From: Bdellovibrionales bacterium RIFOXYC1_FULL_37_79
GTDB taxonomy: Bacteria > Bdellovibrionota > Bacteriovoracia > Bacteriovoracales > Bacteriovoracaceae
Assembly: GCA_001770015.1 (NCBI GenBank)
Contig: MEQB01000073.1
Location: forward strand, 1-64,000
DNA length: 64,000 nucleotides
Direction of reading: 5' to 3'
Part shown: positions 1 through 64,000 of the stretch, piece after piece
Position numbering within the stretch: position 1 is the stretch's first letter
Layout of the letters: the number at the start of each line of letters is the position of its first letter
Notes under the pieces: model-generated
Seen by the model: the letters and a program-made list of their open reading frames with translations, nothing else
The model's database searches: none
What the model was told of the DNA's origin: nothing
Made by a program: the position numbers and the translations under genes

Positions 1-84
1 ATAAAATCCATGAGATATCAAGGATACTCGGCTCTTCAAGCAATTGGGCTTGCGATGTCAGGAAAATTTGCAAATAATGGGTGA
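1..84 (+). pseudogene. 3' tail of a gene entering from the left edge
   Basis: An open frame runs from base 1 to a TGA at 82-84 and encodes 27 residues ending in SGKFANNG. No start lies inside the window, so this is either the end of a gene to the left or a short fragment. I do not recognise the family. The stop lies only about five bases before the inverted-repeat-like end of the insertion sequence at 89, so the element sits directly behind this gene or has cut its end off. Confidence 0.3.
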
Positions 85-88
85 GCAG

Positions 89-1126
89 TTACCCGGAATA
101 TTATGCAGTAATTTTAAATTCTGTAAAAAGCCCATGAACATGTTTAATTTTTTTGTATCTGACAGCACATAAATCTACAATACGAGATTGTTCCAAAATT
201 TTATTGATAGGAGTTTTGCCCAAAAGACCTTGATGTGGCCTTACTTCATTAAAGTAGACCTGGTAATTTCTACAAAAATATCGAAAGGTAAATTCATTTT
301 GAATTGGAATACGAAAAATTAATTCATTTTGAATGCTTCGCCAATACCTCTCCATTTTTCCATTTTGCCATGGACATCTTTTTTGAATTCGAAATATTTT
401 GATATCAAAATATTCTAAAAAGACAGTGTCAATCCAATGGCCATAAATGCCATCGTTATCAATGATAAGATAATCCGGGAATGCTATTTCATCGATGGCC
501 AGATTTCTAAATTGTTGTATCAGCCATTCTCTTGTTGGGTATAGCGTGATGGCATGCCAAACAATTTCACGTGTCCCAATATTAATTATTCCTAGAATAT
601 ATATTTGAAATAACTTCAGATCAATTACGTTACAAAAATCCATGGCCCACGTTTCTCTTCCTGAAACAATCAGCGATTCCCATGTTGGCTGCCCGAACTT
701 CATTGGTGGTGTTGTAAACCCATTCTCCTTTAAAATTTCGCTGACGGTTCTTTTGTGCAAGCTGATCCCCATCAGATTAAGCTCCTGCGAAATTCGTAGC
801 GCACCCCATAGTAAATTTGATCGTTTCATATCCAAAATTAAGTCGACGATATTTTCAGGAACCGCTGGTCTGCCAGGGCCTTTGGGAAGCCACAAAATTT
901 TCAACCTTCGCTTGATTCGTTTGTAGGCACCGATGATCAAAAGCAATGGAAAGCAAGAAGTGTAGTAAAAATAGAGATCCAATAAAAGCTCAGCAAGAAC
1001 TCGCCGCATATAGTGATAAGAAATTTTGATTTTCGTAAAAAAAGAATGCATGCACATACATAGTCACAACTTGAGATTATGTCAAAACAACAACGTGTTT
1101 TCGACAAGTTGAGAATATTCCGGTAG
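89..1126 (-). mobile_element. Insertion sequence with one DDE transposase gene
   Basis: The transposase gene at 101-1057 is bracketed by imperfect inverted repeats. The right one reads TTACCCGGAATATTA at 89-103. The left one at 1113-1126 reads CTACCGGAATATTC on the minus strand, so the two share CCGGAATATT. The element is therefore about 1.04 kb. A leftover copy of the same end lies at 7485-7545, which supports placing the boundary here. No target-site duplication is obvious by eye, and the outer limits could be a few bases off. It lies beside an istA-like scrap, so it may have landed in an older IS21-type element. Confidence 0.65.
101..1057 (-). CDS. DDE integrase-type transposase (rve core)
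   Basis: This 318-residue protein would cut and join the ends of the surrounding insertion sequence. A basic GPGRPAVPENIVDLI segment near residues 60-75 followed by a helix-turn-helix-like stretch to about 115 resembles the DNA-binding half of IS3/IS481-type transposases. The catalytic core shows D140 in WAMDF, D200 in LIIDNDGIYG and E236 in NGKMERYW. D200 and E236 are separated by 35 residues, the DD(35)E spacing of integrase cores. The tail VRPHQGLLGKTP is typical of the rve C-terminus. The first ~50 residues are hydrophobic and unlike the family, and no Shine-Dalgarno precedes the start, so the true start may be further in (for example at residue 18). The frame looks intact. Confidence 0.85.
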   Translation of the reverse strand: MCMHSFFTKIKISYHYMRRVLAELLLDLYFYYTSCFPLLLIIGAYKRIKRRLKILWLPKGPGRPAVPENIVDLILDMKRSNLLWGALRISQELNLMGISLHKRTVSEILKENGFTTPPMKFGQPTWESLIVSGRETWAMDFCNVIDLKLFQIYILGIINIGTREIVWHAITLYPTREWLIQQFRNLAIDEIAFPDYLIIDNDGIYGHWIDTVFLEYFDIKIFRIQKRCPWQNGKMERYWRSIQNELIFRIPIQNEFTFRYFCRNYQVYFNEVRPHQGLLGKTPINKILEQSRIVDLCAVRYKKIKHVHGLFTEFKITA

Positions 1127-1129
1127 GAC

Positions 1130-1242
1130 ACTGTTTTTCTACTCATACCATTTCTCATAGCACTTAGCTCCATATTGGCAGTGAGCTTATAATGCTTAAA
1201 AAAACTCCGCACCTGATGATCTTTTATCATTACAACCTCCAT
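1130..1242 (-). pseudogene. istA-like N-terminal fragment (IS21 family)
   Basis: Read on the minus strand from about 1230 the translation begins MIKDHQVRSFFKHYK and continues to AMRNGMSRKTVS. This matches the start of IS21-family IstA proteins, whose first 40 residues form a helix-turn-helix with the pattern DxQVR...LS.A...GMSRKTA.KY. The similarity stops around base 1130, exactly where the inverted repeat of the 89-1126 element begins, and no further IstA sequence follows. I take it as the stump of an older element cut by the younger one. Confidence 0.5.
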
Positions 1243-1292
1243 GTCATAAATAAATGCTTACTGGAGTAATTATATCAGGTTTGGGTAATTAT

Positions 1293-1325
1293 AATTGTCG
1301 TTGATGGGTAGTTTAAATTGTCGTT
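1293..1325. repeat. Direct repeat AATTGTCGTT, two copies
   Basis: The ten bases AATTGTCGTT occur at 1293-1302 and again at 1316-1325. They lie just upstream of the istA-like fragment. IS21-family ends carry repeated short transposase-binding motifs, so these copies may be the left end of the decayed IS21-type element. This is inference from position; two ten-base copies are weak evidence alone. Confidence 0.35.
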
Positions 1326-1434
1326 AGACACCATTAAAGAAGAACAGGCAATTGGAATTATCAGCGATACGTTTGACCAATTAACTGATGTTTACATGGA
1401 AATGGGTTTAGATGATTACAGTCTATATGCTTAA
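1318..1434 (+). pseudogene. Orphan C-terminal gene fragment
   Basis: An open frame ends at the TAA of 1432-1434 and encodes a plausible protein tail, with EEQAIGIISDTFDQL followed by an acidic MGLDDYSLYA end. An in-frame TAG just upstream and the IS-end-like repeats at 1293-1325 suggest that the 5' part of the gene was removed by the element. The family is not recognised. It could also be chance coding-like sequence. Confidence 0.3.
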
Positions 1435-1518
1435 AACATGAAATCCCTATATAATTATTTTACTCCAAAAAGTAGGGTGGCATTTTTCTGCTTAAGTATG
1501 TAACGTGAGTTGGATTAA

Positions 1519-1977
1519 CTATCTTGAAAAGTAAGCATTTTTTCCTTCTTTTTCAAGCTCAGCTTCAAGAGTTTCCCCCGCCTCTATAGAGGGTGCAATA
1601 ATAGCAATGTCATAATCATTCATTATTGAAAAAGTAGGAGATAAGTTTACCGCAACCATAAATCCCTTATTTCTAGCTATTTCGACTATTGAATTAAAAA
1701 AATTTACCTTAGGTTTTTGTTTATAGTCATCTCCACAATCTTCAAGCACTTTTGTTTCACCATCAGCATCCAATTTTAGTTGAAAACAAAGTCGGACCAA
1801 ATCACCTAATCTTGCAGGACCTCTCTCCGTTCTAAAGTAGGAGATTTTAGAAGATTCATAAATCTTAAAATAACCATAATCAATCGCTGCTCGCGATGTC
1901 GTTATCTTGATTGTTGGATCATCAAAAGCAATCGCTGCAAAAGTATAAAAACACAATATAAAAACAATTATCTTCAT
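1519..1977 (-). CDS. Exported protein of unknown function
   Basis: The protein has 152 residues when started at the ATG at 1977, which has AGAGG a few bases upstream; the longer open frame from 2046 is not supported by a ribosome-binding site. Residues 1-17 (MKIIVFILCFYTFAAIA) form a signal peptide, so it should reach the periplasm or beyond. The mature part has two cysteines close together (CFQLK and EDCGDD) that could pair. I do not recognise a domain. It stands alone between the IS-scarred region and the small frame at 2222. Confidence 0.75.
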   Translation of the reverse strand: MKIIVFILCFYTFAAIAFDDPTIKITTSRAAIDYGYFKIYESSKISYFRTERGPARLGDLVRLCFQLKLDADGETKVLEDCGDDYKQKPKVNFFNSIVEIARNKGFMVAVNLSPTFSIMNDYDIAIIAPSIEAGETLEAELEKEGKNAYFSR

Positions 1978-2221
1978 TTTAATCCTCTTGTTAATTATTA
2001 AATGGAACGATATAAATTGATTATAAACAAAGATGATGCATTGCACAATACGACTTGTAATAAATTCACATAGGGTAAAAAATTTCTTTTATTTTATGTT
2101 CAATCCCAGTAATAACAAATATTTGTGCTAATTAAAGGACCTAGCGTTCTAACATCCGCTATAACCACCGGCCCGAAAATACCGTGGGAAAATTGGTTTT
2201 TTTAAATGTCTAGCACCCTGT

Positions 2222-2485
2222 CTATTTACTTTTTATTTTGAGATTATTTAATATGTATTTCATCTCACCTAATTTAAATTTTAGAATTCCGAGACTAAGA
2301 CTATTATAGAGCATATCAAATTTTTTCTTCTCTAAATTCTTAAATGTGTATTCCTTAGAAAATTCCTCTCTAATGTATTTTAAAGCGATATCTTCCTCTA
2401 AACATTCTCCCTTGTTAACAATTCTATTAATGACTTTATTTACAGCTTCGATCATATTGAGATCGATCATTCTTTTAATATTCAA
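2222..2485 (-). CDS. Possible small lysine-rich protein
   Basis: A frame of up to 87 residues, rich in Lys, Glu and Asn and predicted helical, can start at TTG 2485 or ATG 2470. Neither has a convincing ribosome-binding site. The composition (KNLEKKKFDMLYNSL) looks protein-like, but a frame this long is not rare in such AT-rich DNA. No domain is recognised. Listed because nothing else occupies the stretch. Confidence 0.35.
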   Translation of the reverse strand: MNIKRMIDLNMIEAVNKVINRIVNKGECLEEDIALKYIREEFSKEYTFKNLEKKKFDMLYNSLSLGILKFKLGEMKYILNNLKIKSK

Positions 2486-2820
2486 AATATGAAAGAGGTA
2501 ACGATTCCGAGAAATATCATCCCTATCTTTACAGTCTAAGCTTTGATATTTTACGATTTCTAATTGAGTTAGCTTTAAGAAGCATGTTTTAGTTATTGTC
2601 TGATTCGTAATGCGATAAAACTACGATTAGTTGCTTAAATCACGAGGAGAGCAAAAAATATATATATGACTAAAGTAGTTTGCTAGCTAAAAAAACAGGA
2701 TTTTATCTTATACTGGGTAAAATAATGCAGATCTCTTTGAATCACAGTTTAAAATCTAAGGCCTTCAAAAAAAAAAAACGATATCTATATTGGGGATACA
2801 TTCTAATCTAGAGGTATAAA
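2486..2820. other. Intergenic stretch upstream of the large exported genes
   Basis: I see no gene here. The stretch is very AT-rich with a run of A at about 2768-2778. It must hold the promoter of the gene at 2821, but no single -35/-10 pair stands out. Confidence 0.5.
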
Positions 2821-4890
2821 ATGATCATAAGGTATTTGGTCGGGTATTGGGTGATTTTCGCCATAATCTTAAGTTCAACTTTATTTGCCAATGAAAATGC
2901 TAAGGAATCAAAAATAAAACCAATAACGCTTGGCCAGTATGAGTCTCCAGAAGCAGAAGAGTCATGTTTACAGAATGTTTTGGACTATCTTATTCGCAAT
3001 ATTTTTAGCCCCAATGAACATCTTCTCTATGATTATCAAAAGAAAACTGATTTTTTTTACCACGGCAGACTTCGAAGAGCGTTTGAGGCGGTACCTGATT
3101 CGGTCTTAGATGAGTTGTTTGATTCTAAAACTGGGCTTATTAAAAGCGAAAAAGAACTTTTTAGAATTTGGGAGCTAATCCAGGGGGATTATATCAAAGC
3201 AACTCCGGCCCAAGTTGAATTCATCGGCGATCTATATCATGTAAATGACGATTACGCAGGAATATTTTGGAATGATGAAGTTAACAGGGCGTTTGACGTA
3301 TTATCTACATTAATGAAAGCAGATAAAAAATGGGGTTATGATCAAGGGTTGAATGAGACCGCAAAGTTTACAGAAATGGCCTTAAATGAGGCGGAGCGAA
3401 TATATCTTCAAAAGGCAGTTAATGAATCTCAAGGGATAAAGTACAAAAACACCAGAAATAGGTTTATGAGATGGCTTGACCCCGAATATAAAAGGGCCCT
3501 ACGTTATATCGAACATAATAATGCCGATAGAAAAAGGTTACAATTAATCTATAAGATGGATGAACCGGCTGAAGATACTCTTACCAAGTATGGAAAATAC
3601 ATGACTACCAATGAGCAAACAAAAATTCGTGGACTCATGAATGATACCAGCGGCCAAATGGCAGATATAAAAAAAGATATAAAAGAAATAAACGGTCTTG
3701 AGCTATCTGAAACAAATACTTTTGAATTTGATAAGGTTAATGCAAAAGAGATAGATAAAAGAATTGAGGCTCAGTCAAAGAGTCAGCAAAAACTTAACGA
3801 AACTGAAAGACAAGCTGAGCGTGATATGGATTTAATAGATGAGACAATTGATGAAATAAGAAAGCGTAAATATATAGCGACCAAAGATGAGCAGTTTGCC
3901 GGTGAAAGACCAATGGCAGAGTATCAAGACAAGCACTTAAAAATAAGATTTTCACAACACCAAAGAGAAACACCGGAATTGTATGAAGAATATTTGCGGC
4001 GTACTGCAAAAAAACATAACAATGCAGAATATAATGTAGAGGTACGGTGGAGTGTTGAGCGAAAAGAAAAACGGAAAGGACCCGCAAAAGACTCCAACGG
4101 TGAATACATTGAGGAAGATGTATGGGTTGATGCCGGATATGTTGACGAATCTGATACTCTTCACTCAAGCTACGAAGAAATTTTAAATGGCAAGATAGAA
4201 CCAGATATTGATAAAATTAATGTATCCCCTTCCGTAGGCTTTAATCAAAGAGTTAGTGGTGGCCCCAGCTTTTACAGCGTACCACAAGATAAATTTAACG
4301 AAATGATCAATATCTCAAGTGCCGTACGCAAGTCAGAGGAAGCATTTAGAGATCAAATTGACCAGGCCACCAGATTAATGGATGAAATAAATCCTGAAAC
4401 CTACGAGAAAATTATTTCTGATGAAACTGTTTGGAAAAAGACATTGGCCGAGATGGATATTCAAAAAGAGGAACTTATAAAAAAGAGAGAGCTTTTAAAT
4501 TCATATCGCAAAAAGAATAATCAAGAAATTATAGCACAATGGGCTGACGATATTCCAGAAGATTTTAGAGAACGGAATGATCAAATGTATACCAGAATTG
4601 ATCATATGATTAATAGAATAAAGCATGTAAGGGAACAAGTTTTTAGAAAATCTCCTTTAGATATTCAATATGTAATGCCAGATCACTCCAGAGCGTCAGA
4701 CATATTAAGAAAAAAATGGTTATGGGCCAGAGGATCGCAAACAGCAATTGGAACGGGAATCGCAGGTGGCGTCGGTTATGGTATTTATGAAAAAGAAAAA
4801 GTTAAAGAAGAATCGATTGAACTTTGGGAAAAATTAAAGCAGTACATACGGCCGGGAGATGAAGAGACGCCTTATCATATAGAAAAGTGA
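2821..4890 (+). CDS. Large exported coiled-coil protein, unknown function
   Basis: This 689-residue protein starts at an ATG preceded by GAGGTATAAA. Residues 1-24 form a signal peptide ending near TLFAN. The mature protein is highly charged and largely helical; residues about 250-370 and 490-620 are rich in Lys, Glu and Gln and look like coiled coils. Near residues 640-657 a glycine-zipper-like segment (TAIGTGIAGGVGYGIYE) could enter or cross a membrane, leaving a short charged tail. A single Cys follows the signal peptide (EESCLQN). No catalytic motif is seen. It is followed 65 bases later by a similar-sized exported gene with its own ribosome-binding site, and the two are probably co-transcribed. 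A predator-effector or surface role is possible but unproven. Confidence 0.8.
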   Translation: MIIRYLVGYWVIFAIILSSTLFANENAKESKIKPITLGQYESPEAEESCLQNVLDYLIRNIFSPNEHLLYDYQKKTDFFYHGRLRRAFEAVPDSVLDELFDSKTGLIKSEKELFRIWELIQGDYIKATPAQVEFIGDLYHVNDDYAGIFWNDEVNRAFDVLSTLMKADKKWGYDQGLNETAKFTEMALNEAERIYLQKAVNESQGIKYKNTRNRFMRWLDPEYKRALRYIEHNNADRKRLQLIYKMDEPAEDTLTKYGKYMTTNEQTKIRGLMNDTSGQMADIKKDIKEINGLELSETNTFEFDKVNAKEIDKRIEAQSKSQQKLNETERQAERDMDLIDETIDEIRKRKYIATKDEQFAGERPMAEYQDKHLKIRFSQHQRETPELYEEYLRRTAKKHNNAEYNVEVRWSVERKEKRKGPAKDSNGEYIEEDVWVDAGYVDESDTLHSSYEEILNGKIEPDIDKINVSPSVGFNQRVSGGPSFYSVPQDKFNEMINISSAVRKSEEAFRDQIDQATRLMDEINPETYEKIISDETVWKKTLAEMDIQKEELIKKRELLNSYRKKNNQEIIAQWADDIPEDFRERNDQMYTRIDHMINRIKHVREQVFRKSPLDIQYVMPDHSRASDILRKKWLWARGSQTAIGTGIAGGVGYGIYEKEKVKEESIELWEKLKQYIRPGDEETPYHIEK

Positions 4891-4955
4891 AAAGATGATC
4901 GATAGCATACTAGCGATTTTTGGGGAGATAAGATAGAGGATAGATAGGATATAAA

Positions 4956-7034
4956 ATGAAAACGATTACCTACTTAAAATTATTACTCTTTTTATTTTGT
5001 TTTAATGCAAATATTTACTTATTTGCCAAAACGGAAGTTAACATTACAACGGCCGATTTTAAGGCATGCTCAAAATTTGAATCTGGCAAATATGGAAAGG
5101 ATATCGATGCATGTGCAATGTGGGATAGTACTGAGGAGTTTGTATCTCAAAAAGTAGATATACTCATGGAGCCAGTCAGGCAAATGCATGAATCCAGAAG
5201 ACGTAAGCATGATTTTTTAGTGGATATTGCCAAGAGATCTTTAGTATATGCTGAGAAAAATATAAAAAATATGGAGAGTATGATTGAGTGTATTGATAAT
5301 GGTGGAGATGAAGAATGTGAAAAAAGAATCAACGAATTTCGTGCTTTAATTCAAATTAAAAGACCAGAACTACGATACCATCTGGCGTTAGCGACTCACG
5401 GAAATAACTTTGGTAAAGATATTCTAATATTTGATCCAACCACCGATGGCGCCGATGGCCCTTTAGAAAAGCTTTTAAAACAAAGAATCTCCCAGAACGC
5501 TAATCTCTCTTTAAATACCGATTCTGACATGAGCACATTGTCAGGTAAATTACATATAGCAGAAATGGAACATATTTCTCTTAACCCAAACAATGATGTC
5601 GAATCTTCTGAATTAGCAAGAGTAATGCTTGCACTTGATATTAGGGAAAACACATTTCGAAATGCTTGGGTTCAAAATGTGGACAAATATCTTGATGCCA
5701 TCGGAAAAGAAATGGCCAAGGAGAGTTCTAAAGATTTCAAGGGAAAAGAGTGGTTAAAGACTAATGGGTACTTGGATAAAAACAATACGTTAGATTTTTC
5801 GAAATTTAAGGGCATGGGAACACGACTTACTAAAATGGCACTTGATTTTAACGCTTTAAAAAATAATCATATGAATCCGCCATTTCTTGAATCTCAAAAT
5901 ATCTCGAATGAAGGAAAAAGAATGCAAAGTATGAGAAAACTTGTTGCTAATAGTATTGCGGCAGATTGGAAAAAAAATCGAGATCAAGTTGGCACTATTA
6001 TTGATCAACTTCCCGTGCTTGCATTCCTTGGTAAATGGGATAAAACTACTCCTTACACAGAATTCCCTAAAAATGAACAGATTAAAAATGCTCTTTTGAA
6101 ATTAATTGGCGAAGCAAAAAAAAGTACCGCAAGAATCGAAAATGATTTAGCAAAATCTAAAAATCCAGAAGATTATACAACCTTATTGCATTATATGGTT
6201 AATACCGATGTGGTAGAGGAACTCTTAGGTGAAAATGTTGGCCGATGCAAAATGGCCACTGACCTTAAGCAAAATATTAGTGATAAAGAGTTTAAACAAA
6301 TGACACTTACAATCGGTGCCTTAACTGTAGGTTTTTTGGCCGGCGGTGGTTTGCTTAGTCATGTGACTGGGCCGCTGGCAGGAGCCGCCATAACGGCGGT
6401 GGCCGGAACGGCAATCAGTCTTAAGTTTGTAAATAAAGCTGAAAAAGAAAGAGAAAAAGTAATGGGAGAAGTTTTAAGTCGTATGGATGATCAGTATGTG
6501 CTGAAACATTATAAACAACTTGATGAAGCAGAAAAAACTTTATTTTTAGAACGAAGCTCATTATCACTGGAATTGCTTGGTATCCCTGTACTAGCGAAAT
6601 TTGGACATCACGGACTCAGTAAAATGCTGACCATCGAAACACAGATAGGATTAAAAACGGCGGGTAAAAAAGTTGAGCAGTCAATTATAAAAACTGTGGC
6701 AAAAGGAGCAAAGAAAGCGAGTGATATCTTAACTAAAAAGGCTGTGGATCTATTAATCAACAACGGAAATAAAAAATTTGCCAATTTAATCGTCAGATTT
6801 GCAAAGACTGAAGATCAAAAACGTGCTGGGCAAATTTTGTCTTTACTTGAGTTGCAGGCCAAAAAACCTGGAAGGGATCTATCGAAGTTGTCTCGGCGAG
6901 AACTTTCTGAAATTCTTGATGAGGATTTATCATATGACAAGGCAAAAAAAATTAAAAAGGATTTTGAGGAAAAGTTTGCGTCTCGATGTGGGTGCGATAT
7001 GAAATCAAAAAGTGCCAAAATTCGCTGCCGGTAG
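4956..7034 (+). CDS. Large exported protein with hydrophobic hairpin
   Basis: This 692-residue protein has a signal peptide (MKTITYLKLLLFLFCFNANIYL) and a long helical, Lys-rich body. Around residues 448-490 lie two adjacent Gly/Ala-rich hydrophobic stretches (IGALTVGFLAGGGLLSHV, then GAAITAVAGTAISLKF), resembling the membrane-inserting hairpins of pore-forming or effector proteins. The C-terminus carries a Cys cluster (SRCGCDMK...IRCR). It follows the 2821 gene directly and shares its layout: signal peptide, helical body, late glycine-rich hydrophobic segment. The two could be distant paralogues or partners. No enzymatic motif is recognised. A perfect inverted repeat lies 64 bases downstream. 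Confidence 0.8.
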   Translation: MKTITYLKLLLFLFCFNANIYLFAKTEVNITTADFKACSKFESGKYGKDIDACAMWDSTEEFVSQKVDILMEPVRQMHESRRRKHDFLVDIAKRSLVYAEKNIKNMESMIECIDNGGDEECEKRINEFRALIQIKRPELRYHLALATHGNNFGKDILIFDPTTDGADGPLEKLLKQRISQNANLSLNTDSDMSTLSGKLHIAEMEHISLNPNNDVESSELARVMLALDIRENTFRNAWVQNVDKYLDAIGKEMAKESSKDFKGKEWLKTNGYLDKNNTLDFSKFKGMGTRLTKMALDFNALKNNHMNPPFLESQNISNEGKRMQSMRKLVANSIAADWKKNRDQVGTIIDQLPVLAFLGKWDKTTPYTEFPKNEQIKNALLKLIGEAKKSTARIENDLAKSKNPEDYTTLLHYMVNTDVVEELLGENVGRCKMATDLKQNISDKEFKQMTLTIGALTVGFLAGGGLLSHVTGPLAGAAITAVAGTAISLKFVNKAEKEREKVMGEVLSRMDDQYVLKHYKQLDEAEKTLFLERSSLSLELLGIPVLAKFGHHGLSKMLTIETQIGLKTAGKKVEQSIIKTVAKGAKKASDILTKKAVDLLINNGNKKFANLIVRFAKTEDQKRAGQILSLLELQAKKPGRDLSKLSRRELSEILDEDLSYDKAKKIKKDFEEKFASRCGCDMKSKSAKIRCR

Positions 7035-7097
7035 ATTAAGATCTCAACTTTCCTGGCCAGCGTTTCGGGTATAGGACAAATAAAAAATAATTTACTT

Positions 7098-7127
7098 TTC
7101 CTTATTTTTTACCAAAAAAATAAGGAA
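7098..7127 (+). terminator. Perfect 13-bp inverted repeat after the exported gene pair
   Basis: The arms 7098-7110 (TTCCTTATTTTTT) and 7115-7127 (AAAAAATAAGGAA) are exactly complementary around a 4-base loop. The stem is AT-rich and lacks a clean T tract after it, so it is an atypical terminator, but it sits where the transcript of the 2821-7034 genes should end. Confidence 0.4.
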
Positions 7128-7484
7128 CGCAGGAAAATTCTTATCCTCTTGCAAATAGTGCTATCGAAGTCTCACTTTGTTATTCGCACTATCGTGATGC
7201 GCTTAACTCATCGTTTGTGGCGTTTGGCTTAGATCTTTTGGGCGTCGTTTTATCTAAGAGGCCATTACATGTTTACTGATAGACTGAATCCGTTCTCGTC
7301 TTACCCCTGGCGCTTCTCGGCTCTCATCACTAAGCAAGTGATCGCATTATTTCATCATCCACAGATTCAATTATATCATATTTTAAGTTATAATTAAGGT
7401 GCCAAAAAAATATTATGTTACTGAAATATTTGAAATTGGCAGCCTAAGCGATGACAAAACTTCCCGATCGGTACACTTACGGTA
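7128..7484. other. Gene-free segment of distinct composition
   Basis: No convincing gene is found. From about 7150 to 7360 the sequence is visibly richer in G and C than its surroundings. It contains a 7-bp inverted repeat ATAGTGC/GCACTAT at 7155-7161 and 7187-7193. On the minus strand a short open frame (DHLLSDESREAPGVRRER) reads like protein but has no start. It may be the scar of a transferred gene or a structured non-coding element. Confidence 0.35.
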
Positions 7485-7545
7485 GTACCGAAATATTATA
7501 CAGCAATCTTACATTCTGTAAAAAGCCCATGAATATGCTTAAGTC
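7485..7545 (-). mobile_element. Leftover end of the same IS family as 89-1126
   Basis: This stretch aligns with 89-150. Both contain the end motif (TACCGAAATATTA here, TACCCGGAATATTA there), then ATTCTGTAAAAAGCCCATGAA. On the minus strand it encodes LKHIHGLFTECKIAV plus stop, against KHVHGLFTEFKITA plus stop in the intact transposase. Similarity ends near 7545. It is the transposase 3' end and terminal repeat of a copy whose remainder is gone. Confidence 0.75.
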
Positions 7546-7598
7546 CTTGGGAAATGGAATTGAATGTAAACCTAATTTTCATTCAAAACTTTTTTAGA

Positions 7599-8195
7599 TC
7601 AATTCTGACATTCAAATATGTCTCTTAAGCTAATTAACTCTTGATTCTCAGGTGCTAATTTTATTTGTTCGGGCAAAATACTGACACAAAAAGTAAATTG
7701 CTCTGTTGCTTCAAGTTCTTTTGCAATACTGCACTCTCTTAAAATTTTATGACCTTCTAGTAGTGGTAAAGCAAAATCAGTCAATATTTTTTGAGCATAA
7801 TCACGATCTCCACATTCCTCTGAAGCTAAATAAAGCAACCTAATATTTTCCACAATTTGGGCTATTGATTTTTTATTAGAAGTATTCAAGTAATAAATCA
7901 TTAGACCCAACGACATAAAAAGTTGTCTATCATAAAAAGTATTGCACATCGTTAACTTGAATTGTTCTTTTTGCAATTGCAAGAATAATTCAGTTTGATT
8001 ATCTTTCTGTGCTTGTTGAATTTTTGACTTAAGCTCAGTTAATTTAGCGGTTCGATATTCTTTTGTTAAGCATGCCTGATCAACAATTTTACTTTCGAAA
8101 CTAAAAGATGATTTTTTTTCGCCATAAGCAAAATTCATAAAAGCTAAAAAAAAGAATATTAAAGTTGTGCTAATCATTACTTGAATTATTCTCAT
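7599..8195 (-). CDS. Exported protein of unknown function
   Basis: The protein has 198 residues and begins with a signal peptide (MRIIQVMISTTLIFFFLAFM, cleavage near YGEK). AGAAGG precedes the start. The mature part is helical with five cysteines spread along it (CLTKEY, CNTFY, EECGDR, RECSIA, FCVSI), so a disulfide-bonded periplasmic or secreted fold is likely. I do not recognise a domain. The gene is isolated: the IS scar lies downstream and a gene-fragment region upstream. Confidence 0.75.
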   Translation of the reverse strand: MRIIQVMISTTLIFFFLAFMNFAYGEKKSSFSFESKIVDQACLTKEYRTAKLTELKSKIQQAQKDNQTELFLQLQKEQFKLTMCNTFYDRQLFMSLGLMIYYLNTSNKKSIAQIVENIRLLYLASEECGDRDYAQKILTDFALPLLEGHKILRECSIAKELEATEQFTFCVSILPEQIKLAPENQELISLRDIFECQN

Positions 8196-8244
8196 AAGAA
8201 AATTTTCCTTCTAAAAATTGATAACCTTATTATATAACAATATT

Positions 8245-8424
8245 CTATAATAATCTTGATAGGCACCCATAACCGACAACAAATCCGACAATTCCAGTCA
8301 GGCAGACTGCAAAAGTGGGTTTGATAGTTAAAAATATGTTGTTATTTGCCCATTTTAAATAAATATGCCTTAAATATTCTCCAGTTTTACTAAAAAGTTC
8401 TTTTTGAATGTATAAAAGGGTTTG
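8245..8424 (-). pseudogene. Membrane-protein C-terminal fragment
   Basis: An open frame of 59 codons on the minus strand ends at the stop complementing 8245-8247. It lacks ATG, GTG and TTG starts and is bounded upstream by an in-frame stop. Its last third (CLTGIVGFVVGYG) is a plausible transmembrane segment. Absence of any start suggests the tail of a decayed gene. The family is unknown, and it could be chance. Confidence 0.3.
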
Positions 8425-8502
8425 CTAAAAAAACTACTGTCCAAATTGCATGCCATAATCGGGATAACTTGATTTTATTCCATTAGTGGTATAAAATTTA
8501 TT

Positions 8503-8520
8503 TATCCTATAAATAGAATA
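8503..8520 (+). promoter_or_regulatory. Hip-type operator TATCC-N8-GAATA
   Basis: TATCC at 8503-8507 and GAATA at 8516-8520 are separated by eight bases. The Escherichia coli HipB operator is TATCC-N8-GGATA, so this differs at one position. It lies just upstream of the hipB ribosome-binding site (8525-8530), where HipB or HipBA binding would repress the operon. The identification rests on consensus plus position. Confidence 0.6.
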
Positions 8521-8535
8521 AATCAAGGAGTACAT

Positions 8536-8787
8536 ATAAACTACATACGATCAACTAAACAACTTTTAGCAATTCTTAAACAGACCCGTATTGACAAAGG
8601 ATTAACCCAAGCAGAACTTGGGAAAATGACAAGCATGTCACAAAAAAAAATAGCAATGATCGAAAACCTATCCGCCTCACCAAGACTAGATGTTTTACTT
8701 ATAATAATTTCCGCACTTAATTTAAATCTTTCGATTGATGGTAAAAAAAATAAGTCAGCGCAAAAAGTCTCTCTGATTTGGGAATAA
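8536..8787 (+). CDS. hipB: HipB-like antitoxin, apparent ATA start
   Basis: The frame encodes 83 residues with a Cro/C1-type helix-turn-helix (KGLTQAELGKMTSMSQKKI, residues about 19-38) and a short C-terminal extension ending in VSLIWE, as in HipB. It would neutralise HipA and repress the operon. AAGGAG at 8525-8530 is followed five bases later by ATA, giving NYIRSTKQLL after the first residue, just like HipB N-termini. No ATG, GTG or TTG lies in frame until 8626, which would remove most of the DNA-binding domain. Either ATA is used, translation is weak, or an ATG was mutated. hipA follows after 12 bases. Confidence 0.75.
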   Translation: MNYIRSTKQLLAILKQTRIDKGLTQAELGKMTSMSQKKIAMIENLSASPRLDVLLIIISALNLNLSIDGKKNKSAQKVSLIWE

Positions 8788-8799
8788 AAAGGACTTAAC

Positions 8800-10092
8800 A
8801 TGGGAAGAAAATCTAAAACGATTAAATTAAACGTTTATATTCAAGGCAATCTAATAGGTATTTATGTTAAAGCTCCCGACGGTTCAACTTCATTTACATA
8901 CGATCCCACATGGGTCGATCATGGTTTTGCTATTTCTCAATCTCTTCCTCTTGTAACCGTTCCTTATAAAGGTGATAGTGCAAAAATATATTTTGAAAAC
9001 TTGTTACCAGATTTGAAAGAAGCCAGAGAGTTGATTGCAACAAAGATTCATGCAAATAGTTCTGATCATTTTGATCTTTTGGATGCTATAGGACATGACT
9101 GCGTTGGAGCACTTCTATTTTCAAAAATTTTAAGTGCAAATGAGGCCAAAGATCAACCGCCTAGAGGAGAAATCTTATCAGATAAAAAAATAGGCAACAT
9201 AATTCGAAATTTGAAATCTTATCCTCTTGGCATGAACAATGATCAAGCGGACTTTCGAATTTCTCTTGCGGGAGTTCAAGAAAAAACAGCTCTTCTATTT
9301 TTGAAAAATAAGTGGCAAAGACCTATCGGAACCACTCCCACAACTCACATTCTAAAGCCTGCCATGAAATTTGAAACATTTGGACTTGATATGCGCTCAA
9401 GCGTTCATAATGAGTATTTTTGTATGAAGCTATGTAAAGAATTTAATTTAAAAGTTGCAGAGGTTGAAATCAAGTCTTTTGATGGTGAATTAGCTCTAGT
9501 AGTTAAAAGATTTGATCGCTATGAAAAAGATGGAATTATTTATCGAAGACCCATAGAGGATATGTGCCAAGCTTTGGGTTATTTTTCCAATAAAAAATAT
9601 CAATCCGATCAAGGCCCGTGTGTCAGTGAATTGATCTCTATACTCTCCACCAGTGTTAATAGAGAAAAAGACTTGGAGACATTTTTTAAATCTCTGGTTG
9701 TTTTTTTTGTAATGGGAGCAATTGATGGACATGCCAAGAACTACTCAATTGAATATGTCAAAGAGGGACATCGATTAACACCACTTTATGACATTCTCTC
9801 AATTTATCCCGCTTTAACAGACAAAGAAATTAAGCTTGGCAAATATAAGATGGCCTTATCTGTCGGCACAAGTCCACATTACAAAGTTGACAAAATTTTT
9901 CGAAGACATTTTCTCGAGACAGCAAAAACTTGTCAAATCTCTAAAGAGAAGGCAAACGAAATCATAGATGATATTCTTTTTAAAATTGATCAAGAAGTAT
10001 GGAACAAAATTAAATGTTCCAAATTATTTGATGAGTCTACTCGGAATCGAATTATTTCAGGAATTAAAATTTTATCAAAAAAACTTTTATAG
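8800..10092 (+). CDS. hipA: HipA serine/threonine kinase toxin
   Basis: The protein has 430 residues, close to E. coli HipA (440). HipA kinases phosphorylate glutamyl-tRNA synthetase and induce dormancy. Visible landmarks are the N-terminal couple_hipA subdomain, the activation-loop motif ISLAGVQEKTALL with the autophosphorylated serine at S155, the catalytic loop GAIDGHAKNYSI with D309, and the metal-binding motif LTPLYDILS with D331. All key residues are present, so the toxin looks intact. It lies 12 bases after hipB in the normal antitoxin-first order, behind a hip-type operator. The neighbourhood of gene scars fits acquisition by transfer. Confidence 0.93.
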   Translation: MGRKSKTIKLNVYIQGNLIGIYVKAPDGSTSFTYDPTWVDHGFAISQSLPLVTVPYKGDSAKIYFENLLPDLKEARELIATKIHANSSDHFDLLDAIGHDCVGALLFSKILSANEAKDQPPRGEILSDKKIGNIIRNLKSYPLGMNNDQADFRISLAGVQEKTALLFLKNKWQRPIGTTPTTHILKPAMKFETFGLDMRSSVHNEYFCMKLCKEFNLKVAEVEIKSFDGELALVVKRFDRYEKDGIIYRRPIEDMCQALGYFSNKKYQSDQGPCVSELISILSTSVNREKDLETFFKSLVVFFVMGAIDGHAKNYSIEYVKEGHRLTPLYDILSIYPALTDKEIKLGKYKMALSVGTSPHYKVDKIFRRHFLETAKTCQISKEKANEIIDDILFKIDQEVWNKIKCSKLFDESTRNRIISGIKILSKKLL

Positions 10093-10131
10093 CTTTTTTC
10101 TTCTCAATATGACTGGACGTGACTCTGATTG

Positions 10132-10206
10132 ATTACTGATCCTCAAGCATCCATATTTAAAAAAGCAGATTATGTAATTGTCGGAGATCTTTTTCAGGTT
10201 ATGTAA
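10132..10206 (+). pseudogene. C-terminal scrap of electron transfer flavoprotein alpha subunit
   Basis: The 24 codons before the TAA at 10204-10206 read ITDPQASIFKKADYVIVGDL then FQVM. ETF alpha subunits end in a very conserved block, INTDP.APIF..ADYGIVGDLF.V, which binds the AMP part of FAD. An in-frame TGA sits immediately upstream and no other etfA sequence is visible before hipA. It is the tail of a lost etfA gene. Confidence 0.65.
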
Positions 10207-10396
10207 GCGCTAATGGCGGAACTAAAAAAAAATTGTAATCATAGATAGTGAATATTTTTGGCAATTGATTTATTCTTTGAAATAAACCCGGTGAGGGGGC
10301 CAGAATATAGCATCTCTGGCTAATTTATGTACATTGGTACGCTATTTGCTACTACGTATAAAAACATCTTTAAAACAAGAAATTAAGGAGTTATTA
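10207..10396. other. Intergenic stretch before a small exported gene
   Basis: No gene is seen. The longer upstream frame of the next gene, beginning at 10334, has no ribosome-binding site and is not a membrane or signal sequence, so I treat 10334-10396 as leader. Confidence 0.4.
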
Positions 10397-10828
10397 ATGA
10401 AAAAAATACTCTCAACTGGTCATTTGTATAATATTTTTACAGGTTTCATTATTCTTATGATGGTTAATTTTACTTCTACGGCAAGTGACGATTTATGTGA
10501 AGAATATAACCAAACCGGAGAGCAAATAGACAATCAATGTGATCAAACTATATACCAAACAAGCAATGTCTGCCAAACTCGGTACGGTTCTTGTAACATG
10601 AAAAAAAATGGTGAAATTGGTCATCCTTGTTATTGCGATAATGACCCGGGCAATATCATTTTCGACCCTCTAATATTAAAACTGAGACTACCCGATATAA
10701 ATTGCGGTTATGCATGTGAAACAGACCATGGAATATGCCAAACGAAGCTAGGTCCTGTTGGATCTTTGTGTTCCTGTGGAAAAAATCATGATCCTGGCAG
10801 GCGTATTGCCCCTGAAGGCGCGAAGTAA
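10397..10828 (+). CDS. Small exported Cys-rich protein
   Basis: The start is the ATG at 10397, preceded by AAGGAG; the protein then has 143 residues. A signal peptide with a long hydrophobic core (FTGFIILMMVNFTSTAS) leads to a Cys-rich mature part. Two related motifs appear: CQTRYGSCNMKK...GHPCYC and CETDHGICQTK...GSLCSC, each of the form C-x6-C-x(9-10)-C-x-C. The duplication suggests two small disulfide-bonded modules. No known family is recognised. It stands alone and its role is unknown; secretion outside the cell is likely from the cysteine content. Confidence 0.75.
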   Translation: MKKILSTGHLYNIFTGFIILMMVNFTSTASDDLCEEYNQTGEQIDNQCDQTIYQTSNVCQTRYGSCNMKKNGEIGHPCYCDNDPGNIIFDPLILKLRLPDINCGYACETDHGICQTKLGPVGSLCSCGKNHDPGRRIAPEGAK

Positions 10829-11134
10829 GTTCTAGTATATCTATTCAGCGAATTCTGGATCGAACACAGCGCACAGCTTGTCGCAGAGACGGCGTCCACG
10901 TTTTTTGATATCATAAGATAACTTCTTATCCTGCTAAAATATCTTGCCCCTTACATTAATCCCAAATCCGCAAATAAGTAGCTCGTCAATATGCCCCACA
11001 ACCCGAGAGCGAACCAAATATTTTCTTATCATCCTTTAATGAACCAGGACGATGTTACTTAAACTATATAGCTCAAGTAACAGAATGTTACCCGAAATGT
11101 TGACAAATTTATTTAAATCGAATATTTATTCGCC
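10829..11134. other. Intergenic stretch with possible minus-strand gene scar
   Basis: No complete gene is found. On the minus strand, short frames such as KKRGRRLCDKLCAVFDPEF (stop near 10850) and VRSRVVGHIDELLICGFG look protein-like but are broken by stops and lack starts. They may be remains of a decayed gene. Confidence 0.3.
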
Positions 11135-11956
11135 ATGAAAGAAAATTACAATTTATTGACTTATCAACATTACTTGCGTGCTGAATTTGAAGGTCGAAAA
11201 TTAAGAAACCCAAGCTATTCACTAAGAGCTTATGCCAGGGATATCGGATTGGCAGCACCCAAACTTTCCGAGATCTTGCGTGGCAAATGCGGCCTATCTG
11301 AAGAATCAGCTAAAAAATTAGCTACGGAGTTAGCACTGTCGGAAAAAGAAGCTTCTGTTTTTATCAATCAAGTCATTGCAAAACACTCGAGAAAAAAGAC
11401 AGAGCGTGAAAAGGCCCAAAAAATTCTGGAATCACTCAAGGAACATCATTCTTTTGATGAAATTGCCCTAGATGCCTTTAAAATTATTGCTGATTGGTAT
11501 CACTTTGCCATTCTTGAGCTTACAGAAGTTGAGGATTTTCGTTCTAATATATCGTGGATTGCAAAGCGCTTAAATTTAACAAAAAGTGTGACTAGCGAAG
11601 CCGTTGAACGACTGTTTGATACAGGTCTTTTGGCAAAAAAGTCAAATGGGGATTGGTATCAAACCGAGGCAATATTAGCAACTCCTTCAGGAATTCCATC
11701 TAGTGAAATAAAAAAACATCATCGACAAATTCTGTCAAAAGCAGAAGATGCACTTATTAATGTTCCAATAAAAGAAAGAGATTTTTCTACAACTACGTTG
11801 GCGGTGTCTGAATCCCAACTTGATGAAATTCAAAAAGAAATTAAAGATTTCAGAAGACGATTAGCGAAAAAAATTAATCAATCAAAAAACAAAGAAAGAG
11901 TTTATTGCTTATCAATTCAATTTTTTCCACTTGATTATAAGGGATACGATATATGA
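11135..11956 (+). CDS. TIGR02147 (DUF4423) family transcription regulator
   Basis: The protein has 273 residues. Its N-terminal 65 residues hold a helix-turn-helix (YARDIGLAAPKLSEILRGK) and the middle and C-terminal parts carry the DUF4423 pattern (FKIIADWYHFAILEL, then a second winged-helix-like stretch ending DWYQT). The TIGR02147 family is expanded in Bdellovibrio and Fibrobacter, and members are presumed DNA-binding regulators. The C-terminal tail is basic. The stop overlaps the ATG of the next gene (ATGA at 11953-11956), so the two are translationally coupled and the regulator probably acts with or on its exported partner. No ligand domain is known. Confidence 0.9.
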   Translation: MKENYNLLTYQHYLRAEFEGRKLRNPSYSLRAYARDIGLAAPKLSEILRGKCGLSEESAKKLATELALSEKEASVFINQVIAKHSRKKTEREKAQKILESLKEHHSFDEIALDAFKIIADWYHFAILELTEVEDFRSNISWIAKRLNLTKSVTSEAVERLFDTGLLAKKSNGDWYQTEAILATPSGIPSSEIKKHHRQILSKAEDALINVPIKERDFSTTTLAVSESQLDEIQKEIKDFRRRLAKKINQSKNKERVYCLSIQFFPLDYKGYDI

Positions 11957-12900
11957 AATTAAAATTAACTTTAATGATTTTTATTATTTGTTTTACAAAA
12001 TCTTTTGCAGGAGTAAAAGAAGTTGGCAATGGAGGAGTTGTCGTTTCATGTAAAAACAATTCTGGAGAAATTGAAAAGGTACATGCTTTTGATCTTTATG
12101 AAGGAACAGTATTATTCAATCTAACTCCAAAAAGAACAGGTAATGATTTTAAAAGTGTGGCAAGAGAGAAATTGACTATTTTTTCACAACTCATAAATGG
12201 AGATTGGGAAAATAATTTGAATAAATTTTTAGATTACCTGCTCAAAAACATGGAAATGCTTCCCTCGGTCGTTGGACTTAAACTAACTGAAGATATGGGT
12301 AATATCATTATTCCTAAAACATGTGAACTTGCTCAATTAATTAATTATAGAAATGATGGGAAAATCTATGTCGATTCTGATTTATGGAATTTACTCGCTC
12401 CTACAGATAAGGCGGCAATACTTGTTCATGAAGTTATCTACTATTACTTGAGAATTTATTCTGAACCAGATTCATTTCGGGCAAGAAAAATGGTAGCTAA
12501 TTTATTTTCTGAAACTCCTCTAAAAAGTGTTGGAATTGAGGGACCTCAAAATACTAATGATACGCGAATTCAATGTTGGCATCTCAATCTTGAAGAATCA
12601 GCAAAATATGGGGATTTGTCTTTCCTTGTCTTAAAAGAAGAAGATAAGACCAAAGCACGTTTTCAAATAATTAGCGGTAAAACGATGATTTCAAGAAGTG
12701 AAATGACTTTTGATGATGAAGATGGACTTCAAGAGTTAGAGTTGAAATCTATGATTGAAAGTGGAATTACCATCACATTTTATGGTGGAACACCTACTGT
12801 AGAAAAGCTTAATAAACCAATGAATATTCAAGTTGAAGATGCAAATTATGGAATTAAATATAGTATGCAAATTACTTGCGCTCTTCGAACTTGGAAATAA
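11953..12900 (+). CDS. Exported 'GNGG' protein coupled to TIGR02147 regulator
   Basis: This 315-residue protein has a signal peptide (MKLKLTLMIFIICFTKSFA) followed at once by EVGNGGVVVSC, a hallmark at the start of a group of Bdellovibrio exported proteins. A central segment AAILVHEVIYYYLR with a following SFRARKMVANLF resembles the HE..Y...R region of the same group; it is HExxx rather than HExxH, so a zinc protease is not supported. Five cysteines are present. It overlaps the regulator by four bases with AAGGGA inside the regulator's end. The role is unknown; location is periplasm or outer surface. Confidence 0.8.
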   Translation: MKLKLTLMIFIICFTKSFAGVKEVGNGGVVVSCKNNSGEIEKVHAFDLYEGTVLFNLTPKRTGNDFKSVAREKLTIFSQLINGDWENNLNKFLDYLLKNMEMLPSVVGLKLTEDMGNIIIPKTCELAQLINYRNDGKIYVDSDLWNLLAPTDKAAILVHEVIYYYLRIYSEPDSFRARKMVANLFSETPLKSVGIEGPQNTNDTRIQCWHLNLEESAKYGDLSFLVLKEEDKTKARFQIISGKTMISRSEMTFDDEDGLQELELKSMIESGITITFYGGTPTVEKLNKPMNIQVEDANYGIKYSMQITCALRTWK

Positions 12901-12929
12901 CTCAATAAAAAATACTCGTGAGGTATGAA

Positions 12930-13820
12930 ATGAAATTATTTTTATTCTTTTTAATGACCGTAACTATCATAACTTCCAGTGCATCTATACTGAATGATAA
13001 CTGTATCGACTTAACTGGTGTTTACAAATATCCTAGCATATTTAACTCAGAACATTTTCAGTATGTGATGATCTATCAAGAGAGTTGTGAAACTATCCAT
13101 TTTTATTCACCAAACCGTGATGGAGATCAACTTCAATTATGGGATGTATCCTACTTTCCCGAATTTAATCAAACAACGGTGGCCGACAATCAATGGAAAA
13201 AAAATCGTTCTGACGACTACGAATGCTTAGGGTTTCATTGGAATAAATCATCTTTTGTCAAAGATAGTGCCGCTTTAGAATCACGCTTTTTTAATGGATG
13301 TACAAGTAATCGTAGAAGTGACAGGGTATCACAATTGAAGAAAAGGGATAATGGTATCGTATATGGGATTATGAAGGGTGACGCAAATGAATTAACTTTT
13401 GATTGGCAACAGGCCCAAATAATAAATTGGACACCTTTTATACCAAGCGCAGAAGAGTTTGAGAGTTCGCACACTTACGATACCCCCTGGGATTCGGCTG
13501 CAATTCAATTTCTAAACGATCGTTGGCAAGTAACCAGCTTAGACAATTTAAATCCACCAACAACTTGGTCTTGGGCATGTAATTCCAATAAAGAGTTCTT
13601 TCGGGTAAAAGACGAATATGGCGGCAAAATAAAATACAAGAAAATTATCCCGATGAATGAAAGTGTTCGTTCTGAACTACAGGGTATGAGGAAGGATACC
13701 GTCTATGACTGCCAAGGAACCTTGTTCAGCTATTCAGCACAACTTGAAGGCACTAATCTTTTTTTCAAACTAGGTGAATGTAACCCCTTACATAGGTACT
13801 CTGAATATTGCCCAAACTAA
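12930..13820 (+). CDS. Exported protein of unknown function
   Basis: The ATG at 12930, with GAGGT upstream, gives 296 residues; a GTG at 12918 overlaps the ribosome-binding site and is less likely. Residues 1-20 are a signal peptide (MKLFLFFLMTVTIITSSASI). The mature part is rich in Trp, Tyr and Asn and probably beta-structured, with several cysteines (NCIDL, ESCET, YECLG, NGCTS, WACNS, YDCQG, GECNP, EYCPN) suggesting disulfides. I recognise no domain. It lies 29 bases after the GNGG gene on the same strand, likely in one operon with it and with the next gene. Confidence 0.75.
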   Translation: MKLFLFFLMTVTIITSSASILNDNCIDLTGVYKYPSIFNSEHFQYVMIYQESCETIHFYSPNRDGDQLQLWDVSYFPEFNQTTVADNQWKKNRSDDYECLGFHWNKSSFVKDSAALESRFFNGCTSNRRSDRVSQLKKRDNGIVYGIMKGDANELTFDWQQAQIINWTPFIPSAEEFESSHTYDTPWDSAAIQFLNDRWQVTSLDNLNPPTTWSWACNSNKEFFRVKDEYGGKIKYKKIIPMNESVRSELQGMRKDTVYDCQGTLFSYSAQLEGTNLFFKLGECNPLHRYSEYCPN

Positions 13821-13850
13821 AACCAGATCGAAAATATAATTGGAGGAATT

Positions 13851-14228
13851 GTGAAAAAAATTTTATTAACAACAACGTATTTATCAATTATTTCAGCAAG
13901 TCTAATGGCCGAAACGTTTAATTTTACCTGTAAGCCGCCGGTTGGATTTATTGGAAATTCATTTTCCACTACGGGTACTATTGATAAAGATACCAAGAAA
14001 GGGATATTAAAAAACCTACAACTAGATGACGGAATGGGAAATAATATAAGTTATGAATCTCTAGATGTTGAAGTTGTTTATGATGATTACGATATGCGCT
14101 ACCTGAGCTTAAAAAGTGATAAAAATGAATTTCAGCTTATTTATATTAAACTTTTCCAATCATATAGCAACATTAATTATAATGGTATACATGGCAGAGT
14201 ATATGATTCATTTTGCACTAAGAACTAA
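13851..14228 (+). CDS. Small exported protein, GTG start
   Basis: GGAGG sits six bases before a GTG start at 13851, giving 125 residues. The signal peptide is MKKILLTTTYLSIISASLMA. The mature protein begins ETFNFTCKPP and ends DSFCTKN, so its only two cysteines bracket the fold and may pair. It is beta-rich and acidic. The layout recalls the exported protein at 42330 (Cys after the signal, Cys at the end), though I cannot show homology. Probably the last gene of the 11135-14228 operon. Confidence 0.75.
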   Translation: MKKILLTTTYLSIISASLMAETFNFTCKPPVGFIGNSFSTTGTIDKDTKKGILKNLQLDDGMGNNISYESLDVEVVYDDYDMRYLSLKSDKNEFQLIYIKLFQSYSNINYNGIHGRVYDSFCTKN

Positions 14229-14367
14229 CATGTTTTAATAACCAAGATAGGTCTAAATGGCACCCTTCCAATTGGAGAACATCCTCCAACTGCATGACCG
14301 GTCTTTCATCCTCACTCATCGTTAATAGTTTTTTCTCAAATGCCTCAGAAATTTGATAACTACTGCT
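14218..14367 (-). pseudogene. Minus-strand coding-like fragment
   Basis: A frame opens after a stop near 14367 and ends at the stop complementing 14218-14220, overlapping the end of the gene at 13851. It includes an ATG at 14319, giving MSEDERPVMQLEDVLQLEG and a tail DLSWLLKHVSS. There is no ribosome-binding site. It reads like the end of a protein, but I cannot name a family. Most of the remaining gap up to 14535 shows nothing. Confidence 0.25.
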
Positions 14368-14535
14368 GTTTTAATTTAATATTATTTACAAATTTGAGGT
14401 AAGTGGCCAGAAATAGCAAGTCACGTTAAAGGAAAGAGTTTCGGGTCCGGAAACCAAATATGGCCATCAAAATTTGATTCTGATGATTTATATTTTACAA
14501 TACTCAGTAAATTCCTTTATCCTGACGTAGAGTGG

Positions 14536-14994
14536 TCAATCAATTGATTTAATTAATGTTGTTTTTTTGCCACAAGTGCTGGATATAGATAAACCTTTTG
14601 AGTCCTGTTCAATTCTAAGATTTTCACCAATATCAATTGCAGGATTATAGGATAAAAAACTACACGAATTTTTATAATTTAACATAATGAGCTGTGAAAA
14701 ACCTGCCATTGGTTTACCGCAAAACAAAGTAAAAACCATGCCCTTATAATTATCATCATCAATTTTCTGTACAAACTCCATTCGATAAGTGGTTGATGAG
14801 GTTTGAGAAAACTTAATTAATTTTTCATTATCATTATCATTCCAATTATACAGTTTTCTAAGGCTATCATCTTTCAACTTGTAAACCCCTTCAAGGCCAT
14901 CTTTTAAAATCTCATCACAAGGAAATGGAGAGTTATGATCTGCATATGTATTGCCAATGAAGCAAATCAAGAGAATTAAAAATAATCGAATCAT
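14536..14994 (-). CDS. Small exported protein
   Basis: The protein has 152 residues from the ATG at 14994, which lies five bases after GGGAGG; the GTG six bases upstream touches the ribosome-binding site. The signal peptide is MIRLFLILLICFIGNTYA. The mature part contains four cysteines (FPCDEI, LFCGKP, NSCSFL, STCGKK) and is probably beta-rich. No domain is recognised. It is transcribed toward the 11135-14228 genes and stands alone. Confidence 0.75.
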   Translation of the reverse strand: MIRLFLILLICFIGNTYADHNSPFPCDEILKDGLEGVYKLKDDSLRKLYNWNDNDNEKLIKFSQTSSTTYRMEFVQKIDDDNYKGMVFTLFCGKPMAGFSQLIMLNYKNSCSFLSYNPAIDIGENLRIEQDSKGLSISSTCGKKTTLIKSID

Positions 14995-15157
14995 CAACAC
15001 CTCCCGATTTAGTGTAAATACTCCAAGTTAAAATATTTCCAACTTGTCTTTATCACAAATAAAATTTGAAAAATAAAATATATTATAGTTTTATAAAAAT
15101 TACATATATTGAATAATCAGAAAGAATTTATCCATTAACCTAATAAATAAAACTCAA

Positions 15158-15238
15158 ATGCGGAAGGTGGAAAGAAAATATTCTTCTCTTGGCTATTTAA
15201 GTCCAAGAGGGTATAAAAACCAACAATTAGTCGCTTAA
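15158..15238 (+). pseudogene. IS3-family transposase (OrfB) C-terminal scrap
   Basis: The 26 codons ending at TAA 15236-15238 include ERKYSSLGYLSPRGYKN. IS3 OrfB proteins end with the conserved pattern RRHSSLGYLSP..YE, which recruits no function alone but identifies the family. Nothing upstream matches the integrase core, so only the tail survives. It is a different element from that at 89-1126, whose tail reads RPHQGLLGKTP. Confidence 0.6.
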
Positions 15239-15300
15239 AAAAAGTATAACTTTTTTTGGGGGAATTACAACCTGCCGATTATGATTTAAAGGAATGGTAA

Positions 15301-15756
15301 ATGAACATTACCCATGTAAAAAAACGAGAGATACAAGCCCCGCTCGCTAAATGTTTGCTGGAAGGATTTATCAATCATTTTGGTAAAGAAGAAACTCTTT
15401 TTGCATTAAAAGAAATCATTAACGTTGATGCCCTGAAGTCAGCACGAGAATTGGCAAAGGAATATGGAAGCTCAATGCAGGATTTGGCAAAGATAGTGAG
15501 AGACGTTTGGGCCGCAGATGATGCCATGGAGATGGATTTCATAGAAGAAAGTGATCAAAAACTAGAATTCAAAGTGACACGCTGTCGTTATGTAGATGCT
15601 TACCGTGAAAATGATATGCAAGAACTTGGAGTATATCTTTCCTGTAACCGTGATATTGCCTTTGCCCCCGCCTTTAATTCGGATTTTCAATTATTACGAA
15701 ATAAAACACTTATGGCGGGTGATGATTGCTGCGACTTTTGCTTTGTAAAAAAATAA
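15301..15756 (+). CDS. ATC hydrolase-like protein (L-2-amino-thiazoline-4-carboxylate hydrolase family)
   Basis: The protein has 151 residues and no signal peptide. Its second half matches the ATC hydrolase family: VTRCRYVDAYRE, then ELGVYLSCNRDIAFAPAFN, then AGDDCCDFCF near the end, with the family's conserved cysteines and aspartate. Characterised members open the thiazoline ring in L-cysteine synthesis by Pseudomonas, but most members are uncharacterised, so the substrate here is open. The N-terminal 70 residues are helical. An AAAGGAATGG lies just before the ATG. The gene stands alone behind an IS3 scrap, which fits lateral acquisition. Confidence 0.8.
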   Translation: MNITHVKKREIQAPLAKCLLEGFINHFGKEETLFALKEIINVDALKSARELAKEYGSSMQDLAKIVRDVWAADDAMEMDFIEESDQKLEFKVTRCRYVDAYRENDMQELGVYLSCNRDIAFAPAFNSDFQLLRNKTLMAGDDCCDFCFVKK

Positions 15757-15947
15757 CCCCAATTGACATTCGTCAAATTCACCCTTTGCTGAAACATACC
15801 GTTTTCAATGGCCGTGTTTAAACCGCAAATCACCGAATAACTTTTTTCTTTTTGCCTACCCCCCCTGAGGGCATAAAACCCGGGAGGGATACTTGCGCCT
15901 ATTTTTCCCAGTATCAACATCAAAAATGTATAAAAAATTATTTTCAT
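15687..15947 (-). CDS. Possible small exported protein
   Basis: An 86-residue frame begins with a fair signal peptide (MKIIFYTFLMLILGKIGASI) and then PPGFYALRGGRQ. It overlaps 70 bases of the 15301 gene in antisense, has no clear ribosome-binding site, and its last third lies in that overlap. It may be a truncated exported gene whose end has run into its neighbour, or chance. Confidence 0.3.
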   Translation of the reverse strand: MKIIFYTFLMLILGKIGASIPPGFYALRGGRQKEKSYSVICGLNTAIENGMFQQRVNLTNVNWGYFFTKQKSQQSSPAISVLFRNN

Positions 15948-16396
15948 TATCGTTTATGAAATTTAGAAATGGTAGAGCTGCTATTTTTGTATTTCATTAT
16001 TTTCCACATACATTATCCACTAAGTCTTGCACTTTTTAAAACTTCGTTCCGGCAGGAACATTACATTGAGATGTCTCATTATCCAGCCATCGCAAATCCG
16101 TTTTCGCATGCTTGCTCCCGTGATGCTATGGAGCTGAGTCAAAAAACCAATTCATAATATTCAAATTATTGTTTCCAATTATCAAATACGGCTGCCCCCC
16201 TAGGAATAATAGTGCATAGTTAAAATCAAAAGAATGAAGACCCACCAAACTGAAGAAAGGATTATGGGTCTTTTATGTGTGAAAAATATAATAAAAACAG
16301 GTTGTTATAACTGTTTTTTAAAAAAAAGGATGACAAAGTCAAAATTTCATGTAAAATGTGACTTACGTGTCTACAAATTTAAAAGGCAGGTGATGA
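15948..16396. other. Intergenic stretch with two hairpins
   Basis: No convincing gene. The frame at 15969-16157 ends in a protein-like MSHYPAIANPFSHACS but lacks a start signal. AAGACCCA (16237-16244) pairs with TGGGTCTT (16265-16272). AAAAACAG (16293-16300) pairs with CTGTTTTT (16311-16318) around a 10-base loop and looks like a terminator upstream of the ATPase gene. Confidence 0.4.
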
Positions 16397-17545
16397 CTGA
16401 TTTATCAAAGATTATTTCAGGATTTAAAGGGTAACAAAAGTTATTTTATTTTTGGTCCAAGAGGGACTGGTAAGTCTTTTTGGATACGAAATAATTTAAG
16501 GCCGGATATTTATATAAATCTACTTGATGATAAGGTTTATCGTCGTCTGCTGGCGGAACCATCACGGCTTGGCGATTATATTACCAAACCTGATCCTCAG
16601 GTGATCGTTATTGATGAAATTCAAAAAATTCCAGCATTAACGGATGAAGTTCATAGACTCATTGAAGAAAAGAAGTGGAAATTTATTTTGACTGGATCGA
16701 GCGCTAGAAAACTTCGTCGCAGTCATGCCAATCTGCTGGCTGGACGGGCGCTTAATCTAAGTTTTTATCCGTTGGTGGCAAGAGAACTTGGGGATGATTT
16801 TAATTTGTCAGATTCACTACGGTTTGGCCACTTACCTAGTATCAACTCCGAACCAGACAAGGAGAAGTTTCTGCAAGCCTACTTAAATACGTATTTAAGA
16901 GAGGAGATCATTCAAGAGGGAATAGTTAGAAATGTTGATGTTTTTTCCAGATTTTTAGAATCTGCATCCTTTTCTCAAGGGGCCATATTAAATGTTCGAA
17001 GTGTTGCTAAAGACGTTGGCAAAGATCCTAAAGTCATTAATGAGTATTTTCAGATACTGGAGGATTTACTTATTGCAGTCAGGCTACCTGTCTTTCATCA
17101 GAAGGCCAGGCGAAAGTTAACTACGAGACCTAAATTTTATTTTTTTGATGTAGGAGTATATCGAGCGATTCGTCCTATTGGGCCACTAGATGATGAAAAT
17201 GCCATTAATGGACATTGTCTTGAGACACTCATCTTTCAAGAACTGCGGGCCCTTAATGATCACTTAAGCTGGGGGTTTCATCTTTATTTCTGGCACACCA
17301 GAGAAAATCTGGAAATTGATTTTGTTCTTTACGGAAAGAAAGGGCTTGTCGCTATCGAGGTAAAAAGCTCTAATCGTTTTTCGGATGATGATCTTAAAGC
17401 ACTACGTTTATTTAAAAGTGAGTATCGCATGGCCAAATGTTTTTTTATCTACGGCGGTGATGAAGAATATCTCAAGGATGAAATACGGATTATTCCTGTG
17501 AGAAAATTTATCATAAAACCGGAAGATTATTTTTTTAATGAATAG
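16397..17545 (+). CDS. DUF4143 AAA ATPase, apparent CTG start
   Basis: The full frame encodes 382 residues. It shows Walker A (GPRGTGKS, residues 22-29), Walker B (VIVIDEIQK), sensor-like ILTGSSARKLR, LLAGRA, and the C-terminal DUF4143 nuclease-like part with EIDFVLYGKKG and AIEVKSS. Such ATPases are common in mobile and defence-rich regions; their function is poorly known. AGGTGAT lies before CTG at 16397, giving LIYQRLFQDL, the family's usual N-terminus (MIYRRLL). The first standard start in frame is GTG 16601, which would delete the Walker A motif. So either CTG is used, or an ATG was lost and the gene is silenced. Confidence 0.8.
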   Translation: MIYQRLFQDLKGNKSYFIFGPRGTGKSFWIRNNLRPDIYINLLDDKVYRRLLAEPSRLGDYITKPDPQVIVIDEIQKIPALTDEVHRLIEEKKWKFILTGSSARKLRRSHANLLAGRALNLSFYPLVARELGDDFNLSDSLRFGHLPSINSEPDKEKFLQAYLNTYLREEIIQEGIVRNVDVFSRFLESASFSQGAILNVRSVAKDVGKDPKVINEYFQILEDLLIAVRLPVFHQKARRKLTTRPKFYFFDVGVYRAIRPIGPLDDENAINGHCLETLIFQELRALNDHLSWGFHLYFWHTRENLEIDFVLYGKKGLVAIEVKSSNRFSDDDLKALRLFKSEYRMAKCFFIYGGDEEYLKDEIRIIPVRKFIIKPEDYFFNE

Positions 17546-17669
17546 GATTCATATTTTTAACCTTTTGAAAAAAGAATCGAATCAATTTTCATCGAAGTTC
17601 AGTAATCTGACAATTTTCCGACAAGATGATCCCTGATGCAACGATAGTCGTTGGAAACTTTATAAAAAT

Positions 17670-18023
17670 TTAGTTTATATCGTGCGCCCTGTAATAGTAC
17701 GTTGATCTACCCATTATGGCCTCACCCCCTCCAATAGCAATAGTTATCGCTTCATCTAAAAATGAGCCATTCATAGAATCAATTCCAAAGACACTTGTAT
17801 CAGCTCCCGCAACGACAGAGTTTAAAAAGTAAATTGCAATCGTTTTTTTATTTTTTGACAAAGTTATTTTAAACTCAGACGTTCCAGTAGTATTTATTTC
17901 AATACACACTCTAAATGGGTTTAGATTCCATGTCTGACCGTCTCCAGATAGCTCGAAGCATTGGTTGGCAAAAGATATTTGCGGTACTAACAAAAAAAAT
18001 AAAATAAATAAAAGACTTTTCAT
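17670..18023 (-). CDS. Small exported protein
   Basis: The ATG at 18023, with AGAGGA upstream, gives 117 residues. The signal peptide is MKSLLFILFFLLVPQISFA. Two cysteines (NQCFEL and RVCIEI) lie early in the mature part and may pair. The rest is beta-rich and ends GRSTYYYRAHDIN. No domain is recognised. It sits between two DUF4143 ATPase genes, convergent with the first. Confidence 0.7.
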   Translation of the reverse strand: MKSLLFILFFLLVPQISFANQCFELSGDGQTWNLNPFRVCIEINTTGTSEFKITLSKNKKTIAIYFLNSVVAGADTSVFGIDSMNGSFLDEAITIAIGGGEAIMGRSTYYYRAHDIN

Positions 18024-18386
18024 AGCTTCCTCTTGTAACACATATGGGCCAACATAAAAAATTAAAGCAAAATGTGAAATACCATGCTTGCTGGTAATGA
18101 ATTAGTTCTATGTTGAAAAGCACTAATTTTTATTACGATATTCCCACTGCAATATTCAACAGGGATGCTCCATTTAACCTTTCACAATTTTTTCCGAGTT
18201 AACTCTGATGAAATGAAAATAGTCCCCTATCTGAAGTTAATCATGCATTTGAGATGTTAAGTATTGTAACATGTGTATCCGGTAAATAATCTGATCACAC
18301 TCAGTATAACTTTTTCATTTTGTCTAAAATTGCTTATAAATATTTAAAATATTTCTTAAATGTGAATGGCATTTATCTAATTAATT
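18024..18386. other. Intergenic stretch, nothing seen
   Basis: I find no gene, repeat or clear hairpin here. It should contain the promoter for the exported gene at 17670-18023 and the end of the ATPase transcript from the right. Confidence 0.5.
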
Positions 18387-19550
18387 CTATTTTTTAAAAA
18401 GAATTTCTAGGCCTTTTTGCCAATATAGTGCCCTGGTTTTTCCAAACATTTGCTCAAGCGGATCATTAGATAGTAACCACCTCTGCGCTTTTTTATCAAT
18501 ATCAGGCCCCAGTGATTCGAGTGACTTTACATCATTAACATCAACTTTTATTTTAGATTTAATTTCTATCAATAATTTATTTTCCCCAGGGCGATCAATA
18601 ATTAAATCAATTTCGACATCTTCTTTGGTTCTTAAATATGAAAAGCTCCAATCAAAACGATGATAGGAGGCATTTTTTATTATATCTAATATCACCCAAT
18701 GCTCAAAGGCATCTCCCCAGATAGAAGTTTGAGGAAGCATTTCAATAGTTAACGTTTTATTTAATGCGCGAACAATTCCAGGATCTATAAAATAAAATTT
18801 GGGGGCAACCTTTTGCGCCTTTCGAACAGAGCGATTATAAGACGGCAGTATAAATCCCATCATCGTATCCTCTAAAATTTCAAAATAATTAGCAACGGTA
18901 ACATCATCAACTCCTATTTCTTTAGCAATCTTTGATTTATTAATAATCTTCCCATTCATTTGGGCCGCTACCGCAAGAAATTTTCTAAATGGTACCAACT
19001 GTCTTACCCATTGTTCCTCTTGAATTTCTTTTTGCAAATAAGTTCCGACATAGGCATTTAAATATTCTCTTGCGGAGAGATCATCTTCGACCAAAATTGC
19101 ATCCGGTAATCCTCCTCTTTCCAATACCTTTTTTAAATTAAATCTACTTCCAAGTTCAAAGGTACTAAATGGATAAAGATGGTAAACCCATGCTCTACCG
19201 GCCAAGAGATTCATCCCTTTTTGTTTCAATCTTCGACTACTAGATCCCGTTAAAATGAATTTCCTTTTATTTTTTTGAATTTGTCTTTGAACAATATCAA
19301 GCAATTTAGGAAGTTTTTGCACTTCATCAAGCACTATCACTTTTTTAACATTTTCAGGGGATTCAATAATTTTTTCAAAACGAGAAGGATCAATTAAAAA
19401 TTGATCAAAAACTTGAACATCAAGCAAGTCAATCATCAAAGCATTTTTCTTTGAATACATTTTTTGCAAAAACGTGGTTTTACCTGATCCACGGGGCCCA
19501 AACAAAAAGTAACTATTTGACTTCGTTGGGACGAGTCTTCTCTTTAACAT
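18387..19550 (-). CDS. DUF4143 AAA ATPase
   Basis: Starting at ATG 19550 (GGAGG three bases upstream) the protein has 387 residues. Walker A is GPRGSGKT (near residue 20), Walker B VIVLDEVQK, followed by FILTGSSSRRLK and LLAGRA; the C-terminal half carries EIDLIIDRPG and LIEIKSK, the DUF4143 restriction-nuclease-like site (D...ExK). It is clearly related to the ATPase at 16397, with long near-identical motifs such as KFILTGSS and NLLAGRA, yet they are not recent duplicates. The extra upstream residues from 19625 lack a start signal. Function unknown. Confidence 0.88.
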   Translation of the reverse strand: MLKRRLVPTKSNSYFLFGPRGSGKTTFLQKMYSKKNALMIDLLDVQVFDQFLIDPSRFEKIIESPENVKKVIVLDEVQKLPKLLDIVQRQIQKNKRKFILTGSSSRRLKQKGMNLLAGRAWVYHLYPFSTFELGSRFNLKKVLERGGLPDAILVEDDLSAREYLNAYVGTYLQKEIQEEQWVRQLVPFRKFLAVAAQMNGKIINKSKIAKEIGVDDVTVANYFEILEDTMMGFILPSYNRSVRKAQKVAPKFYFIDPGIVRALNKTLTIEMLPQTSIWGDAFEHWVILDIIKNASYHRFDWSFSYLRTKEDVEIDLIIDRPGENKLLIEIKSKIKVDVNDVKSLESLGPDIDKKAQRWLLSNDPLEQMFGKTRALYWQKGLEILFKK

Positions 19551-19640
19551 AATCCTCCATCTATTTCTGATCTCTAATCCGAATTTTAACGCCAAATCCT
19601 GATTTGTGTCAAGAGAAGAATTCACTCAACCTGTTCCAAA

Positions 19641-21041
19641 TCACTGCTCTATCTTAAAGAAATCTTTTATTACCCTGTACCAAAATTCCATTTGTTTGCT
19701 ATCGCCTCCATCAAAACCGTGTCCATATGGATGGGTAATAACTTTTACCAAATCTTTTTCAGCCTTTTCTTGGAATTGATAGGCTCCTAAAGGATTACAA
19801 ATACCTTCTTCGTCCTCGCCTGCTATAATAACCATTTCACCCTGAATTTTGTCGATATGATGATAAGGGGATTGCTCAAAATAAGCTTGAGTATTACAAA
19901 ACTTTCTACCCGGAGGGTAAAATAGCAGTAGATGTTCCTCAAAGTGTTTTCTTTCAACTTTTTTAATTTTTTCCCACTGCTTATCAGTAAATTTATCTTT
20001 CAAACGATAGCATAAGGCTCCTCCCGTCCAATCATCATCTCTAAAATCTAAATCAAGCCCCTCTTGCTGGTTATAAGAGGTCATTGGTTTGAAAAAATTG
20101 TAATAGCCGTCAACCGTATTAAGTATCCCACTAGAAACAATGGTTTTTTCAATTTGATAGTCTTTGGAAATTTCACCCAGTCTGGTTGCTAACAAAGCTG
20201 CAATATGCCCTCCACGAGAGTGACCAATCACTCTTAAGGCCTTCTTATCAAAATTAACCTTTTTCGATAACTCATTAAGCGCAGTGATAATATCTTTCAA
20301 ACTGTGATTATGCATTTGACCAATGCCTGTATTTCGAAAAGTGTTACCAAGATATTTTTTACCTCTAACGTTTGCAAATAAAACTATTTGATTATTACTA
20401 AGTAAATAATTAGGAGTCTGATCTTCCATGTAATTATTTTCTTCCACTTCAGGAGTATGAATACTTGTTTCTCCTAAAATCAATATTACGACCTTGTATT
20501 TGTGATTAGGATCATAATTAGGAGGTAAAGCATATAGTGAATAAAAGGAAATTCCATCATGTGCTTTTAAATTCATAATCAATCTACGAGAATCAACGTT
20601 ATAAAGTGGTAAGGCTTCCCAGTCTACTGAGTCCGGCCAATTAAAGTCAGATAAAATTAGCTTTCTAAAAATCTGGCCATTTTCTAACGATCTTTTATAT
20701 AGATAATTGTGCGGCTCATTTTGGTATTCCGAGCGCCAAGGTCGAGTATAATAATTTTTTCCGGCCACATTGGTGTAACCCTCGTTCTCGAGTATTTCAT
20801 CATTTATTTTTCCATCGCTAAATATTGTTGCAAACCTAAGAATTCTCGATTTCTTATCCAAATGCACATGATACAGTATACGTTTTGCTCCGTTGGAATC
20901 GATCCAATCTTTTAGCAAAACCTCATTAGGTTTAAGATTCCAATCCAATGATGAAGGATGACGTGCAAATTGATCAGAAGGTAGATAAGAACAAGAATTG
21001 AATAATATCAAAACACATAAGGCCATCAGGTAACATTTCAT
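19641..21041 (-). CDS. Lipoprotein alpha/beta hydrolase (S9 peptidase-like)
   Basis: The 466-residue protein begins with a lipoprotein signal (LCVLILFNSC, acylated Cys at 17), so it should be anchored in the inner or outer membrane facing the periplasm or outside. The C-terminal half is an alpha/beta hydrolase: GHSRGG with nucleophile S275, an acidic residue in VIIAGEDEEG, and a late HPYGHGFDGG with the likely catalytic His. VRGKKYLGNTFRNTG before the nucleophile recalls prolyl-oligopeptidase (S9) enzymes. The N-terminal ~170 residues look beta-rich, perhaps a reduced propeller. A secreted peptidase or esterase is likely; substrate unknown. Confidence 0.82.
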   Translation of the reverse strand: MKCYLMALCVLILFNSCSYLPSDQFARHPSSLDWNLKPNEVLLKDWIDSNGAKRILYHVHLDKKSRILRFATIFSDGKINDEILENEGYTNVAGKNYYTRPWRSEYQNEPHNYLYKRSLENGQIFRKLILSDFNWPDSVDWEALPLYNVDSRRLIMNLKAHDGISFYSLYALPPNYDPNHKYKVVILILGETSIHTPEVEENNYMEDQTPNYLLSNNQIVLFANVRGKKYLGNTFRNTGIGQMHNHSLKDIITALNELSKKVNFDKKALRVIGHSRGGHIAALLATRLGEISKDYQIEKTIVSSGILNTVDGYYNFFKPMTSYNQQEGLDLDFRDDDWTGGALCYRLKDKFTDKQWEKIKKVERKHFEEHLLLFYPPGRKFCNTQAYFEQSPYHHIDKIQGEMVIIAGEDEEGICNPLGAYQFQEKAEKDLVKVITHPYGHGFDGGDSKQMEFWYRVIKDFFKIEQ

Positions 21042-21288
21042 AAGTAATATATCGGTTTTAAATCATCTTACCTAAATATGTTTTAGCACAGCGATTATCC
21101 CTACCCAATTAAACGTCCGCAACCTATCTAACTAAATAAATTTTAATTAGTAAAATTCATTAAATCCCCATTGTTGGCAAACTTTACGGAATGAAGTTGA
21201 ATAAATTATACGCAGCGTTAATTATACTGGAATTTAATCCATATCTCCCCTATAATCATGTCCTTAGACTCAATATTTGGAATAAAAA

Positions 21289-22203
21289 ATGAAGATTGCC
21301 CTGTATTGGAACAGTTTAAAAATAATCGTTACTCTCAATTTAATAATCTCATCGGTATTCGCATCACCCATTTCAAAAAACATTGAACTGATTGGTTTTG
21401 AAGTAAATCCAAGCGAGATTGTTTCTAAAAAATTATACAGCAAAAAAGATAAGAGCTGCAACCCAACCGCACTTTTCAATTCCTTAATATTAAGCAACGC
21501 CGAAATTGGACAAGAGTTTCTCAGCAAACTTGGAAATGGAAATAAAAAAAATAAATATAATAATTTTCTTTCATATGCTCAAAAGGTTGCACCACATCTT
21601 TATGCTGACGGTATGGCCTCCACTGAAGCTTATTTGGCCTTGAATGAAATCAATGCCGATGCTAATGAAAAACTTGGACTTCAACCGACCTCATTTCATC
21701 GATCTCCAAAAGAAAACCAAGATAAATTTTTACACAGAATACATGAGTATATTAAACATTCAATTGAACGCGGTTTCCCTCCCGTAGTTTCTATTCATGG
21801 GTTTTATTCTTATTTTGACGAAGAAACTAAACAATATGGTCAAAAACAAGGTGGGGCACATGCTTTAACCATCACTGCAGTTCAAAAGTCTATTGCAGAT
21901 AAAAATCATAGTTTTATCATTGAATTATTAGATCCTGATGACGGCCTTATTTTCAATGCAATGATTAGTAACTCTAGTTATGAAAAGCATTATGGATCGA
22001 TGATCAACGTTGGATTCAATCCATTAACCGGCGAAGAACTAGCAAGCTGGTCAGCTAATATTGACAGAGCAAGCCCTTATTTGCATGTATCAATTGGTGA
22101 TATTCCTCTCGGAAATAATAGTAACGATAGAGGATTTTGGTCAAGACATCTTCTTCTTCTAAAATTTGGACTGGGTATTTTCAACCATTCATTGTATGAC
22201 TGA
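21289..22203 (+). CDS. Exported putative cysteine peptidase (C39/papain-like fold)
   Basis: The protein has 304 residues with a hydrophobic N-terminal signal ending near SSVFAS. The mature part shows the order Cys-His-Asp of papain-like peptidases: KSCNPTALFNSL (Cys near 62), then about 130 residues later GGAHALTITAVQ (His), then IIELLDPDDG (acidic residue). The glycine before and aliphatic run after the His match C39-type enzymes. No other cysteine competes as nucleophile. This is inference from motif order; a non-catalytic relative is possible. A GGAAT before the ATG serves as ribosome-binding site. A probable terminator follows. Confidence 0.6.
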   Translation: MKIALYWNSLKIIVTLNLIISSVFASPISKNIELIGFEVNPSEIVSKKLYSKKDKSCNPTALFNSLILSNAEIGQEFLSKLGNGNKKNKYNNFLSYAQKVAPHLYADGMASTEAYLALNEINADANEKLGLQPTSFHRSPKENQDKFLHRIHEYIKHSIERGFPPVVSIHGFYSYFDEETKQYGQKQGGAHALTITAVQKSIADKNHSFIIELLDPDDGLIFNAMISNSSYEKHYGSMINVGFNPLTGEELASWSANIDRASPYLHVSIGDIPLGNNSNDRGFWSRHLLLLKFGLGIFNHSLYD

Positions 22204-22231
22204 TAAATGTTGCCCACTCGTAAGCAACTAA

Positions 22232-22321
22232 AGCAAACAAATAGTTAGTGAAGTTTTCTTTATCTGGATGCAACAGGTGTATTTTCCTTTCGCTTCACCT
22301 CTTTATCTAATATTTGTTTTT
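22232..22321 (+). terminator. Long interrupted hairpin with T tract
   Basis: AAACAAATAGTTAG near 22232-22245 pairs with CTAATATTTGTTT near 22308-22321 with one bulge, and GTGAAG/CTTCAC inside extends the stem; TTTTTT follows. It lies just downstream of the 21289-22203 gene. The loop is large, so it is a moderate candidate. Confidence 0.4.
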
Positions 22322-22498
22322 TCTAGCAAGTGAATTTCCAATTGAGTGGGATTAATTTTGCGAGGAATCAAAGACAAATTGACACCGATTTTTTTGCCCC
22401 TTGCAAAGCAGTAATCGTTTTAAATATCACTAGATTACAATTTGTTTTGGCAATAGTTTTGCAAACTGGTTTTTTGAATAAAACAAAAAGGAGTGCGT

Positions 22499-23068
22499 AT
22501 GAAAATTTTCGATAAGCTGCTTTATTTAATTTGTACATTTATTTTAATAACGAATATTTCAATTGCAGATGATCTTAATTTAAAAATTATTGATGATTAT
22601 TTGAATACCATAAAAAATGTTGAATGCCATTTGAATGCAGATTGCGATTTAAATCAAAGGTGCATTAATGGAATATGTAGAGAAAATGATAGAATCTGTT
22701 CGTCCAGCGGAGATTGTCCCGGAAGTGAAAGATGTATAAGCGGAAGATGCACCGGCGGAGTTGGTGGAGTTTGTTCAACCAGTGGAGATTGTCCCGGAAG
22801 TGAAAGATGTATAAGCGGAAGATGCACCGGCGGAGTTGGTGGAGTTTGTTCAACCAGTGGAGATTGTCCCGGCAGTGAAAGATGTATAAGTGGAAGATGC
22901 ACCGGCGGAGTCAGTGGAGTTTGTTCAACCAGTGGAGATTGTCCCGGCAGTGAAAGATGTATAAGTGGAAGATGCACCGGCGGAGTTGGTGGGGTTTGTT
23001 CAACCAGTGGAGATTGTCCCGGCAGTGAAAGATGTATAAGTGGAAGATGTACCCAACGAGAAAATTAA
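22499..23068 (+). CDS. Exported Cys-rich tandem-repeat protein
   Basis: AAAGGAG lies five bases before the ATG at 22499; the protein has 189 residues. After the signal peptide (MKIFDKLLYLICTFILITNISIA) and a short linker comes a degenerate unit, CHLNADCDLNQRCINGICRE, then five near-identical 25-residue units of the form CSTSGDCPGSERCISGRC plus TGGVGGV. Each unit has four cysteines spaced C-x5-C-x5-C-x4-C, resembling small disulfide knots of extracellular Cys-rich repeats. It is very probably secreted or surface-exposed, perhaps adhesive or toxin-like. Copy number is likely variable because the DNA repeats are almost exact. A strong terminator follows. Confidence 0.88.
   Translation: MKIFDKLLYLICTFILITNISIADDLNLKIIDDYLNTIKNVECHLNADCDLNQRCINGICRENDRICSSSGDCPGSERCISGRCTGGVGGVCSTSGDCPGSERCISGRCTGGVGGVCSTSGDCPGSERCISGRCTGGVSGVCSTSGDCPGSERCISGRCTGGVGGVCSTSGDCPGSERCISGRCTQREN
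22697..23053 (+). repeat. 75-bp in-frame tandem repeat, nearly five units
   Basis: Units begin at 22697, 22772, 22847, 22922 and 22997; the last is cut at 23053. The period is exactly 75 bp (25 codons). The first two units share GGAAGTGAAAG and AGCGGAAGA, the last three GGCAGTGAAAG and AGTGGAAGA, so the array grew by duplicating blocks, not by independent drift. Confidence 0.95.
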
Positions 23069-23098
23069 ATCAATTGATTGCTGTTCTTAAAATAAACA

Positions 23099-23147
23099 AC
23101 TTAAAACTTGATTTGGTAATAGAAAAGGATCAAGTTTTAAGTTTTTA
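23099..23147 (+). terminator. Strong rho-independent terminator
   Basis: ACTTAAAACTTGAT (23099-23112) is perfectly complementary to ATCAAGTTTTAAGT (23129-23142), with a 16-base loop and TTTT after the stem. It ends the transcript of the tandem-repeat gene. Confidence 0.75.
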
Positions 23148-23647
23148 AATCAAATTTTTGAAATTCAAACCAATAGGTAATGGCGATGTCCTTTGTGCTT
23201 ATGAGTTAAACTACAAGTTATTTATAAATACTTGCACTCAAATTGATAAGAACTTAACTGCGCCCCTTTCTCCTAGTACACTCCCATTTAAGAGCACGAC
23301 TTATTCTAATACGGCGGCCAATCGATATATACTGCCTTCATTTTTTTAGAAGATGGATGTCCCATGGATCTTAAAAAAAATTCAATATGGAGATTTAATA
23401 GTTCGTAAGGATATTTAGTTTAAGCACCATATTGCGTGTCCCATCAGTAACCAAATGTGCTTTGATCAAATTATCCTAATACTATCCCCTCTAATATTTA
23501 GAGACATCATGACTCACTAAATATTATCTAACCAATATATGCTTAACATTTTTGATCTGTGTCTGATTCAAATTGACATAATCACAAAAAAAAGTCTCTT
23601 AATTTGATATTATTTTTTTGTACCAAATAAATTTTTGTATTTTATAA
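23148..23647. other. Intergenic stretch, no gene seen
   Basis: The 63-residue frame at 23158-23349 has no ribosome-binding site and no protein-like pattern. A perfect 9-bp inverted repeat AATATTTAG/CTAAATATT lies at 23493-23501 and 23517-23525 without a T tract. Nothing else stands out. Confidence 0.45.
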
Positions 23648-25759
23648 TTATAATCCAGGAATTTCCGATTGAATTTTTTTACGTTGCTCGGGATCAAACT
23701 TGGATAATTTACTTCTGATTATTTCCAACATCTCTTTAGCAGATTCAATATGCCCTTTGCTTAATTTTTGATATTTATCCGGATGCGCTAACCAATCTCG
23801 CATTTGTTCAATTGTCTCTTTCAATGTGTAGAAATCGTAAAGGCTCAATTTTTGTTTCTTTATTGTATTAATAAGCAATTCCATTTTTAATGGTTGTAGA
23901 TACCAATCAGAATTAGTTAATTGCTCAACTAATCCAAAAACCTCGGTTTGATTTACAACCTGCCTTCTAAGTACTGGTTGCCGAGACAAAAAGGATAAAA
24001 TATCCGCTGAATTATGACTGACAAAGAAAGAATTTTCTTCAAAGATTGAAGTTAATAATTGCGTATCATTATTATTCGCCAGAGTCTTGATCAACTCCAC
24101 TTTTGAATGACCCAAAGTACTTTCTTCAATAAAAGCTCGGGCTGCATATAATCTTAAAAAAGCAGGAGCTTTCTTGTCTAATACTATTGCTCGTGCGACA
24201 TGAATTGAAACAATCTCTGGATTATATGTTTTTTTAAAAAAATCCTGAATTTGTTTAAACTTTGGCAAATAAGCTTCATATATTTTACCATCAAAATCCT
24301 TATGACCCACTAACTTGCCCATCGCTGTCACTTCGGGATGATCAAAGAAATCAAGTTGGCACTTATAATTCTCAAGGAGCTTTCTTCCAATTTCTTGTAA
24401 TTGAGGCTTGGTTGCTATGGATTCGGCTAATGCTGACATTGAATGAGCTGCATTACGTTTATAGTTTGGATGAATCATCCACAGAAATACAAAATCTTGT
24501 TGTTCTTGTGGAGATAGTTTGGAAAGCAAATATTTAATTTCATCATAATTACCTTTTTCTAGAAAAAAAGTTAAGGCGTGTTTTTTTATCTCATAATCTG
24601 TTTCCTTATCCTCAATCCATTTAATTAGTTGTTTTTTAAAATCCGGATCTACATCAAATTTTCCTTGAATATATTCCAATTTTTCTTCTTTGCTGCCAAT
24701 TTTAAGTTTTTGAGCGACTTTTTTTAATATTTTGGTGTGAGCTACACCTTTCTCATATATAGGAGGAATATTTACATAATGGTTTTGTTGTTTAATCATA
24801 TCTTTTTGAATATGAAATGGAACGATTACTTCAACTCCCATATCCCGATTCAAAACTGTCATTGTCCGACCAGCTTTAATCCAAGCATCCAATTGCCCAT
24901 GCCCAATCGAAGGTTTGAATGAACTAAAAAGTGTATCCTTATTCACTTCCAATGTTGAAATGCGTGGAATTTCTATCTTATAAACGTAAAGTGATTTCAT
25001 CTTTTCATTTAACGTAGGCGAATGAGCTGCTGCGGCTGATGCTGCAATATCCTTATAGCGAGATGTCGACATATAGAGGTTGGTACTTTTGAGGGCATTT
25101 TCATCTTTTTGATAAAGCCGTTCCTTTAATTCATTAAGGGGTGAGCCTAACTGGTTTTCCTCCTCAATAATATTTGAAATCTTACCTATTGCAACTGTCT
25201 TATCTCTCATTCCTGGAGCTAATATACCATGTTTCGAAATATATTCAGCTTCATCCGAAGTTAACATCAATCCGCGATATAGTTGCGTAGTACCCAGATG
25301 TTTTGCATAAGCTTTGCGTAAAATAATTGGCCTAACTTGCCCATTAAGTTCCACATAATTTTTCGCAAATACGATGAAATCTTCAGCTCTACTCATGATT
25401 CCAGGATCTACCAGTAACACTGTATATTGCTTTCCAACAAGTTTTGAAACAAGTTCAAAATTATTTTTAGATCGGCCTAATTCTCCTGAATAGTACCATA
25501 TGCTTAATTTTTCTTTAACTTTTTCTAAATTATTTCCCAGGTAATTATACAGTTTTTCGTTACCATAAATGTCTTCCCCTTCAAGCGTATCGTCCACCAA
25601 TTCCTGAGCGATACTTTTTGACGGTACTATTTTATAAATGCCTGATTTAGGGGGATTAAGATAATCTTCAAGGCAACTGTTTATTCCATCATTTCCAAAT
25701 AAATATGGAGTTGGTGGAAGAATAAACAAAATAATCAAGTATGCGAAAAGCTTTGTCAT
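23648..25759 (-). CDS. Exported protein with ADP-ribosyltransferase-like domain
   Basis: The 703-residue protein starts with a signal peptide (MTKLFAYLIILFILPPTPYL). Residues about 155-320 fit the R-S-E layout of ADP-ribosyltransferase toxins: LYRGLML with R162, a stretch AEYISKHGILAP typical of the loop after the first strand, LYMSTSRYKDIAA with STS at 231-233, and DMGVEVIVPFHI with the candidate catalytic E310. Residues about 340-690 are helical and repetitive, HEAT-like, suggesting a protein-binding tail. Together this suggests a secreted or periplasmic modifying enzyme, possibly a predation or competition effector. The residue two before the Glu is Gly, not Gln or Glu, so target class cannot be read. 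Homology remains to be shown; the order of motifs is what I see. Confidence 0.65.
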   Translation of the reverse strand: MTKLFAYLIILFILPPTPYLFGNDGINSCLEDYLNPPKSGIYKIVPSKSIAQELVDDTLEGEDIYGNEKLYNYLGNNLEKVKEKLSIWYYSGELGRSKNNFELVSKLVGKQYTVLLVDPGIMSRAEDFIVFAKNYVELNGQVRPIILRKAYAKHLGTTQLYRGLMLTSDEAEYISKHGILAPGMRDKTVAIGKISNIIEEENQLGSPLNELKERLYQKDENALKSTNLYMSTSRYKDIAASAAAAHSPTLNEKMKSLYVYKIEIPRISTLEVNKDTLFSSFKPSIGHGQLDAWIKAGRTMTVLNRDMGVEVIVPFHIQKDMIKQQNHYVNIPPIYEKGVAHTKILKKVAQKLKIGSKEEKLEYIQGKFDVDPDFKKQLIKWIEDKETDYEIKKHALTFFLEKGNYDEIKYLLSKLSPQEQQDFVFLWMIHPNYKRNAAHSMSALAESIATKPQLQEIGRKLLENYKCQLDFFDHPEVTAMGKLVGHKDFDGKIYEAYLPKFKQIQDFFKKTYNPEIVSIHVARAIVLDKKAPAFLRLYAARAFIEESTLGHSKVELIKTLANNNDTQLLTSIFEENSFFVSHNSADILSFLSRQPVLRRQVVNQTEVFGLVEQLTNSDWYLQPLKMELLINTIKKQKLSLYDFYTLKETIEQMRDWLAHPDKYQKLSKGHIESAKEMLEIIRSKLSKFDPEQRKKIQSEIPGL

Positions 25760-26259
25760 TCAAAAATCTCTTATTTGATGCATACACTAATACTAGCTGA
25801 TCAACTTGTCGGTTTAAGGCCATATAAATTGATTACTTAATAAATTTTTTTTGAGCTGCAAATTAAAAAAAACGATTAATAAACTCAATTATTATTAAAA
25901 TTTTAATTGCTCTATCATCAACAATAAAAAAAATGATATTTTCTTCTCGAGAATCACTATTTTTTTCCAATTATAATCAGTACAAAGCGCTCAGGGGTTT
26001 AATAAAAAGAAAATGGATCAGTATTTAATTCCTAAGCACCCTTTCCTACGGAAAATTATATGATTTGAACACTTATCAATCATACAAAGCATGAAACTTT
26101 GCCTAACCGGTTGAATATAGGCTTTAAAAGAAGAATTTTTTCATCCGGTCTAGATGATGATCTTTAATATTGAACGTTTACTTTTTACACAGCATAGGTT
26201 TCTTACCATGTTTTGTGTTAAATTAACTGAAGAAAGTCGACTGCTTTTTTGGAGGAAAT
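25760..26259. other. Intergenic boundary region, nothing seen
   Basis: About 500 bases of AT-rich DNA between divergent genes. I find no open frame or strong hairpin. It must carry promoters for both the ART-like gene and the propeller-like gene, and marks the change from loosely packed accessory DNA to the denser right part. Confidence 0.5.
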
Positions 26260-27552
26260 ATGAAATTATCGAGCTTATTAGTTTGTTTGATTGTTATGCT
26301 TTTAGGTAACAACTCCTATGCCAGGGAATATACACTGGAGCGCTCAGCGCTTTATCAGATTGGCGAGCTGGTACCGGATTCCTCCCCGGACTTGCATGTC
26401 ATGGGAAACGACCGATTAATTCTAAACTTCAATAGGGTTGGTCAAAATGAGCAGGTGGCCTTGATCAATGATAAAGGTGAAACGCTTCTGGAAACCAAAC
26501 CCACCTACTTTACGGTATATAGTTTTAATAAAGAAATATTGGCTGTGCAAACCGAGTTTAAAATCACTATTTATAACAAAAATGGGGATGTGCTAAGAGA
26601 AATTCCAACGGTAAAGAAAGTGCAATTTCATCAGCTTTATGTTTTGGAAAATAATTATATCGTAGGCATAACCTCCGATGCCCAAAGCGACACTGAGAGC
26701 AGGCTTACCATCTTTAATGATCAAGCTGAATTAGTAAATGATAGTACTATCATCCGGCAATCAGATTTTGGTGATTATCAGGTAGTCCTTGATGCAGACA
26801 GGAAAAGCTTTGTTTTGGTCAGTCAAAATTTTAAAATGAATGACCAAGAAGGCAAAATATATCGCATATCCATCGAAGGACAAACGTTGAGTGAAGCGAC
26901 CGTTGAGTATACACTTAGAAACGAATTGCCTTTGGTAATGAATAATAAAAATATTTTCCTCACCGCAGACAACACCAGGGACTGTGGTAGCTTCTTCCCT
27001 ATCACCGAAAAATACTATCTGTACAAAGTGACTAACCATAAGGTCCAAGACGTATTAACTATCAAGGGAAGTGGTATCCGTTTGGTGTATAAATTTGCCA
27101 ACGAAAACTTTCTCCTTTATGGCCAAAACAAGGATTTGGAAAAAACCATTTATTTCCTGAATAACGAAGGAAGAAAATTAAGCGAATTTCGTCTGGAAAA
27201 TGAACCCATGCGAGCTAAAGACGATGGTAAAAATAATGTTAATCTTTTTTTATCCTACTCAGGTAATTCGGTTATAAAAATAAATGCATCAACCGGCGAC
27301 ATGGTAAAACAGATCAGTGGAAACAGGATGCTGTACTCGCAAGCGGATGGAAAAATTATTTTTCAAGCGGACAATCAGGACCAAACGGGCACAGTATATG
27401 ACATCGATTTTAATCCAATTGGCACCATAAGTATTTCCGGCCTCCTCCATGAATATAACAATCATTTTGTTGAGTATAAAAATGGACGAGTGGATCTTAG
27501 AAAAGATAAAGATACCAAGCTCACGTCGATATACTATTCTGAATTAAAATAA
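26260..27552 (+). CDS. Exported propeller-like protein
   Basis: GGAGG precedes the ATG; the protein has 430 residues with signal peptide MKLSSLLVCLIVMLLGNNSYA. The mature part is made of short beta-strand repeats of ~40 residues containing phrases such as VALINDKGETLLETK, ITIYNKNGDVLREI, IYFLNNEGRKLSEF and VYDIDFNPIGTI, a pattern of WD40/PQQ-type beta-propellers. It probably binds a ligand or partner in the periplasm or at the surface. It precedes the carbohydrate locus by 225 bases on the same strand and may belong with it, but no sugar-binding motif is visible. Confidence 0.7.
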   Translation: MKLSSLLVCLIVMLLGNNSYAREYTLERSALYQIGELVPDSSPDLHVMGNDRLILNFNRVGQNEQVALINDKGETLLETKPTYFTVYSFNKEILAVQTEFKITIYNKNGDVLREIPTVKKVQFHQLYVLENNYIVGITSDAQSDTESRLTIFNDQAELVNDSTIIRQSDFGDYQVVLDADRKSFVLVSQNFKMNDQEGKIYRISIEGQTLSEATVEYTLRNELPLVMNNKNIFLTADNTRDCGSFFPITEKYYLYKVTNHKVQDVLTIKGSGIRLVYKFANENFLLYGQNKDLEKTIYFLNNEGRKLSEFRLENEPMRAKDDGKNNVNLFLSYSGNSVIKINASTGDMVKQISGNRMLYSQADGKIIFQADNQDQTGTVYDIDFNPIGTISISGLLHEYNNHFVEYKNGRVDLRKDKDTKLTSIYYSELK

Positions 27553-27776
27553 CAGACAGTAGCAATAGGCCATATAGAATCTATATTCATATAGGATATA
27601 ATTTTGTAACCGGCTGAACACTATTTTATGGCAAGTAATAATTACATCAGAGATCTTTTTTTATCAAAACACCATTTAGAGCTGGTATGAGATATTAGCT
27701 GATCCAAATTAAGGATATTAAGATTTACAAATCACTCTCGATGATCTTACATTGACTGAAGAAAACAGGTAAGAAA

Positions 27777-28598
27777 ATGATAAAAAAATTATGTTTGATC
27801 ATGATTATTTTGATAAGTGCGGCAGGTTATCCCAATGATAATTTGCAGTCGACCATCATTTCAAAACCTGGGATTAATTTTACAAAATCAATGGGGTTAA
27901 GCAGTGCTTTTGAAGCAACCGCTGAGCAACACAGAAACGCCATCAGTAAAATCGATGGTTATAATGGGAATATCGGTGTCAGCCTTAACAAAAAAATTGC
28001 CGATTATCATTCAGTGATGCTGCTGCCCAAGTTGCGCTGGCAGGACAACCACACTGAAACACAAACCACCCGGTTAAATGAAATCTATTACAAAGTTTCA
28101 GGCAGCATGCTGCGATCTCAAAACATCTATAATTTTTTTTCAAACTACGAAATGTTATACATTCAGGATTTGGGAGAATATACCAGTAATGATTATTGGG
28201 GAAATTTTGTTTTTTTAACTTCATTTAACAAACCCTTCACCGATATTTTTTCACTTTATAGTATTTTAAAATATGAACTCAAGGCCCGCAAAAAATCCCA
28301 GGATTATCTGACTCGGGATTATTATGCCTTCCTCATTATCCCATCATTTGCGCTTGGAAAAAAAGTGCAATTTTCCAATGCTTTCCGCTTTGAAAGCCTA
28401 AATAGTGTCGGTGGCACCCACTACCAGGGTATCCACTTAGTGCCCGCAATATCCTATCAGGCAACCAGCCGGGTCAGATTCAATCTAGAAACAACATTAA
28501 TACCTTATAATGGCAATTCACAAACCAGTATTTCATATAATCAAAAATGGGCCAAAACCAATGTTTACAATCTACTTATGGTTGTAGAACTTTTTTAA
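27777..28598 (+). CDS. Outer-membrane beta-barrel candidate
   Basis: The protein has 273 residues: a signal peptide (MIKKLCLIMIILISAAGYP) followed by alternating amphipathic strands rich in Tyr, Phe and Asn, ending in VYNLLMVVELF. A C-terminal Phe after alternating hydrophobics is the usual signature recognised by the BAM machinery. There are no cysteines in the mature part. Eighteen bases separate it from the glycoamylase-like gene, so it is probably the first gene of the sugar operon and could pass oligosaccharides through the outer membrane. Whether it is a channel or an anchored protein cannot be told. Confidence 0.65.
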   Translation: MIKKLCLIMIILISAAGYPNDNLQSTIISKPGINFTKSMGLSSAFEATAEQHRNAISKIDGYNGNIGVSLNKKIADYHSVMLLPKLRWQDNHTETQTTRLNEIYYKVSGSMLRSQNIYNFFSNYEMLYIQDLGEYTSNDYWGNFVFLTSFNKPFTDIFSLYSILKYELKARKKSQDYLTRDYYAFLIIPSFALGKKVQFSNAFRFESLNSVGGTHYQGIHLVPAISYQATSRVRFNLETTLIPYNGNSQTSISYNQKWAKTNVYNLLMVVELF

Positions 28599-28616
28599 AT
28601 AATAAGGAATGAAGAT

Positions 28617-30026
28617 ATGAGGTTTTCCATACTATTTACCGCAATCTTAATTTTTGGATTTAAAATATTTATATTAGATTCCCTGGCTGTTACTTCTGAC
28701 CAGAAAATCCAATATGAAAAATATTTAAAAGCTACGCTACACAGTATGGATGCCATGAGAGGAGCCAATGGATTAATTGCAGACAAGGCCAAAGTTATCC
28801 ATAAAAAAGATGATAACGATCAACTACTAATCTTAAACCCCAATACCTCAATGACCAATATTGCCCTTGACCTTATCATCCAGGCAGAACTGGCACAATC
28901 TGATCAAAATGCGAAGGAAGCCTTGTTAAAAATCAATCACATTTTAGAAACTTTAAAAAAATTAAGTTACCATCCAGCATCCGGACTTTTTTTTAGCTGG
29001 TATTCAACCAATGATTCAAATATAGCAATTAGTAAGAACATTTCCTCTATCGACAATTTACACATTGCCCTGGCGTTATTTACACTAAAGGAAACTACTC
29101 ACAATGATGATATCAAAACCAAAGCTTCCGACTTATTTAAAAGGATGGATTTTTCAATGTTTTATGATAGCCAAACCGGTTTATTGTTTGGGAACTTTAT
29201 CTACCAAAATAACCAATGGGTAAGTGAACCATATCATTACAGACACATTGGAAGTGAGGCCAGAATTTTATACCCGGTAGGTTGGTCGCTGGGACTATTT
29301 AAAAAATTATATGGCAAAATGGACTTTTACGAACTTGCTCTTTCCAAAATGTATATAGAATTTTTTGGGTGGGAACACCAAGGTCAAAAACGACCAATCA
29401 TGAAAACCTGGGATGGAGGTGCCTTTCAACTGCTTTTACCACAGCTTCTGATTAATGAAGATAGTTATTCCCAAACACTCAGTGATAGTTTTAAAACGTA
29501 TGCCGAGTTTATTATTGAAAAAGGTATTATAGAAAACTTACCTCTACCCGCTGGATATTCGGCTTCCAATTATGGGGACGGTAGCGGAGGATTTGCACCC
29601 TTACCAGAATATAATGGTCACTGTGGGTCCCCTGAATTAGTAAGTGATTTAAATAATGATTTTAAAAAACATGAATTTAAGAAAAACTGGGATTTATCGG
29701 TTACACCACATGCTATCATGATGGCAGCAACATCAAATCCCACTAAATATGCACCAGTTTTACAAAAGAGCGAAAAGCTCCAAGATGACCCATTATTTCT
29801 TTACAATACCACCTTTGGTTGGCTTGATGGTGTCCATGTAAAAGGAAAATATGCTGGAAAAATTGTTCCGATAATATTATCACTTGATCAAGGCATGCTT
29901 GCCCTTTCACTCATGAAAATTTTATCTCCAGATTCATCAACCCTGTCGGCCCGAGCATTGAAAAAAAATATTGCCAATCGTGAAATCACACGTTTTTACC
30001 AATTGCTCAACAAAAAAATACCATGA
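28617..30026 (+). CDS. Exported glycoamylase-like protein (PF10091-type)
   Basis: This 469-residue protein has an N-terminal signal (FSILFTAILIFGFKIFIL). Its layout follows the glycoamylase family (PF10091, which includes GH144/GH162 beta-1,2-glucanases): ANGLIADKA near the start, NPNTSMTNIALDLII, then GLFFSWYST with SSIDNLHIALALF, then GSEARILYPVGWSLG, and a late LPAGYSASNYGDG with SVTPHAIMMAA. An (alpha/alpha)6 barrel acting on glycans is expected. The family acidic residues are only partly recognisable, so substrate and activity are uncertain. AAGGAAT precedes the ATG, and its stop overlaps the next gene (ATGA), fixing it in the transport operon. Confidence 0.6.
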   Translation: MRFSILFTAILIFGFKIFILDSLAVTSDQKIQYEKYLKATLHSMDAMRGANGLIADKAKVIHKKDDNDQLLILNPNTSMTNIALDLIIQAELAQSDQNAKEALLKINHILETLKKLSYHPASGLFFSWYSTNDSNIAISKNISSIDNLHIALALFTLKETTHNDDIKTKASDLFKRMDFSMFYDSQTGLLFGNFIYQNNQWVSEPYHYRHIGSEARILYPVGWSLGLFKKLYGKMDFYELALSKMYIEFFGWEHQGQKRPIMKTWDGGAFQLLLPQLLINEDSYSQTLSDSFKTYAEFIIEKGIIENLPLPAGYSASNYGDGSGGFAPLPEYNGHCGSPELVSDLNNDFKKHEFKKNWDLSVTPHAIMMAATSNPTKYAPVLQKSEKLQDDPLFLYNTTFGWLDGVHVKGKYAGKIVPIILSLDQGMLALSLMKILSPDSSTLSARALKKNIANREITRFYQLLNKKIP

Positions 30027-32251
30027 AAACTATTGTTTCAATTTTATTCATCAGTATTTTTTCGTTTAGCAATCAAGCTTTAGGGGCACTGGAAAAGATT
30101 AATCTTTCTATCTGGGCCATGGGCGAAGAGGGCAAGAAGATTCGCATTATCGCCGACCAATTTGAAAAATTACATCCGTCCGTTCAAGTGACCACCCAAG
30201 CAATTCCGTGGAGTGCGGCCCATGAAAAAATAATGACCAGTGTAATTTCCGAAATGCCCCCGGATATTTGCCAACTCGGCACCACCTGGATGGCCGAATT
30301 TGCCACTATTGGAGCACTGGAACCCCTAGATCAATATCTGGGAAATCAACTTGAGCTGACCGAAAATGATTTTTTCGAGGGACCATGGCAAACCAATAAA
30401 GTTGCAGGAAAAATCTATGGAATGCCTTGGTATGTGGATACCAGGGTACTTTTTTATCGAAATGACCTGCTAGAGCAAGCACAGATGCCCCTACCCACCA
30501 CTTGGGATGAACTCTACCTGACTGCTAAAAATTTAAAAAACCGCAATCATAACATGTCCAATAAAATATCCGGAATTAAACTAAGTACCAATGACTGGAT
30601 GGAATTTCTCATATTCTATTGGCAAAACGAAGGGAGATTACTCAATGATAAATTAACTTATGCCACCATTGATTTTCAAAGTTTTAAAGAAACCATGCTA
30701 TTTTATAAACGTTTTTTTGACGAAGAACTTACCCTAAAGACTGCTCCGTCATCCCTTGAATTGCTACTGACGTTTAGGGATGGTTCCATTCCCATGTTTA
30801 TCTCAGGTCCTTGGATGATTTCAGAGATACTCAATAAACTCCCTGACTTAAAAGGAAATTGGAAAGTGGCACCACTTTTCGGGCATAAAAATCATAAAAG
30901 TTTTGTGGGAGGCTCGAATCTGGTAACTTTTAAAAATAGTAAACAAAAACCATGGGCGCTGCGCTTTCTATCTTTTATAAATACCCCTGAAATTCAGGCA
31001 AAGTGGTACACCTTGACCAATGATCTTCCGGCGGTAAAAAAAGCTTGGGATCAAGAAGAATTAAAAAATAATTGGTACTTGGATGCATTTCATAAACAAC
31101 TTGAAAACACCCAGTCACCTCCCCCACATCCCTCATGGGAACAGATGGCCTCCCTCATTGCAAAAATTCAAGAGAAAATTATATTAAATAAAATAACCAT
31201 GGAAGATGGCCACCGACAACTTGAACAGGATATTAATCTTATTTTAGCTCAAAATAAATCTAGTGCCCAAAGTATTACTTTTAAATTCATCGTATTTAGC
31301 GGTTTTGGGCTATCAATAATTTTACTACTTGCTTGGTTTTTTAGACAAACTGATAAAAATTTTAAAACCCAGGCTATTTCCCCCACCCACGCAGTTTTAT
31401 TTTTATTACCGGCCCTCGTTATTCTGGTCATTTTTTTATTCATCCCCATTTTTTTTACCATAATTATAAGCTTCACGGACTGGAATATTTATAGTCTAAA
31501 CGACTTAACCAATCTCACGTTTATCGGTTTTAATAACTATACCCAGCTTTTACAAACCGATATGGTTTTTTGGAGATCAGTACTCAATACTATTATCTTT
31601 GTTATCGTAGGCGTTCCGCTTACCATCACGGTTTCTCTGGTGACCGCTTTAATATTGAATATCGGAGTACTAAAATGTAAAAGCTTATTTAGAATTGGAT
31701 ACTTTATTCCAGTTATAACCACCATGGTAGTGGCCGCAGTTATTTGGCGCTGGATGTATAATGCAAATTATGGATCAATAAATATCGCACTTAAGTTATT
31801 TGGACTAAACACTCAGGACTGGCTTAATAACGAATACCTGGCACTCCCCTCCTTGATTATCATGGCGGTTTGGAAAAATTTTGGTTATAGCATGATTATA
31901 TTTCTGGCAGGGCTCAATACCATTCCTTATTCACTTTATGAAGCCGCCTACATGGATGGAGTCAAGGGAATACATCGGTTATGGTATATCACCATTCCCA
32001 TGCTAAAATCTTCCACCCTTTTTGTTACCATCACCACCGTCATTGGATATTTTCAATTTTTTGCCGAACCCTATATTATGACCGAAGGTGGCCCCAATAA
32101 TGCCACCAATTCGATCGTGCTTTATACTTACAACCATGCTTTTAAATTTTATAACCTGGGATATGCCTCCTCCATCTCTATCATTCTTTTTATTATTACC
32201 CTGCTCGTTAGCGCTGGACAATTATGGTATTCGAAAAGGATTGAAACATGA
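30023..32251 (+). CDS. Fused ABC sugar-binding protein and MalF-type permease
   Basis: The 742-residue protein joins two parts that are normally separate. Residues 1-22 are a signal or first membrane segment. About 25-410 are a family-1 extracellular solute-binding domain (INLSIWAMGEEGKKIR, DICQLGTTWMAEF, GKIYGMPWYVDTR, GSIPMFISGPWMI). A membrane segment near 418-437 leads into a MalF-like permease (about 450-742) with the EAA loop YEAAYMDGVKGIHRLWYITI near 640-660. It would capture and import oligosaccharides of the CUT1 class with the MalG-like and MalK-like neighbours. It overlaps the genes on both sides by four bases. The junction is in frame with no sign of a lost stop, so it is a true fusion. 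Confidence 0.9.
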   Translation: MKTIVSILFISIFSFSNQALGALEKINLSIWAMGEEGKKIRIIADQFEKLHPSVQVTTQAIPWSAAHEKIMTSVISEMPPDICQLGTTWMAEFATIGALEPLDQYLGNQLELTENDFFEGPWQTNKVAGKIYGMPWYVDTRVLFYRNDLLEQAQMPLPTTWDELYLTAKNLKNRNHNMSNKISGIKLSTNDWMEFLIFYWQNEGRLLNDKLTYATIDFQSFKETMLFYKRFFDEELTLKTAPSSLELLLTFRDGSIPMFISGPWMISEILNKLPDLKGNWKVAPLFGHKNHKSFVGGSNLVTFKNSKQKPWALRFLSFINTPEIQAKWYTLTNDLPAVKKAWDQEELKNNWYLDAFHKQLENTQSPPPHPSWEQMASLIAKIQEKIILNKITMEDGHRQLEQDINLILAQNKSSAQSITFKFIVFSGFGLSIILLLAWFFRQTDKNFKTQAISPTHAVLFLLPALVILVIFLFIPIFFTIIISFTDWNIYSLNDLTNLTFIGFNNYTQLLQTDMVFWRSVLNTIIFVIVGVPLTITVSLVTALILNIGVLKCKSLFRIGYFIPVITTMVVAAVIWRWMYNANYGSINIALKLFGLNTQDWLNNEYLALPSLIIMAVWKNFGYSMIIFLAGLNTIPYSLYEAAYMDGVKGIHRLWYITIPMLKSSTLFVTITTVIGYFQFFAEPYIMTEGGPNNATNSIVLYTYNHAFKFYNLGYASSISIILFIITLLVSAGQLWYSKRIET

Positions 32252-33081
32252 CTCACTTAACTTTAAACATAAGAAAAAAAAGTCTGCTTTATTTGTTACT
32301 ACTATTTGGTTTATTACTTACCTTATTCCCCTTTCTCTGGATGATTTCCACTTCGTTTAAACCGGAAAATGAAATATTTCAAAAAACCATCAACCTCTTG
32401 CCCGCCAGCTTTACCTTTGAGCATTATTTGAAACTTTTCAAGGAAATTAATTTTGGGAAACATTTTATCAATAGTTTGATAGTTTCTTTGGGAATTACAG
32501 GTTTTAGCGTGGTTATCAATTCAATGGCGGCCTATGCCTTTGCCAAAATTGATTTTCCCCAAAGAAATCGTCTTTTCCTTTTACTTTTAATAACCATGAT
32601 GGTGCCTATGCAAACCACCATGATCCCCTCATTTTATATCCTAAAAAAAATGGGGCTTTTAAATACTTTTAGCGGACTGATTATACCCGCCGGGGCCAGT
32701 GTTTATGGTATTTTTCTTATCCGACAGTTTATGTTTTCAATCCCCAATTCTTTAATAGAAGCGGCCAGAATTGATGGTTGTAGTGAATGGTATATATTTT
32801 GGAAAATTATAATTCCCCTATCCCGGCCAATCCTGGCCACCATCACCATTTTTACTTTTTTATCGGCCTGGAATGAATTTCTCTTTCCCCTGATTATCCT
32901 GCGGGAAGAAGCCAAATATACTCTCCCGTTGGCACTTGCCACTTTAAATGGACAGTTTAATACTGACTGGGGATTACTGATGGCCGGCAGTGTGGTGGTC
33001 ATCATTCCCGTCATCATTGTTTTTTTACTTGTACAAAAGCACTACATAAAAGGTTTAACCGCCGGATCTGTAAAAGGTTAG
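32248..33081 (+). CDS. MalG-type ABC sugar permease
   Basis: The protein has 277 residues with six predicted membrane segments, beginning LLYLLLLFGLLLTLFPFLWM. The EAA loop SLIEAARIDGCSEWYIFWK at about 168-187 contacts the ATPase. WNEFLFPLIIL and GLTAGSVKG at the end are typical of CUT1 (maltose/multiple-sugar) MalG subunits. It pairs with the permease half of the fused upstream protein, with which it overlaps by four bases (ATGA), so the two are made in step. The ATPase gene follows after 16 bases. Confidence 0.93.
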   Translation: MTHLTLNIRKKSLLYLLLLFGLLLTLFPFLWMISTSFKPENEIFQKTINLLPASFTFEHYLKLFKEINFGKHFINSLIVSLGITGFSVVINSMAAYAFAKIDFPQRNRLFLLLLITMMVPMQTTMIPSFYILKKMGLLNTFSGLIIPAGASVYGIFLIRQFMFSIPNSLIEAARIDGCSEWYIFWKIIIPLSRPILATITIFTFLSAWNEFLFPLIILREEAKYTLPLALATLNGQFNTDWGLLMAGSVVVIIPVIIVFLLVQKHYIKGLTAGSVKG

Positions 33082-33097
33082 ATAAGGGGTACAAAAA

Positions 33098-34237
33098 ATG
33101 GCACAAGTACAATTAAAGGCCGTCAGCAAAAGCTATATTCCAGGCGCACTCATTATTAATAATGCCAGTATTACTGTCAACGACGGGGAATTCATGGTGC
33201 TGGTTGGCCCTTCTGGATCAGGTAAATCAACTCTTTTACGTATGATTGCAGGACTTGAAACCATCACGACTGGTGACATTTTAATCGAAGGCAAAGTGGT
33301 TAACAAACTTCATCCCAAGGACCGCGATATTGCCATGGTATTTCAAGATTATGCACTTTATCCCCATATGAGCGTTTATGATAATATGGCATTTAGTCTT
33401 AAATCCAAAAATGTTTCATCCTCCATTATAAAAAAACGAGTCTTAGAAGCCGCTGAAATATTAGATTTAACCCCACTCCTCATGCGAAAACCCAAAGCGC
33501 TCTCCGGTGGGCAACGTCAACGAGTGGCGCTCGGCAGGGCCATCGTAAGACAACCCAAGGTTTTTTTGTTTGATGAACCTCTTTCCAACCTGGATGCCAA
33601 GCTGCGAACTCAAATGCGTTTGGAACTTAAACGACTGCATGCATTTCTCAAGGCCACCATTATTTATGTGACTCATGATCAAACCGAGGCCATGACATTA
33701 GGAGATAAAATCACCGTTTTAAATCATGGGGTCATTCAACAAATGAATACCCCTTTAAATATTTATAATCATCCCACCAACCAATTTGTTGCTTCCTTTT
33801 TAGGCTCCCCTCAAATTAATTTTTTTGACAGTACGATTATTTCCCAAAACCATCATCTGTATATTTCTAACAATGCCTGGGAAATCGACATGCCTGAAAA
33901 ATTTAGATCAAATTTTAATAACCTCCAATCACCAACAAAAGTAATGATCGGTGTCCGCCCTGAGGATATTTTTGAATTTGATGATGGTGCTTTAAAAAGG
34001 CCCCAATTTTGTTTTAATGCCACGGTCGACGTCGTGGAAACGTTAGGAGCGGAAGTTTTATGCTCTTTAAAATCTGATGTCGGGCCAATCCAGATGCGCA
34101 TCAGTGATAAAAAACAAGTCGTCTCATATAGTGCCAACATCAATAAAACCAAAAGACTGACTTTTGATTTAGATCAAATGTTAATGTTTGATCCTGAAAC
34201 CGGAAACAACCTTTTTTCGACGGCTACCCCTTGCTGA
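33098..34237 (+). CDS. MalK/UgpC-type sugar ABC ATPase
   Basis: The protein has 379 residues. Walker A GPSGSGKST is at 37-45, the Q-loop MVFQDYALYPH has Q83, the signature LSGGQRQRVALGRAI begins at 135, Walker B VFLFDE is at 155-160, and the H-loop THDQTEA has H193. The last ~140 residues form the TOBE/regulatory domain seen in MalK-type ATPases. It energises import by the two upstream permease subunits. AAGGGG lies upstream of the ATG. Its 3' end overlaps that of the GH35 gene on the other strand by 14 bases, so there is no room for a terminator between them. Confidence 0.95.
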   Translation: MAQVQLKAVSKSYIPGALIINNASITVNDGEFMVLVGPSGSGKSTLLRMIAGLETITTGDILIEGKVVNKLHPKDRDIAMVFQDYALYPHMSVYDNMAFSLKSKNVSSSIIKKRVLEAAEILDLTPLLMRKPKALSGGQRQRVALGRAIVRQPKVFLFDEPLSNLDAKLRTQMRLELKRLHAFLKATIIYVTHDQTEAMTLGDKITVLNHGVIQQMNTPLNIYNHPTNQFVASFLGSPQINFFDSTIISQNHHLYISNNAWEIDMPEKFRSNFNNLQSPTKVMIGVRPEDIFEFDDGALKRPQFCFNATVDVVETLGAEVLCSLKSDVGPIQMRISDKKQVVSYSANINKTKRLTFDLDQMLMFDPETGNNLFSTATPC

Positions 34238-36707
34238 TAACAAGCACCGTGCTATCATAAGCAGCCAGTTCCACCTCAATTCCGGTACTCGTTAAACCGG
34301 CTTGCTGGCACATCTTCCTTTCTTCCTTAAAAATATCATCAACGATAAAAGACGTGGTTCTTTTAAATATCTTTTTTAGAAAAAGAGGATCTAGAACAAC
34401 CTTCTCCTTGATTTTTTCCCCTTTACCATTTTTAACAGTAATCATTAATTTCTTTTCATCGGGAGAAATACGTCCAAAGGCCACCACCCGATCACCACCA
34501 TTTAAAATTTTAATATGGGGTTTAACTTTGCCAAATGCAAGCAAGGTTTCCATGAAAGTGCGAAGCTCAGGAACATCTTTTAAATGAGCATAATCATTTG
34601 AATTAAACTGATGGTAAACTTCTGTGCCGATTTGAATAAAAAGGCCATCTCCTGATTTCACAACATAACCGACCACATACTCACCAGCATGCAAAATGGC
34701 GTGGCTTTTACTTTCTAATTTTATATTGGATGTCAAATCATAGGCAAATAAAGGAATCGAGGAAGATAGCTGGATATTCGTTTTAAGTGCATCAGCCACT
34801 GTCAATATTGGTTGATGGGGGTTAATCAGCTGACTGTCAAAATCCAAATCAAGCACATGGGCCAAGCTATCTCCCAAAAAGTTAATAACCACCCCGCCTT
34901 TTTTAATAAAACTTTTAAATTTAGTTGCATACTCCTTGGTGAATAAACCATTATCTTGAGTCATGATAATTTTATAATTTAAAAAATCTTTCCCGGATAG
35001 ATGAAACCTGGTCACGATATGTGGGTTGACTCCAGTTTGCAAAAGTGCCCCCAGTAACCCCGCACTCCAATGAGAATTCATGGTAATTGACGAAAGCCCT
35101 GGAATGGACGAGGGTTGGTTAAAATCAGGGTCTAAAAATATGGCAACCTCGTCATTTGCTTCAATGGCGTGACCCAAAAAATCCTTATGAGGCTCAATTA
35201 ATTTTTCACCAATTTCTTTCACCAGTTGAAAATGCTGACGAGGACATGCATGCTCGTCTATCGGAGCATCAAAAAACAGGATTTCCTCCTCTTTTATATT
35301 TTGCTCCATCACTTTTTTCACTCTGATACCCACTAACACATTTTGATCAACAATAGTTTGCAGTTCATTCCAAAACAATTCTGTTAATTGATTATGTTTA
35401 TTTTTAAGTGCTTGAAAATGAGGATAGACTTGATTATATTCCCACTCACTTTGCCAGTTATACCCTTCCGTAAAATAATAAATAAAAAGTGCTTTCAGGC
35501 CATGTCCGATAACACTTAGATAGGTTTGTTTCCGAGATTCATTAGAAACTTTTATCCCCTTCCACCATCCACCTTGAATTTCAGGGCCACATAACCATTG
35601 CTCCTTTTTACCGAGGTAATAATCACTAAATGCATCCATCGCCTTGACATCATGATCGGATTTAAAGGGTTTGTTAAGTAGTGGTACGTCTATCGTCTCC
35701 TCGGTTTTAGGATACAGATTCATGGTAATCATCCCAATTTGCGGATCATTTCTTAATTTTAAATTTGGCAAGAGCCCATTTGGTAAAAAGTCATAACTTT
35801 CGGCCAGAGTGAAAAGGAGGTTGGGCTCTTTCACCCCCAATTCTTCCCAATAGGTGCGCAGTGTTTTCAAATAGGTGTGGATACTATGATCCTGGAAACG
35901 ATACCACAGCCTATCTTCCTCAATATTATTCCCAAGCTTGACTGGCGGTTCCACCGATTTCCAATTAGGCCAGGCCTGTCCATGGTGTTGGTTCAGATGC
36001 TCCAAGCTTTCGTAGTTAGTTTTTAAAAAATCTCGATATCGTTTTTTTGAAGCTTCACTATAATCATGGTTGTAAATAGATTGCCACATGAAATTGGTTT
36101 CATTATCAATTTGTAAAAAAATAATTGGTTTATTTTTTCCCATATATTTTTGGAGAATTTCTGTGTTAATTTTTTTAAACCATTTTTTAATATATTTATG
36201 AAAATCTTTATTATGATAATCAAACATTTTTGTGCTAAGGCCCGCTGAATTCCTCATATGGGATTGGGGATATTTATCATGAAACCAAAGAGGGATAGCA
36301 CCAAAACCCAGAAACCCCCATTCTGCGTTAATATATGGCCCCGGTCTCACCATGATATTGGTAATGCCATGCTCGATAATCAAACGAATAAATGTATGCA
36401 AATCTCTGGAAGGATAATCTGGATTCCCATCCCCATCTTCATCCACAGTTCCTGTAAAATCAAACTTTCCTTCCTCGTATTCATGAAAATCCCAAGGTAT
36501 GTAGAAACTTATTGCATTCATTTTAGCTTCCACCATGAGATCTAACGCTTTATTCCAATGATCAAGAACTTTTTGTCTGGGAACATTCCTGCCATAACCC
36601 GCTCGTAAACGAAAATATTGTAATTCTGCACCAAAGAGCTGGGGTTGCTTTTGATTATTCACATAAAGTTGATGGTTTTTAATTGCAATACGATTTTTAG
36701 TGTTCAT
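34224..36707 (-). CDS. GH35 beta-galactosidase, cytoplasmic
   Basis: The 827-residue enzyme has no signal peptide. The N-terminal TIM barrel shows GAELQYFRL, FYIPWDFHEYEEGKFDFTG, RPGPYINAEWGF, the acid/base region FLQIDNETN (E203) and the nucleophile region CGPEIQGGWW (E376). These fit glycoside hydrolase family 35, which releases terminal beta-galactose. A glutamine-amidotransferase-like region and beta domains follow. Between FDFTG and RDL, where family members usually run on directly, there is a 14-residue insert with Asp at alternating positions (DEDGDGNPD) like a calcium-binding loop. It lies convergent with the sugar ABC operon and probably hydrolyses imported galactosides. Confidence 0.88.
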   Translation of the reverse strand: MNTKNRIAIKNHQLYVNNQKQPQLFGAELQYFRLRAGYGRNVPRQKVLDHWNKALDLMVEAKMNAISFYIPWDFHEYEEGKFDFTGTVDEDGDGNPDYPSRDLHTFIRLIIEHGITNIMVRPGPYINAEWGFLGFGAIPLWFHDKYPQSHMRNSAGLSTKMFDYHNKDFHKYIKKWFKKINTEILQKYMGKNKPIIFLQIDNETNFMWQSIYNHDYSEASKKRYRDFLKTNYESLEHLNQHHGQAWPNWKSVEPPVKLGNNIEEDRLWYRFQDHSIHTYLKTLRTYWEELGVKEPNLLFTLAESYDFLPNGLLPNLKLRNDPQIGMITMNLYPKTEETIDVPLLNKPFKSDHDVKAMDAFSDYYLGKKEQWLCGPEIQGGWWKGIKVSNESRKQTYLSVIGHGLKALFIYYFTEGYNWQSEWEYNQVYPHFQALKNKHNQLTELFWNELQTIVDQNVLVGIRVKKVMEQNIKEEEILFFDAPIDEHACPRQHFQLVKEIGEKLIEPHKDFLGHAIEANDEVAIFLDPDFNQPSSIPGLSSITMNSHWSAGLLGALLQTGVNPHIVTRFHLSGKDFLNYKIIMTQDNGLFTKEYATKFKSFIKKGGVVINFLGDSLAHVLDLDFDSQLINPHQPILTVADALKTNIQLSSSIPLFAYDLTSNIKLESKSHAILHAGEYVVGYVVKSGDGLFIQIGTEVYHQFNSNDYAHLKDVPELRTFMETLLAFGKVKPHIKILNGGDRVVAFGRISPDEKKLMITVKNGKGEKIKEKVVLDPLFLKKIFKRTTSFIVDDIFKEERKMCQQAGLTSTGIEVELAAYDSTVLVISKG

Positions 36708-36793
36708 GATAAGACCTGTGGTTGAAAGCTGGGACTTATCTTATCATTAAAAATAGATATTGAAATCAAAATTGATTTGATATTAAACGCAGA

Positions 36794-37384
36794 TTAGTAT
36801 TTTACACTGCACCCATAGGGTTTTACCTGCCCCGCCGGCACTTCTTTTCCAGTTTTTATGGCCTCAATAATCTTTTCAACATAATTGGTAGCTTTTTGAA
36901 TGTCTGCCACATTGGTAGTGGGGAAATTATCAATTGCCCCCGTATAGGCCAACTTACCCTTATTAAAGACAAACATATGAGGGGTGGTCTTGGCGCCATG
37001 GTATTGGCCAAATTTGCCCGTAGGATCAAGCAACAGATGGGACGATGCCATTTTTTCTCGAACATAAGTGGCCATTGCTTCATTGCTATCTTTTAAATAT
37101 CCTTGCTCACCTTTTCTGGATGATACAATGGTCAACCAGACCACCTCACTAGCATATTTTTTTTGTAAAGATTGCATGTTCATAGAATCGTAATGTTTTC
37201 TCACAAATGGGCAACCTTCATTAAACCACTCCAAGACCACGGTTTTTCCCTTGTATTGGGAAAGATCAACCTCTTCTCCCCTGTGCCCCAGAAGCGTCTC
37301 GCTTTTAAATTCATCCCCTAGGTTAATAGCGTAGGCTATTTCCAGTTGCAATAATAAAATAATCGATAACCAGGTCTTCATCAT
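36794..37384 (-). CDS. Exported thioredoxin-like (Prx-like) protein
   Basis: The 196-residue protein has a signal peptide (WLSIILLLQLEIAYA) and a redoxin fold: GKTVVLEWFNEGCPFVRKHY with one Cys (GCPFV, no CxxC), VVWLTIVSS, LLDPTGKFGQYHGAKTTPHM with the cis-Pro, and the conserved tail PYGCSVKY. This is the periplasmic Prx-like1 group, in which a distant C-terminal Cys may be the resolving partner. GGAG lies before the ATG at 37384. It probably handles peroxide or thiol redox in the periplasm. It is divergent from the metal-resistance genes, whose operator lies 190 bases away. Confidence 0.88.
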   Translation of the reverse strand: MMKTWLSIILLLQLEIAYAINLGDEFKSETLLGHRGEEVDLSQYKGKTVVLEWFNEGCPFVRKHYDSMNMQSLQKKYASEVVWLTIVSSRKGEQGYLKDSNEAMATYVREKMASSHLLLDPTGKFGQYHGAKTTPHMFVFNKGKLAYTGAIDNFPTTNVADIQKATNYVEKIIEAIKTGKEVPAGQVKPYGCSVKY

Positions 37385-37548
37385 CAAACTCCATGCATAT
37401 AATTATGATCATCGCGAGTAACGTAAATTAGTGAAAAAGGCAGGTTAGTCCTTACAAATTTCAGCATAAAATCTCTAAGCACATCTATCAAAGCAAAACG
37501 CCGACGTACTTTTTGGCAAAATAATCTTGAAAAATGATATTAATTGAC

Positions 37549-37576
37549 TTGAATTTTTGAACAGTACTGATATAAC
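37549..37576 (+). promoter_or_regulatory. Promoter of the metal-resistance operon
   Basis: TTGAAT (37549-37554) and TATAAC (37571-37576) are separated by 16 bases. The -10 box abuts the palindromic operator at 37577, so bound repressor would block polymerase. A TTGACT at 37544 is another -35 candidate but its spacing is too long. Confidence 0.55.
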
Positions 37577-37596
37577 ATATGAACACATGTTCATAT
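37577..37596 (+). promoter_or_regulatory. ArsR/CadC-type operator palindrome
   Basis: ATATGAACA (37577-37585) and TGTTCATAT (37588-37596) are exact inverted repeats around CA. The ATGAACA-TGTTCAT form is typical of ArsR/SmtB metal-sensor operators. It lies next to the -10 box and 22 bases before the regulator's ATG, indicating autorepression relieved by metal. Confidence 0.75.
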
Positions 37597-37618
37597 GTAC
37601 TTAACAGGAACAATAGAA

Positions 37619-37990
37619 ATGAAACAAAAGAAAAAAAGCATTATCCCGGAGGCGTGCTCATGCACAATTATTCACCAGGATCGAATTGATAGAGCGAGCA
37701 AACAGATGCCAAAAACTGAAGTCCTTTTTAATCTGGCAGAGCTGTTTAAATCATTTGGGGATACCACTCGCATAAGAATACTTTATTCCTTGTTTAAAGA
37801 GGAGATGTGCGTTTGTGACCTTTGTGCCTTTCTGGGGATGACCCAATCATCAATTTCCCATCAGCTAAGAATTTTAAAACTATCCAGATTGGTGCGGTCC
37901 CGCAAGGCCGGCAAAGTCGTTTATTATTCCTTGGAGGATGTGCATATCAAGGATATTTTCAAACTTGGACTCATTCATATCAATGAGTAA
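37619..37990 (+). CDS. ArsR/CadC-type metal-sensing repressor
   Basis: Starting at ATG 37619 (AGGAA upstream) the protein has 123 residues; an ATG at 37595 lies inside the operator and is rejected. Near the N-terminus ACSCTIIH gives the Cys pair and His used by CadC-like sensors. The winged helix includes LFKSFGDTTRIRILYSL, the metal-sensing ELCVCDLC-type motif EEMCVCDLCAFLGM, and recognition helix TQSSISHQLRILK. It should release DNA on binding Cd, Pb or Zn. The P1B ATPase follows after 26 bases. Confidence 0.93.
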   Translation: MKQKKKSIIPEACSCTIIHQDRIDRASKQMPKTEVLFNLAELFKSFGDTTRIRILYSLFKEEMCVCDLCAFLGMTQSSISHQLRILKLSRLVRSRKAGKVVYYSLEDVHIKDIFKLGLIHINE

Positions 37991-38016
37991 CCGAAAATTA
38001 ACCAGGAAAAAATATT

Positions 38017-40137
38017 ATGAAAAAATATAAAATAATGAATTTGGACTGCGCCAACTGTGCACTAAAAATTGAGCGTACCTTAAAAAATCTCAGGGGGGTA
38101 AAAAAAGTAAGCCTAAATTTTGCCGCCCAATCCTTATTTATAGATACTGATCATATCGATTTAGTACGCCAGACAATTACTCGCATTGAACCTGGGGTTA
38201 CCATCACCGAGACAGACTTAAATTTTAATACCACCGCTGTCTTAAAATTCAATATTATGAACAAAGACTTATTGATGATTGCCATAGGAACACTGCTATT
38301 TTTGACGGCACTGATCATCAGATCGCTTCACATCATTGAACATGCATTCTTGGAAATCATTATTTTTCTCCCGGCATATTTACTTCTTGGAAGATTGGTG
38401 ATCACCAAGGCCATCCAAAATTCAATAAGAGGACAACTTTTTGACGAATACTTCCTGATGAGTATGGCCACAATCGGTGCCCTTTTCATTGGTGCCTCGG
38501 CTGAAGCCGTGTCCGTCATGCTATTTTATCAAATCGGAGAATATGTTCAAAACCGGGCAGTAAATAAATCAAGGGCCGCTATCAAAAGCTTACTTGAAAT
38601 CCGACCAGATAAGGCCAATCGATTAGATCTTGCCGGTAATCTCTTGGTCCTACACCCCAGCGAAATAAAAACTGGAGAAACCATTGTGATAAGGCCTGGA
38701 GAAAAAATCCCCTTAGATGGGACGGTAATTAAAGGGGAGTCCTGGCTGGATACCTCCGCCCTAACCGGGGAAAGTGCTTCCCGGCAGATACGAGTAACCC
38801 AAGTAGTTCTGGCCGGCATGCTCAATATGACCGGAGTGCTGACCGTTAAAGTGGATAGGCCTTATAACCAATCATCCATTTATAAAATTCTGGAATTAGT
38901 TGAAAGTGCGGTACAAAACAAAGCTCCCTTAGAATCCTTTATCACCAAGCTTGCACGATTTTATACCCCCATTGTGGTTCTCCTTGCTTCCCTCATTGCG
39001 ATCATACCTCCCCTGGTGGTGCCCAATGCCCTTTTTTCGGAGTGGATTTACCGTGCGCTGGTCATTCTGGTGATCTCCTGCCCGTGTGCGCTGGTAATCA
39101 GCATTCCCCTTGGATATTTTGGTGGAATCGGTGCTGCATCTAAAAACGGCATTTTAATAAAAGGAGCAAACTATCTTGATATTCTTAGAAAGATAAAAAT
39201 AGTGGTATTTGATAAAACAGGTACTCTCACGGAAGGTAAATTTTCCATTACTAATATCACTCCGTTTAATGATTTTACCAAGGATGAAATTCTTAAGGCT
39301 GCAGCCTTGGCCGAATATCACTCTACGCATCCGCTGGCCGAAGTGATTAAGCAAAATTACGGGCAACCAATTAATCATTCCTCCATTGAAATTCATCAAG
39401 AAATTGCCGGACTGGGAGTGAAGGCCCTGGCCGAAGGAAAACATATTGTGGCAGGAAATGATAAAATTCTTCATCAAGAAAAAATATCGCATACCACCTG
39501 CGCAGTGGGAAACCCAGGAGAAATAGTCATCCATGTAGGAATAAATAATCAATACGCCGGGTACATTCAAATTGCTGATAAATGCAAGGACAAGGCCCTG
39601 GACAGTATCCATGAACTTCGCCAACAAGGCATTACCGATATCATCATGCTAACAGGTGATCGACAGGAAACTGCCAGCGTGGTTGCCGGTGAACTAGGCA
39701 TCAGTACTTTTTATGCTGATCTTTTACCTGAACAGAAGCTACTTCTCCTGGATGAAATGATAAACAGGGATCAATCCCCCCATCGCCCCCTATATATGTT
39801 TGTGGGGGATGGAATTAATGATGCCCCGGTCATCGCTCTCGCAGACCTTGGCGTTTCCATGGGAAACATTGGTTCTGATGCGGCCATTGATATTTCTAAT
39901 ATTGTGATCCTCAATGATTCTTTAAAAAAGATTCCACAGGCCATTCGCATTGGCAAGAAAACCCATCAGATCGTTATTCAAAATGTCATGCTGGCCTTCG
40001 GGGTAAAACTTATTTTTGTAGTTTTAGGTGCTGCCGGTGTGGCCACCATGTGGGAGGCGGTGTTTGCTGATATGGGAGTGACTTTACTGGCGATTTTTAA
40101 TGCGATCAGGACGCAACGGTCCGCCTTTTCAATTTAA
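38017..40137 (+). CDS. cadA: P1B-type Zn/Cd/Pb-exporting ATPase
   Basis: The 706-residue pump has an N-terminal heavy-metal-associated domain with NLDCANCALKIE (Cys 9 and 12 region), eight membrane segments, the transport-site CPC in ISCPCALVISIP near 355, the phosphorylated Asp in DKTGTLTEG near 399, the STHPLAE motif near 436, and GDGINDAPVIALAD near 596. CPC followed by the SIPLGYFGGIGAASKNGILIK block is characteristic of the CadA/ZntA subgroup. It exports toxic divalent metals to the periplasm. It is co-transcribed with the ArsR-type repressor under the palindromic operator. The stop overlaps that of the convergent gene. Confidence 0.94.
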   Translation: MKKYKIMNLDCANCALKIERTLKNLRGVKKVSLNFAAQSLFIDTDHIDLVRQTITRIEPGVTITETDLNFNTTAVLKFNIMNKDLLMIAIGTLLFLTALIIRSLHIIEHAFLEIIIFLPAYLLLGRLVITKAIQNSIRGQLFDEYFLMSMATIGALFIGASAEAVSVMLFYQIGEYVQNRAVNKSRAAIKSLLEIRPDKANRLDLAGNLLVLHPSEIKTGETIVIRPGEKIPLDGTVIKGESWLDTSALTGESASRQIRVTQVVLAGMLNMTGVLTVKVDRPYNQSSIYKILELVESAVQNKAPLESFITKLARFYTPIVVLLASLIAIIPPLVVPNALFSEWIYRALVILVISCPCALVISIPLGYFGGIGAASKNGILIKGANYLDILRKIKIVVFDKTGTLTEGKFSITNITPFNDFTKDEILKAAALAEYHSTHPLAEVIKQNYGQPINHSSIEIHQEIAGLGVKALAEGKHIVAGNDKILHQEKISHTTCAVGNPGEIVIHVGINNQYAGYIQIADKCKDKALDSIHELRQQGITDIIMLTGDRQETASVVAGELGISTFYADLLPEQKLLLLDEMINRDQSPHRPLYMFVGDGINDAPVIALADLGVSMGNIGSDAAIDISNIVILNDSLKKIPQAIRIGKKTHQIVIQNVMLAFGVKLIFVVLGAAGVATMWEAVFADMGVTLLAIFNAIRTQRSAFSI

Positions 40138-40664
40138 TCAATAGAGATAGCATTTAAAGATGCCCAATATTTCCATATAGCGTAGGCAACATCATATATG
40201 ACAACTGGATGATGTTTAGCTTTACTGGGACAGATTTCTCTCATCATAAAGCTTGATAATTCCAACAATTCTGGTTTGGATTCAAGATACAAGCTTTCCG
40301 CAAATCCCAGCTCATCATAAAGAATAATAAAATCTACAAACGTGTTCTTGGACAAATCCTCACAGTAAAGATCATTCATGACACCAAAATTAAAATGATG
40401 CTTTACCTCTCCACACAAAAGATTATGCTCAAACTCAAGTGTAGTCATGATCCTTTCAGTGATGCGCACCAACTGATATTTGGCATAATTATTTTCATAG
40501 AGCCTAACTTTTTGTTGAGCATAGGTAACGACGTCACCTATCTGATAATCATTTTTTAAACTAAGTTCATCGCATCTATTTGAAGGCCCCCAACTTTTTG
40601 CTTGAACTACCGTGATATTTAAAAGACAACTCGACAAAATTATTAGTGAACCTAGTAATTTCAT
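40134..40664 (-). CDS. Exported protein of unknown function
   Basis: The ATG at 40664, seven bases after AAGGGA, gives 176 residues with signal peptide MKLLGSLIILSSCLLNITVVQA. The mature part has cysteines in NRCDEL, LLCGEV, LYCEDL and EICPSK, suggesting two disulfides, and a Trp-rich end (IWKYWASL). SSC in the signal could be a lipobox, but position -3 to +1 (LSSC) lies within the hydrophobic core and is followed by more hydrophobics, so simple export is more likely. No domain is recognised. It is convergent with cadA, overlapping by four bases. Confidence 0.72.
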   Translation of the reverse strand: MKLLGSLIILSSCLLNITVVQAKSWGPSNRCDELSLKNDYQIGDVVTYAQQKVRLYENNYAKYQLVRITERIMTTLEFEHNLLCGEVKHHFNFGVMNDLYCEDLSKNTFVDFIILYDELGFAESLYLESKPELLELSSFMMREICPSKAKHHPVVIYDVAYAIWKYWASLNAISID

Positions 40665-40904
40665 GCTTTCCCTTGGTGACAGACCCCACAATAATTTTAG
40701 GAGGAGGCTGCATAATAAAGGAGAATATATCGAATAAGGATGCTATGCAACAAACCTCTTGAACAAGTGTAATAGTTTCACTAACTGATGCACCAACATC
40801 GGGATGTCAAAATAAATTTTCATTTAATTTCAATAAGATATACCTCATAACTAAGTATAATATCGACTGCTTTACATAGACAACACAGAGGTACATCATT
40901 GGCC
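40665..40904. other. Intergenic stretch, nothing seen
   Basis: No gene or strong hairpin is found in these 240 bases, which hold the promoter of the exported gene to the left and the end of the PilZ transcript to the right. Confidence 0.4.
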
Positions 40905-41750
40905 TTAATACTTAATTTTTTTATATTGAATCATGGATTTAAAAAAAGCCGGACTACATACCTTTTTAAAAAAATGAATTATTGCGGAAAAAGATTTTTC
41001 AATAATATCTTTTTCATTTCTTAGCAAATTACTTTCTTTGGCATGAGCTTTAATAAGAAAGGCCATTTGAATTTTTTTTAAATCTGTCATATTAATGAAC
41101 TTCGCACCATATCCACCAATATTACGAATCGTGGACTTGTGTACCGTTACGGCCTGAAATTTAAAATCATCTGCCCCTACTGTAAATTTAATGAGAATTT
41201 CCGTATTGAGCTCAATATCCGAAATATTTGAAACAAAAACCCCTGATTTGGAAATATCCACTAATTGACTTTGACGGCCAATTTCTTCATCCCCTTTAAA
41301 AACTCTGACCGCTATAGCGCTCTTATAGCGTGGATCGGTCTCCCAAAAACGCAAAGAAGTATTAATAAAAACATATCGGATACTGGAAGTTAAAAAATAA
41401 AATAAAAGCCCCAGATGAAGTAGAAAAAAGAATAAATGCAAAACAATGGGAAAATCATACCGATTATCTTCCCCCATCAGAAATATACTTCCATGGGTAG
41501 AGATCATATATATTTCGACCAAGATAAAAAAGAGATAACTCCATTTTTTAGCCGCATAAAGCACAACCCCGGTGATGGGTAAAAGAGCAAAGGTAAGTAA
41601 AAAATCCCGATATGACAGTTTATAACATTGGTATTCCAATAATATGTACCAATTAATTTTTTCCCATAGCGAAGAAAATAAAACTTTAAATATTGGTTCC
41701 AGGCAGAATAAAACGGTGATAACTATTATAATCAACGGTCTGGTACGCAT
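40905..41750 (-). CDS. Membrane protein with C-terminal PilZ domain
   Basis: The protein has 281 residues. Four hydrophobic segments occupy residues about 5-125 (IIIVITVLFCLEPIF, LLTFALLPITGVVLY, SYLFFILVEIYMIST, IVLHLFFFLLHLGLLFYFL). Residues about 140-230 look like a PilZ domain, with RYKSAIAVRVF and DISKSGVFVSN matching the RxxxR and D/NxSxxG motifs, though the second Arg of the first motif is not clear, so c-di-GMP binding may be weak. Such proteins link the messenger to envelope or motility processes and are frequent in Bdellovibrio. It begins five bases after the lipoprotein gene's stop, so the two form an operon. Confidence 0.82.
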   Translation of the reverse strand: MRTRPLIIIVITVLFCLEPIFKVLFSSLWEKINWYILLEYQCYKLSYRDFLLTFALLPITGVVLYAAKKWSYLFFILVEIYMISTHGSIFLMGEDNRYDFPIVLHLFFFLLHLGLLFYFLTSSIRYVFINTSLRFWETDPRYKSAIAVRVFKGDEEIGRQSQLVDISKSGVFVSNISDIELNTEILIKFTVGADDFKFQAVTVHKSTIRNIGGYGAKFINMTDLKKIQMAFLIKAHAKESNLLRNEKDIIEKSFSAIIHFFKKVCSPAFFKSMIQYKKIKY

Positions 41751-41755
41751 TATGG

Positions 41756-42067
41756 TTACTGCTGGTTAGGGTTAGTCTTTTTATATTGGTTGAAATCATT
41801 TTGGATCTTTTTAATTTCGCTTTGCTGATATTCTTGAATTTCCTTTTTTTGTCTTTCAAATTCATGGACGTTAATGGTTTTGTTTTGAAAAAGCAGTCGT
41901 CTTATCGATATTTCATCCATGACTTTTTGGGACAGATTTCCAAGCTGACGATGCATAATAGATTTTTTAATTAAAAGAGCATCATTAAAATTATACGGTA
42001 TCAGTGGTTTCCCACACCCCGAAAAAAGAAACAAGCCTAATAAAAAAATTTTTTTACCCATATACAT
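41756..42067 (-). CDS. Small lipoprotein
   Basis: The ~100-residue protein has a lipoprotein signal: MGKKIFLLGLFLFSGCG, with LFSGC as lipobox. The mature part is helical and ends in a Gln/Lys-rich coiled-coil-like stretch (KKEIQEYQQSEIKKIQND). No domain is recognised. The start is ATG 42067 or 42061; neither has a good ribosome-binding site. It precedes the PilZ membrane protein in the same operon and may work with it in the envelope. Confidence 0.75.
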   Translation of the reverse strand: MYMGKKIFLLGLFLFSGCGKPLIPYNFNDALLIKKSIMHRQLGNLSQKVMDEISIRRLLFQNKTINVHEFERQKKEIQEYQQSEIKKIQNDFNQYKKTNPNQQ

Positions 42068-42329
42068 ATAAATATTATCTCAAGTTTTTAAATCGGTCTC
42101 TTTTTTTTGATTCAAGTCATTTATTTTACACCATGAAATCTAAATGATCCCTTAGCGTCCGACTCGTGGCAGCAACCGTTCGTCTATCTAAATTTGAAGA
42201 ATGAAAATGCCAATACGATGTAAACTTTACTTACACGGCTTTGTTTTAATGTCCATTTTAAGCTAATTTATGAGTAGTCAACCCCTTGCTTCTCGTCCTT
42301 TTAAGAAGTCTTTTTATTGGAGAATTATT

Positions 42330-42839
42330 ATGAAAAACATCTTCACCACCACCCTATTAAGCTTAATCTTTGCGACTTGTGCTTTTGCCACCACTCAAGA
42401 ATTTAATGGAACCGGTATGGATAACAACCCTTGTACCGTCAAAGTTATCCGTAATGGTGAGCAAATTCAATCAATCGAACTTACAGGAGCCGCCGAAACT
42501 TTTGAGATTTTATCTGAAAATGGTGATCATTATGGCCCAGTCACAGAAATTGATAACGATGGAGCCAGAAAAATGCTCGAACTGTTTCACAACAATAATC
42601 AGATGTTTTCTTACATGAAAGTTTCCACTATGATTTTTGAAAAAGGCGAAGTCATTAGCTTTAACCTAAACGATATGCCTGAAACCGATGACAATAGTGA
42701 CATCAGCTGGCTAAACATGAAGTTTTCTATGAATCTATATTATGACAAGAAAGGAAATATTAAACAAGTAAAAGCACAATCAAAAATGAAAACTGGCATC
42801 ATCTTTACTCTGGCTTCACAACGATTTACATGTAAATAA
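42330..42839 (+). CDS. Exported protein of unknown function
   Basis: The ATG at 42330, with TTGGAG upstream, gives 169 residues and the signal peptide MKNIFTTTLLSLIFATCAFA; the longer frame from 42270 would bury it. The mature part begins TTQEFNGTGMDNNPCTVKV and ends ASQRFTCK, again two cysteines bracketing a beta-rich fold as in the protein at 13851. No domain is recognised. It is probably a periplasmic or secreted protein; it stands alone. Confidence 0.75.
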   Translation: MKNIFTTTLLSLIFATCAFATTQEFNGTGMDNNPCTVKVIRNGEQIQSIELTGAAETFEILSENGDHYGPVTEIDNDGARKMLELFHNNNQMFSYMKVSTMIFEKGEVISFNLNDMPETDDNSDISWLNMKFSMNLYYDKKGNIKQVKAQSKMKTGIIFTLASQRFTCK

Positions 42840-42931
42840 TCAGGTTTGTCACATTTGATGTCTGCCTTATCACTTGACGAAGAATTGCATTAATCGGTAA
42901 AACATTAGTGAGGAATTTCTGGAGAAAAGAT

Positions 42932-43660
42932 ATGAATGATTTATGCAGAAATCTAGCCAAAGACAGGCAACTAAAGGAATATGCCATACATCTTATCGAC
43001 AAGTATGTCGACACCTTGCGCAAAATGGGGCACGATAACGTTATTGGTTCATATACTGGTTATGAAAAAATCAAAAACAACGTTGACGAAAAATGCATTC
43101 AAAGACTGATCAACCACCTCAAACCGGCTATCACCACCATATCTAATCTTGAGCATGAAAATGAACTTAACATCTACGATCAGAAAGAAAGTTTTTATTT
43201 AAAAAGGTTTTTATTTTTAAACAAACTGCACACCAATTATAATCTAGATGAGATCCTGGATGAATCGGATGTGATAGAAATATATGATTTTAACCACATT
43301 CAAATGTATAGAAGCTTTAACTTCTTCCAATATTGTTCGTATAGTTTTGAAGAAATTTTTACCAACGAATGGTGGCGACTGTTTAAAAGAAGTATCTTCG
43401 TTACAAATAAAATAATTGAAACTGCAGACAATATACTTACCCAGCAATTAATTGAAATTCAGCACGTTAATTGCCCCGATCATTGGGTAGATGAAACCAA
43501 TTCCAAACACAACTTTGGTTGCTATGTACGACAACGAATCATGATTCCCCTACTTAACGAAAAAAATAAGGTAGTGGCAGTAATAGCCCCCTTTAACGTT
43601 ATCAAATACCGTGATCAAAACGGAAACATTGTTAATTTAAAAGAAGTTACCATCCACTAA
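42932..43660 (+). CDS. Cytoplasmic protein of unknown function, possibly PAS-like
   Basis: GGAG lies eight bases before the ATG at 42932; the protein has 242 residues and no signal peptide. The N-terminal part is helical (RLINHLKPAITTISN). The C-terminal ~70 residues (NFGCYVRQRIMIPLLNEKNK, then VVAVIAPFNVI and YRDQNGNIV) read like the end of a PAS sensor fold. I cannot name a family with confidence. Its stop overlaps that of the FAD oxidase on the other strand by four bases. Confidence 0.65.
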   Translation: MNDLCRNLAKDRQLKEYAIHLIDKYVDTLRKMGHDNVIGSYTGYEKIKNNVDEKCIQRLINHLKPAITTISNLEHENELNIYDQKESFYLKRFLFLNKLHTNYNLDEILDESDVIEIYDFNHIQMYRSFNFFQYCSYSFEEIFTNEWWRLFKRSIFVTNKIIETADNILTQQLIEIQHVNCPDHWVDETNSKHNFGCYVRQRIMIPLLNEKNKVVAVIAPFNVIKYRDQNGNIVNLKEVTIH

Positions 43661-45264
43661 GCAGCAACTTTCACAGATTTTACAGAAATCTCTAAAGATT
43701 TGTCTGTCGGGATGTAACGTCCATTCGACAGAATACTATTAGGATCAAATATCTGTTTTAACTTAAAAAGAATTTGCTCATAATCTTTTTTATAAGTAAG
43801 AACATCCATCATATCAATATTATTCCTATAAGGTAGAAAACCAAGAGATATCATGGCCCGATTCATCTCTCTTATACACTGATGGGCATTTTGCACTTCC
43901 ACAAAATTATGTTTATTAAAGGAAACACTAATAACCCCTTCCATAATATTGGGTTTAATCGCATTTAACGTAATTGCAGGCACTAAATGAAAGTCCTGGG
44001 CCACCTTGATAGTGGTATTTAACATAACCTCAATATCCGTCAGAGTATAGTTACACATCGGAGTAAAATATAAAAAGCCACCAGTTCCACTTTTATCGAT
44101 ATCTAGATCAAAAAGAGAACTCTCATTTCCCGGAACCACCCAGTTAATCCCAGGCAAAGTGAGATTCGTAGGCGTGCCACAAGTTAAATCCCCCAATTCG
44201 TCAGTAACATAAATAAATGCTTTTAATTCATGAAAAAAAGGAAATTTTTTCAAAATCTGGCACAAATATTTTTCGCGTTTTCCAATAAATTGCAGTTTGG
44301 AATTTTTGGGGGTAATTTTTTTTAAATACTTCACTCCAAGGTTAATTTGCTCGGATGTTCCACGTAGATTTCCTGTGGCAAACCACTTTCCATGAAACTG
44401 CTTATTTAAAAGAAGATCGATCTCATCTCGACTTTTTTCGACATTGATATTTTTAAAATATTTCCAAAGGAGTGGAGCAAACCCAGGATATAAACGCTCA
44501 CTATTGAAAATGTGTGGAATGCAATTTATCAGATTATCTTCAAGCAAAGGCTTAAGTGATTCAACAAATAAAAAAAGATCTTTTTCATCTTTAAGGGCAA
44601 CAAAAAAAGATTTGGCATTCATGGTACGTTTAATAAGCTTTATTTTAGCCGCAGTGACAATCCCAAAACTGGATTGAAAAAAAAGACCATCCAGTGAAGG
44701 CCCAATTCCCCAGGGATAATTGCTTGCACTTTTATTAGTTAACCCGCTAAAACCAGTATTGATAGTATCACCACTTGGCAACATAACTTCCAATTCACTT
44801 ATATTTTCCACCCGCAAAGAATTGTAGGCAATACCACGTTCCAACGCATTACCAATAATACTCGAATCCGCACTGGAACCTGTCACATCAATAAAATAAG
44901 GAGTATCTGCTAAGGCTTTGGCCAACTGCTCTTGAGTCACTCCCGGTGCAATGGTGGCATACCCATTAATAACATCAATATTTTCAATATTATTAAAATC
45001 TTTTAAATTAATAACCACCGTATTATTTTCAATCGGAAGACTTGATCCAAATCCCCAATTTTTTCCACACGACACTGGATATATTCTAACTAAATATTTA
45101 TTGGCCAATTGAATGATCAATTGTATTTCACTTTTATCCTTGGGGTAAATTATCAAGGGGACATTTCGCACCATACCGGAAACATCCCTTAAAGCACCCT
45201 CAGGTTTGCTATATACAATGTTTGTTGAACTAACATCTTCTATAAATTGAATTAACTTTTCCAT
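43657..45264 (-). CDS. FAD-linked oxidase, vanillyl-alcohol oxidase family
   Basis: The 535-residue flavoenzyme starts at ATG 45264, which shares an A with the upstream gene's TAA (TAATG). The FAD-binding PCMH fold is marked by PLIIYPKDKSEIQLI, IYPVSCGKNWGFGSSLP, VVINLKDFNNIE, IAPGVTQEQL, and VTGSSADSSIIGNALERG. The C-terminal half fits the 4-cresol dehydrogenase/vanillyl-alcohol oxidase cap, ending LKQIFDPNSILSNGRY. No cytochrome partner is adjacent. It probably oxidises an alcohol or phenol using flavin. Coupling to the GNAT-like gene suggests that both act on the same small molecule. Confidence 0.87.
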   Translation of the reverse strand: MEKLIQFIEDVSSTNIVYSKPEGALRDVSGMVRNVPLIIYPKDKSEIQLIIQLANKYLVRIYPVSCGKNWGFGSSLPIENNTVVINLKDFNNIENIDVINGYATIAPGVTQEQLAKALADTPYFIDVTGSSADSSIIGNALERGIAYNSLRVENISELEVMLPSGDTINTGFSGLTNKSASNYPWGIGPSLDGLFFQSSFGIVTAAKIKLIKRTMNAKSFFVALKDEKDLFLFVESLKPLLEDNLINCIPHIFNSERLYPGFAPLLWKYFKNINVEKSRDEIDLLLNKQFHGKWFATGNLRGTSEQINLGVKYLKKITPKNSKLQFIGKREKYLCQILKKFPFFHELKAFIYVTDELGDLTCGTPTNLTLPGINWVVPGNESSLFDLDIDKSGTGGFLYFTPMCNYTLTDIEVMLNTTIKVAQDFHLVPAITLNAIKPNIMEGVISVSFNKHNFVEVQNAHQCIREMNRAMISLGFLPYRNNIDMMDVLTYKKDYEQILFKLKQIFDPNSILSNGRYIPTDKSLEISVKSVKVAA

Positions 45265-45968
45265 TATGCTGCCTTCTTGAAATAAGTTGTCTCCCCTGCA
45301 TTTAAAAAAACTGATCTGGCATTCCATAACTCTTTCACTTCCTGCTCCATGAAGTCGTTTGGATAATTTTCTTTTGTCGATCGCTTAAAATAAATAAGGT
45401 CGACGGGCGTATTGTACAAAATAACGTTTCTATCAGTGGTAATAAAACCGACTTTCTCTGCCGCTTGGGCAACGCCCACATCACACCTCGCTGGAGCAAT
45501 GATCGCATCACAACCAGTAAGATTTTTAAATAAATGCACTCCAAGCAAGCTGATAGCTATAAAATATGCTTGTCCCACATGGGTTTTCCTATACTTTGGA
45601 TTTACACTTAAGGATTCCATCGACATTGCTAGTTTAATATTTTCTTTTTCCATAACCGAAAAAAAATGCTCATTAAAATTATCTTTCAAATAACTTTGCT
45701 CTCTCATTCCCTGTGAGGACAAGTTATAAATGGAATAAAGATGAAGTGCGATGATATCCACCTCATTTTTAATAATGGCAACATAGTTCTGGCGAAAAAA
45801 ATCATCTGGAGAGACTTCTTTATCAATCCCATTACCTTGATAGGTACTATTCCAAATATCTTTCCAAAAAAAATACGTCTGATCAAATAAAGCGATTGTA
45901 CTTGAATCAGTGTTAGGGGAAGTGATTTTACCTGGTAATATAATGTATTGGGTGTTTGATGTTTTCAT
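45264..45968 (-). CDS. GNAT-fold acyltransferase-like protein
   Basis: From ATG 45968 the protein has 234 residues; the frame extends to TTG 45998 but no ribosome-binding site is clear for either. The region SMESLSVNPKYRKTHVGQAY then LTGCDAIIAPARCDVGVAQ and EKVGFITTDR follows the GNAT acetyl-CoA fold (strand 4, pyrophosphate loop, late GF). The length and the leading FFWKDIWNSTY part recall N-acyl amino acid or acyl-homoserine-lactone synthases. It may therefore acylate a small molecule. It is coupled by TAATG to the FAD oxidase. Substrate unknown. Confidence 0.65.
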   Translation of the reverse strand: MKTSNTQYIILPGKITSPNTDSSTIALFDQTYFFWKDIWNSTYQGNGIDKEVSPDDFFRQNYVAIIKNEVDIIALHLYSIYNLSSQGMREQSYLKDNFNEHFFSVMEKENIKLAMSMESLSVNPKYRKTHVGQAYFIAISLLGVHLFKNLTGCDAIIAPARCDVGVAQAAEKVGFITTDRNVILYNTPVDLIYFKRSTKENYPNDFMEQEVKELWNARSVFLNAGETTYFKKAA

Positions 45969-46155
45969 AAAAAACTCGTCGTAACTCTTGATTGGCAACT
46001 TTAGATAAGAATAATTTAATTATTGGTTAAGAAGTTTAAGAAAGTTAATTCGTCTATTTAGATTGCTCATGGCAGATAGGTCGATCGAATCCAGACTTAG
46101 GATAAAACCTATCAACCTAAACAGTTGGGATTAAACTTATTTAACAGTCTGAAAT

Positions 46156-46207
46156 ATTTCATTTTGGGTAATGAAATGCTGTGCTGATTAAAATTAGTCA
46201 GCTTTTT
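46156..46207 (+). promoter_or_regulatory. Tandem hairpins in the leader of the ABC exporter
   Basis: ATTTCATT (46156-46163) pairs with AATGAAAT (46170-46177). Just after, GCTGA (46183-46187) pairs with TCAGC (46198-46202), followed by TTTTT. The second resembles a small terminator 36 bases before the ABC gene's ATG. This could be an attenuator, or the terminator of an unseen transcript. Confidence 0.4.
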
Positions 46208-46243
46208 ATAGACGTAGCACGTTAATTGCTTTATACATACTCC

Positions 46244-48103
46244 ATGCAAAATTTTGATTCCACCAACACCGCCAAAAGTGTTTCACTTCCTAATAAACCT
46301 GGATTATTTGTTCTTTATTTTGTTAAAAAATTTAGATGGATGTTACTACTAATGATTTTTTTTGAAACAGGTCAGGCAACCTCTCAAATTTTACTCCCCT
46401 ACGGCGTAAAAAAAATCATGGACGCCGTGGCCACCTTGCCAGAAGGACTTAGGGAGGCCCAGATTTGGCCCCATCTGCAACCGGCCATTTTGTCCTTCGT
46501 TATTTTTAGCCTGGGTATTTTATTTTTTAGCCGTGCCAGTGGATCTTGCATACCCTTTGTAGGCCCCAAGCTTAGAACCAAAGTACGCTTTTCTCTCTAC
46601 CAATATCTCCAACAACATTCCCACCGTTTTTTTAGCACCAACTTTGCGGGCTCATTAAGTAACCGCATTTCCGAAGTTTCTTTTGGCGTGAATCATTGTA
46701 TTTGGTCAATCCTTTTTGATTTTTGGCCGGTCTTTATAACCTTCAGTGTTTCAATTTTTCTACTCACTCAAATCAATTACCAGATCGCCTTGTATTTATC
46801 CACCTGGATCGTCATCTATGTAGGCACCTCGCTATGGCTGGCCACCCGCTGCCGTAAATATGCCAAAACTTTTGCCGCCGCCAGGAGTACCGTCAGTGGG
46901 AAAATTGTGGATGCCGTCAGCAATATTCTCAATACCAAAATGTTTTGTCGCCAAACTTTTGAACAAGATCACCTCATGGAACATTTAAACCATGAAATAA
47001 AAACCGCCAAAAAAACCATCTGGTTTAACGAGCGCATGAGATGGTTTCAATTTATCGCTGCTTTACTGCTTCAAATCGGCATGATGGGGTTAGCAATTAA
47101 AATGTGGGTCAATGGCTCCATTACGGTAGGAAGTTTTGCCATGGTAACCAGTTTATCCCTGGTAATCATTAACGATGCCCGCGGTTTAAGCCGGCGATTT
47201 TTAGAATTTTTTGAGCACGTTGGAAGCATGTCCGACGGAGTCAGCATTATCATCCGTCCCCATGAAATTGTGGATGCACCAAACGCCTCCAAATTAATTA
47301 TCAAAAGGGGCGAAATCATTTTTCAAAATGTTTCTTTTTCCTATGGCCCGGGAATTGATATTTTCAAAAATTTCAATTTAACCATTCGCCCCGGTGAACG
47401 AGTAGGACTGGTAGGATTTTCCGGTTCCGGTAAAACCACTTTTGTAAACCTTTTGATGCGTCTGTATGACATTAATGCTGGCAACATTTTCATTGATGGA
47501 CAGAATATATCCGAGGTTACCCAGGATTCACTAAGAAACAATCTGGGGATGATCCCTCAAGATCCCCTTTTATTTCATCGAACCCTGAAAGAAAACATTG
47601 CTTACGGCAAGCTGGGTGCCCATCTGGAAGAAGTTATAGAGGCATCCAAGAAAGCTCACGCCCACGAATTCATCATGAAACTGCCAGAAGGCTATGATTC
47701 ACTGGTGGGAGAACGGGGTATTCGTCTATCTGGCGGCCAAAGACAGCGTATTGCGATTGCCAGAACTCTCCTGAAAGACGCCCCCATTTTTATCCTAGAT
47801 GAGGCCACCTCCAGTCTGGATTCTTTAACCGAGAAGGCCATCCAAAATGGACTTAGCCATTCCATGAAAACCAAAACGGTTATTGTGATCGCTCACCGCC
47901 TCTCCACTCTTTGCAATTTGGATCGCATCCTGGTATTTCATAACGGAAATATTATTGAAGACGGCGCACATCATGATTTACTTGCCATGAATGGCCATTA
48001 CGCCCGGTTATGGAAAATGCAAGCGGACGGCTTTCTACCCACAGAGGATAACTTCGACACCCTTTTAAAAACCAATTTTCTTGAAAACAGCCCGCTTTTT
48101 TAA
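46244..48103 (+). CDS. MsbA-type ABC exporter (permease-ATPase)
   Basis: The ~619-residue half-transporter has about six membrane segments in residues 25-320 and a C-terminal ATPase. Visible motifs are Walker A GFSGSGKT, Q-loop GMIPQDPLLFH, signature LSGGQRQRIAIARTLL, Walker B PIFILDEATSSLDS and H-loop VIAHRLSTL. It would homodimerise and export a lipid, peptide or small molecule. The ATG at 46244 has no clear Shine-Dalgarno; a TTG at 46226 is the alternative. It is divergent from the GNAT-like/FAD oxidase pair with ~275 bases between, so it might export their product. Confidence 0.92.
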   Translation: MQNFDSTNTAKSVSLPNKPGLFVLYFVKKFRWMLLLMIFFETGQATSQILLPYGVKKIMDAVATLPEGLREAQIWPHLQPAILSFVIFSLGILFFSRASGSCIPFVGPKLRTKVRFSLYQYLQQHSHRFFSTNFAGSLSNRISEVSFGVNHCIWSILFDFWPVFITFSVSIFLLTQINYQIALYLSTWIVIYVGTSLWLATRCRKYAKTFAAARSTVSGKIVDAVSNILNTKMFCRQTFEQDHLMEHLNHEIKTAKKTIWFNERMRWFQFIAALLLQIGMMGLAIKMWVNGSITVGSFAMVTSLSLVIINDARGLSRRFLEFFEHVGSMSDGVSIIIRPHEIVDAPNASKLIIKRGEIIFQNVSFSYGPGIDIFKNFNLTIRPGERVGLVGFSGSGKTTFVNLLMRLYDINAGNIFIDGQNISEVTQDSLRNNLGMIPQDPLLFHRTLKENIAYGKLGAHLEEVIEASKKAHAHEFIMKLPEGYDSLVGERGIRLSGGQRQRIAIARTLLKDAPIFILDEATSSLDSLTEKAIQNGLSHSMKTKTVIVIAHRLSTLCNLDRILVFHNGNIIEDGAHHDLLAMNGHYARLWKMQADGFLPTEDNFDTLLKTNFLENSPLF

Positions 48104-48238
48104 CCGCATTGCGTCACGGTAATTATTATCAGCCTTGTAATCAAACCTAGACCCAACACATTATTTTTGTTATAGTCCCCTAGTCGTTGTCTTAACTATA
48201 TGAATTTAATAAATAATTCATAATAAGGATAAGCTCGC

Positions 48239-48709
48239 ATGAACAAATTTCTTACCTTTTTTCTAATGATTCATACTCTAAATGCTCTCTGTCAAACTGA
48301 ATTTTCAACCAAACTCGACCGCCTTCAAGAGGCCTGCGAGAATGCCACCGAATTATTCAACATCTGGCATACCATGCAAGAATTCGAAATCACCAAATAT
48401 AAAGAAATGGCCACCAACTATAAGCTCCCAGAAGTATCCCAGCTTATTAAAAATAAAATGGCTACCCTCACCAAGCATCAAGAAGGTATAAAACTTTGCT
48501 TGTTACATCCTGATACCTTTCCAAGCGATGGACTGATTCGCAAAATACTCAGAAATCTTCATAACAGTACAATCCAGATGCGCCCCCAACTATTAGAAGA
48601 GTATGGAGATCCCTACGAAATTAATGATAGAATCAAAATTATACAGGATGCCTATTATGAATCCATGGGCATTCCCATTCCAGAAGAAGAACCTTGTTGT
48701 TATGTATGA
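48239..48709 (+). CDS. Exported helical protein of unknown function
   Basis: AAGGAT lies ten bases before the ATG; the protein has 156 residues. The signal is short (MNKFLTFFLMIHTLNALC). The mature part is helical with cysteines in EACENA and KLCLLH and a terminal EEEPCCYV. No domain is recognised. It is convergent with the TIR-like gene, with only five bases between the stops. Confidence 0.7.
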   Translation: MNKFLTFFLMIHTLNALCQTEFSTKLDRLQEACENATELFNIWHTMQEFEITKYKEMATNYKLPEVSQLIKNKMATLTKHQEGIKLCLLHPDTFPSDGLIRKILRNLHNSTIQMRPQLLEEYGDPYEINDRIKIIQDAYYESMGIPIPEEEPCCYV

Positions 48710-48714
48710 TGACC

Positions 48715-49050
48715 TTATCTGATCTGCCGTAAAATTTTATCTAACAAGCGACTCATGGATGTTTTTTCGCTCATATCCATCCACTGGGTGGTGCTGATAT
48801 AGAATGAGAGTTCATCAGAGGGTGCTTCGTTGGTATATTTAAGAGTTAGAATTTTTTTATCAAAGGATATCATTTTATGTAATTCATCCATCACCTTGAA
48901 ACTTTTACTCGCATGCTTAGTAAAAATTAATAAATGAATATCGGCCTTTGACAAGTCCTGACATTCCACATTCTCTCTCTCAAACATTTTTTTTATTTGC
49001 TGGGCATACTCTCTATCCATTTCGTCATAACAAATATAAATACTCTTCAA
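48715..49050 (-). CDS. Small TIR-like protein
   Basis: The start is TTG 49050, six bases after GGAGGAG, overlapping the upstream stop (TTGA); the protein then has 111 residues. It follows the TIR fold: first strand SIYICYDEMDREYAQQI, helix A, a strand ending ADIHLLIFTKHASKS, helix with VMDEL whose Glu falls where TIR NADases have the catalytic Glu, then KKILTLKY and TTQWMDM. The part between strands B and C (the BB loop) is very short, so it is a minimal or divergent TIR. It might bind or cleave NAD, or only mediate contacts. It is the last gene of an overlapping three-gene operon. Confidence 0.6.
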   Translation of the reverse strand: MKSIYICYDEMDREYAQQIKKMFERENVECQDLSKADIHLLIFTKHASKSFKVMDELHKMISFDKKILTLKYTNEAPSDELSFYISTTQWMDMSEKTSMSRLLDKILRQIR

Positions 49051-49556
49051 AAAACTCTCCTCCAAATGGTTTTGACCAAACTGCTGAGTCGATCCATCAA
49101 AATGTGGCACAGATCAGCTAAAAACATCCCCGAATAAAACCACACTAAATATTTATAAAGGGGTACATTGTAATCAAACTTTTGGATAAGATGCCAAAGA
49201 AAGTTTCCATAGTTACTTAAAGAAATGGAAACATACCCCAACTTATAAAATATAAAAATCAAAATTCCAAACCCAACAATCCCATAAACCAGCCTGGTCA
49301 AGGTACCCAGCAAAAAACTGTGGGAAAGCCCTCTATGTTTAAACAAGATGGAATAGGGATAAAGCATAAACTGTAAAAGGCCAGTTCTTTTCTTCGGGGC
49401 AACGTCAGTATCTGGCGAAAAAAGGAGCGTAGAAAAAAGCCAGCCGGCCAGATAAAAAAAGACCAAGGCACCATTCAGGGTAAAACCAAGCAAAGCACCC
49501 GCTGATATCATGCCCACTAAAAGATTGAGACGATCATGATGTTTGCCACTACTCAC
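49047..49556 (-). CDS. DUF2227 (YdjM-like) metal-binding membrane protein
   Basis: The 169-residue protein starts with GTG 49556, overlapping the previous gene by eight bases. Histidines and acids of the family are present: SSGKHHDRLN at the start, LFSPDTDVAPKKR, PYSILFKHRGLSHSFLLGTL, and LADLCHILMD. Four membrane segments separate them. The HD...SPD.D...HRGLSH pattern matches DUF2227, a relative of the YdjM hydrolase-like family. The pattern suggests a membrane-embedded metal site, but the function is unknown. It is flanked by a deacetylase-like and a TIR-like gene in one overlapping operon. Confidence 0.85.
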   Translation of the reverse strand: MSSGKHHDRLNLLVGMISAGALLGFTLNGALVFFYLAGWLFSTLLFSPDTDVAPKKRTGLLQFMLYPYSILFKHRGLSHSFLLGTLTRLVYGIVGFGILIFIFYKLGYVSISLSNYGNFLWHLIQKFDYNVPLYKYLVWFYSGMFLADLCHILMDRLSSLVKTIWRRVF

Positions 49557-50514
49557 ACGACCTCTGCTTTAAAAGCCAATCCAGAAACTGGATATAAACC
49601 TCTCCTACTTTTTTTCCATATCCTCCTCCCATCACAAAAAGCATAGGAATATGCTTCCCTTGAAGGAACCGGTAAATCATCTGGTCCCTGAAAAACATTT
49701 GAGATTTTGTCAATTTGATCCCGGCAGTGCCTGGTAATTCATCATATTCATAAGGGTCAGCACCATTTACCACCACGGCCAGGTCAGGCCCTAATGGGTC
49801 AAGCTTAGCCAATTGAAGCAAACCGGCTTCCAGTTTTTCTTGATAATTTTCTTCCTCACGGAAATCCACTGGAATATCAACATTCGAAGGAATCATTTCC
49901 GGATCATTATTATTTTTACCCAGAAGCGGCCACCCCTTTTTCATATGCATACTTAAAGTGAAAAAACGAGCATCCTGATAACTCATTTCGCTGGTGCCAT
50001 CCCCCTTATGGGCATCGACATCAATGATCCAGACTTTTTTTATCAAATTTTCTGCCATCAGCTTTCTGGCCCCAATCACGAGATCATTGATCAGGCAAAA
50101 ACCTCTGCCAGCAAAACTCATCGCATGGTGCATGCCACCACCTAAAAAATAACAAAACCCCTGTTGTAATGCCAATTGCATCCCTTGATAAGTATAAAAA
50201 GCTTCCCGTAAAATCAAATCCCTTAATTGTCTAAACTCTAAGGTGGTCGGCTTATCCCCATACTCATCCAGCTCAAAACAAATACCCATGATCTCAACTA
50301 AATTATCTCCCAAAAGCGCTTCCACATAATCCTTGGTATGGGCCAATAATAAATCATCCTTGGTAAGCCCCTCCCCTCTAAAGTTGCCTTTATAAAAAAT
50401 ATTATCTGAGTAATGAGATGTTAAATGATCAAGTATTACATCCATACGTTCATCCAGCGGAATATGAATGCCAAATTTGACCAGCTTAACCTCAAAATCT
50501 TTCCTCAGGATCAT
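49549..50514 (-). CDS. Histone-deacetylase-like zinc hydrolase
   Basis: The 321-residue protein belongs to the arginase/deacetylase superfamily. GGGMHHAM gives the tandem His (129, 130), IIDVDAHKGDGT gives zinc ligands D167 and H169, GADPYEYD gives D253, and GGGY gives the transition-state Tyr near 299. All catalytic positions are present. Bacterial relatives deacetylate acetylpolyamines, acetoin-system enzymes or other acyl-lysines, so the substrate cannot be told. It heads the operon with the DUF2227 and TIR-like genes. The ATG is preceded by a weak ribosome-binding region. Confidence 0.9.
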   Translation of the reverse strand: MILRKDFEVKLVKFGIHIPLDERMDVILDHLTSHYSDNIFYKGNFRGEGLTKDDLLLAHTKDYVEALLGDNLVEIMGICFELDEYGDKPTTLEFRQLRDLILREAFYTYQGMQLALQQGFCYFLGGGMHHAMSFAGRGFCLINDLVIGARKLMAENLIKKVWIIDVDAHKGDGTSEMSYQDARFFTLSMHMKKGWPLLGKNNNDPEMIPSNVDIPVDFREEENYQEKLEAGLLQLAKLDPLGPDLAVVVNGADPYEYDELPGTAGIKLTKSQMFFRDQMIYRFLQGKHIPMLFVMGGGYGKKVGEVYIQFLDWLLKQRSCE

Positions 50515-50558
50515 TTTACCGACCTCGATAATCTTGTGGCCATTATATAATGGAGATT

Positions 50559-51626
50559 ATGAAAACCCAATTATTTTATATCATAGTCCTAGCGGGATTA
50601 ATTTGCACTTTTACCCATGCCGCCTTTCAAGATCGCAGTGAAATAAAAAAATATTCCCTATACCGAGATCGTCTCTACACTGACAAATTGCTGACCAAGG
50701 AAGTTTATAAAAATTTTTTTGAATTTGACCTGTTTTATTCCAAAGGTGTTAAAACCCTCATAAGCGAAGTTAAAGAAGCCATGGATAGCTCCAATAACCC
50801 CCTGTTAAAACAACTGAACGTCATGGAGGTTTTAAGCAAGAACATCAACACCGAAAAGTTGGTGGATATCGGAGTAACCTTCGGCACACCTCTTCCCTAC
50901 ATCAAAATAAATGAGCATCGCTTACTGCCCGGTTTTTTTGCTGACTTCAATGCCGGCACCCTGGTATCCATCGATAACCGGGTTGATCCAACTGATCCCA
51001 GGGCCAATATTTATTTAAAAAAAGATATCAAATACGGCCTGAATTCCAGATATAAAACCAATCAAAATAATGACGCCTTTGATTTTTCAATCTATAAATT
51101 ATCACGCTCTGATCTAGAAACCTCCAAAACGGCTTCCCAAATTATTTCCGAGGATAGTTTCATCGACCTGGATTCCTTAACCAAAGATGAGAAAGTAATC
51201 GCTGCCGATTTAAAATACATGCAAACTTTAGGTAACAGCGCTTATCTTTATGAAATAAGAGAATTCAAACTGCACACTTTATCCGGTAGCCAGGAATCAA
51301 GCTATGGCACCAAACCATACCTCCGCTTTGAATTTGATCGATTATTTAATGAAACTTACGGGCTGAGTTTTTTTATTGGCGAACATTTCAGGCAACGCTA
51401 TAAATTTCAAAACGGTCTCTATCTCGGTATCCGCATGCGTTCGTTGGAAAAGCCACCCATTGCTTTTATTTTTAAATTTGATGCAGATTTTTTAACCTTC
51501 ATACCTGAACTCAAAACCAAATGGTTGATTGCTAACTACAAATTAATCATCCCCCATAGTAATCCTCAAGACGAAATCTGGGCATCCACCATCCACTCCA
51601 TTTCACTCAACATCCCATTTCCATAA
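50559..51626 (+). CDS. Exported protein, possible outer-membrane barrel
   Basis: The ATG at 50559 with GGAG four bases upstream gives 355 residues; ATG 50550 overlaps that site. The signal peptide is MKTQLFYIIVLAGLICTFTHA. The second half has repeated aromatic, alternating strands (YLRFEFDRLFNETYGLSFFI, GLYLGIRMRSL, WLIANYKLII) and the chain ends SISLNIPFP, so a beta-barrel or beta-sandwich is plausible. There are no mature cysteines. No family is recognised. Its 3' end overlaps the glycosyltransferase gene by 20 bases on the opposite strand. Confidence 0.72.
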   Translation: MKTQLFYIIVLAGLICTFTHAAFQDRSEIKKYSLYRDRLYTDKLLTKEVYKNFFEFDLFYSKGVKTLISEVKEAMDSSNNPLLKQLNVMEVLSKNINTEKLVDIGVTFGTPLPYIKINEHRLLPGFFADFNAGTLVSIDNRVDPTDPRANIYLKKDIKYGLNSRYKTNQNNDAFDFSIYKLSRSDLETSKTASQIISEDSFIDLDSLTKDEKVIAADLKYMQTLGNSAYLYEIREFKLHTLSGSQESSYGTKPYLRFEFDRLFNETYGLSFFIGEHFRQRYKFQNGLYLGIRMRSLEKPPIAFIFKFDADFLTFIPELKTKWLIANYKLIIPHSNPQDEIWASTIHSISLNIPFP

Positions 51627-52482
51627 GTAAGGCCCGGGCGTGATCACTAATGGACTTGATTTCTGCCAGATTTTTTAAATTGTGATGCTTGAGATATCCC
51701 TTGATCAAAATCTTACTCTTACTGATTATTTCCTTTAACGTGGCCTGCTTATCATCAGCATTTAAATGTCTCATTTTAAGCATTTTATACATGGCCAAAA
51801 CACGATAATAATCCATGGAGTGATATTGGTGCGACAACTGGTCTGCATGTCCGCCATATTTTTTTATAAGCGGGTCCACAATAAATCCCACCTCATAAAG
51901 TGAAGTGATTTTTAACCACAAGTAATAATCCTCGCACACCACAAACTCCTCATCGAAGTTCCCCATCTGCCCGAGCATCTCCCGTTCCACCACAGCTGCT
52001 GACGGACTGATAAGACAAAGCGGCAAGCACAACTTATAAATATTGCCTCCAAATTTTTGATGGATTTTTTTGGGATTGACACGAACGCCGTTTCTAATCC
52101 AGATTTCTTCCCCATGTACAATTTTCAGATCAGGATTTGCATCAATAAGTTTTTTTTGCTTGTAGAGTTTGTCTGGCAGCCATTCATCGTCCGAATCCAA
52201 AAAGGCCAGCCATTTTCCTTCTGAAATGTGGATTCCAACATTTCTCGCAGCACTGACTCCCTGATTAATGATTTTTTGATAAAATATTTTTTCTTTCAAA
52301 GGATGATGTTGTCGATATTGGTGCACCAATTCCTGAGTCATATCCGTGGAACCATCATCTATGATCCATAAATCAAAATCAGGGTAACTCTGATTCATCA
52401 CCGAATCGATGGCCCTTTTCAGAACTTTTTCCCTGTTAAAGGTTGGAATAATAACCGAAAAAAAATTAGAATCATTCATCAT
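51607..52482 (-). CDS. Family 2 glycosyltransferase
   Basis: The ~291-residue protein starts at ATG 52482 inside the end of the aldo/keto reductase gene. FSVIIPTFNREKVLKRAIDS, LWIIDDGSTD, GVSAARNVGI and the metal-binding AFLDSDDEWLP (DxD) are diagnostic of GT-A family 2 enzymes. It should transfer a sugar from a nucleotide-sugar to an envelope polysaccharide or glycoprotein acceptor. No membrane segment is seen, so it is cytoplasmic or peripheral. Acceptor unknown. Translation is coupled to the upstream reductase by an 11-base overlap. Confidence 0.92.
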   Translation of the reverse strand: MMNDSNFFSVIIPTFNREKVLKRAIDSVMNQSYPDFDLWIIDDGSTDMTQELVHQYRQHHPLKEKIFYQKIINQGVSAARNVGIHISEGKWLAFLDSDDEWLPDKLYKQKKLIDANPDLKIVHGEEIWIRNGVRVNPKKIHQKFGGNIYKLCLPLCLISPSAAVVEREMLGQMGNFDEEFVVCEDYYLWLKITSLYEVGFIVDPLIKKYGGHADQLSHQYHSMDYYRVLAMYKMLKMRHLNADDKQATLKEIISKSKILIKGYLKHHNLKNLAEIKSISDHARALLMEMGC

Positions 52483-53410
52483 CAATTATACTTATGGCCT
52501 TTAAGATGGCCGCCACAGGCACTAATTTTTGGGTGGAGGAAATCGCCTCGTCCAGTTGCTGCTGGCTTCTGGCGCCCACAATCACCTGATCAACTTCATC
52601 ATACATAAGATTATGACCAATGGCCAAATCAATCCCTGACAGTTGATATTCATCCCGCACCGTTTTTAATTTTTCATATTTTTGAAATTTAAATTCCAGA
52701 TTGGATTTCTTCCACCAAGGGGCATGGCCTCTAAGATCACTTTCATCATACTTTCTTCCCGCATGCGCCCGACCGGTCAAAATCCCCTTATCCAAAGTCC
52801 CAAAGGACATAAAACTGCGCTCATTTTGTTTGATCTCTTGGAACAGTTCATGAATCACCTTTCGATTAAACAAATTAAGTTCGGATTGAAGGACTTCGAT
52901 TTTCTCAACTTCAGAAGCCTTCTTGATTTCCTCCAAGGTGGTATTGCAAAGACCTATATGATTAATTTTACCTTCTCGTTTGGCCTTGGATAAGACCTCC
53001 ATGGTAAAACGAACATCCACGTTTTTATCCGGCCAATGAATGAGGTAAAGGTCCACATACGAACTGGACAGATCTTTTAAGGTCGTTTCGAGCATGCGAG
53101 TTACAATCTGGGGATGATTGCTCATATTAACTCTTAAATTGTCGTGCCAACTGACACCACATTTGGAGACAATAAACACCTGGTCCCGGTTATGCCTAAA
53201 AGCTCTTCCAATTCTTTGTTCGCTCGCTCTAAAACCATAAATCGGTGCCGTGTCATAGATTTTTATGCCCCGATCAAAAGCATATTTTAATAAAGCGATA
53301 GATTGATCCTCCGATATATCGCCAAAACCATAGCCACGCCCTTCCCCGCTAATGGAGGCACCTCCAAAAGCTAATTTGATGGGTGAAATTTCCTTCAGTA
53401 GTGACGTCAT
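52472..53410 (-). CDS. Aldo/keto reductase
   Basis: The 312-residue cytoplasmic enzyme has the full tetrad: D53 and Y58 in IYDTAPIYG, K83 in IVSKCG, and H125 in YLIHWPD. SFGTLDKGILTGR and a late VIVGARSQQQLDEAI (cofactor-binding helix) complete the TIM-barrel family pattern. It would reduce aldehydes or sugars with NADPH. AAAGGT lies before the ATG. It overlaps the glycosyltransferase, which hints at a role in sugar modification. Confidence 0.93.
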   Translation of the reverse strand: MTSLLKEISPIKLAFGGASISGEGRGYGFGDISEDQSIALLKYAFDRGIKIYDTAPIYGFRASEQRIGRAFRHNRDQVFIVSKCGVSWHDNLRVNMSNHPQIVTRMLETTLKDLSSSYVDLYLIHWPDKNVDVRFTMEVLSKAKREGKINHIGLCNTTLEEIKKASEVEKIEVLQSELNLFNRKVIHELFQEIKQNERSFMSFGTLDKGILTGRAHAGRKYDESDLRGHAPWWKKSNLEFKFQKYEKLKTVRDEYQLSGIDLAIGHNLMYDEVDQVIVGARSQQQLDEAISSTQKLVPVAAILKAISIIDDE

Positions 53411-53531
53411 ACCTTTGCCTTCCGTGTTTAATTACATTCCAGTTCTCTTTAAATAGCATAAAAAAACGATAACTCAATATGTGGGATTTTTATCTTTGAC
53501 TTTTACCAAAGGTCAGAGGTAATTCTACGCC

Positions 53532-54104
53532 ATGAAGCTAGTGATCTTGGCCCATAAATTAGAGGCCCGTCATTTTTTTTTTAACTACTCATTTAAAAAA
53601 AATCCTGATTTTTTAAATCTCTATGAACATGCACAATTTAATCTTTTCATCTGCCAAATGGGGCCCATTCAAGCCTTGCAAAATTTAACCACCTTACTGG
53701 AAAAAATAAATAACTTTGATCTCATTATCAATCTAGGAATCAGTGGAGCACTTAATCATGCCCTCCAACCTGACTCTATCGTAGCGATTAAAACTTTGAC
53801 CGATGCGTCAGCCATTTTTCATCCCATCGACACACCAGATGGTATCTATACCTGCCTAACGTCAGAAAACAAAATACTTACACCGATTGACGCAGCTACG
53901 TTAACAGGTATTGATTTGATCGATATGGAAGCCTGCGGACTCTTTCAGGCTTCCCATACATATAAAATCCCCTTTTATTCTTACAAACTCATTTCCGATT
54001 TTCCCCATCATGGTGCAAACGAAGACTTTATCAAAAGCAATTTTGACACTTATTCAAAACTGCTTTTTGATTACTTCAAACAACAAATTCTTCCTCTTTT
54101 TTGA
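53532..54104 (+). CDS. Short nucleosidase / phosphorylase-superfamily protein
   Basis: The 190-residue protein resembles MTA/SAH nucleosidase and purine phosphorylases. It begins KLVILAHKLEARH, then FICQMGP, then IINLGISGAL (nucleoside-binding glycine loop) and ends with LIDMEACGLFQAS and YSYKLISDF, the M-E-A/C segment and the acidic residue that protonates the base. It is shorter than usual (about 230), with the middle reduced. Likely it cleaves an N-glycosidic bond of a purine nucleoside. AGAGGT precedes the ATG. It lies 57 bases before the transketolase pair. Confidence 0.78.
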   Translation: MKLVILAHKLEARHFFFNYSFKKNPDFLNLYEHAQFNLFICQMGPIQALQNLTTLLEKINNFDLIINLGISGALNHALQPDSIVAIKTLTDASAIFHPIDTPDGIYTCLTSENKILTPIDAATLTGIDLIDMEACGLFQASHTYKIPFYSYKLISDFPHHGANEDFIKSNFDTYSKLLFDYFKQQILPLF

Positions 54105-54161
54105 TGCCGAAGAAGTTTAATTTGATATACAATGCAATAAATTTAATTAACCAAGGAAAGG

Positions 54162-55016
54162 ATGTTTTTCATGAACCAAACTGTTTTTAATCGCTGGGCA
54201 AACGAAACCCGCCAAATCAGAGAAAACATTATAAAAATGATTCATCAATGTGCAAGTGGACACCCTGGTGGAAGTCTCTCCTGTGTGGAAATCCTCTATG
54301 CCCTATTTGCTAAAGACGGCGTCATGCAACACTCTCCTGATAAACTAAATTCTTTTGAGAGAGATCGTTTTATTCTGTCCAAGGGGCATGGTGTCCCTGC
54401 CTTATACGCCATCTTACATGCAGTTGGTTACGATATTACCGATAGTGAATTGATGACACTTCGACATCTTGGCTCACGCTTGCAGGGACATCCTGACCGG
54501 GTCAGATTGCCTTACATTGAAGCTTCCACTGGCTCTTTGGGCCAGGGTGCCTCCATAGCTCAAGGAATCGCCATGAGCTATAAACTGGATAAAAACCCTC
54601 ATCGAGTTTATGCCCTGATTGGAGACGGCGAAATGCAAGAAGGTCAAATCTGGGAAGTGGCTTCCTCCGCCGTCCACCACAAACTGGGAAATTTTACATT
54701 AATTTTGGATTACAACAAGGCCCAGATTGATGGAACCGTTAAAGAAGTATTGAACATGGATCCACCTGAAAAAAGGTGGGAAGCATTTGGATGGAACACC
54801 CTGGTTATCAACGGACATAAATATGATGAGATTGTCAAAGCATTGCAAACAACTCACCCAACAAAACCAACCATGATAATAGCTCACACCATTAAAGGGA
54901 AAGGGGTTTCTTTCATGGAAAACAACATTGTCGGCTGGCACGGCTCAGCTCCTAACGATGAACAGTGTAAACAGGCGGTACAAGAAATTCAAAATAACCA
55001 ATCCATTGGATTATAG
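54162..55016 (+). CDS. Transketolase, N-terminal subunit
   Basis: The 284-residue subunit carries the thiamin-diphosphate-binding half of transketolase: CASGHPGGSLSCVEIL, SKGHGVPALYAIL, STGSLGQGASIAQGIA, the ThDP motif ALIGDGEMQEGQIWE...NKAQIDG, and KGKGVSFMEN. It works with the next gene to make one enzyme, moving two-carbon units in the pentose phosphate pathway. The split form is common outside the enteric bacteria. ATG 54162 sits four bases after AAGGA; ATG 54171 is an equal alternative. Twelve bases separate it from the second subunit. Confidence 0.94.
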   Translation: MFFMNQTVFNRWANETRQIRENIIKMIHQCASGHPGGSLSCVEILYALFAKDGVMQHSPDKLNSFERDRFILSKGHGVPALYAILHAVGYDITDSELMTLRHLGSRLQGHPDRVRLPYIEASTGSLGQGASIAQGIAMSYKLDKNPHRVYALIGDGEMQEGQIWEVASSAVHHKLGNFTLILDYNKAQIDGTVKEVLNMDPPEKRWEAFGWNTLVINGHKYDEIVKALQTTHPTKPTMIIAHTIKGKGVSFMENNIVGWHGSAPNDEQCKQAVQEIQNNQSIGL

Positions 55017-55028
55017 GAGATATTCAGT

Positions 55029-55961
55029 ATGGGAAAAACAGCAAGCAGAAAAGCTTTTGGTGAAGCCTTGGCCGAATTGGGTGATAAATATAAGAATGTA
55101 GTTTGTTTGGATGCAGATTTATCCAAATCAACCATGAGTATCCTATTCAAAAATAAATTCCCCGATCGTTTTTTTGAAATGGGCATTCAAGAAGCCAATA
55201 TGATCGGAGCCGCCACCGGCATGAGCTTTTCAGGAAAGATTCCTTTTATTTGCAGCTTTGCCGCATTTTTAACGGGAAGATTTGATCAAATCAGGATTTC
55301 GATTGCTTACGCCAATGCCAATGTAAAACTTATAGGTACCCACTGTGGAGTGGGGATTGGTGAAGACGGTTACTCACAAATGGGGCTTGAGGATTTATCC
55401 ATCATGAGAACCCTACCTAATATGGTGGTCTTGCAACCTGCAGATGCCAAAGAAACCAAGGAAATGGTGGAATGGGCCATCAATCATGTAGGTCCAGTTT
55501 ACTTAAGACTAACCCGGCAAGGGCTTCAAGATATGAACATGGATAAGTTTGAACGCCCAGGCATTTTTCCTGAAGTCAAAAAAGGTCAGAAAGTCGCTTT
55601 CATGGCCTGCGGCGGGGTCTTGGAATACGCCCTAGAAGCCGCTCATAACATTTCTAAAGAGGGAAAAATCGATCCAGCAGTATTCAACGCCAATTGTCTC
55701 AACCCTATTGATAATGCCTTTATGAGTATGCTGGCCAATACTTTTGATGAATTTATTGTTTTTGAAGACCACACCATCAATGGAGGCACCGGCGGCATGA
55801 TTGCAGAATGGATGTCAGAAAATGCCAATCGCCCCAAAAGAGTTCGACGCTATGGAGTGAAAAACATTTATGGCGAATCAGGAACACCTGAAGATTTATA
55901 CAAATTTCATGGCTTCACCGCACCTGATATTGAAAAATTTGCGAAAAAATATTTGACCTGA
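55029..55961 (+). CDS. Transketolase, C-terminal subunit
   Basis: The 310-residue subunit has the pyrimidine-binding and C-terminal domains: VVCLDADLSKST, FFEMGIQEANMIGAATGMSF (the catalytic Glu in IQEAN), GRFDQIRISIAYANANVKL, THCGVGIGEDG, VYLRLTRQG, and the C-terminal VFEDHTINGGTGGMI. AGGAGA lies upstream of the ATG. With the preceding gene it forms one active transketolase. It is followed ten bases later by the L28 promoter. Confidence 0.94.
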   Translation: MGKTASRKAFGEALAELGDKYKNVVCLDADLSKSTMSILFKNKFPDRFFEMGIQEANMIGAATGMSFSGKIPFICSFAAFLTGRFDQIRISIAYANANVKLIGTHCGVGIGEDGYSQMGLEDLSIMRTLPNMVVLQPADAKETKEMVEWAINHVGPVYLRLTRQGLQDMNMDKFERPGIFPEVKKGQKVAFMACGGVLEYALEAAHNISKEGKIDPAVFNANCLNPIDNAFMSMLANTFDEFIVFEDHTINGGTGGMIAEWMSENANRPKRVRRYGVKNIYGESGTPEDLYKFHGFTAPDIEKFAKKYLT

Positions 55962-55970
55962 TATATTTAC

Positions 55971-55999
55971 TTGCACTTATATCAATAACGTTATATAAG
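55971..55999 (+). promoter_or_regulatory. Sigma-70-type promoter of rpmB
   Basis: TTGCAC (55971-55976) and TATAAG (55994-55999) are 17 bases apart, an almost ideal pair. Transcription would start near 56006, about 37 bases before the rpmB ATG. Confidence 0.7.
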
Positions 56000-56042
56000 T
56001 TTTAACCGTTACTAGTTGAAATTAATAAATAGAGGATAAGTT

Positions 56043-56279
56043 ATGGCAAGAGTATGTGACTTGACGAGAAAGCGTAGATTGGTTGGAAACACTGTTTCAC
56101 ATTCAAACAATAGAAAAAAAATGGCCCAACGGCCCAATCTGCAAAGTAAAAAAGTCTATGACCCGGAAACTGGAGAAACCATCCGTTTAAGACTCTCCAC
56201 CAGGGCCATCCGAACTTTGGATAAGCTGGGATCTTTAACCTCTTTTTTAAGAAAGAACCGAAAAAATTTTGAAGTTTAA
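56043..56279 (+). CDS. rpmB: 50S ribosomal protein L28
   Basis: The 78-residue protein has the L28 pattern: MARVCDLTRKRRLVGNTVSH, SNNRKK, RLRLSTRAIRTLDKLG. A single Cys is present, so it is the zinc-free form. GAGGAT precedes the ATG. It has its own strong promoter and a terminator, hence a monocistronic unit. Confidence 0.97.
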   Translation: MARVCDLTRKRRLVGNTVSHSNNRKKMAQRPNLQSKKVYDPETGETIRLRLSTRAIRTLDKLGSLTSFLRKNRKNFEV

Positions 56280-56303
56280 TTGCTTTACATAAAGATAAAA
56301 AAT

Positions 56304-56332
56304 AAAAAGGCCGAAAAATTTCGGCCTTTTTA
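56304..56332. terminator. Bidirectional rho-independent terminator
   Basis: AAAAAGGCCGAAA pairs with TTTCGGCCTTTTT around a two-base loop, with A and T tracts on the two sides. It can end both rpmB from the left and the subtilase transcript from the right. Confidence 0.9.
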
Positions 56333-56362
56333 TTTTTTACTTAATTTAAACGAGAAATTCAA

Positions 56363-58084
56363 TCATTCGGGAATATTGTAAATAACTTCCGCTTCTTCAG
56401 CCATAAATCCCCAAAAGGATATTGAGATATCTGAAACAAATTTCAGTTTAATAGTATCCCCTAAAACCTCATCTGAATGTACGACGCCAACTTTGATTCC
56501 CGACAATTTCGAAACCACCACACCATCTTTCCCGGAGAACTCCACATAATCATACTTAGCTTCTGTTTCAAATCTATTAAATTTTAAACGAATCATTTTT
56601 GCATTGGGAATAGTGATGGTTCTTTCCACCTCCATCCCGTCAGTATAAGGATGAATTGATTCAAATGGCTTATTAAGCGGGACAGTCACCCAATCATTTT
56701 CCCCAGGTTCCCAAGGACGAGGTGGTCTGGTATCAGTGATAAGATTATAAACATCCAATCGACCACCGGTAACAGTTTTATTTTTATATGACTTTACGTA
56801 ATTAGAAGTCAGAAGCACCCGCTCCCTCATTTCATTATGAACCAGTCTGCCTGTATGACTGATCATCAATCCTAAAGCTCCTGCCACATGAGGTGTTGCC
56901 ATTGAGGTTCCCGAATATGTGGCATACCCACCACCTTTAACCGTTGAATAAATATTACTACCAGGTGCTGCAACCTCCACTGACTTTTTTCCATAGCACG
57001 AAAAACTTGATAAATTATCTGCAATGGTATGAGAAGCGACAGCAATCACATTTTCAACTTCGTAACTAGCCGGATATTGGCTGGCATCATCATTATTGCT
57101 ACTAGCATTTCCCGCCGCTGCCACAAAAATAATCCCTGCCTCGCTGGCAACTTTAATCACATCAAATAATGCTTGCGAATAAGGACCTCCTCCCCATGAG
57201 TTACTCATAACATCCACATTCAATTTGGTAGCGTAATTAATTGCTTCGACAGCGTCCAGGGTTGAACCGGATCCGCTATCTGTTAAAAATTTAAGTCCCA
57301 CTAATTCCACCTGATCCATGACTCCGGCCACGCCTTGATTATTATTATGAATCGCTCCAATCGTTCCAGAACAATGAGTTCCATGTCCATGTCCATCCAT
57401 CGGATCGCCGTCCTTATTGGCGAAATCATAACCATGAATATCATCAACAAAACCGTTTTGATCATCATCCACTCCCGGTTTACCATTTTTTTCGGCCGTA
57501 TTTTCCCACATATTATTTTTCAAATCCGGATGATTATAATCAATACCCGTGTCAATGATGGCAATCCTTACGGCCCTACTGCCGGTGGTAAGATCCCAGG
57601 CCTTTAAAGCATTAATATCTGCCCCGGCCACTCCTACCATACCCGTAGGATCATTTTTTCCGGTATTATGAAGGCCCCAAAGGATATTAAATTGGGGGTC
57701 ACTTGGCAGATACCCCAAATTCAACTCATCACCAAAAAGCTGATCATTGATGATCCCTTGATCCACTGGCTCATCTATTCTCCAAATATAATTGGGCTCG
57801 GCATATTCGATCTCAGAAGCTTTAGCTAGCTGGCTGGCAATTTGCTTCATATCTGATTTTTGATCAAACTTGACTAAATACAAATTTCCATTCAGTAGTT
57901 GAACTTTTCTCTCAACATTTCCATCAAAACCTTTGATCAGACCATTTATATTTTTTACTGAATCATCTTTAAATTTAACCAGCAACTCTCCCTTTATATA
58001 CTCTACCGCCCGGGCAGTATTAAAAACTGCAATAACCAGCACCAGAAAAATTAAAAATTGTCGGTAAAGCCAAAGTTTTGTCAT
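56363..58084 (-). CDS. Secreted subtilisin-like (S8) protease with CUB-like tail
   Basis: From ATG 58084 (GAGGAGA upstream) the preproprotein has 573 residues. A signal peptide (about 1-27) is followed by an I9-like propeptide with GELLVKFKDDS and IEYAEPNYIWR (to ~102). The catalytic domain shows IAIIDTGIDYNHPDL (D178), DGHGHGTHCSG (H234), oxyanion N326 in AAAGN and GTSMATPH (S394). DDDQNGFVDD is a calcium-type loop. The last ~110 residues resemble a CUB domain (YDYVEFSGKDG, then ISISFWGFMAEE). It should be secreted and self-processed, degrading proteins outside, in line with a predatory or scavenging lifestyle. Confidence 0.93.
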   Translation of the reverse strand: MTKLWLYRQFLIFLVLVIAVFNTARAVEYIKGELLVKFKDDSVKNINGLIKGFDGNVERKVQLLNGNLYLVKFDQKSDMKQIASQLAKASEIEYAEPNYIWRIDEPVDQGIINDQLFGDELNLGYLPSDPQFNILWGLHNTGKNDPTGMVGVAGADINALKAWDLTTGSRAVRIAIIDTGIDYNHPDLKNNMWENTAEKNGKPGVDDDQNGFVDDIHGYDFANKDGDPMDGHGHGTHCSGTIGAIHNNNQGVAGVMDQVELVGLKFLTDSGSGSTLDAVEAINYATKLNVDVMSNSWGGGPYSQALFDVIKVASEAGIIFVAAAGNASSNNDDASQYPASYEVENVIAVASHTIADNLSSFSCYGKKSVEVAAPGSNIYSTVKGGGYATYSGTSMATPHVAGALGLMISHTGRLVHNEMRERVLLTSNYVKSYKNKTVTGGRLDVYNLITDTRPPRPWEPGENDWVTVPLNKPFESIHPYTDGMEVERTITIPNAKMIRLKFNRFETEAKYDYVEFSGKDGVVVSKLSGIKVGVVHSDEVLGDTIKLKFVSDISISFWGFMAEEAEVIYNIPE

Positions 58085-58231
58085 AGAAGATCTCCTCTTT
58101 TTTGTTCCCAGCCAATCATAGTGGGCGTTTTTTTTCCTTATATATTTGATAGTAAATTTAAAGGAGAAAATTTTATAGATGGTAATCTTTTCCAGGCAGC
58201 CTTTAAATAAAAGTCGTGACATAATAAACCT

Positions 58232-59047
58232 ATGACAATTTATGGAAGTTCAAAACATCCAGTTTTGATAAAAAAAATTAATGTTAACATTTGGTCGCTT
58301 CGAGATGAAATCGAGTTTACCCTGCAAAAGAGATTGGATTATTGCAAGGCAAGTGGACTCCCCTTTACCTTGGAGGATATTAAAAAAGAATATTCTCTAG
58401 ATGGTCAGCCCACCGGCCCCATTCCTGATGATAAAGTGCACGAGTCAGTGGAAGAAAACCAACCGTTAAAAGTGGTCCCTCCCTCCGAAAATCCCGCTGA
58501 GGCAGCTGCTTTGCCCCCCACCGAAGTAGAAGGAACGGAAGACGAAATGTTAAAGGCCATGCAGGAAGCAGCTTCCCCACCGCCCGAAGAAAATATGGCC
58601 AAAGTGATGATGACTGCGCTGAATGAATTTAACAGCGGCGATGTGTTTGTCAGACAAAGGCATCCTTCCCTGCCCAAAGACATGCTGGTAAAAGGACGTA
58701 CCGTCCTGGCGGAAATATACATGGATAAAATGCTCCTTTTCACCAATAAAAAATTCATTGATGGGCAATCGATTGTGATCGAATTTGATATTACAAAAAA
58801 ATTTCTTTTAAATGCCACCGTTGGCTTTTGTAAAGAACATAATCTCAAAAACCGCATCATCAGCGAAACCCCCTTTATCTACCGGATGGGAGTAAAGTTC
58901 ACTTTCTTAAAAAAAGGGGAAAGAACACTGCTTAGGCAATTTCTCAGCGCCATCCAACCGGATATCAATCGACCTGAACTGGAATCCATTCACCTCGAGC
59001 AAAAAGAAGAAAGCCTGGATGAGGTACTCGATGGACTCGATCTTTAG
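58232..59047 (+). CDS. PilZ-like cytoplasmic protein
   Basis: The 271-residue protein has no signal peptide. An N-terminal helical part is followed by a Pro/Glu-rich linker (about 60-130, VVPPSENPAEAAALPPTEV) and a C-terminal beta domain (about 145-250) with strands GRTVLAEIYMDKMLLF, GQSIVIEFDITKKFLLNA and YRMGVKFTFLKKGE that resemble a PilZ-type barrel. The RxxxR motif is not evident, so c-di-GMP binding is doubtful. It is divergent from the subtilase and convergent with exbD. Weak ribosome-binding region. Confidence 0.55.
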   Translation: MTIYGSSKHPVLIKKINVNIWSLRDEIEFTLQKRLDYCKASGLPFTLEDIKKEYSLDGQPTGPIPDDKVHESVEENQPLKVVPPSENPAEAAALPPTEVEGTEDEMLKAMQEAASPPPEENMAKVMMTALNEFNSGDVFVRQRHPSLPKDMLVKGRTVLAEIYMDKMLLFTNKKFIDGQSIVIEFDITKKFLLNATVGFCKEHNLKNRIISETPFIYRMGVKFTFLKKGERTLLRQFLSAIQPDINRPELESIHLEQKEESLDEVLDGLDL

Positions 59048-59053
59048 ACCCCA

Positions 59054-59470
59054 TTATTTCTCGATATTCTCGGCAGCAATCGCAAATCTTTTGGCCCCGG
59101 CTTCTTTCGCCAGATCCATGATCTCAATCGTTTTTCCAAGAGTGGCCTGATAATCCCCCTCGAAGATGACTAATTCGCTGTTTTCAGCCTCCAAACTTTT
59201 ACTAATTTCTGCCTTGATCGATTCAAAATTAATTTTTTTTCCCTGGACAAAAATCTCTCCATTTTTAGCAAGTGATAAAATGACCGCCTTATTTTCTTTC
59301 GCAGAGGTGTTTGACGTGGTTTTGGGTATATCAATATCCAAACCGCTTTCCAGCGTGATGGAGGAAGTCATCATGAAAATAATTAACAACACTAACATGA
59401 TGTCTATAAGCGGAGTCATGTTAATTATGGCCGTAGTGTCATCATCATGCTCGCTCAATTTGATTCCCAT
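59054..59470 (-). CDS. exbD: ExbD/TolR-family protein
   Basis: The 138-residue protein has a short cytoplasmic start, one membrane helix with the conserved proton-carrying Asp (INMTPLIDIMLVLLIIFMM), and a periplasmic domain. It forms a proton-driven complex with the ExbB-like protein encoded just upstream (one base between them). Whether it serves TonB-like uptake, Tol-Pal or motility-related work cannot be read, as no TonB or TolA gene is in view. Confidence 0.92.
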   Translation of the reverse strand: MGIKLSEHDDDTTAIINMTPLIDIMLVLLIIFMMTSSITLESGLDIDIPKTTSNTSAKENKAVILSLAKNGEIFVQGKKINFESIKAEISKSLEAENSELVIFEGDYQATLGKTIEIMDLAKEAGAKRFAIAAENIEK

Positions 59471-59471
59471 T

Positions 59472-60086
59472 TTAACAACCTTTCAACTCATCAATCAAAT
59501 CTTCCAACCCCATTTTATAAGTGATCATCAGATTTTTAAGACGCATTTGAAAATAATTAAAAATAATCAACGCCACAATGGCCACGATGATCCCGAAAGC
59601 CGTTGTAATCAGGGCTTCGGCTAACCCTGGCGCAATCACCGAAAATCCACTTTTGCCTGAATTGGCAATTGACTCAAACGATCTGATGATGCCGGTGACG
59701 GTTCCTAGCAGGCCTAAAAAAGGGGCTACGGCAGCAATCGTGGCCAGCAGCCAATTGGCCCGATTTAACTCCATTTTCATGGCCTCCAATCTTCTAGATA
59801 TTCTGGACTCTTTTTTTTCCTTGCTAGCATCTTGAGTTTCTTCACTAAATATTTCCAAATAAGGGGCCTTAATCCAAAAATCCATATTGTGGCACAGCCC
59901 TTTGGCCTCATGAATTTTATTGTCCATAATCAGATTTTTCCCCTGGTGGATAATAAGCGTAGTTTGGTTTTTTAAGGCCAATAGTTTTTTTAATTTATCG
60001 ATAAAAACCGCCCAAATTAAAACCGAACAAAGCAGTAAAGGATACATAACAAATCCACCGTCATTAAATATTTTCAAAATATCCAT
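59472..60086 (-). CDS. exbB: ExbB/TolQ-family proton-channel protein
   Basis: From ATG 60086 (GGGGGA upstream) the protein has 204 residues with three membrane helices: [38 protein letters not shown], and the third ending [29 protein letters not shown] and [11 protein letters not shown] are the MotA/TolQ/ExbB signature. The stator ring would surround the ExbD dimer and convert proton flow into motion in the envelope. The earlier ATG at 60119 is less likely. Confidence 0.93.
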
Positions 60087-60211
60087 TATTTCCCCCGTCC
60101 AGCTATACTTAGACATCAATTCACGATATCATCATATTAATTATGTAAACAACGATCTACTTCGTCAAACTTTGACCTAGTGTCTGACAATTGAAACAAG
60201 TGGAAGTTTAT

Positions 60212-61219
60212 ATGCAGATCCACATGAAAACAAATAAAACTTTAATCTCCACTTGGCTGCTGGGGGGATTTGCTTTCATTTTAATTCTTTCCTCTCTGAT
60301 AAGTTTTTTATTTCAATCAAACTTAGATCTTCCCGAAACTCTGAGCCATCATATTCTTTTTACCCATAACGATCTGGAAAATATTGAAAAAATAGTAGTA
60401 AAAAACCAATTGGGAAAATTTGTATTACAAAAATCCACCGCTACCTCCACCAAATGGCACTTAATTGAGCCCCGCAGCTTCCCTGCCAATCCCCAAACCT
60501 TGAAAAATATCTATGATGCCCTGAAAAAAATATCCATCATGCGAATCCTAAAAAAAGATGCCATCAACATTTCGCACTATTCGCTCAACAAACCGTTCAT
60601 GGAACTGGAATTTTATGACAAAAATAACCGTCCCACTTATGTCCAGTTTGGAATTATCAACCCGATAGATAACTCCACCTACATCACTCACTCTGGTTAC
60701 AATGAAATCTTTCAAATTAAAACTTTACCCTATAGCATTGAAGGTCTGATCCTAAGTGATTTTTTGGATGCAAGAATTTTCCATACTACCAAGGATGAAA
60801 TTCATGCTTTAACAATTTATAGGGGCCTTCGCAAGTACAATAGCCCTATACTAACTATCGAAAAAAAAGACGATCAGACTTGGCTTTTTAATAATCGACC
60901 TTATTTAAAAAATGACATCAATGATTATCTGGATACACTTTTAGGACTGCGGGTACAGATGATCCTCGATAAAATCACCCCCGAGACCCAAAAATCCATA
61001 GAGCAGTATTTCAATAATCCGCTCTATACCATTGAGATCAAAACCGGTATCGACATGATGATCACTTACAGCATCAGCAACATAATCGACAGCCTGCCTG
61101 ATGTTAAAATTGAAAAGAAAAGCAGTTTTATTGTAAGAGTCTCAAACGTAGATTCCCCTCTCATTGTTCAAAAAGAAAACCTCGATGCCCTCTCTTTCAA
61201 AGAAAAAGCAATCAAATGA
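60212..61219 (+). CDS. DUF4340 membrane-anchored protein
   Basis: About 335 residues from ATG 60212 (TGGAAG upstream); ATG 60224 is an alternative. One membrane helix at the start (WLLGGFAFILILSSLISFLF) anchors a periplasmic domain with the DUF4340 repeats: WHLIEPRSFPANPQTLKNIY, LMELEFYDKN-type strand, YVQFGIINP and IFQIKTLPYSIEGLIL. DUF4340 proteins often accompany gliding-motility-type ABC transporters (GldG partners), but none is next to it here. Role unknown. Confidence 0.82.
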   Translation: MQIHMKTNKTLISTWLLGGFAFILILSSLISFLFQSNLDLPETLSHHILFTHNDLENIEKIVVKNQLGKFVLQKSTATSTKWHLIEPRSFPANPQTLKNIYDALKKISIMRILKKDAINISHYSLNKPFMELEFYDKNNRPTYVQFGIINPIDNSTYITHSGYNEIFQIKTLPYSIEGLILSDFLDARIFHTTKDEIHALTIYRGLRKYNSPILTIEKKDDQTWLFNNRPYLKNDINDYLDTLLGLRVQMILDKITPETQKSIEQYFNNPLYTIEIKTGIDMMITYSISNIIDSLPDVKIEKKSSFIVRVSNVDSPLIVQKENLDALSFKEKAIK

Positions 61220-61244
61220 TGTAATGCCTAAAATTAGAATTAAC

Positions 61245-61433
61245 TTATTTTACTTCTTTATGAAGCGTATGCTTTCTTTCGAATTTGCAATACTTTTTTA
61301 ATTCCATACGATCCGGCGTGGTCTTCTTATTTTTTGTTGTATGATAGCGACTTACGCCAGGAAGTCCTGATTTTCTACATGTTTGACATTCCAGATGAAT
61401 AATTACCCTAGCACCTTTACCTTTAGCGGCCAC
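61245..61433 (-). CDS. rpmG: 50S ribosomal protein L33
   Basis: The 62-residue protein starts with GTG 61433 behind [38 protein letters not shown] and RKHTLHKE are diagnostic. The zinc ribbon has C16, C19 and C49, but the fourth ligand position is E52 (YCKFERKH), so it departs from the usual four-Cys form. It stands between convergent genes. Confidence 0.96.
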
Positions 61434-61661
61434 AGAACCCTCCGTACATAAAATTGATAACCTTTTAATTTTAAAACTAGGAAAACTTACATTGATTTTT
61501 GCCAGTAGGCAAGAATTTTTGAAAAATATTAGTCAATCAGTAGAAATTACTTGATTTTTTGTAGTAAACAGGTCAAATATACACCCATTGTTTTAAAGTA
61601 AATTTTTTAAACATAATTACTTATCTTTGTATTATAGCAAGGAAATATCACGAGGTTGATC
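61434..61661. other. Divergent promoter region of L33 and L31
   Basis: These ~230 AT-rich bases separate the divergent ribosomal genes. I find no open frame; promoter boxes for both should lie here, for example TTGTTT near 61590 with CATAAT 18 bases later toward rpmE. Confidence 0.35.
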
Positions 61662-61886
61662 ATGAAAGAAAATATTCATCCAGAGTACTTTGATGTAACG
61701 GTTGAGTGTGCGTGCGGAAACACCATCCAAACCAAAAGCACCAAAAAGATATCTAAAACAGATATTTGTTCAGCTTGCCACCCATTCTATACCGGCAAAC
61801 AAAAAGTTCTAGATACCGAAGGTCGGATAGAGAAATTTAGAAGAAAATTCGGGACTGAATATACCACTACCAAAAAGAATAAGTAG
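61662..61886 (+). CDS. rpmE: 50S ribosomal protein L31, zinc-binding type
   Basis: From ATG 61662 (GAGG upstream) the protein has 74 residues. [20 protein letters not shown], then [15 protein letters not shown] and the late [11 protein letters not shown] are typical of L31. C16, C18, C36 and C39 form the zinc site of the C+ type. It is convergent with pyrE, with two bases between the stops. Confidence 0.97.
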
Positions 61887-61888
61887 CT

Positions 61889-62524
61889 TTAGGCTAACTT
61901 CCAGTGACTCGGATCTTTTTGCCATTTGGTGACAATCACTTTGTCGTGCTCATCTATGTCTCGATTTTCAAAACATACATCGATAATGGATTCCAGGTTG
62001 GTTAACGCAAAAAAAGGTAATTTCAATTCCCTTATAATATTTTTTGCTGACTCCATTTGATAATCAACAATGGCCAGACACCCTACCGGACACAATCCCG
62101 CCTCCTTGGCGCCATAATAGGCCGTTTTTAAACTTCCGGCCTGATTAACCAAGTCCTCAATCAATAAAATCTTATCCCCTGATTTATAATCTCCTTCAAT
62201 TTGATTTTGTTTGCCGTGTTCCTTGGCCTTGGCACGGATGTAGATCATAGGCGATTTCAGTCGGTCTGCAATGAGCGCAGCATGGGGAATACCCGCCGTG
62301 GCCAGGCCGGCATAAGAGTCACATACCATATTTTTTTCTCTAATCACCTCAAGAAAGTATTGAATGATTTTGTCTCTAACCGTGACATGAGATAAAACTT
62401 TTCGATTATCACAATAAATCGGGCCTTGCAGACCGGAGGTATAGGTAAATGGTTTCTTAGGGGTTACCACCACCGCTTGAATGGAAATTAATAATCTGGC
62501 CACTTCACGACTTTTTTCATGCAT
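61889..62524 (-). CDS. pyrE: Orotate phosphoribosyltransferase
   Basis: From ATG 62524 (AAAAGGG upstream) the enzyme has 211 residues; ATG 62572 gives 16 more without support. FTYTSGLQGPIYCDNRKVL is the orotate-binding start, AGLATAGIPHAALIAD follows, and KILLIEDLVNQAGSL is the PRPP loop. It converts orotate and PRPP to OMP in pyrimidine synthesis. No other pyr gene is adjacent. Confidence 0.93.
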   Translation of the reverse strand: MHEKSREVARLLISIQAVVVTPKKPFTYTSGLQGPIYCDNRKVLSHVTVRDKIIQYFLEVIREKNMVCDSYAGLATAGIPHAALIADRLKSPMIYIRAKAKEHGKQNQIEGDYKSGDKILLIEDLVNQAGSLKTAYYGAKEAGLCPVGCLAIVDYQMESAKNIIRELKLPFFALTNLESIIDVCFENRDIDEHDKVIVTKWQKDPSHWKLA

Positions 62525-62613
62525 ACCCTTTTCCCCTAGTAATATTTTCAATAATATTGCATATTTGGACATATCATACTATGAATTTTTTGTAACCATG
62601 TAAGGAGTTCATT

Positions 62614-64000
62614 ATTCTGCCCAAGCTAATACTGCTGATATTTTTGCTCATCATTCTTCATTCGTGCGGTCAGCATAAACCCTCCCCCATTTTATCGCAA
62701 AACAATCCAATTTTAGATGGAAAAAAACTAGTTTTGCCTGACTTAAATTTAAAAACCAATGAACTACAGGCCATAAAAATCGAGCGTGCTGCGCTTAAAC
62801 ACCGTTTCTTGATGACGGCTGCCAATATGGGAGGATCAAACACTGACCAAGGCCCCTTCTCATTTGAAAGCAAAGTTGTTTATTTTGAATTAAAAGATCA
62901 AGATCATATCAATCTTTTTGAACAAACCGAAAGCCTTGATTCAAATAATCATGAAATCAAACTGCTGGCGAGTTTTCCTATCGTTGAAAAAAATCATGAC
63001 TCCCTGGTTTTTGATTTTGATCTGGGGATGAAACATATCTATCAAAAAAGAAACACCCTCTCATACAATAACCAGTTAAACCAGGAACACACCCTTAAAA
63101 TTGTCGACAGCTTCCTCTATCAGGCAGAAGTGATAAACCGACATTTAATGATCAAACATCATGTCAAGATCCAGCAAACTACCCCGGATGGAAATATTAT
63201 TTATGACCAAATTAATATGAAATACACTTTTTCATCTTATGTAAAAAGCCAGACCTTCGTTGCCAAAAATCATCCCGATAGGTCCCTTTTTGCTTTTTAT
63301 GAAACTCATACCAAAAAGCAAAGTTCCAAAGTCATCCGGATGAATCATGTAAGGCCCGTAACCTTTTATTACACAGGGAACATTCCTGCTGAGTATCTAA
63401 ATGCAGTGATCGTTGGCATCAATTACTGGAACCAACTTTTAGGAGTGGACTTCATTGAAATAAAAAAGCTTCCTGAACATGGTGAAGCCTTTGATCCAGG
63501 ACTGCATATCATCGAGTGGTCAACAGACAACAGAAACTACGCCTACACCAGCGTACAAAACGATCCCTTCACCGGGGAGATTTTGCAAACTTACATCAAC
63601 TTTCCAAACCCGCTCAACAGTCCCCAATATCAATTAATTGGTGAATATTTAAAAAAGCACGCTCGCCAGACCGGTCCCCAATTAACCAGCACACCGTCCG
63701 TAACCATCAAACAATTTCACCCAAACATTATTTCCCATCATGAAACCGAAAACAACTCTCAAATGAAACAGTCCGCTTTTAACAATCTCCTCCAAACTCT
63801 TCCTGGCCAATGGCAAACGGACAAGATTTATAAAAAAATTTTTTCTGATTTGATCAGCACCTTAATTGCTCATGAAGTGGGGCATGCCCTGGGAATCAAA
63901 CATAATTTTGCCGGCAGTGTGGGGGCCACCCTTTCTCACAATAATAAAAAAGAAATTTATTATAATTATATTTTTCATGACCAACTTGATGCCCAGATGG
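62614..64000 (+). CDS. Lipoprotein zinc metalloprotease, 3' end beyond window
   Basis: An uninterrupted frame runs to the right edge. It begins with a lipoprotein signal, LPKLILLIFLLIILHSC, with lipobox LHSC. Later parts read FYYTGNIPAEYLNAVIVGIN, AYTSVQNDPFTGEIL and LIAHEVGHALGIKHNF, the zinc motif HExxHxxGxxH being complete. This is the large zinc-dependent metalloprotease family frequent in Bdellovibrio. The zinc motif starts about 420 residues in. AAGGAG (62602-62607) is followed by ATT at 62614 (six bases) and CTG at 62617, with no ATG, GTG or TTG in frame near it and an in-frame TAA just upstream. So the start seems to be a near-cognate codon. Confidence 0.82.
   Translation, partial: MLPKLILLIFLLIILHSCGQHKPSPILSQNNPILDGKKLVLPDLNLKTNELQAIKIERAALKHRFLMTAANMGGSNTDQGPFSFESKVVYFELKDQDHINLFEQTESLDSNNHEIKLLASFPIVEKNHDSLVFDFDLGMKHIYQKRNTLSYNNQLNQEHTLKIVDSFLYQAEVINRHLMIKHHVKIQQTTPDGNIIYDQINMKYTFSSYVKSQTFVAKNHPDRSLFAFYETHTKKQSSKVIRMNHVRPVTFYYTGNIPAEYLNAVIVGINYWNQLLGVDFIEIKKLPEHGEAFDPGLHIIEWSTDNRNYAYTSVQNDPFTGEILQTYINFPNPLNSPQYQLIGEYLKKHARQTGPQLTSTPSVTIKQFHPNIISHHETENNSQMKQSAFNNLLQTLPGQWQTDKIYKKIFSDLISTLIAHEVGHALGIKHNFAGSVGATLSHNNKKEIYYNYIFHDQLDAQM

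What the first reader, a model, noticed from the sequence alone, without database searches (positions are those of the whole stretch)
48715..50514. Overlapping operon: deacetylase-like enzyme, DUF2227 membrane protein, minimal TIR
Overlaps of 8 and 4 bases lock the three genes together. The deacetylase has all zinc and catalytic residues, and the TIR-like protein keeps a Glu at the NADase position but lacks most of the BB-loop region. TIR proteins next to a second enzyme often mark signalling or anti-phage systems; this combination is one I do not know as described.
Basis: partly seen in the sequence, partly recalled or inferred. Interest (0 to 1): 0.58.

Follow-up and report, generated by a model that had tools for sequence, protein, structure and literature searches.

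The report
Deacylase operon with stripped-down TIR protein
In a relative of predatory bacteria, a gene for an enzyme resembling animal HDAC11 is locked together with genes for a membrane metal-binding protein and a shrunken immune-type (TIR) protein that seems to have lost its NAD-cutting loop, which hints at an immune domain re-used as a non-enzymatic partner.

Summary
The trio is real. HDAC-fold enzyme, DUF2227 membrane protein and TIR-like protein overlap by 8 and 4 nt (GTG and TTG starts); the overlaps and a GAGGAGAG ribosome site recur in a sister species. The first two genes belong to an old Bacteriovoracaceae neighbourhood (HDAC upstream of DUF2227 in 15 of 21, often beside LolA-like or MMPL genes). 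The TIR was added in one lineage (3 of 129 genomes, 2 genera). The enzyme is no typical deacetylase: it carries GGGMHH and GGGY, the open-pocket signature of class IV (HDAC11-like) deacylases, and its nearest solved relative is Leptospira HDAC11. The small protein models as a TIR and keeps the NADase-position Glu, but 18 residues (BB loop, helix B) are deleted in both species, while selection keeps it intact (pN/pS 0.33). In a sister genus the locus encodes a full TIR-membrane protein with a degenerate BB motif. I read the TIR as a captured, NADase-dead adaptor for a membrane-linked deacylase. An anti-phage role is unlikely: no PADLOC hit, syntenic locus, no plasmid or phage copy. Function is inferred, not shown.

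The parts
49549..50514 (-). HDAC-fold Zn-dependent acyl hydrolase, class IV (HDAC11-like) by motif and nearest relatives; predicted deacylase
   Evidence: PF00850 143.3 bits; profile of 14 orthologs best matches PDB 9gz5/9rjd liHDAC11/B, E 6.5e-43; catalytic residues invariant
50125..50142 (-). GGGMHH motif (residues 125-130): open foot-pocket signature plus the two catalytic His
   Evidence: invariant in 14 of 14 orthologs; GGGXHH rule from PMC11532494
49618..49629 (-). GGGY motif with catalytic Tyr299
   Evidence: G297 G298 Y299 invariant; motif role from PMC11532494
49549..49556 (-). 8-nt overlap of HDAC end and DUF2227 start (GTG)
   Evidence: same in G127
49047..49556 (-). DUF2227 family putative metal-binding membrane protein, 169 aa, all-helical
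   Evidence: PF09988 94.9 bits; H7, D49, D51, H74, H79, H151, D155 invariant in 29 aligned sequences; AF2 model pLDDT 81
49047..49050 (-). 4-nt TTGA overlap of DUF2227 stop and TIR start
   Evidence: same in G127
49055..49063 (-). Shine-Dalgarno-like GGAGGAGAG in front of the TTG start
   Evidence: GAGGAGAG in the same place in G127
48715..49050 (-). 111-aa minimal TIR-like protein without BB loop and helix B, no TM segment
   Evidence: TIR_2 27.4 bits; AF2 pLDDT 71.9, pTM 0.67; Foldseek/VIA matches to TIRs; hydropathy
48958..48963 (-). C30-Q31 junction where about 18 residues (BB loop and helix B) are missing
   Evidence: alignments of 9 and 23 TIRs; same gap in G127
48883..48885 (-). Glu56, at the NADase catalytic position on helix C
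   Evidence: invariant in the alignments
51607..52485 (-). family 2 glycosyltransferase, part of the conserved upstream block (context)
   Evidence: PF00535; cluster c3 in 9 of 21 neighbourhoods
52472..53410 (-). aldo/keto reductase, part of the conserved upstream block (context)
   Evidence: PF00248; cluster c6 in 8 of 21 neighbourhoods

Best explanation
The operon makes a membrane-associated deacylase module. A cytosolic class IV (HDAC11-like) zinc deacylase works with the multi-pass metal-binding DUF2227 protein in envelope or lipid-linked metabolism. In this lineage a copy of a TIR-membrane protein was captured downstream. It then lost its membrane and C-terminal part and its BB loop, and is kept as a small NADase-dead adaptor that binds or regulates the deacylase/DUF2227 pair through its remaining TIR surfaces. 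Shown here: gene coupling, synteny, catalytic motifs, loop loss, predicted TIR fold, purifying selection. Inferred: lipid-linked substrate, physical complex, lack of NADase activity, adaptor role.
For: Overlaps and ribosome site are conserved in G127. HDAC is upstream of DUF2227 in 15 of 21 neighbourhoods and in 13 of 17 Bacteriovoracaceae loci of a separate genome scan. LolA-like (9 of 21) and MMPL (4 of 21) genes lie between or next to them. GGGMHH and catalytic residues are invariant in 14 of 14; nearest solved proteins are class IV enzymes; GGGXHH marks enzymes able to remove longer acyl chains (PMC11532494, passages). TIR fold: VIA Z 13.3 to 4w8g, 13.2 to Cat1 and SPARTA. BB loop deleted in both species and degenerate in G064. 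BB loop needed for NADase in SfSTING and SpbK (PMC9402430, PMC12847820, passages). The locus TIRs form one clade, support 0.975. TIR pN/pS 0.33, about the same as HDAC 0.32; neutral survival of the ORF in 24 of 5000 simulations.
Against: The TIR is present in only 3 of 129 genomes, so it is not needed by the deacylase/DUF2227 pair in general. LolA and its barrel-like partner lie elsewhere in the three trio genomes, so the lipid link is weakest exactly where the TIR is. DUF2227 function is unknown and its model matched no solved fold. Two loci (L105, L106) have DUF2227 without HDAC. Leptospira HDAC11, the nearest relative, prefers acetyl to octanoyl chains, so long-chain activity is not implied. 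The TIR model rests on two sequences. dS is near saturation.
Confidence: 0.42

Rival explanations
1. Anti-phage or NAD-signalling system: the TIR makes or senses an NAD-derived signal on infection and the HDAC enzyme or membrane protein is the effector.
For: TIR fold and Glu kept; a membrane protein and an enzyme in one operon, as in known TIR systems (recalled). Unlinked TIR paralogs sit beside TPR-S/cyclase genes of conflict-system type.
Against: PADLOC 0 of 4 proteins; BB loop missing, and this loop is required in SfSTING and SpbK; syntenic locus next to transketolase, AKR and GT2 genes; no plasmid or phage match.
Confidence: 0.12
2. The TIR is a passenger: a fading remnant of a longer TIR-membrane gene that happens to sit downstream and has no present role.
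For: Stepwise loss of BB motif, TM and C-terminal part from G064 to the window genus; absent from most relatives.
Against: ORF, start codon, ribosome site and overlap conserved between species with dS about 1.9; pN/pS 0.33, about equal to HDAC; neutral survival 24 of 5000.
Confidence: 0.2
3. The stripped TIR is still an enzyme, but of the related deoxynucleotide N-hydrolase (DNPH1/Rcl-like) type, using Glu56 on a nucleotide other than NAD.
For: VIA-align places DNPH1/Rcl at Z 12.4-12.9, tied with TIRs, over 99-104 residues; Glu56 kept in the window and G127 copies.
Against: Sequence relatives are TIRs; shared fold shows no function; no DNPH1 substrate-site residues were tested.
Confidence: 0.1
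4. The HDAC enzyme acts on a small molecule (sugar, polyamine or acylated metabolite) made by the neighbouring AKR/GT2 block, and the operon belongs to surface-glycan synthesis.
For: AKR lies upstream of HDAC in 15 of 30 HDAC loci; GT2 and AKR beside DUF2227 in L105/L106; clade A class IV enzymes showed no peptide activity.
Against: No RPPXHH/EGGY polyamine-deacetylase signature; nearest relative is a clade B protein deacylase.
Confidence: 0.16

Closest known systems
Leptospira interrogans HDAC11/B (PDB 9rjd/9gz5) and Vibrio HdaH (9gky/9gkv), class IV / cluster 5 deacylases
   Same: Best two matches of the HDAC family profile (150.9 and 127.2 bits); a GG-X-HH and a GGY motif
   Different: Gatekeeper is Met in all 14 orthologs (Phe/Tyr in clade B, Thr/Ser in clade A per PMC13325672); HKG where the two relatives read HQG and HHG after the zinc His; coupled to DUF2227; PMC13325672 states that conserved linkage of class IV HDACs with fatty-acid synthesis genes is lacking
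DUF2227 (PF09988), uncharacterized metal-binding protein
   Same: 94.9 bits, cut-off 25; conserved His/Asp set
   Different: In the scan linked to an HDAC only in Bacteriovoracaceae; the 16 of 33 loci outside that group have neither HDAC nor TIR within the 10 kb or less fetched on each side
TIR-TM proteins paired with TPR-S / (RyR) / nucleotide-cyclase proteins in the same bacterial order
   Same: Same TIR_2 subfamily with the WMDA-type end; closest relatives by sequence
   Different: Those keep a CWxAPR BB motif, C-terminal region and a partner gene, and most a TM segment; the operon TIR has none of these
TIR NADases of SPARTA, Cat1, SfSTING and SpbK
   Same: Fold (Z about 13 to SPARTA and Cat1) and Glu on helix C
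   Different: BB loop and helix B deleted here

Membership tests
Class IV (HDAC11-like) deacylases | zinc ligands and catalytic His-His/Tyr | tested here: met
   H129, H130, D165, D167, H169, D253, Y299 invariant in 14 of 14
Class IV (HDAC11-like) deacylases | GGGXHH replacing RPPXHH | tested here: met
   GGGMHH in 14 of 14; rule from PMC11532494
Class IV (HDAC11-like) deacylases | nearest solved relatives are class IV | tested here: met
   9gz5/9rjd and 9gkv rank first and second of 138 matched sequences; no full phylogeny was built
Class IV clade B | bulky aromatic gatekeeper, HPFD motif, Glu94 | tested here: inconclusive
   gatekeeper is Met; loop reads IPL-D in the window with near-invariant P19; Glu94 position not alignable with certainty
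Class IV (HDAC11-like) deacylases | acyl-lysine hydrolysis | not testable with these tools
   needs purified enzyme
Acetylpolyamine / cluster 1 deacetylases | RPPXHH and EGGY motifs | tested here: not met
   GGGMHH and GGGY instead (motifs)
DUF2227 (PF09988) | Pfam score over the gathering cut-off | tested here: met
   94.9 vs 25 bits
TIR_2 (PF13676) | Pfam score over the gathering cut-off | tested here: not met
   27.4 vs 28 bits; G127 copy 23.6
TIR fold | alpha/beta TIR arrangement | tested here: met
   predicted model only: Foldseek E 3e-4, prob 1.00; VIA Z 13.3; elements bA aA bB bC aC bD aD aE, no aB
TIR NADases | BB loop present | tested here: not met
   18-residue gap in both species
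TIR NADases | catalytic Glu on helix C | tested here: met
   Glu56
Known TIR anti-phage systems | match to a PADLOC protein model | tested here: not met
   0 of 4 proteins; the library is of 2023

The most novel reading that the evidence does not exclude
A bacterial immune-type TIR domain has been stripped of its NADase loop and domesticated as a regulatory or targeting subunit of a membrane-linked HDAC11-like deacylase. That would be a case in bacteria of a TIR working purely as an adaptor in cell-envelope physiology, with class IV HDACs tied by conserved synteny to lipid and envelope genes.
Probability: 0.3. Interest if true: 0.66.

Novelty: new variant of a known kind. Interest (0 to 1): 0.47.

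Why it matters
Class IV HDACs are the least understood HDACs, and PMC13325672 says conserved genetic linkage with fatty-acid synthesis genes is lacking. This family gives a repeated bacterial gene neighbourhood (DUF2227, LolA-like, MMPL) that points to envelope or lipid roles and could be tested in culturable Halobacteriovorax-type relatives. The TIR gives three evolutionary stages (normal, degenerate BB motif, BB loop deleted) for asking how a TIR loses NADase activity yet stays under selection.

Tried and rejected
Anti-phage reading: PADLOC 0 hits, no TIR match in 72,556 plasmid and 50,697 phage records. NCBIfam gave no HDAC or TIR family over its cut-off. Deeper TIR alignment for modelling: a TIR alignment scan of viral contigs found no relative, and three DNA-pattern scans found 0, 14 and 1 stretches that on reading were chance or stop-filled frames, none a TIR. 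So the TIR model used 2 sequences. DUF2227 fold search gave no match with E under 3.5, and no solved sequence relative was found, so its enzymatic role stays open; YdjM similarity is sub-threshold (16.4 vs 29 bits). P0001 against PDB sequences gave only chance hits. DUF2227 itself does occur on a few plasmids (6 of 72,556 records, under 60% identity; those listed are Deinococcus, Oceanithermus and Pontibacillus). Long-chain activity of the HDAC was considered and lowered, because liHDAC11/B prefers acetyl to octanoyl. I considered that HDAC, LolA and MMPL form the operon here; rejected for this genome, because LolA and its partner lie on another contig. In the VIA table families that are not listed are not excluded.

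Full report
WHAT IS THERE. Three minus-strand genes overlap: an HDAC-fold enzyme at 49549-50514, a DUF2227 protein at 49047-49556 and a TIR-like protein at 48715-49050. The 8-nt and 4-nt overlaps are right once the GTG and TTG starts are used. The TTG is credible: GGAGGAGAG stands four bases before it, and the sister genome G127 has the same TTG, GAGGAGAG and both overlaps. Pfam gives Hist_deacetyl 143 bits, DUF2227 94.9 bits and TIR_2 27.4 bits against a cut-off of 28.

WHERE IT LIES. The window is contig C73 of a 4.36 Mb, 96% complete genome. Named relatives with the same genes are mostly Bacteriovoracaceae/Halobacteriovorax MAGs.

HOW OLD ARE THE PARTS. In the order (129 genomes held, all one family), DUF2227 was found in 25 genomes, one of them a frame-broken fragment; in the phylum in 26 of 368. 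I fetched 20 neighbourhoods and clustered their genes with a 15-kb stretch of the window: HDAC orthologs are in 15 of 21, LolA-like and a barrel-like protein (my reading of its sequence; no Pfam match) in 9 each, MMPL in 4, TIR in 3. HDAC and DUF2227 touch directly only in the three TIR-bearing genomes (G000, G127, G064); elsewhere one to four genes lie between. An independent scan of 84,980 species genomes returned 33 DUF2227 loci. HDAC is upstream on the same strand in 13 of the 17 Bacteriovoracaceae-group loci; of the other four, two end at contig edges (L099, L107) and two carry DUF2227 directly behind GT2 without HDAC (L105, L106). The remaining 16 loci have neither HDAC nor TIR in the DNA fetched, up to 10 kb each side. 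That scan's single peptide pattern missed G064, so it undercounts. Of the 30 HDAC loci fetched (from the best matches), 20 have the 5'-nucleotidase gene beside HDAC, 15 have AKR upstream, 3 have the TIR. LolA and its partner exist in G000, G127 and G064 too, but on other contigs. So HDAC is a conserved family gene (a match in 99 of 129 genomes, paralogs included), DUF2227 is an old neighbour, and the TIR is a late addition.

THE ENZYME. [quoted passage not shown] The motif GGGMHH is invariant and the Tyr motif is GGGY. According to PMC11532494 (passages), robust deacetylases have RPPXHH and those able to remove longer chains have GGGXHH. PMC13325672 (abstract and passages) splits class IV into clades A and B and reports that basal clade B enzymes, Leptospira's included, prefer acetyl to octanoyl; it places Vibrio HdaH in clade A. 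The Met gatekeeper fits neither clade's norm. I therefore predict a class IV acyl hydrolase of unknown chain preference, not a classical deacetylase.

DUF2227. Seven His/Asp positions are invariant in 29 aligned sequences, and the model is helical (pLDDT 81). Neither sequence nor fold finds a solved relative. No paper in the held library mentions DUF2227.

THE TIR. AlphaFold2 (2 sequences, pLDDT 71.9, pTM 0.67; the five models range from 38 to 72) gives a TIR order of elements without helix B. Foldseek and VIA-align put TIRs on top (E 3e-4; Z 13.3 at 2.6 A over 105 residues), with DNPH1/Rcl nearly tied. Alignment with 8 and 22 other TIRs shows a gap of 18 residues over the BB loop and helix B, shared with G127. 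G064's copy keeps the length but reads CFVKPSV where its nearest paralogs read CWMAPRD/N or close to it; Glu56 is kept (the tree set left out G047 and G057, which the script's search did not return, and lists the G012 protein twice). The three locus TIRs form one clade with support 0.975. Paralogs of the normal kind are 424-575 aa, most with one predicted TM segment, and in 8 genomes sit next to a TPR-S/cyclase-type gene. G064's locus copy is 514 aa with one TM segment and a C-terminal DUF4160 match. BB-loop replacement abolished NADase in SfSTING (PMC9402430, passages), and a BB point change did so in SpbK (PMC12847820, passages), so loss of NADase here is likely but untested.

SELECTION. Between G000 and G127: TIR pN 0.231, pS 0.694 (dS 1.94); pN/pS DUF2227 0.25, HDAC 0.32, seven neighbours 0.03-0.33. 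dS is near saturation, so ratios are rough. In 5000 neutral simulations with 45% of sites changed, 24 kept the frame open.

MECHANISM. Best reading: a membrane-linked deacylase module with a captured, catalytically dead TIR as adaptor (0.42). The passenger reading (0.2) is the main danger. Defence (0.12) is disfavoured by the missing BB loop, the syntenic locus, PADLOC and the absence from phages and plasmids; PADLOC is of 2023 and none of these is proof.

NOVELTY. Searches gave no paper whose listing describes this trio or an HDAC-DUF2227 pair; the library lacks most subscription papers. PMC7159879 was read in passages only. The enzyme is a new member of a known kind; the BB-less TIR and its operon are a new variant.

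Noticed in passing
L090:5552-8769 (G000:C12), L086, L088, L089, L091, L151, L152, L153: TIR-TM genes next to a gene with TPR-S, MAP3K_TRAF_bd-type and (in some) RyR or guanylate-cyclase domains in 8 genomes: a probable cyclic-nucleotide/TIR conflict system in Bacteriovoracaceae.
   Followed up: partly
L067:9268-10812: 514-aa TIR-TM protein ending in a DUF4160 domain (31.6 bits, cut-off 23), at the same operon place as the window's minimal TIR.
   Followed up: partly
window 50515-50549: Only 35 nt separate the HDAC start from the divergent gene at 50550-51626 (358 aa, no Pfam family over cut-off), a neighbour seen in 5 of 21 neighbourhoods; both promoters must be squeezed or lie inside genes.
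   Followed up: no
window 22493-23068: Small, probably secreted Cys-rich protein with about five near-identical repeats of a CSTSGDCPGSERCISGRCTG unit.
   Followed up: no
window 8800-10092: ORF that looks HipA-like (recalled, not tested).
   Followed up: no
L068, L069 and L109-L111 upstream of DUF2227: In genus g46 an HD_5-domain protein sits between HDAC and DUF2227.
   Followed up: no
window 54162-55961: Split transketolase (N and C halves as two genes), syntenic in three genomes near the trio.
   Followed up: no
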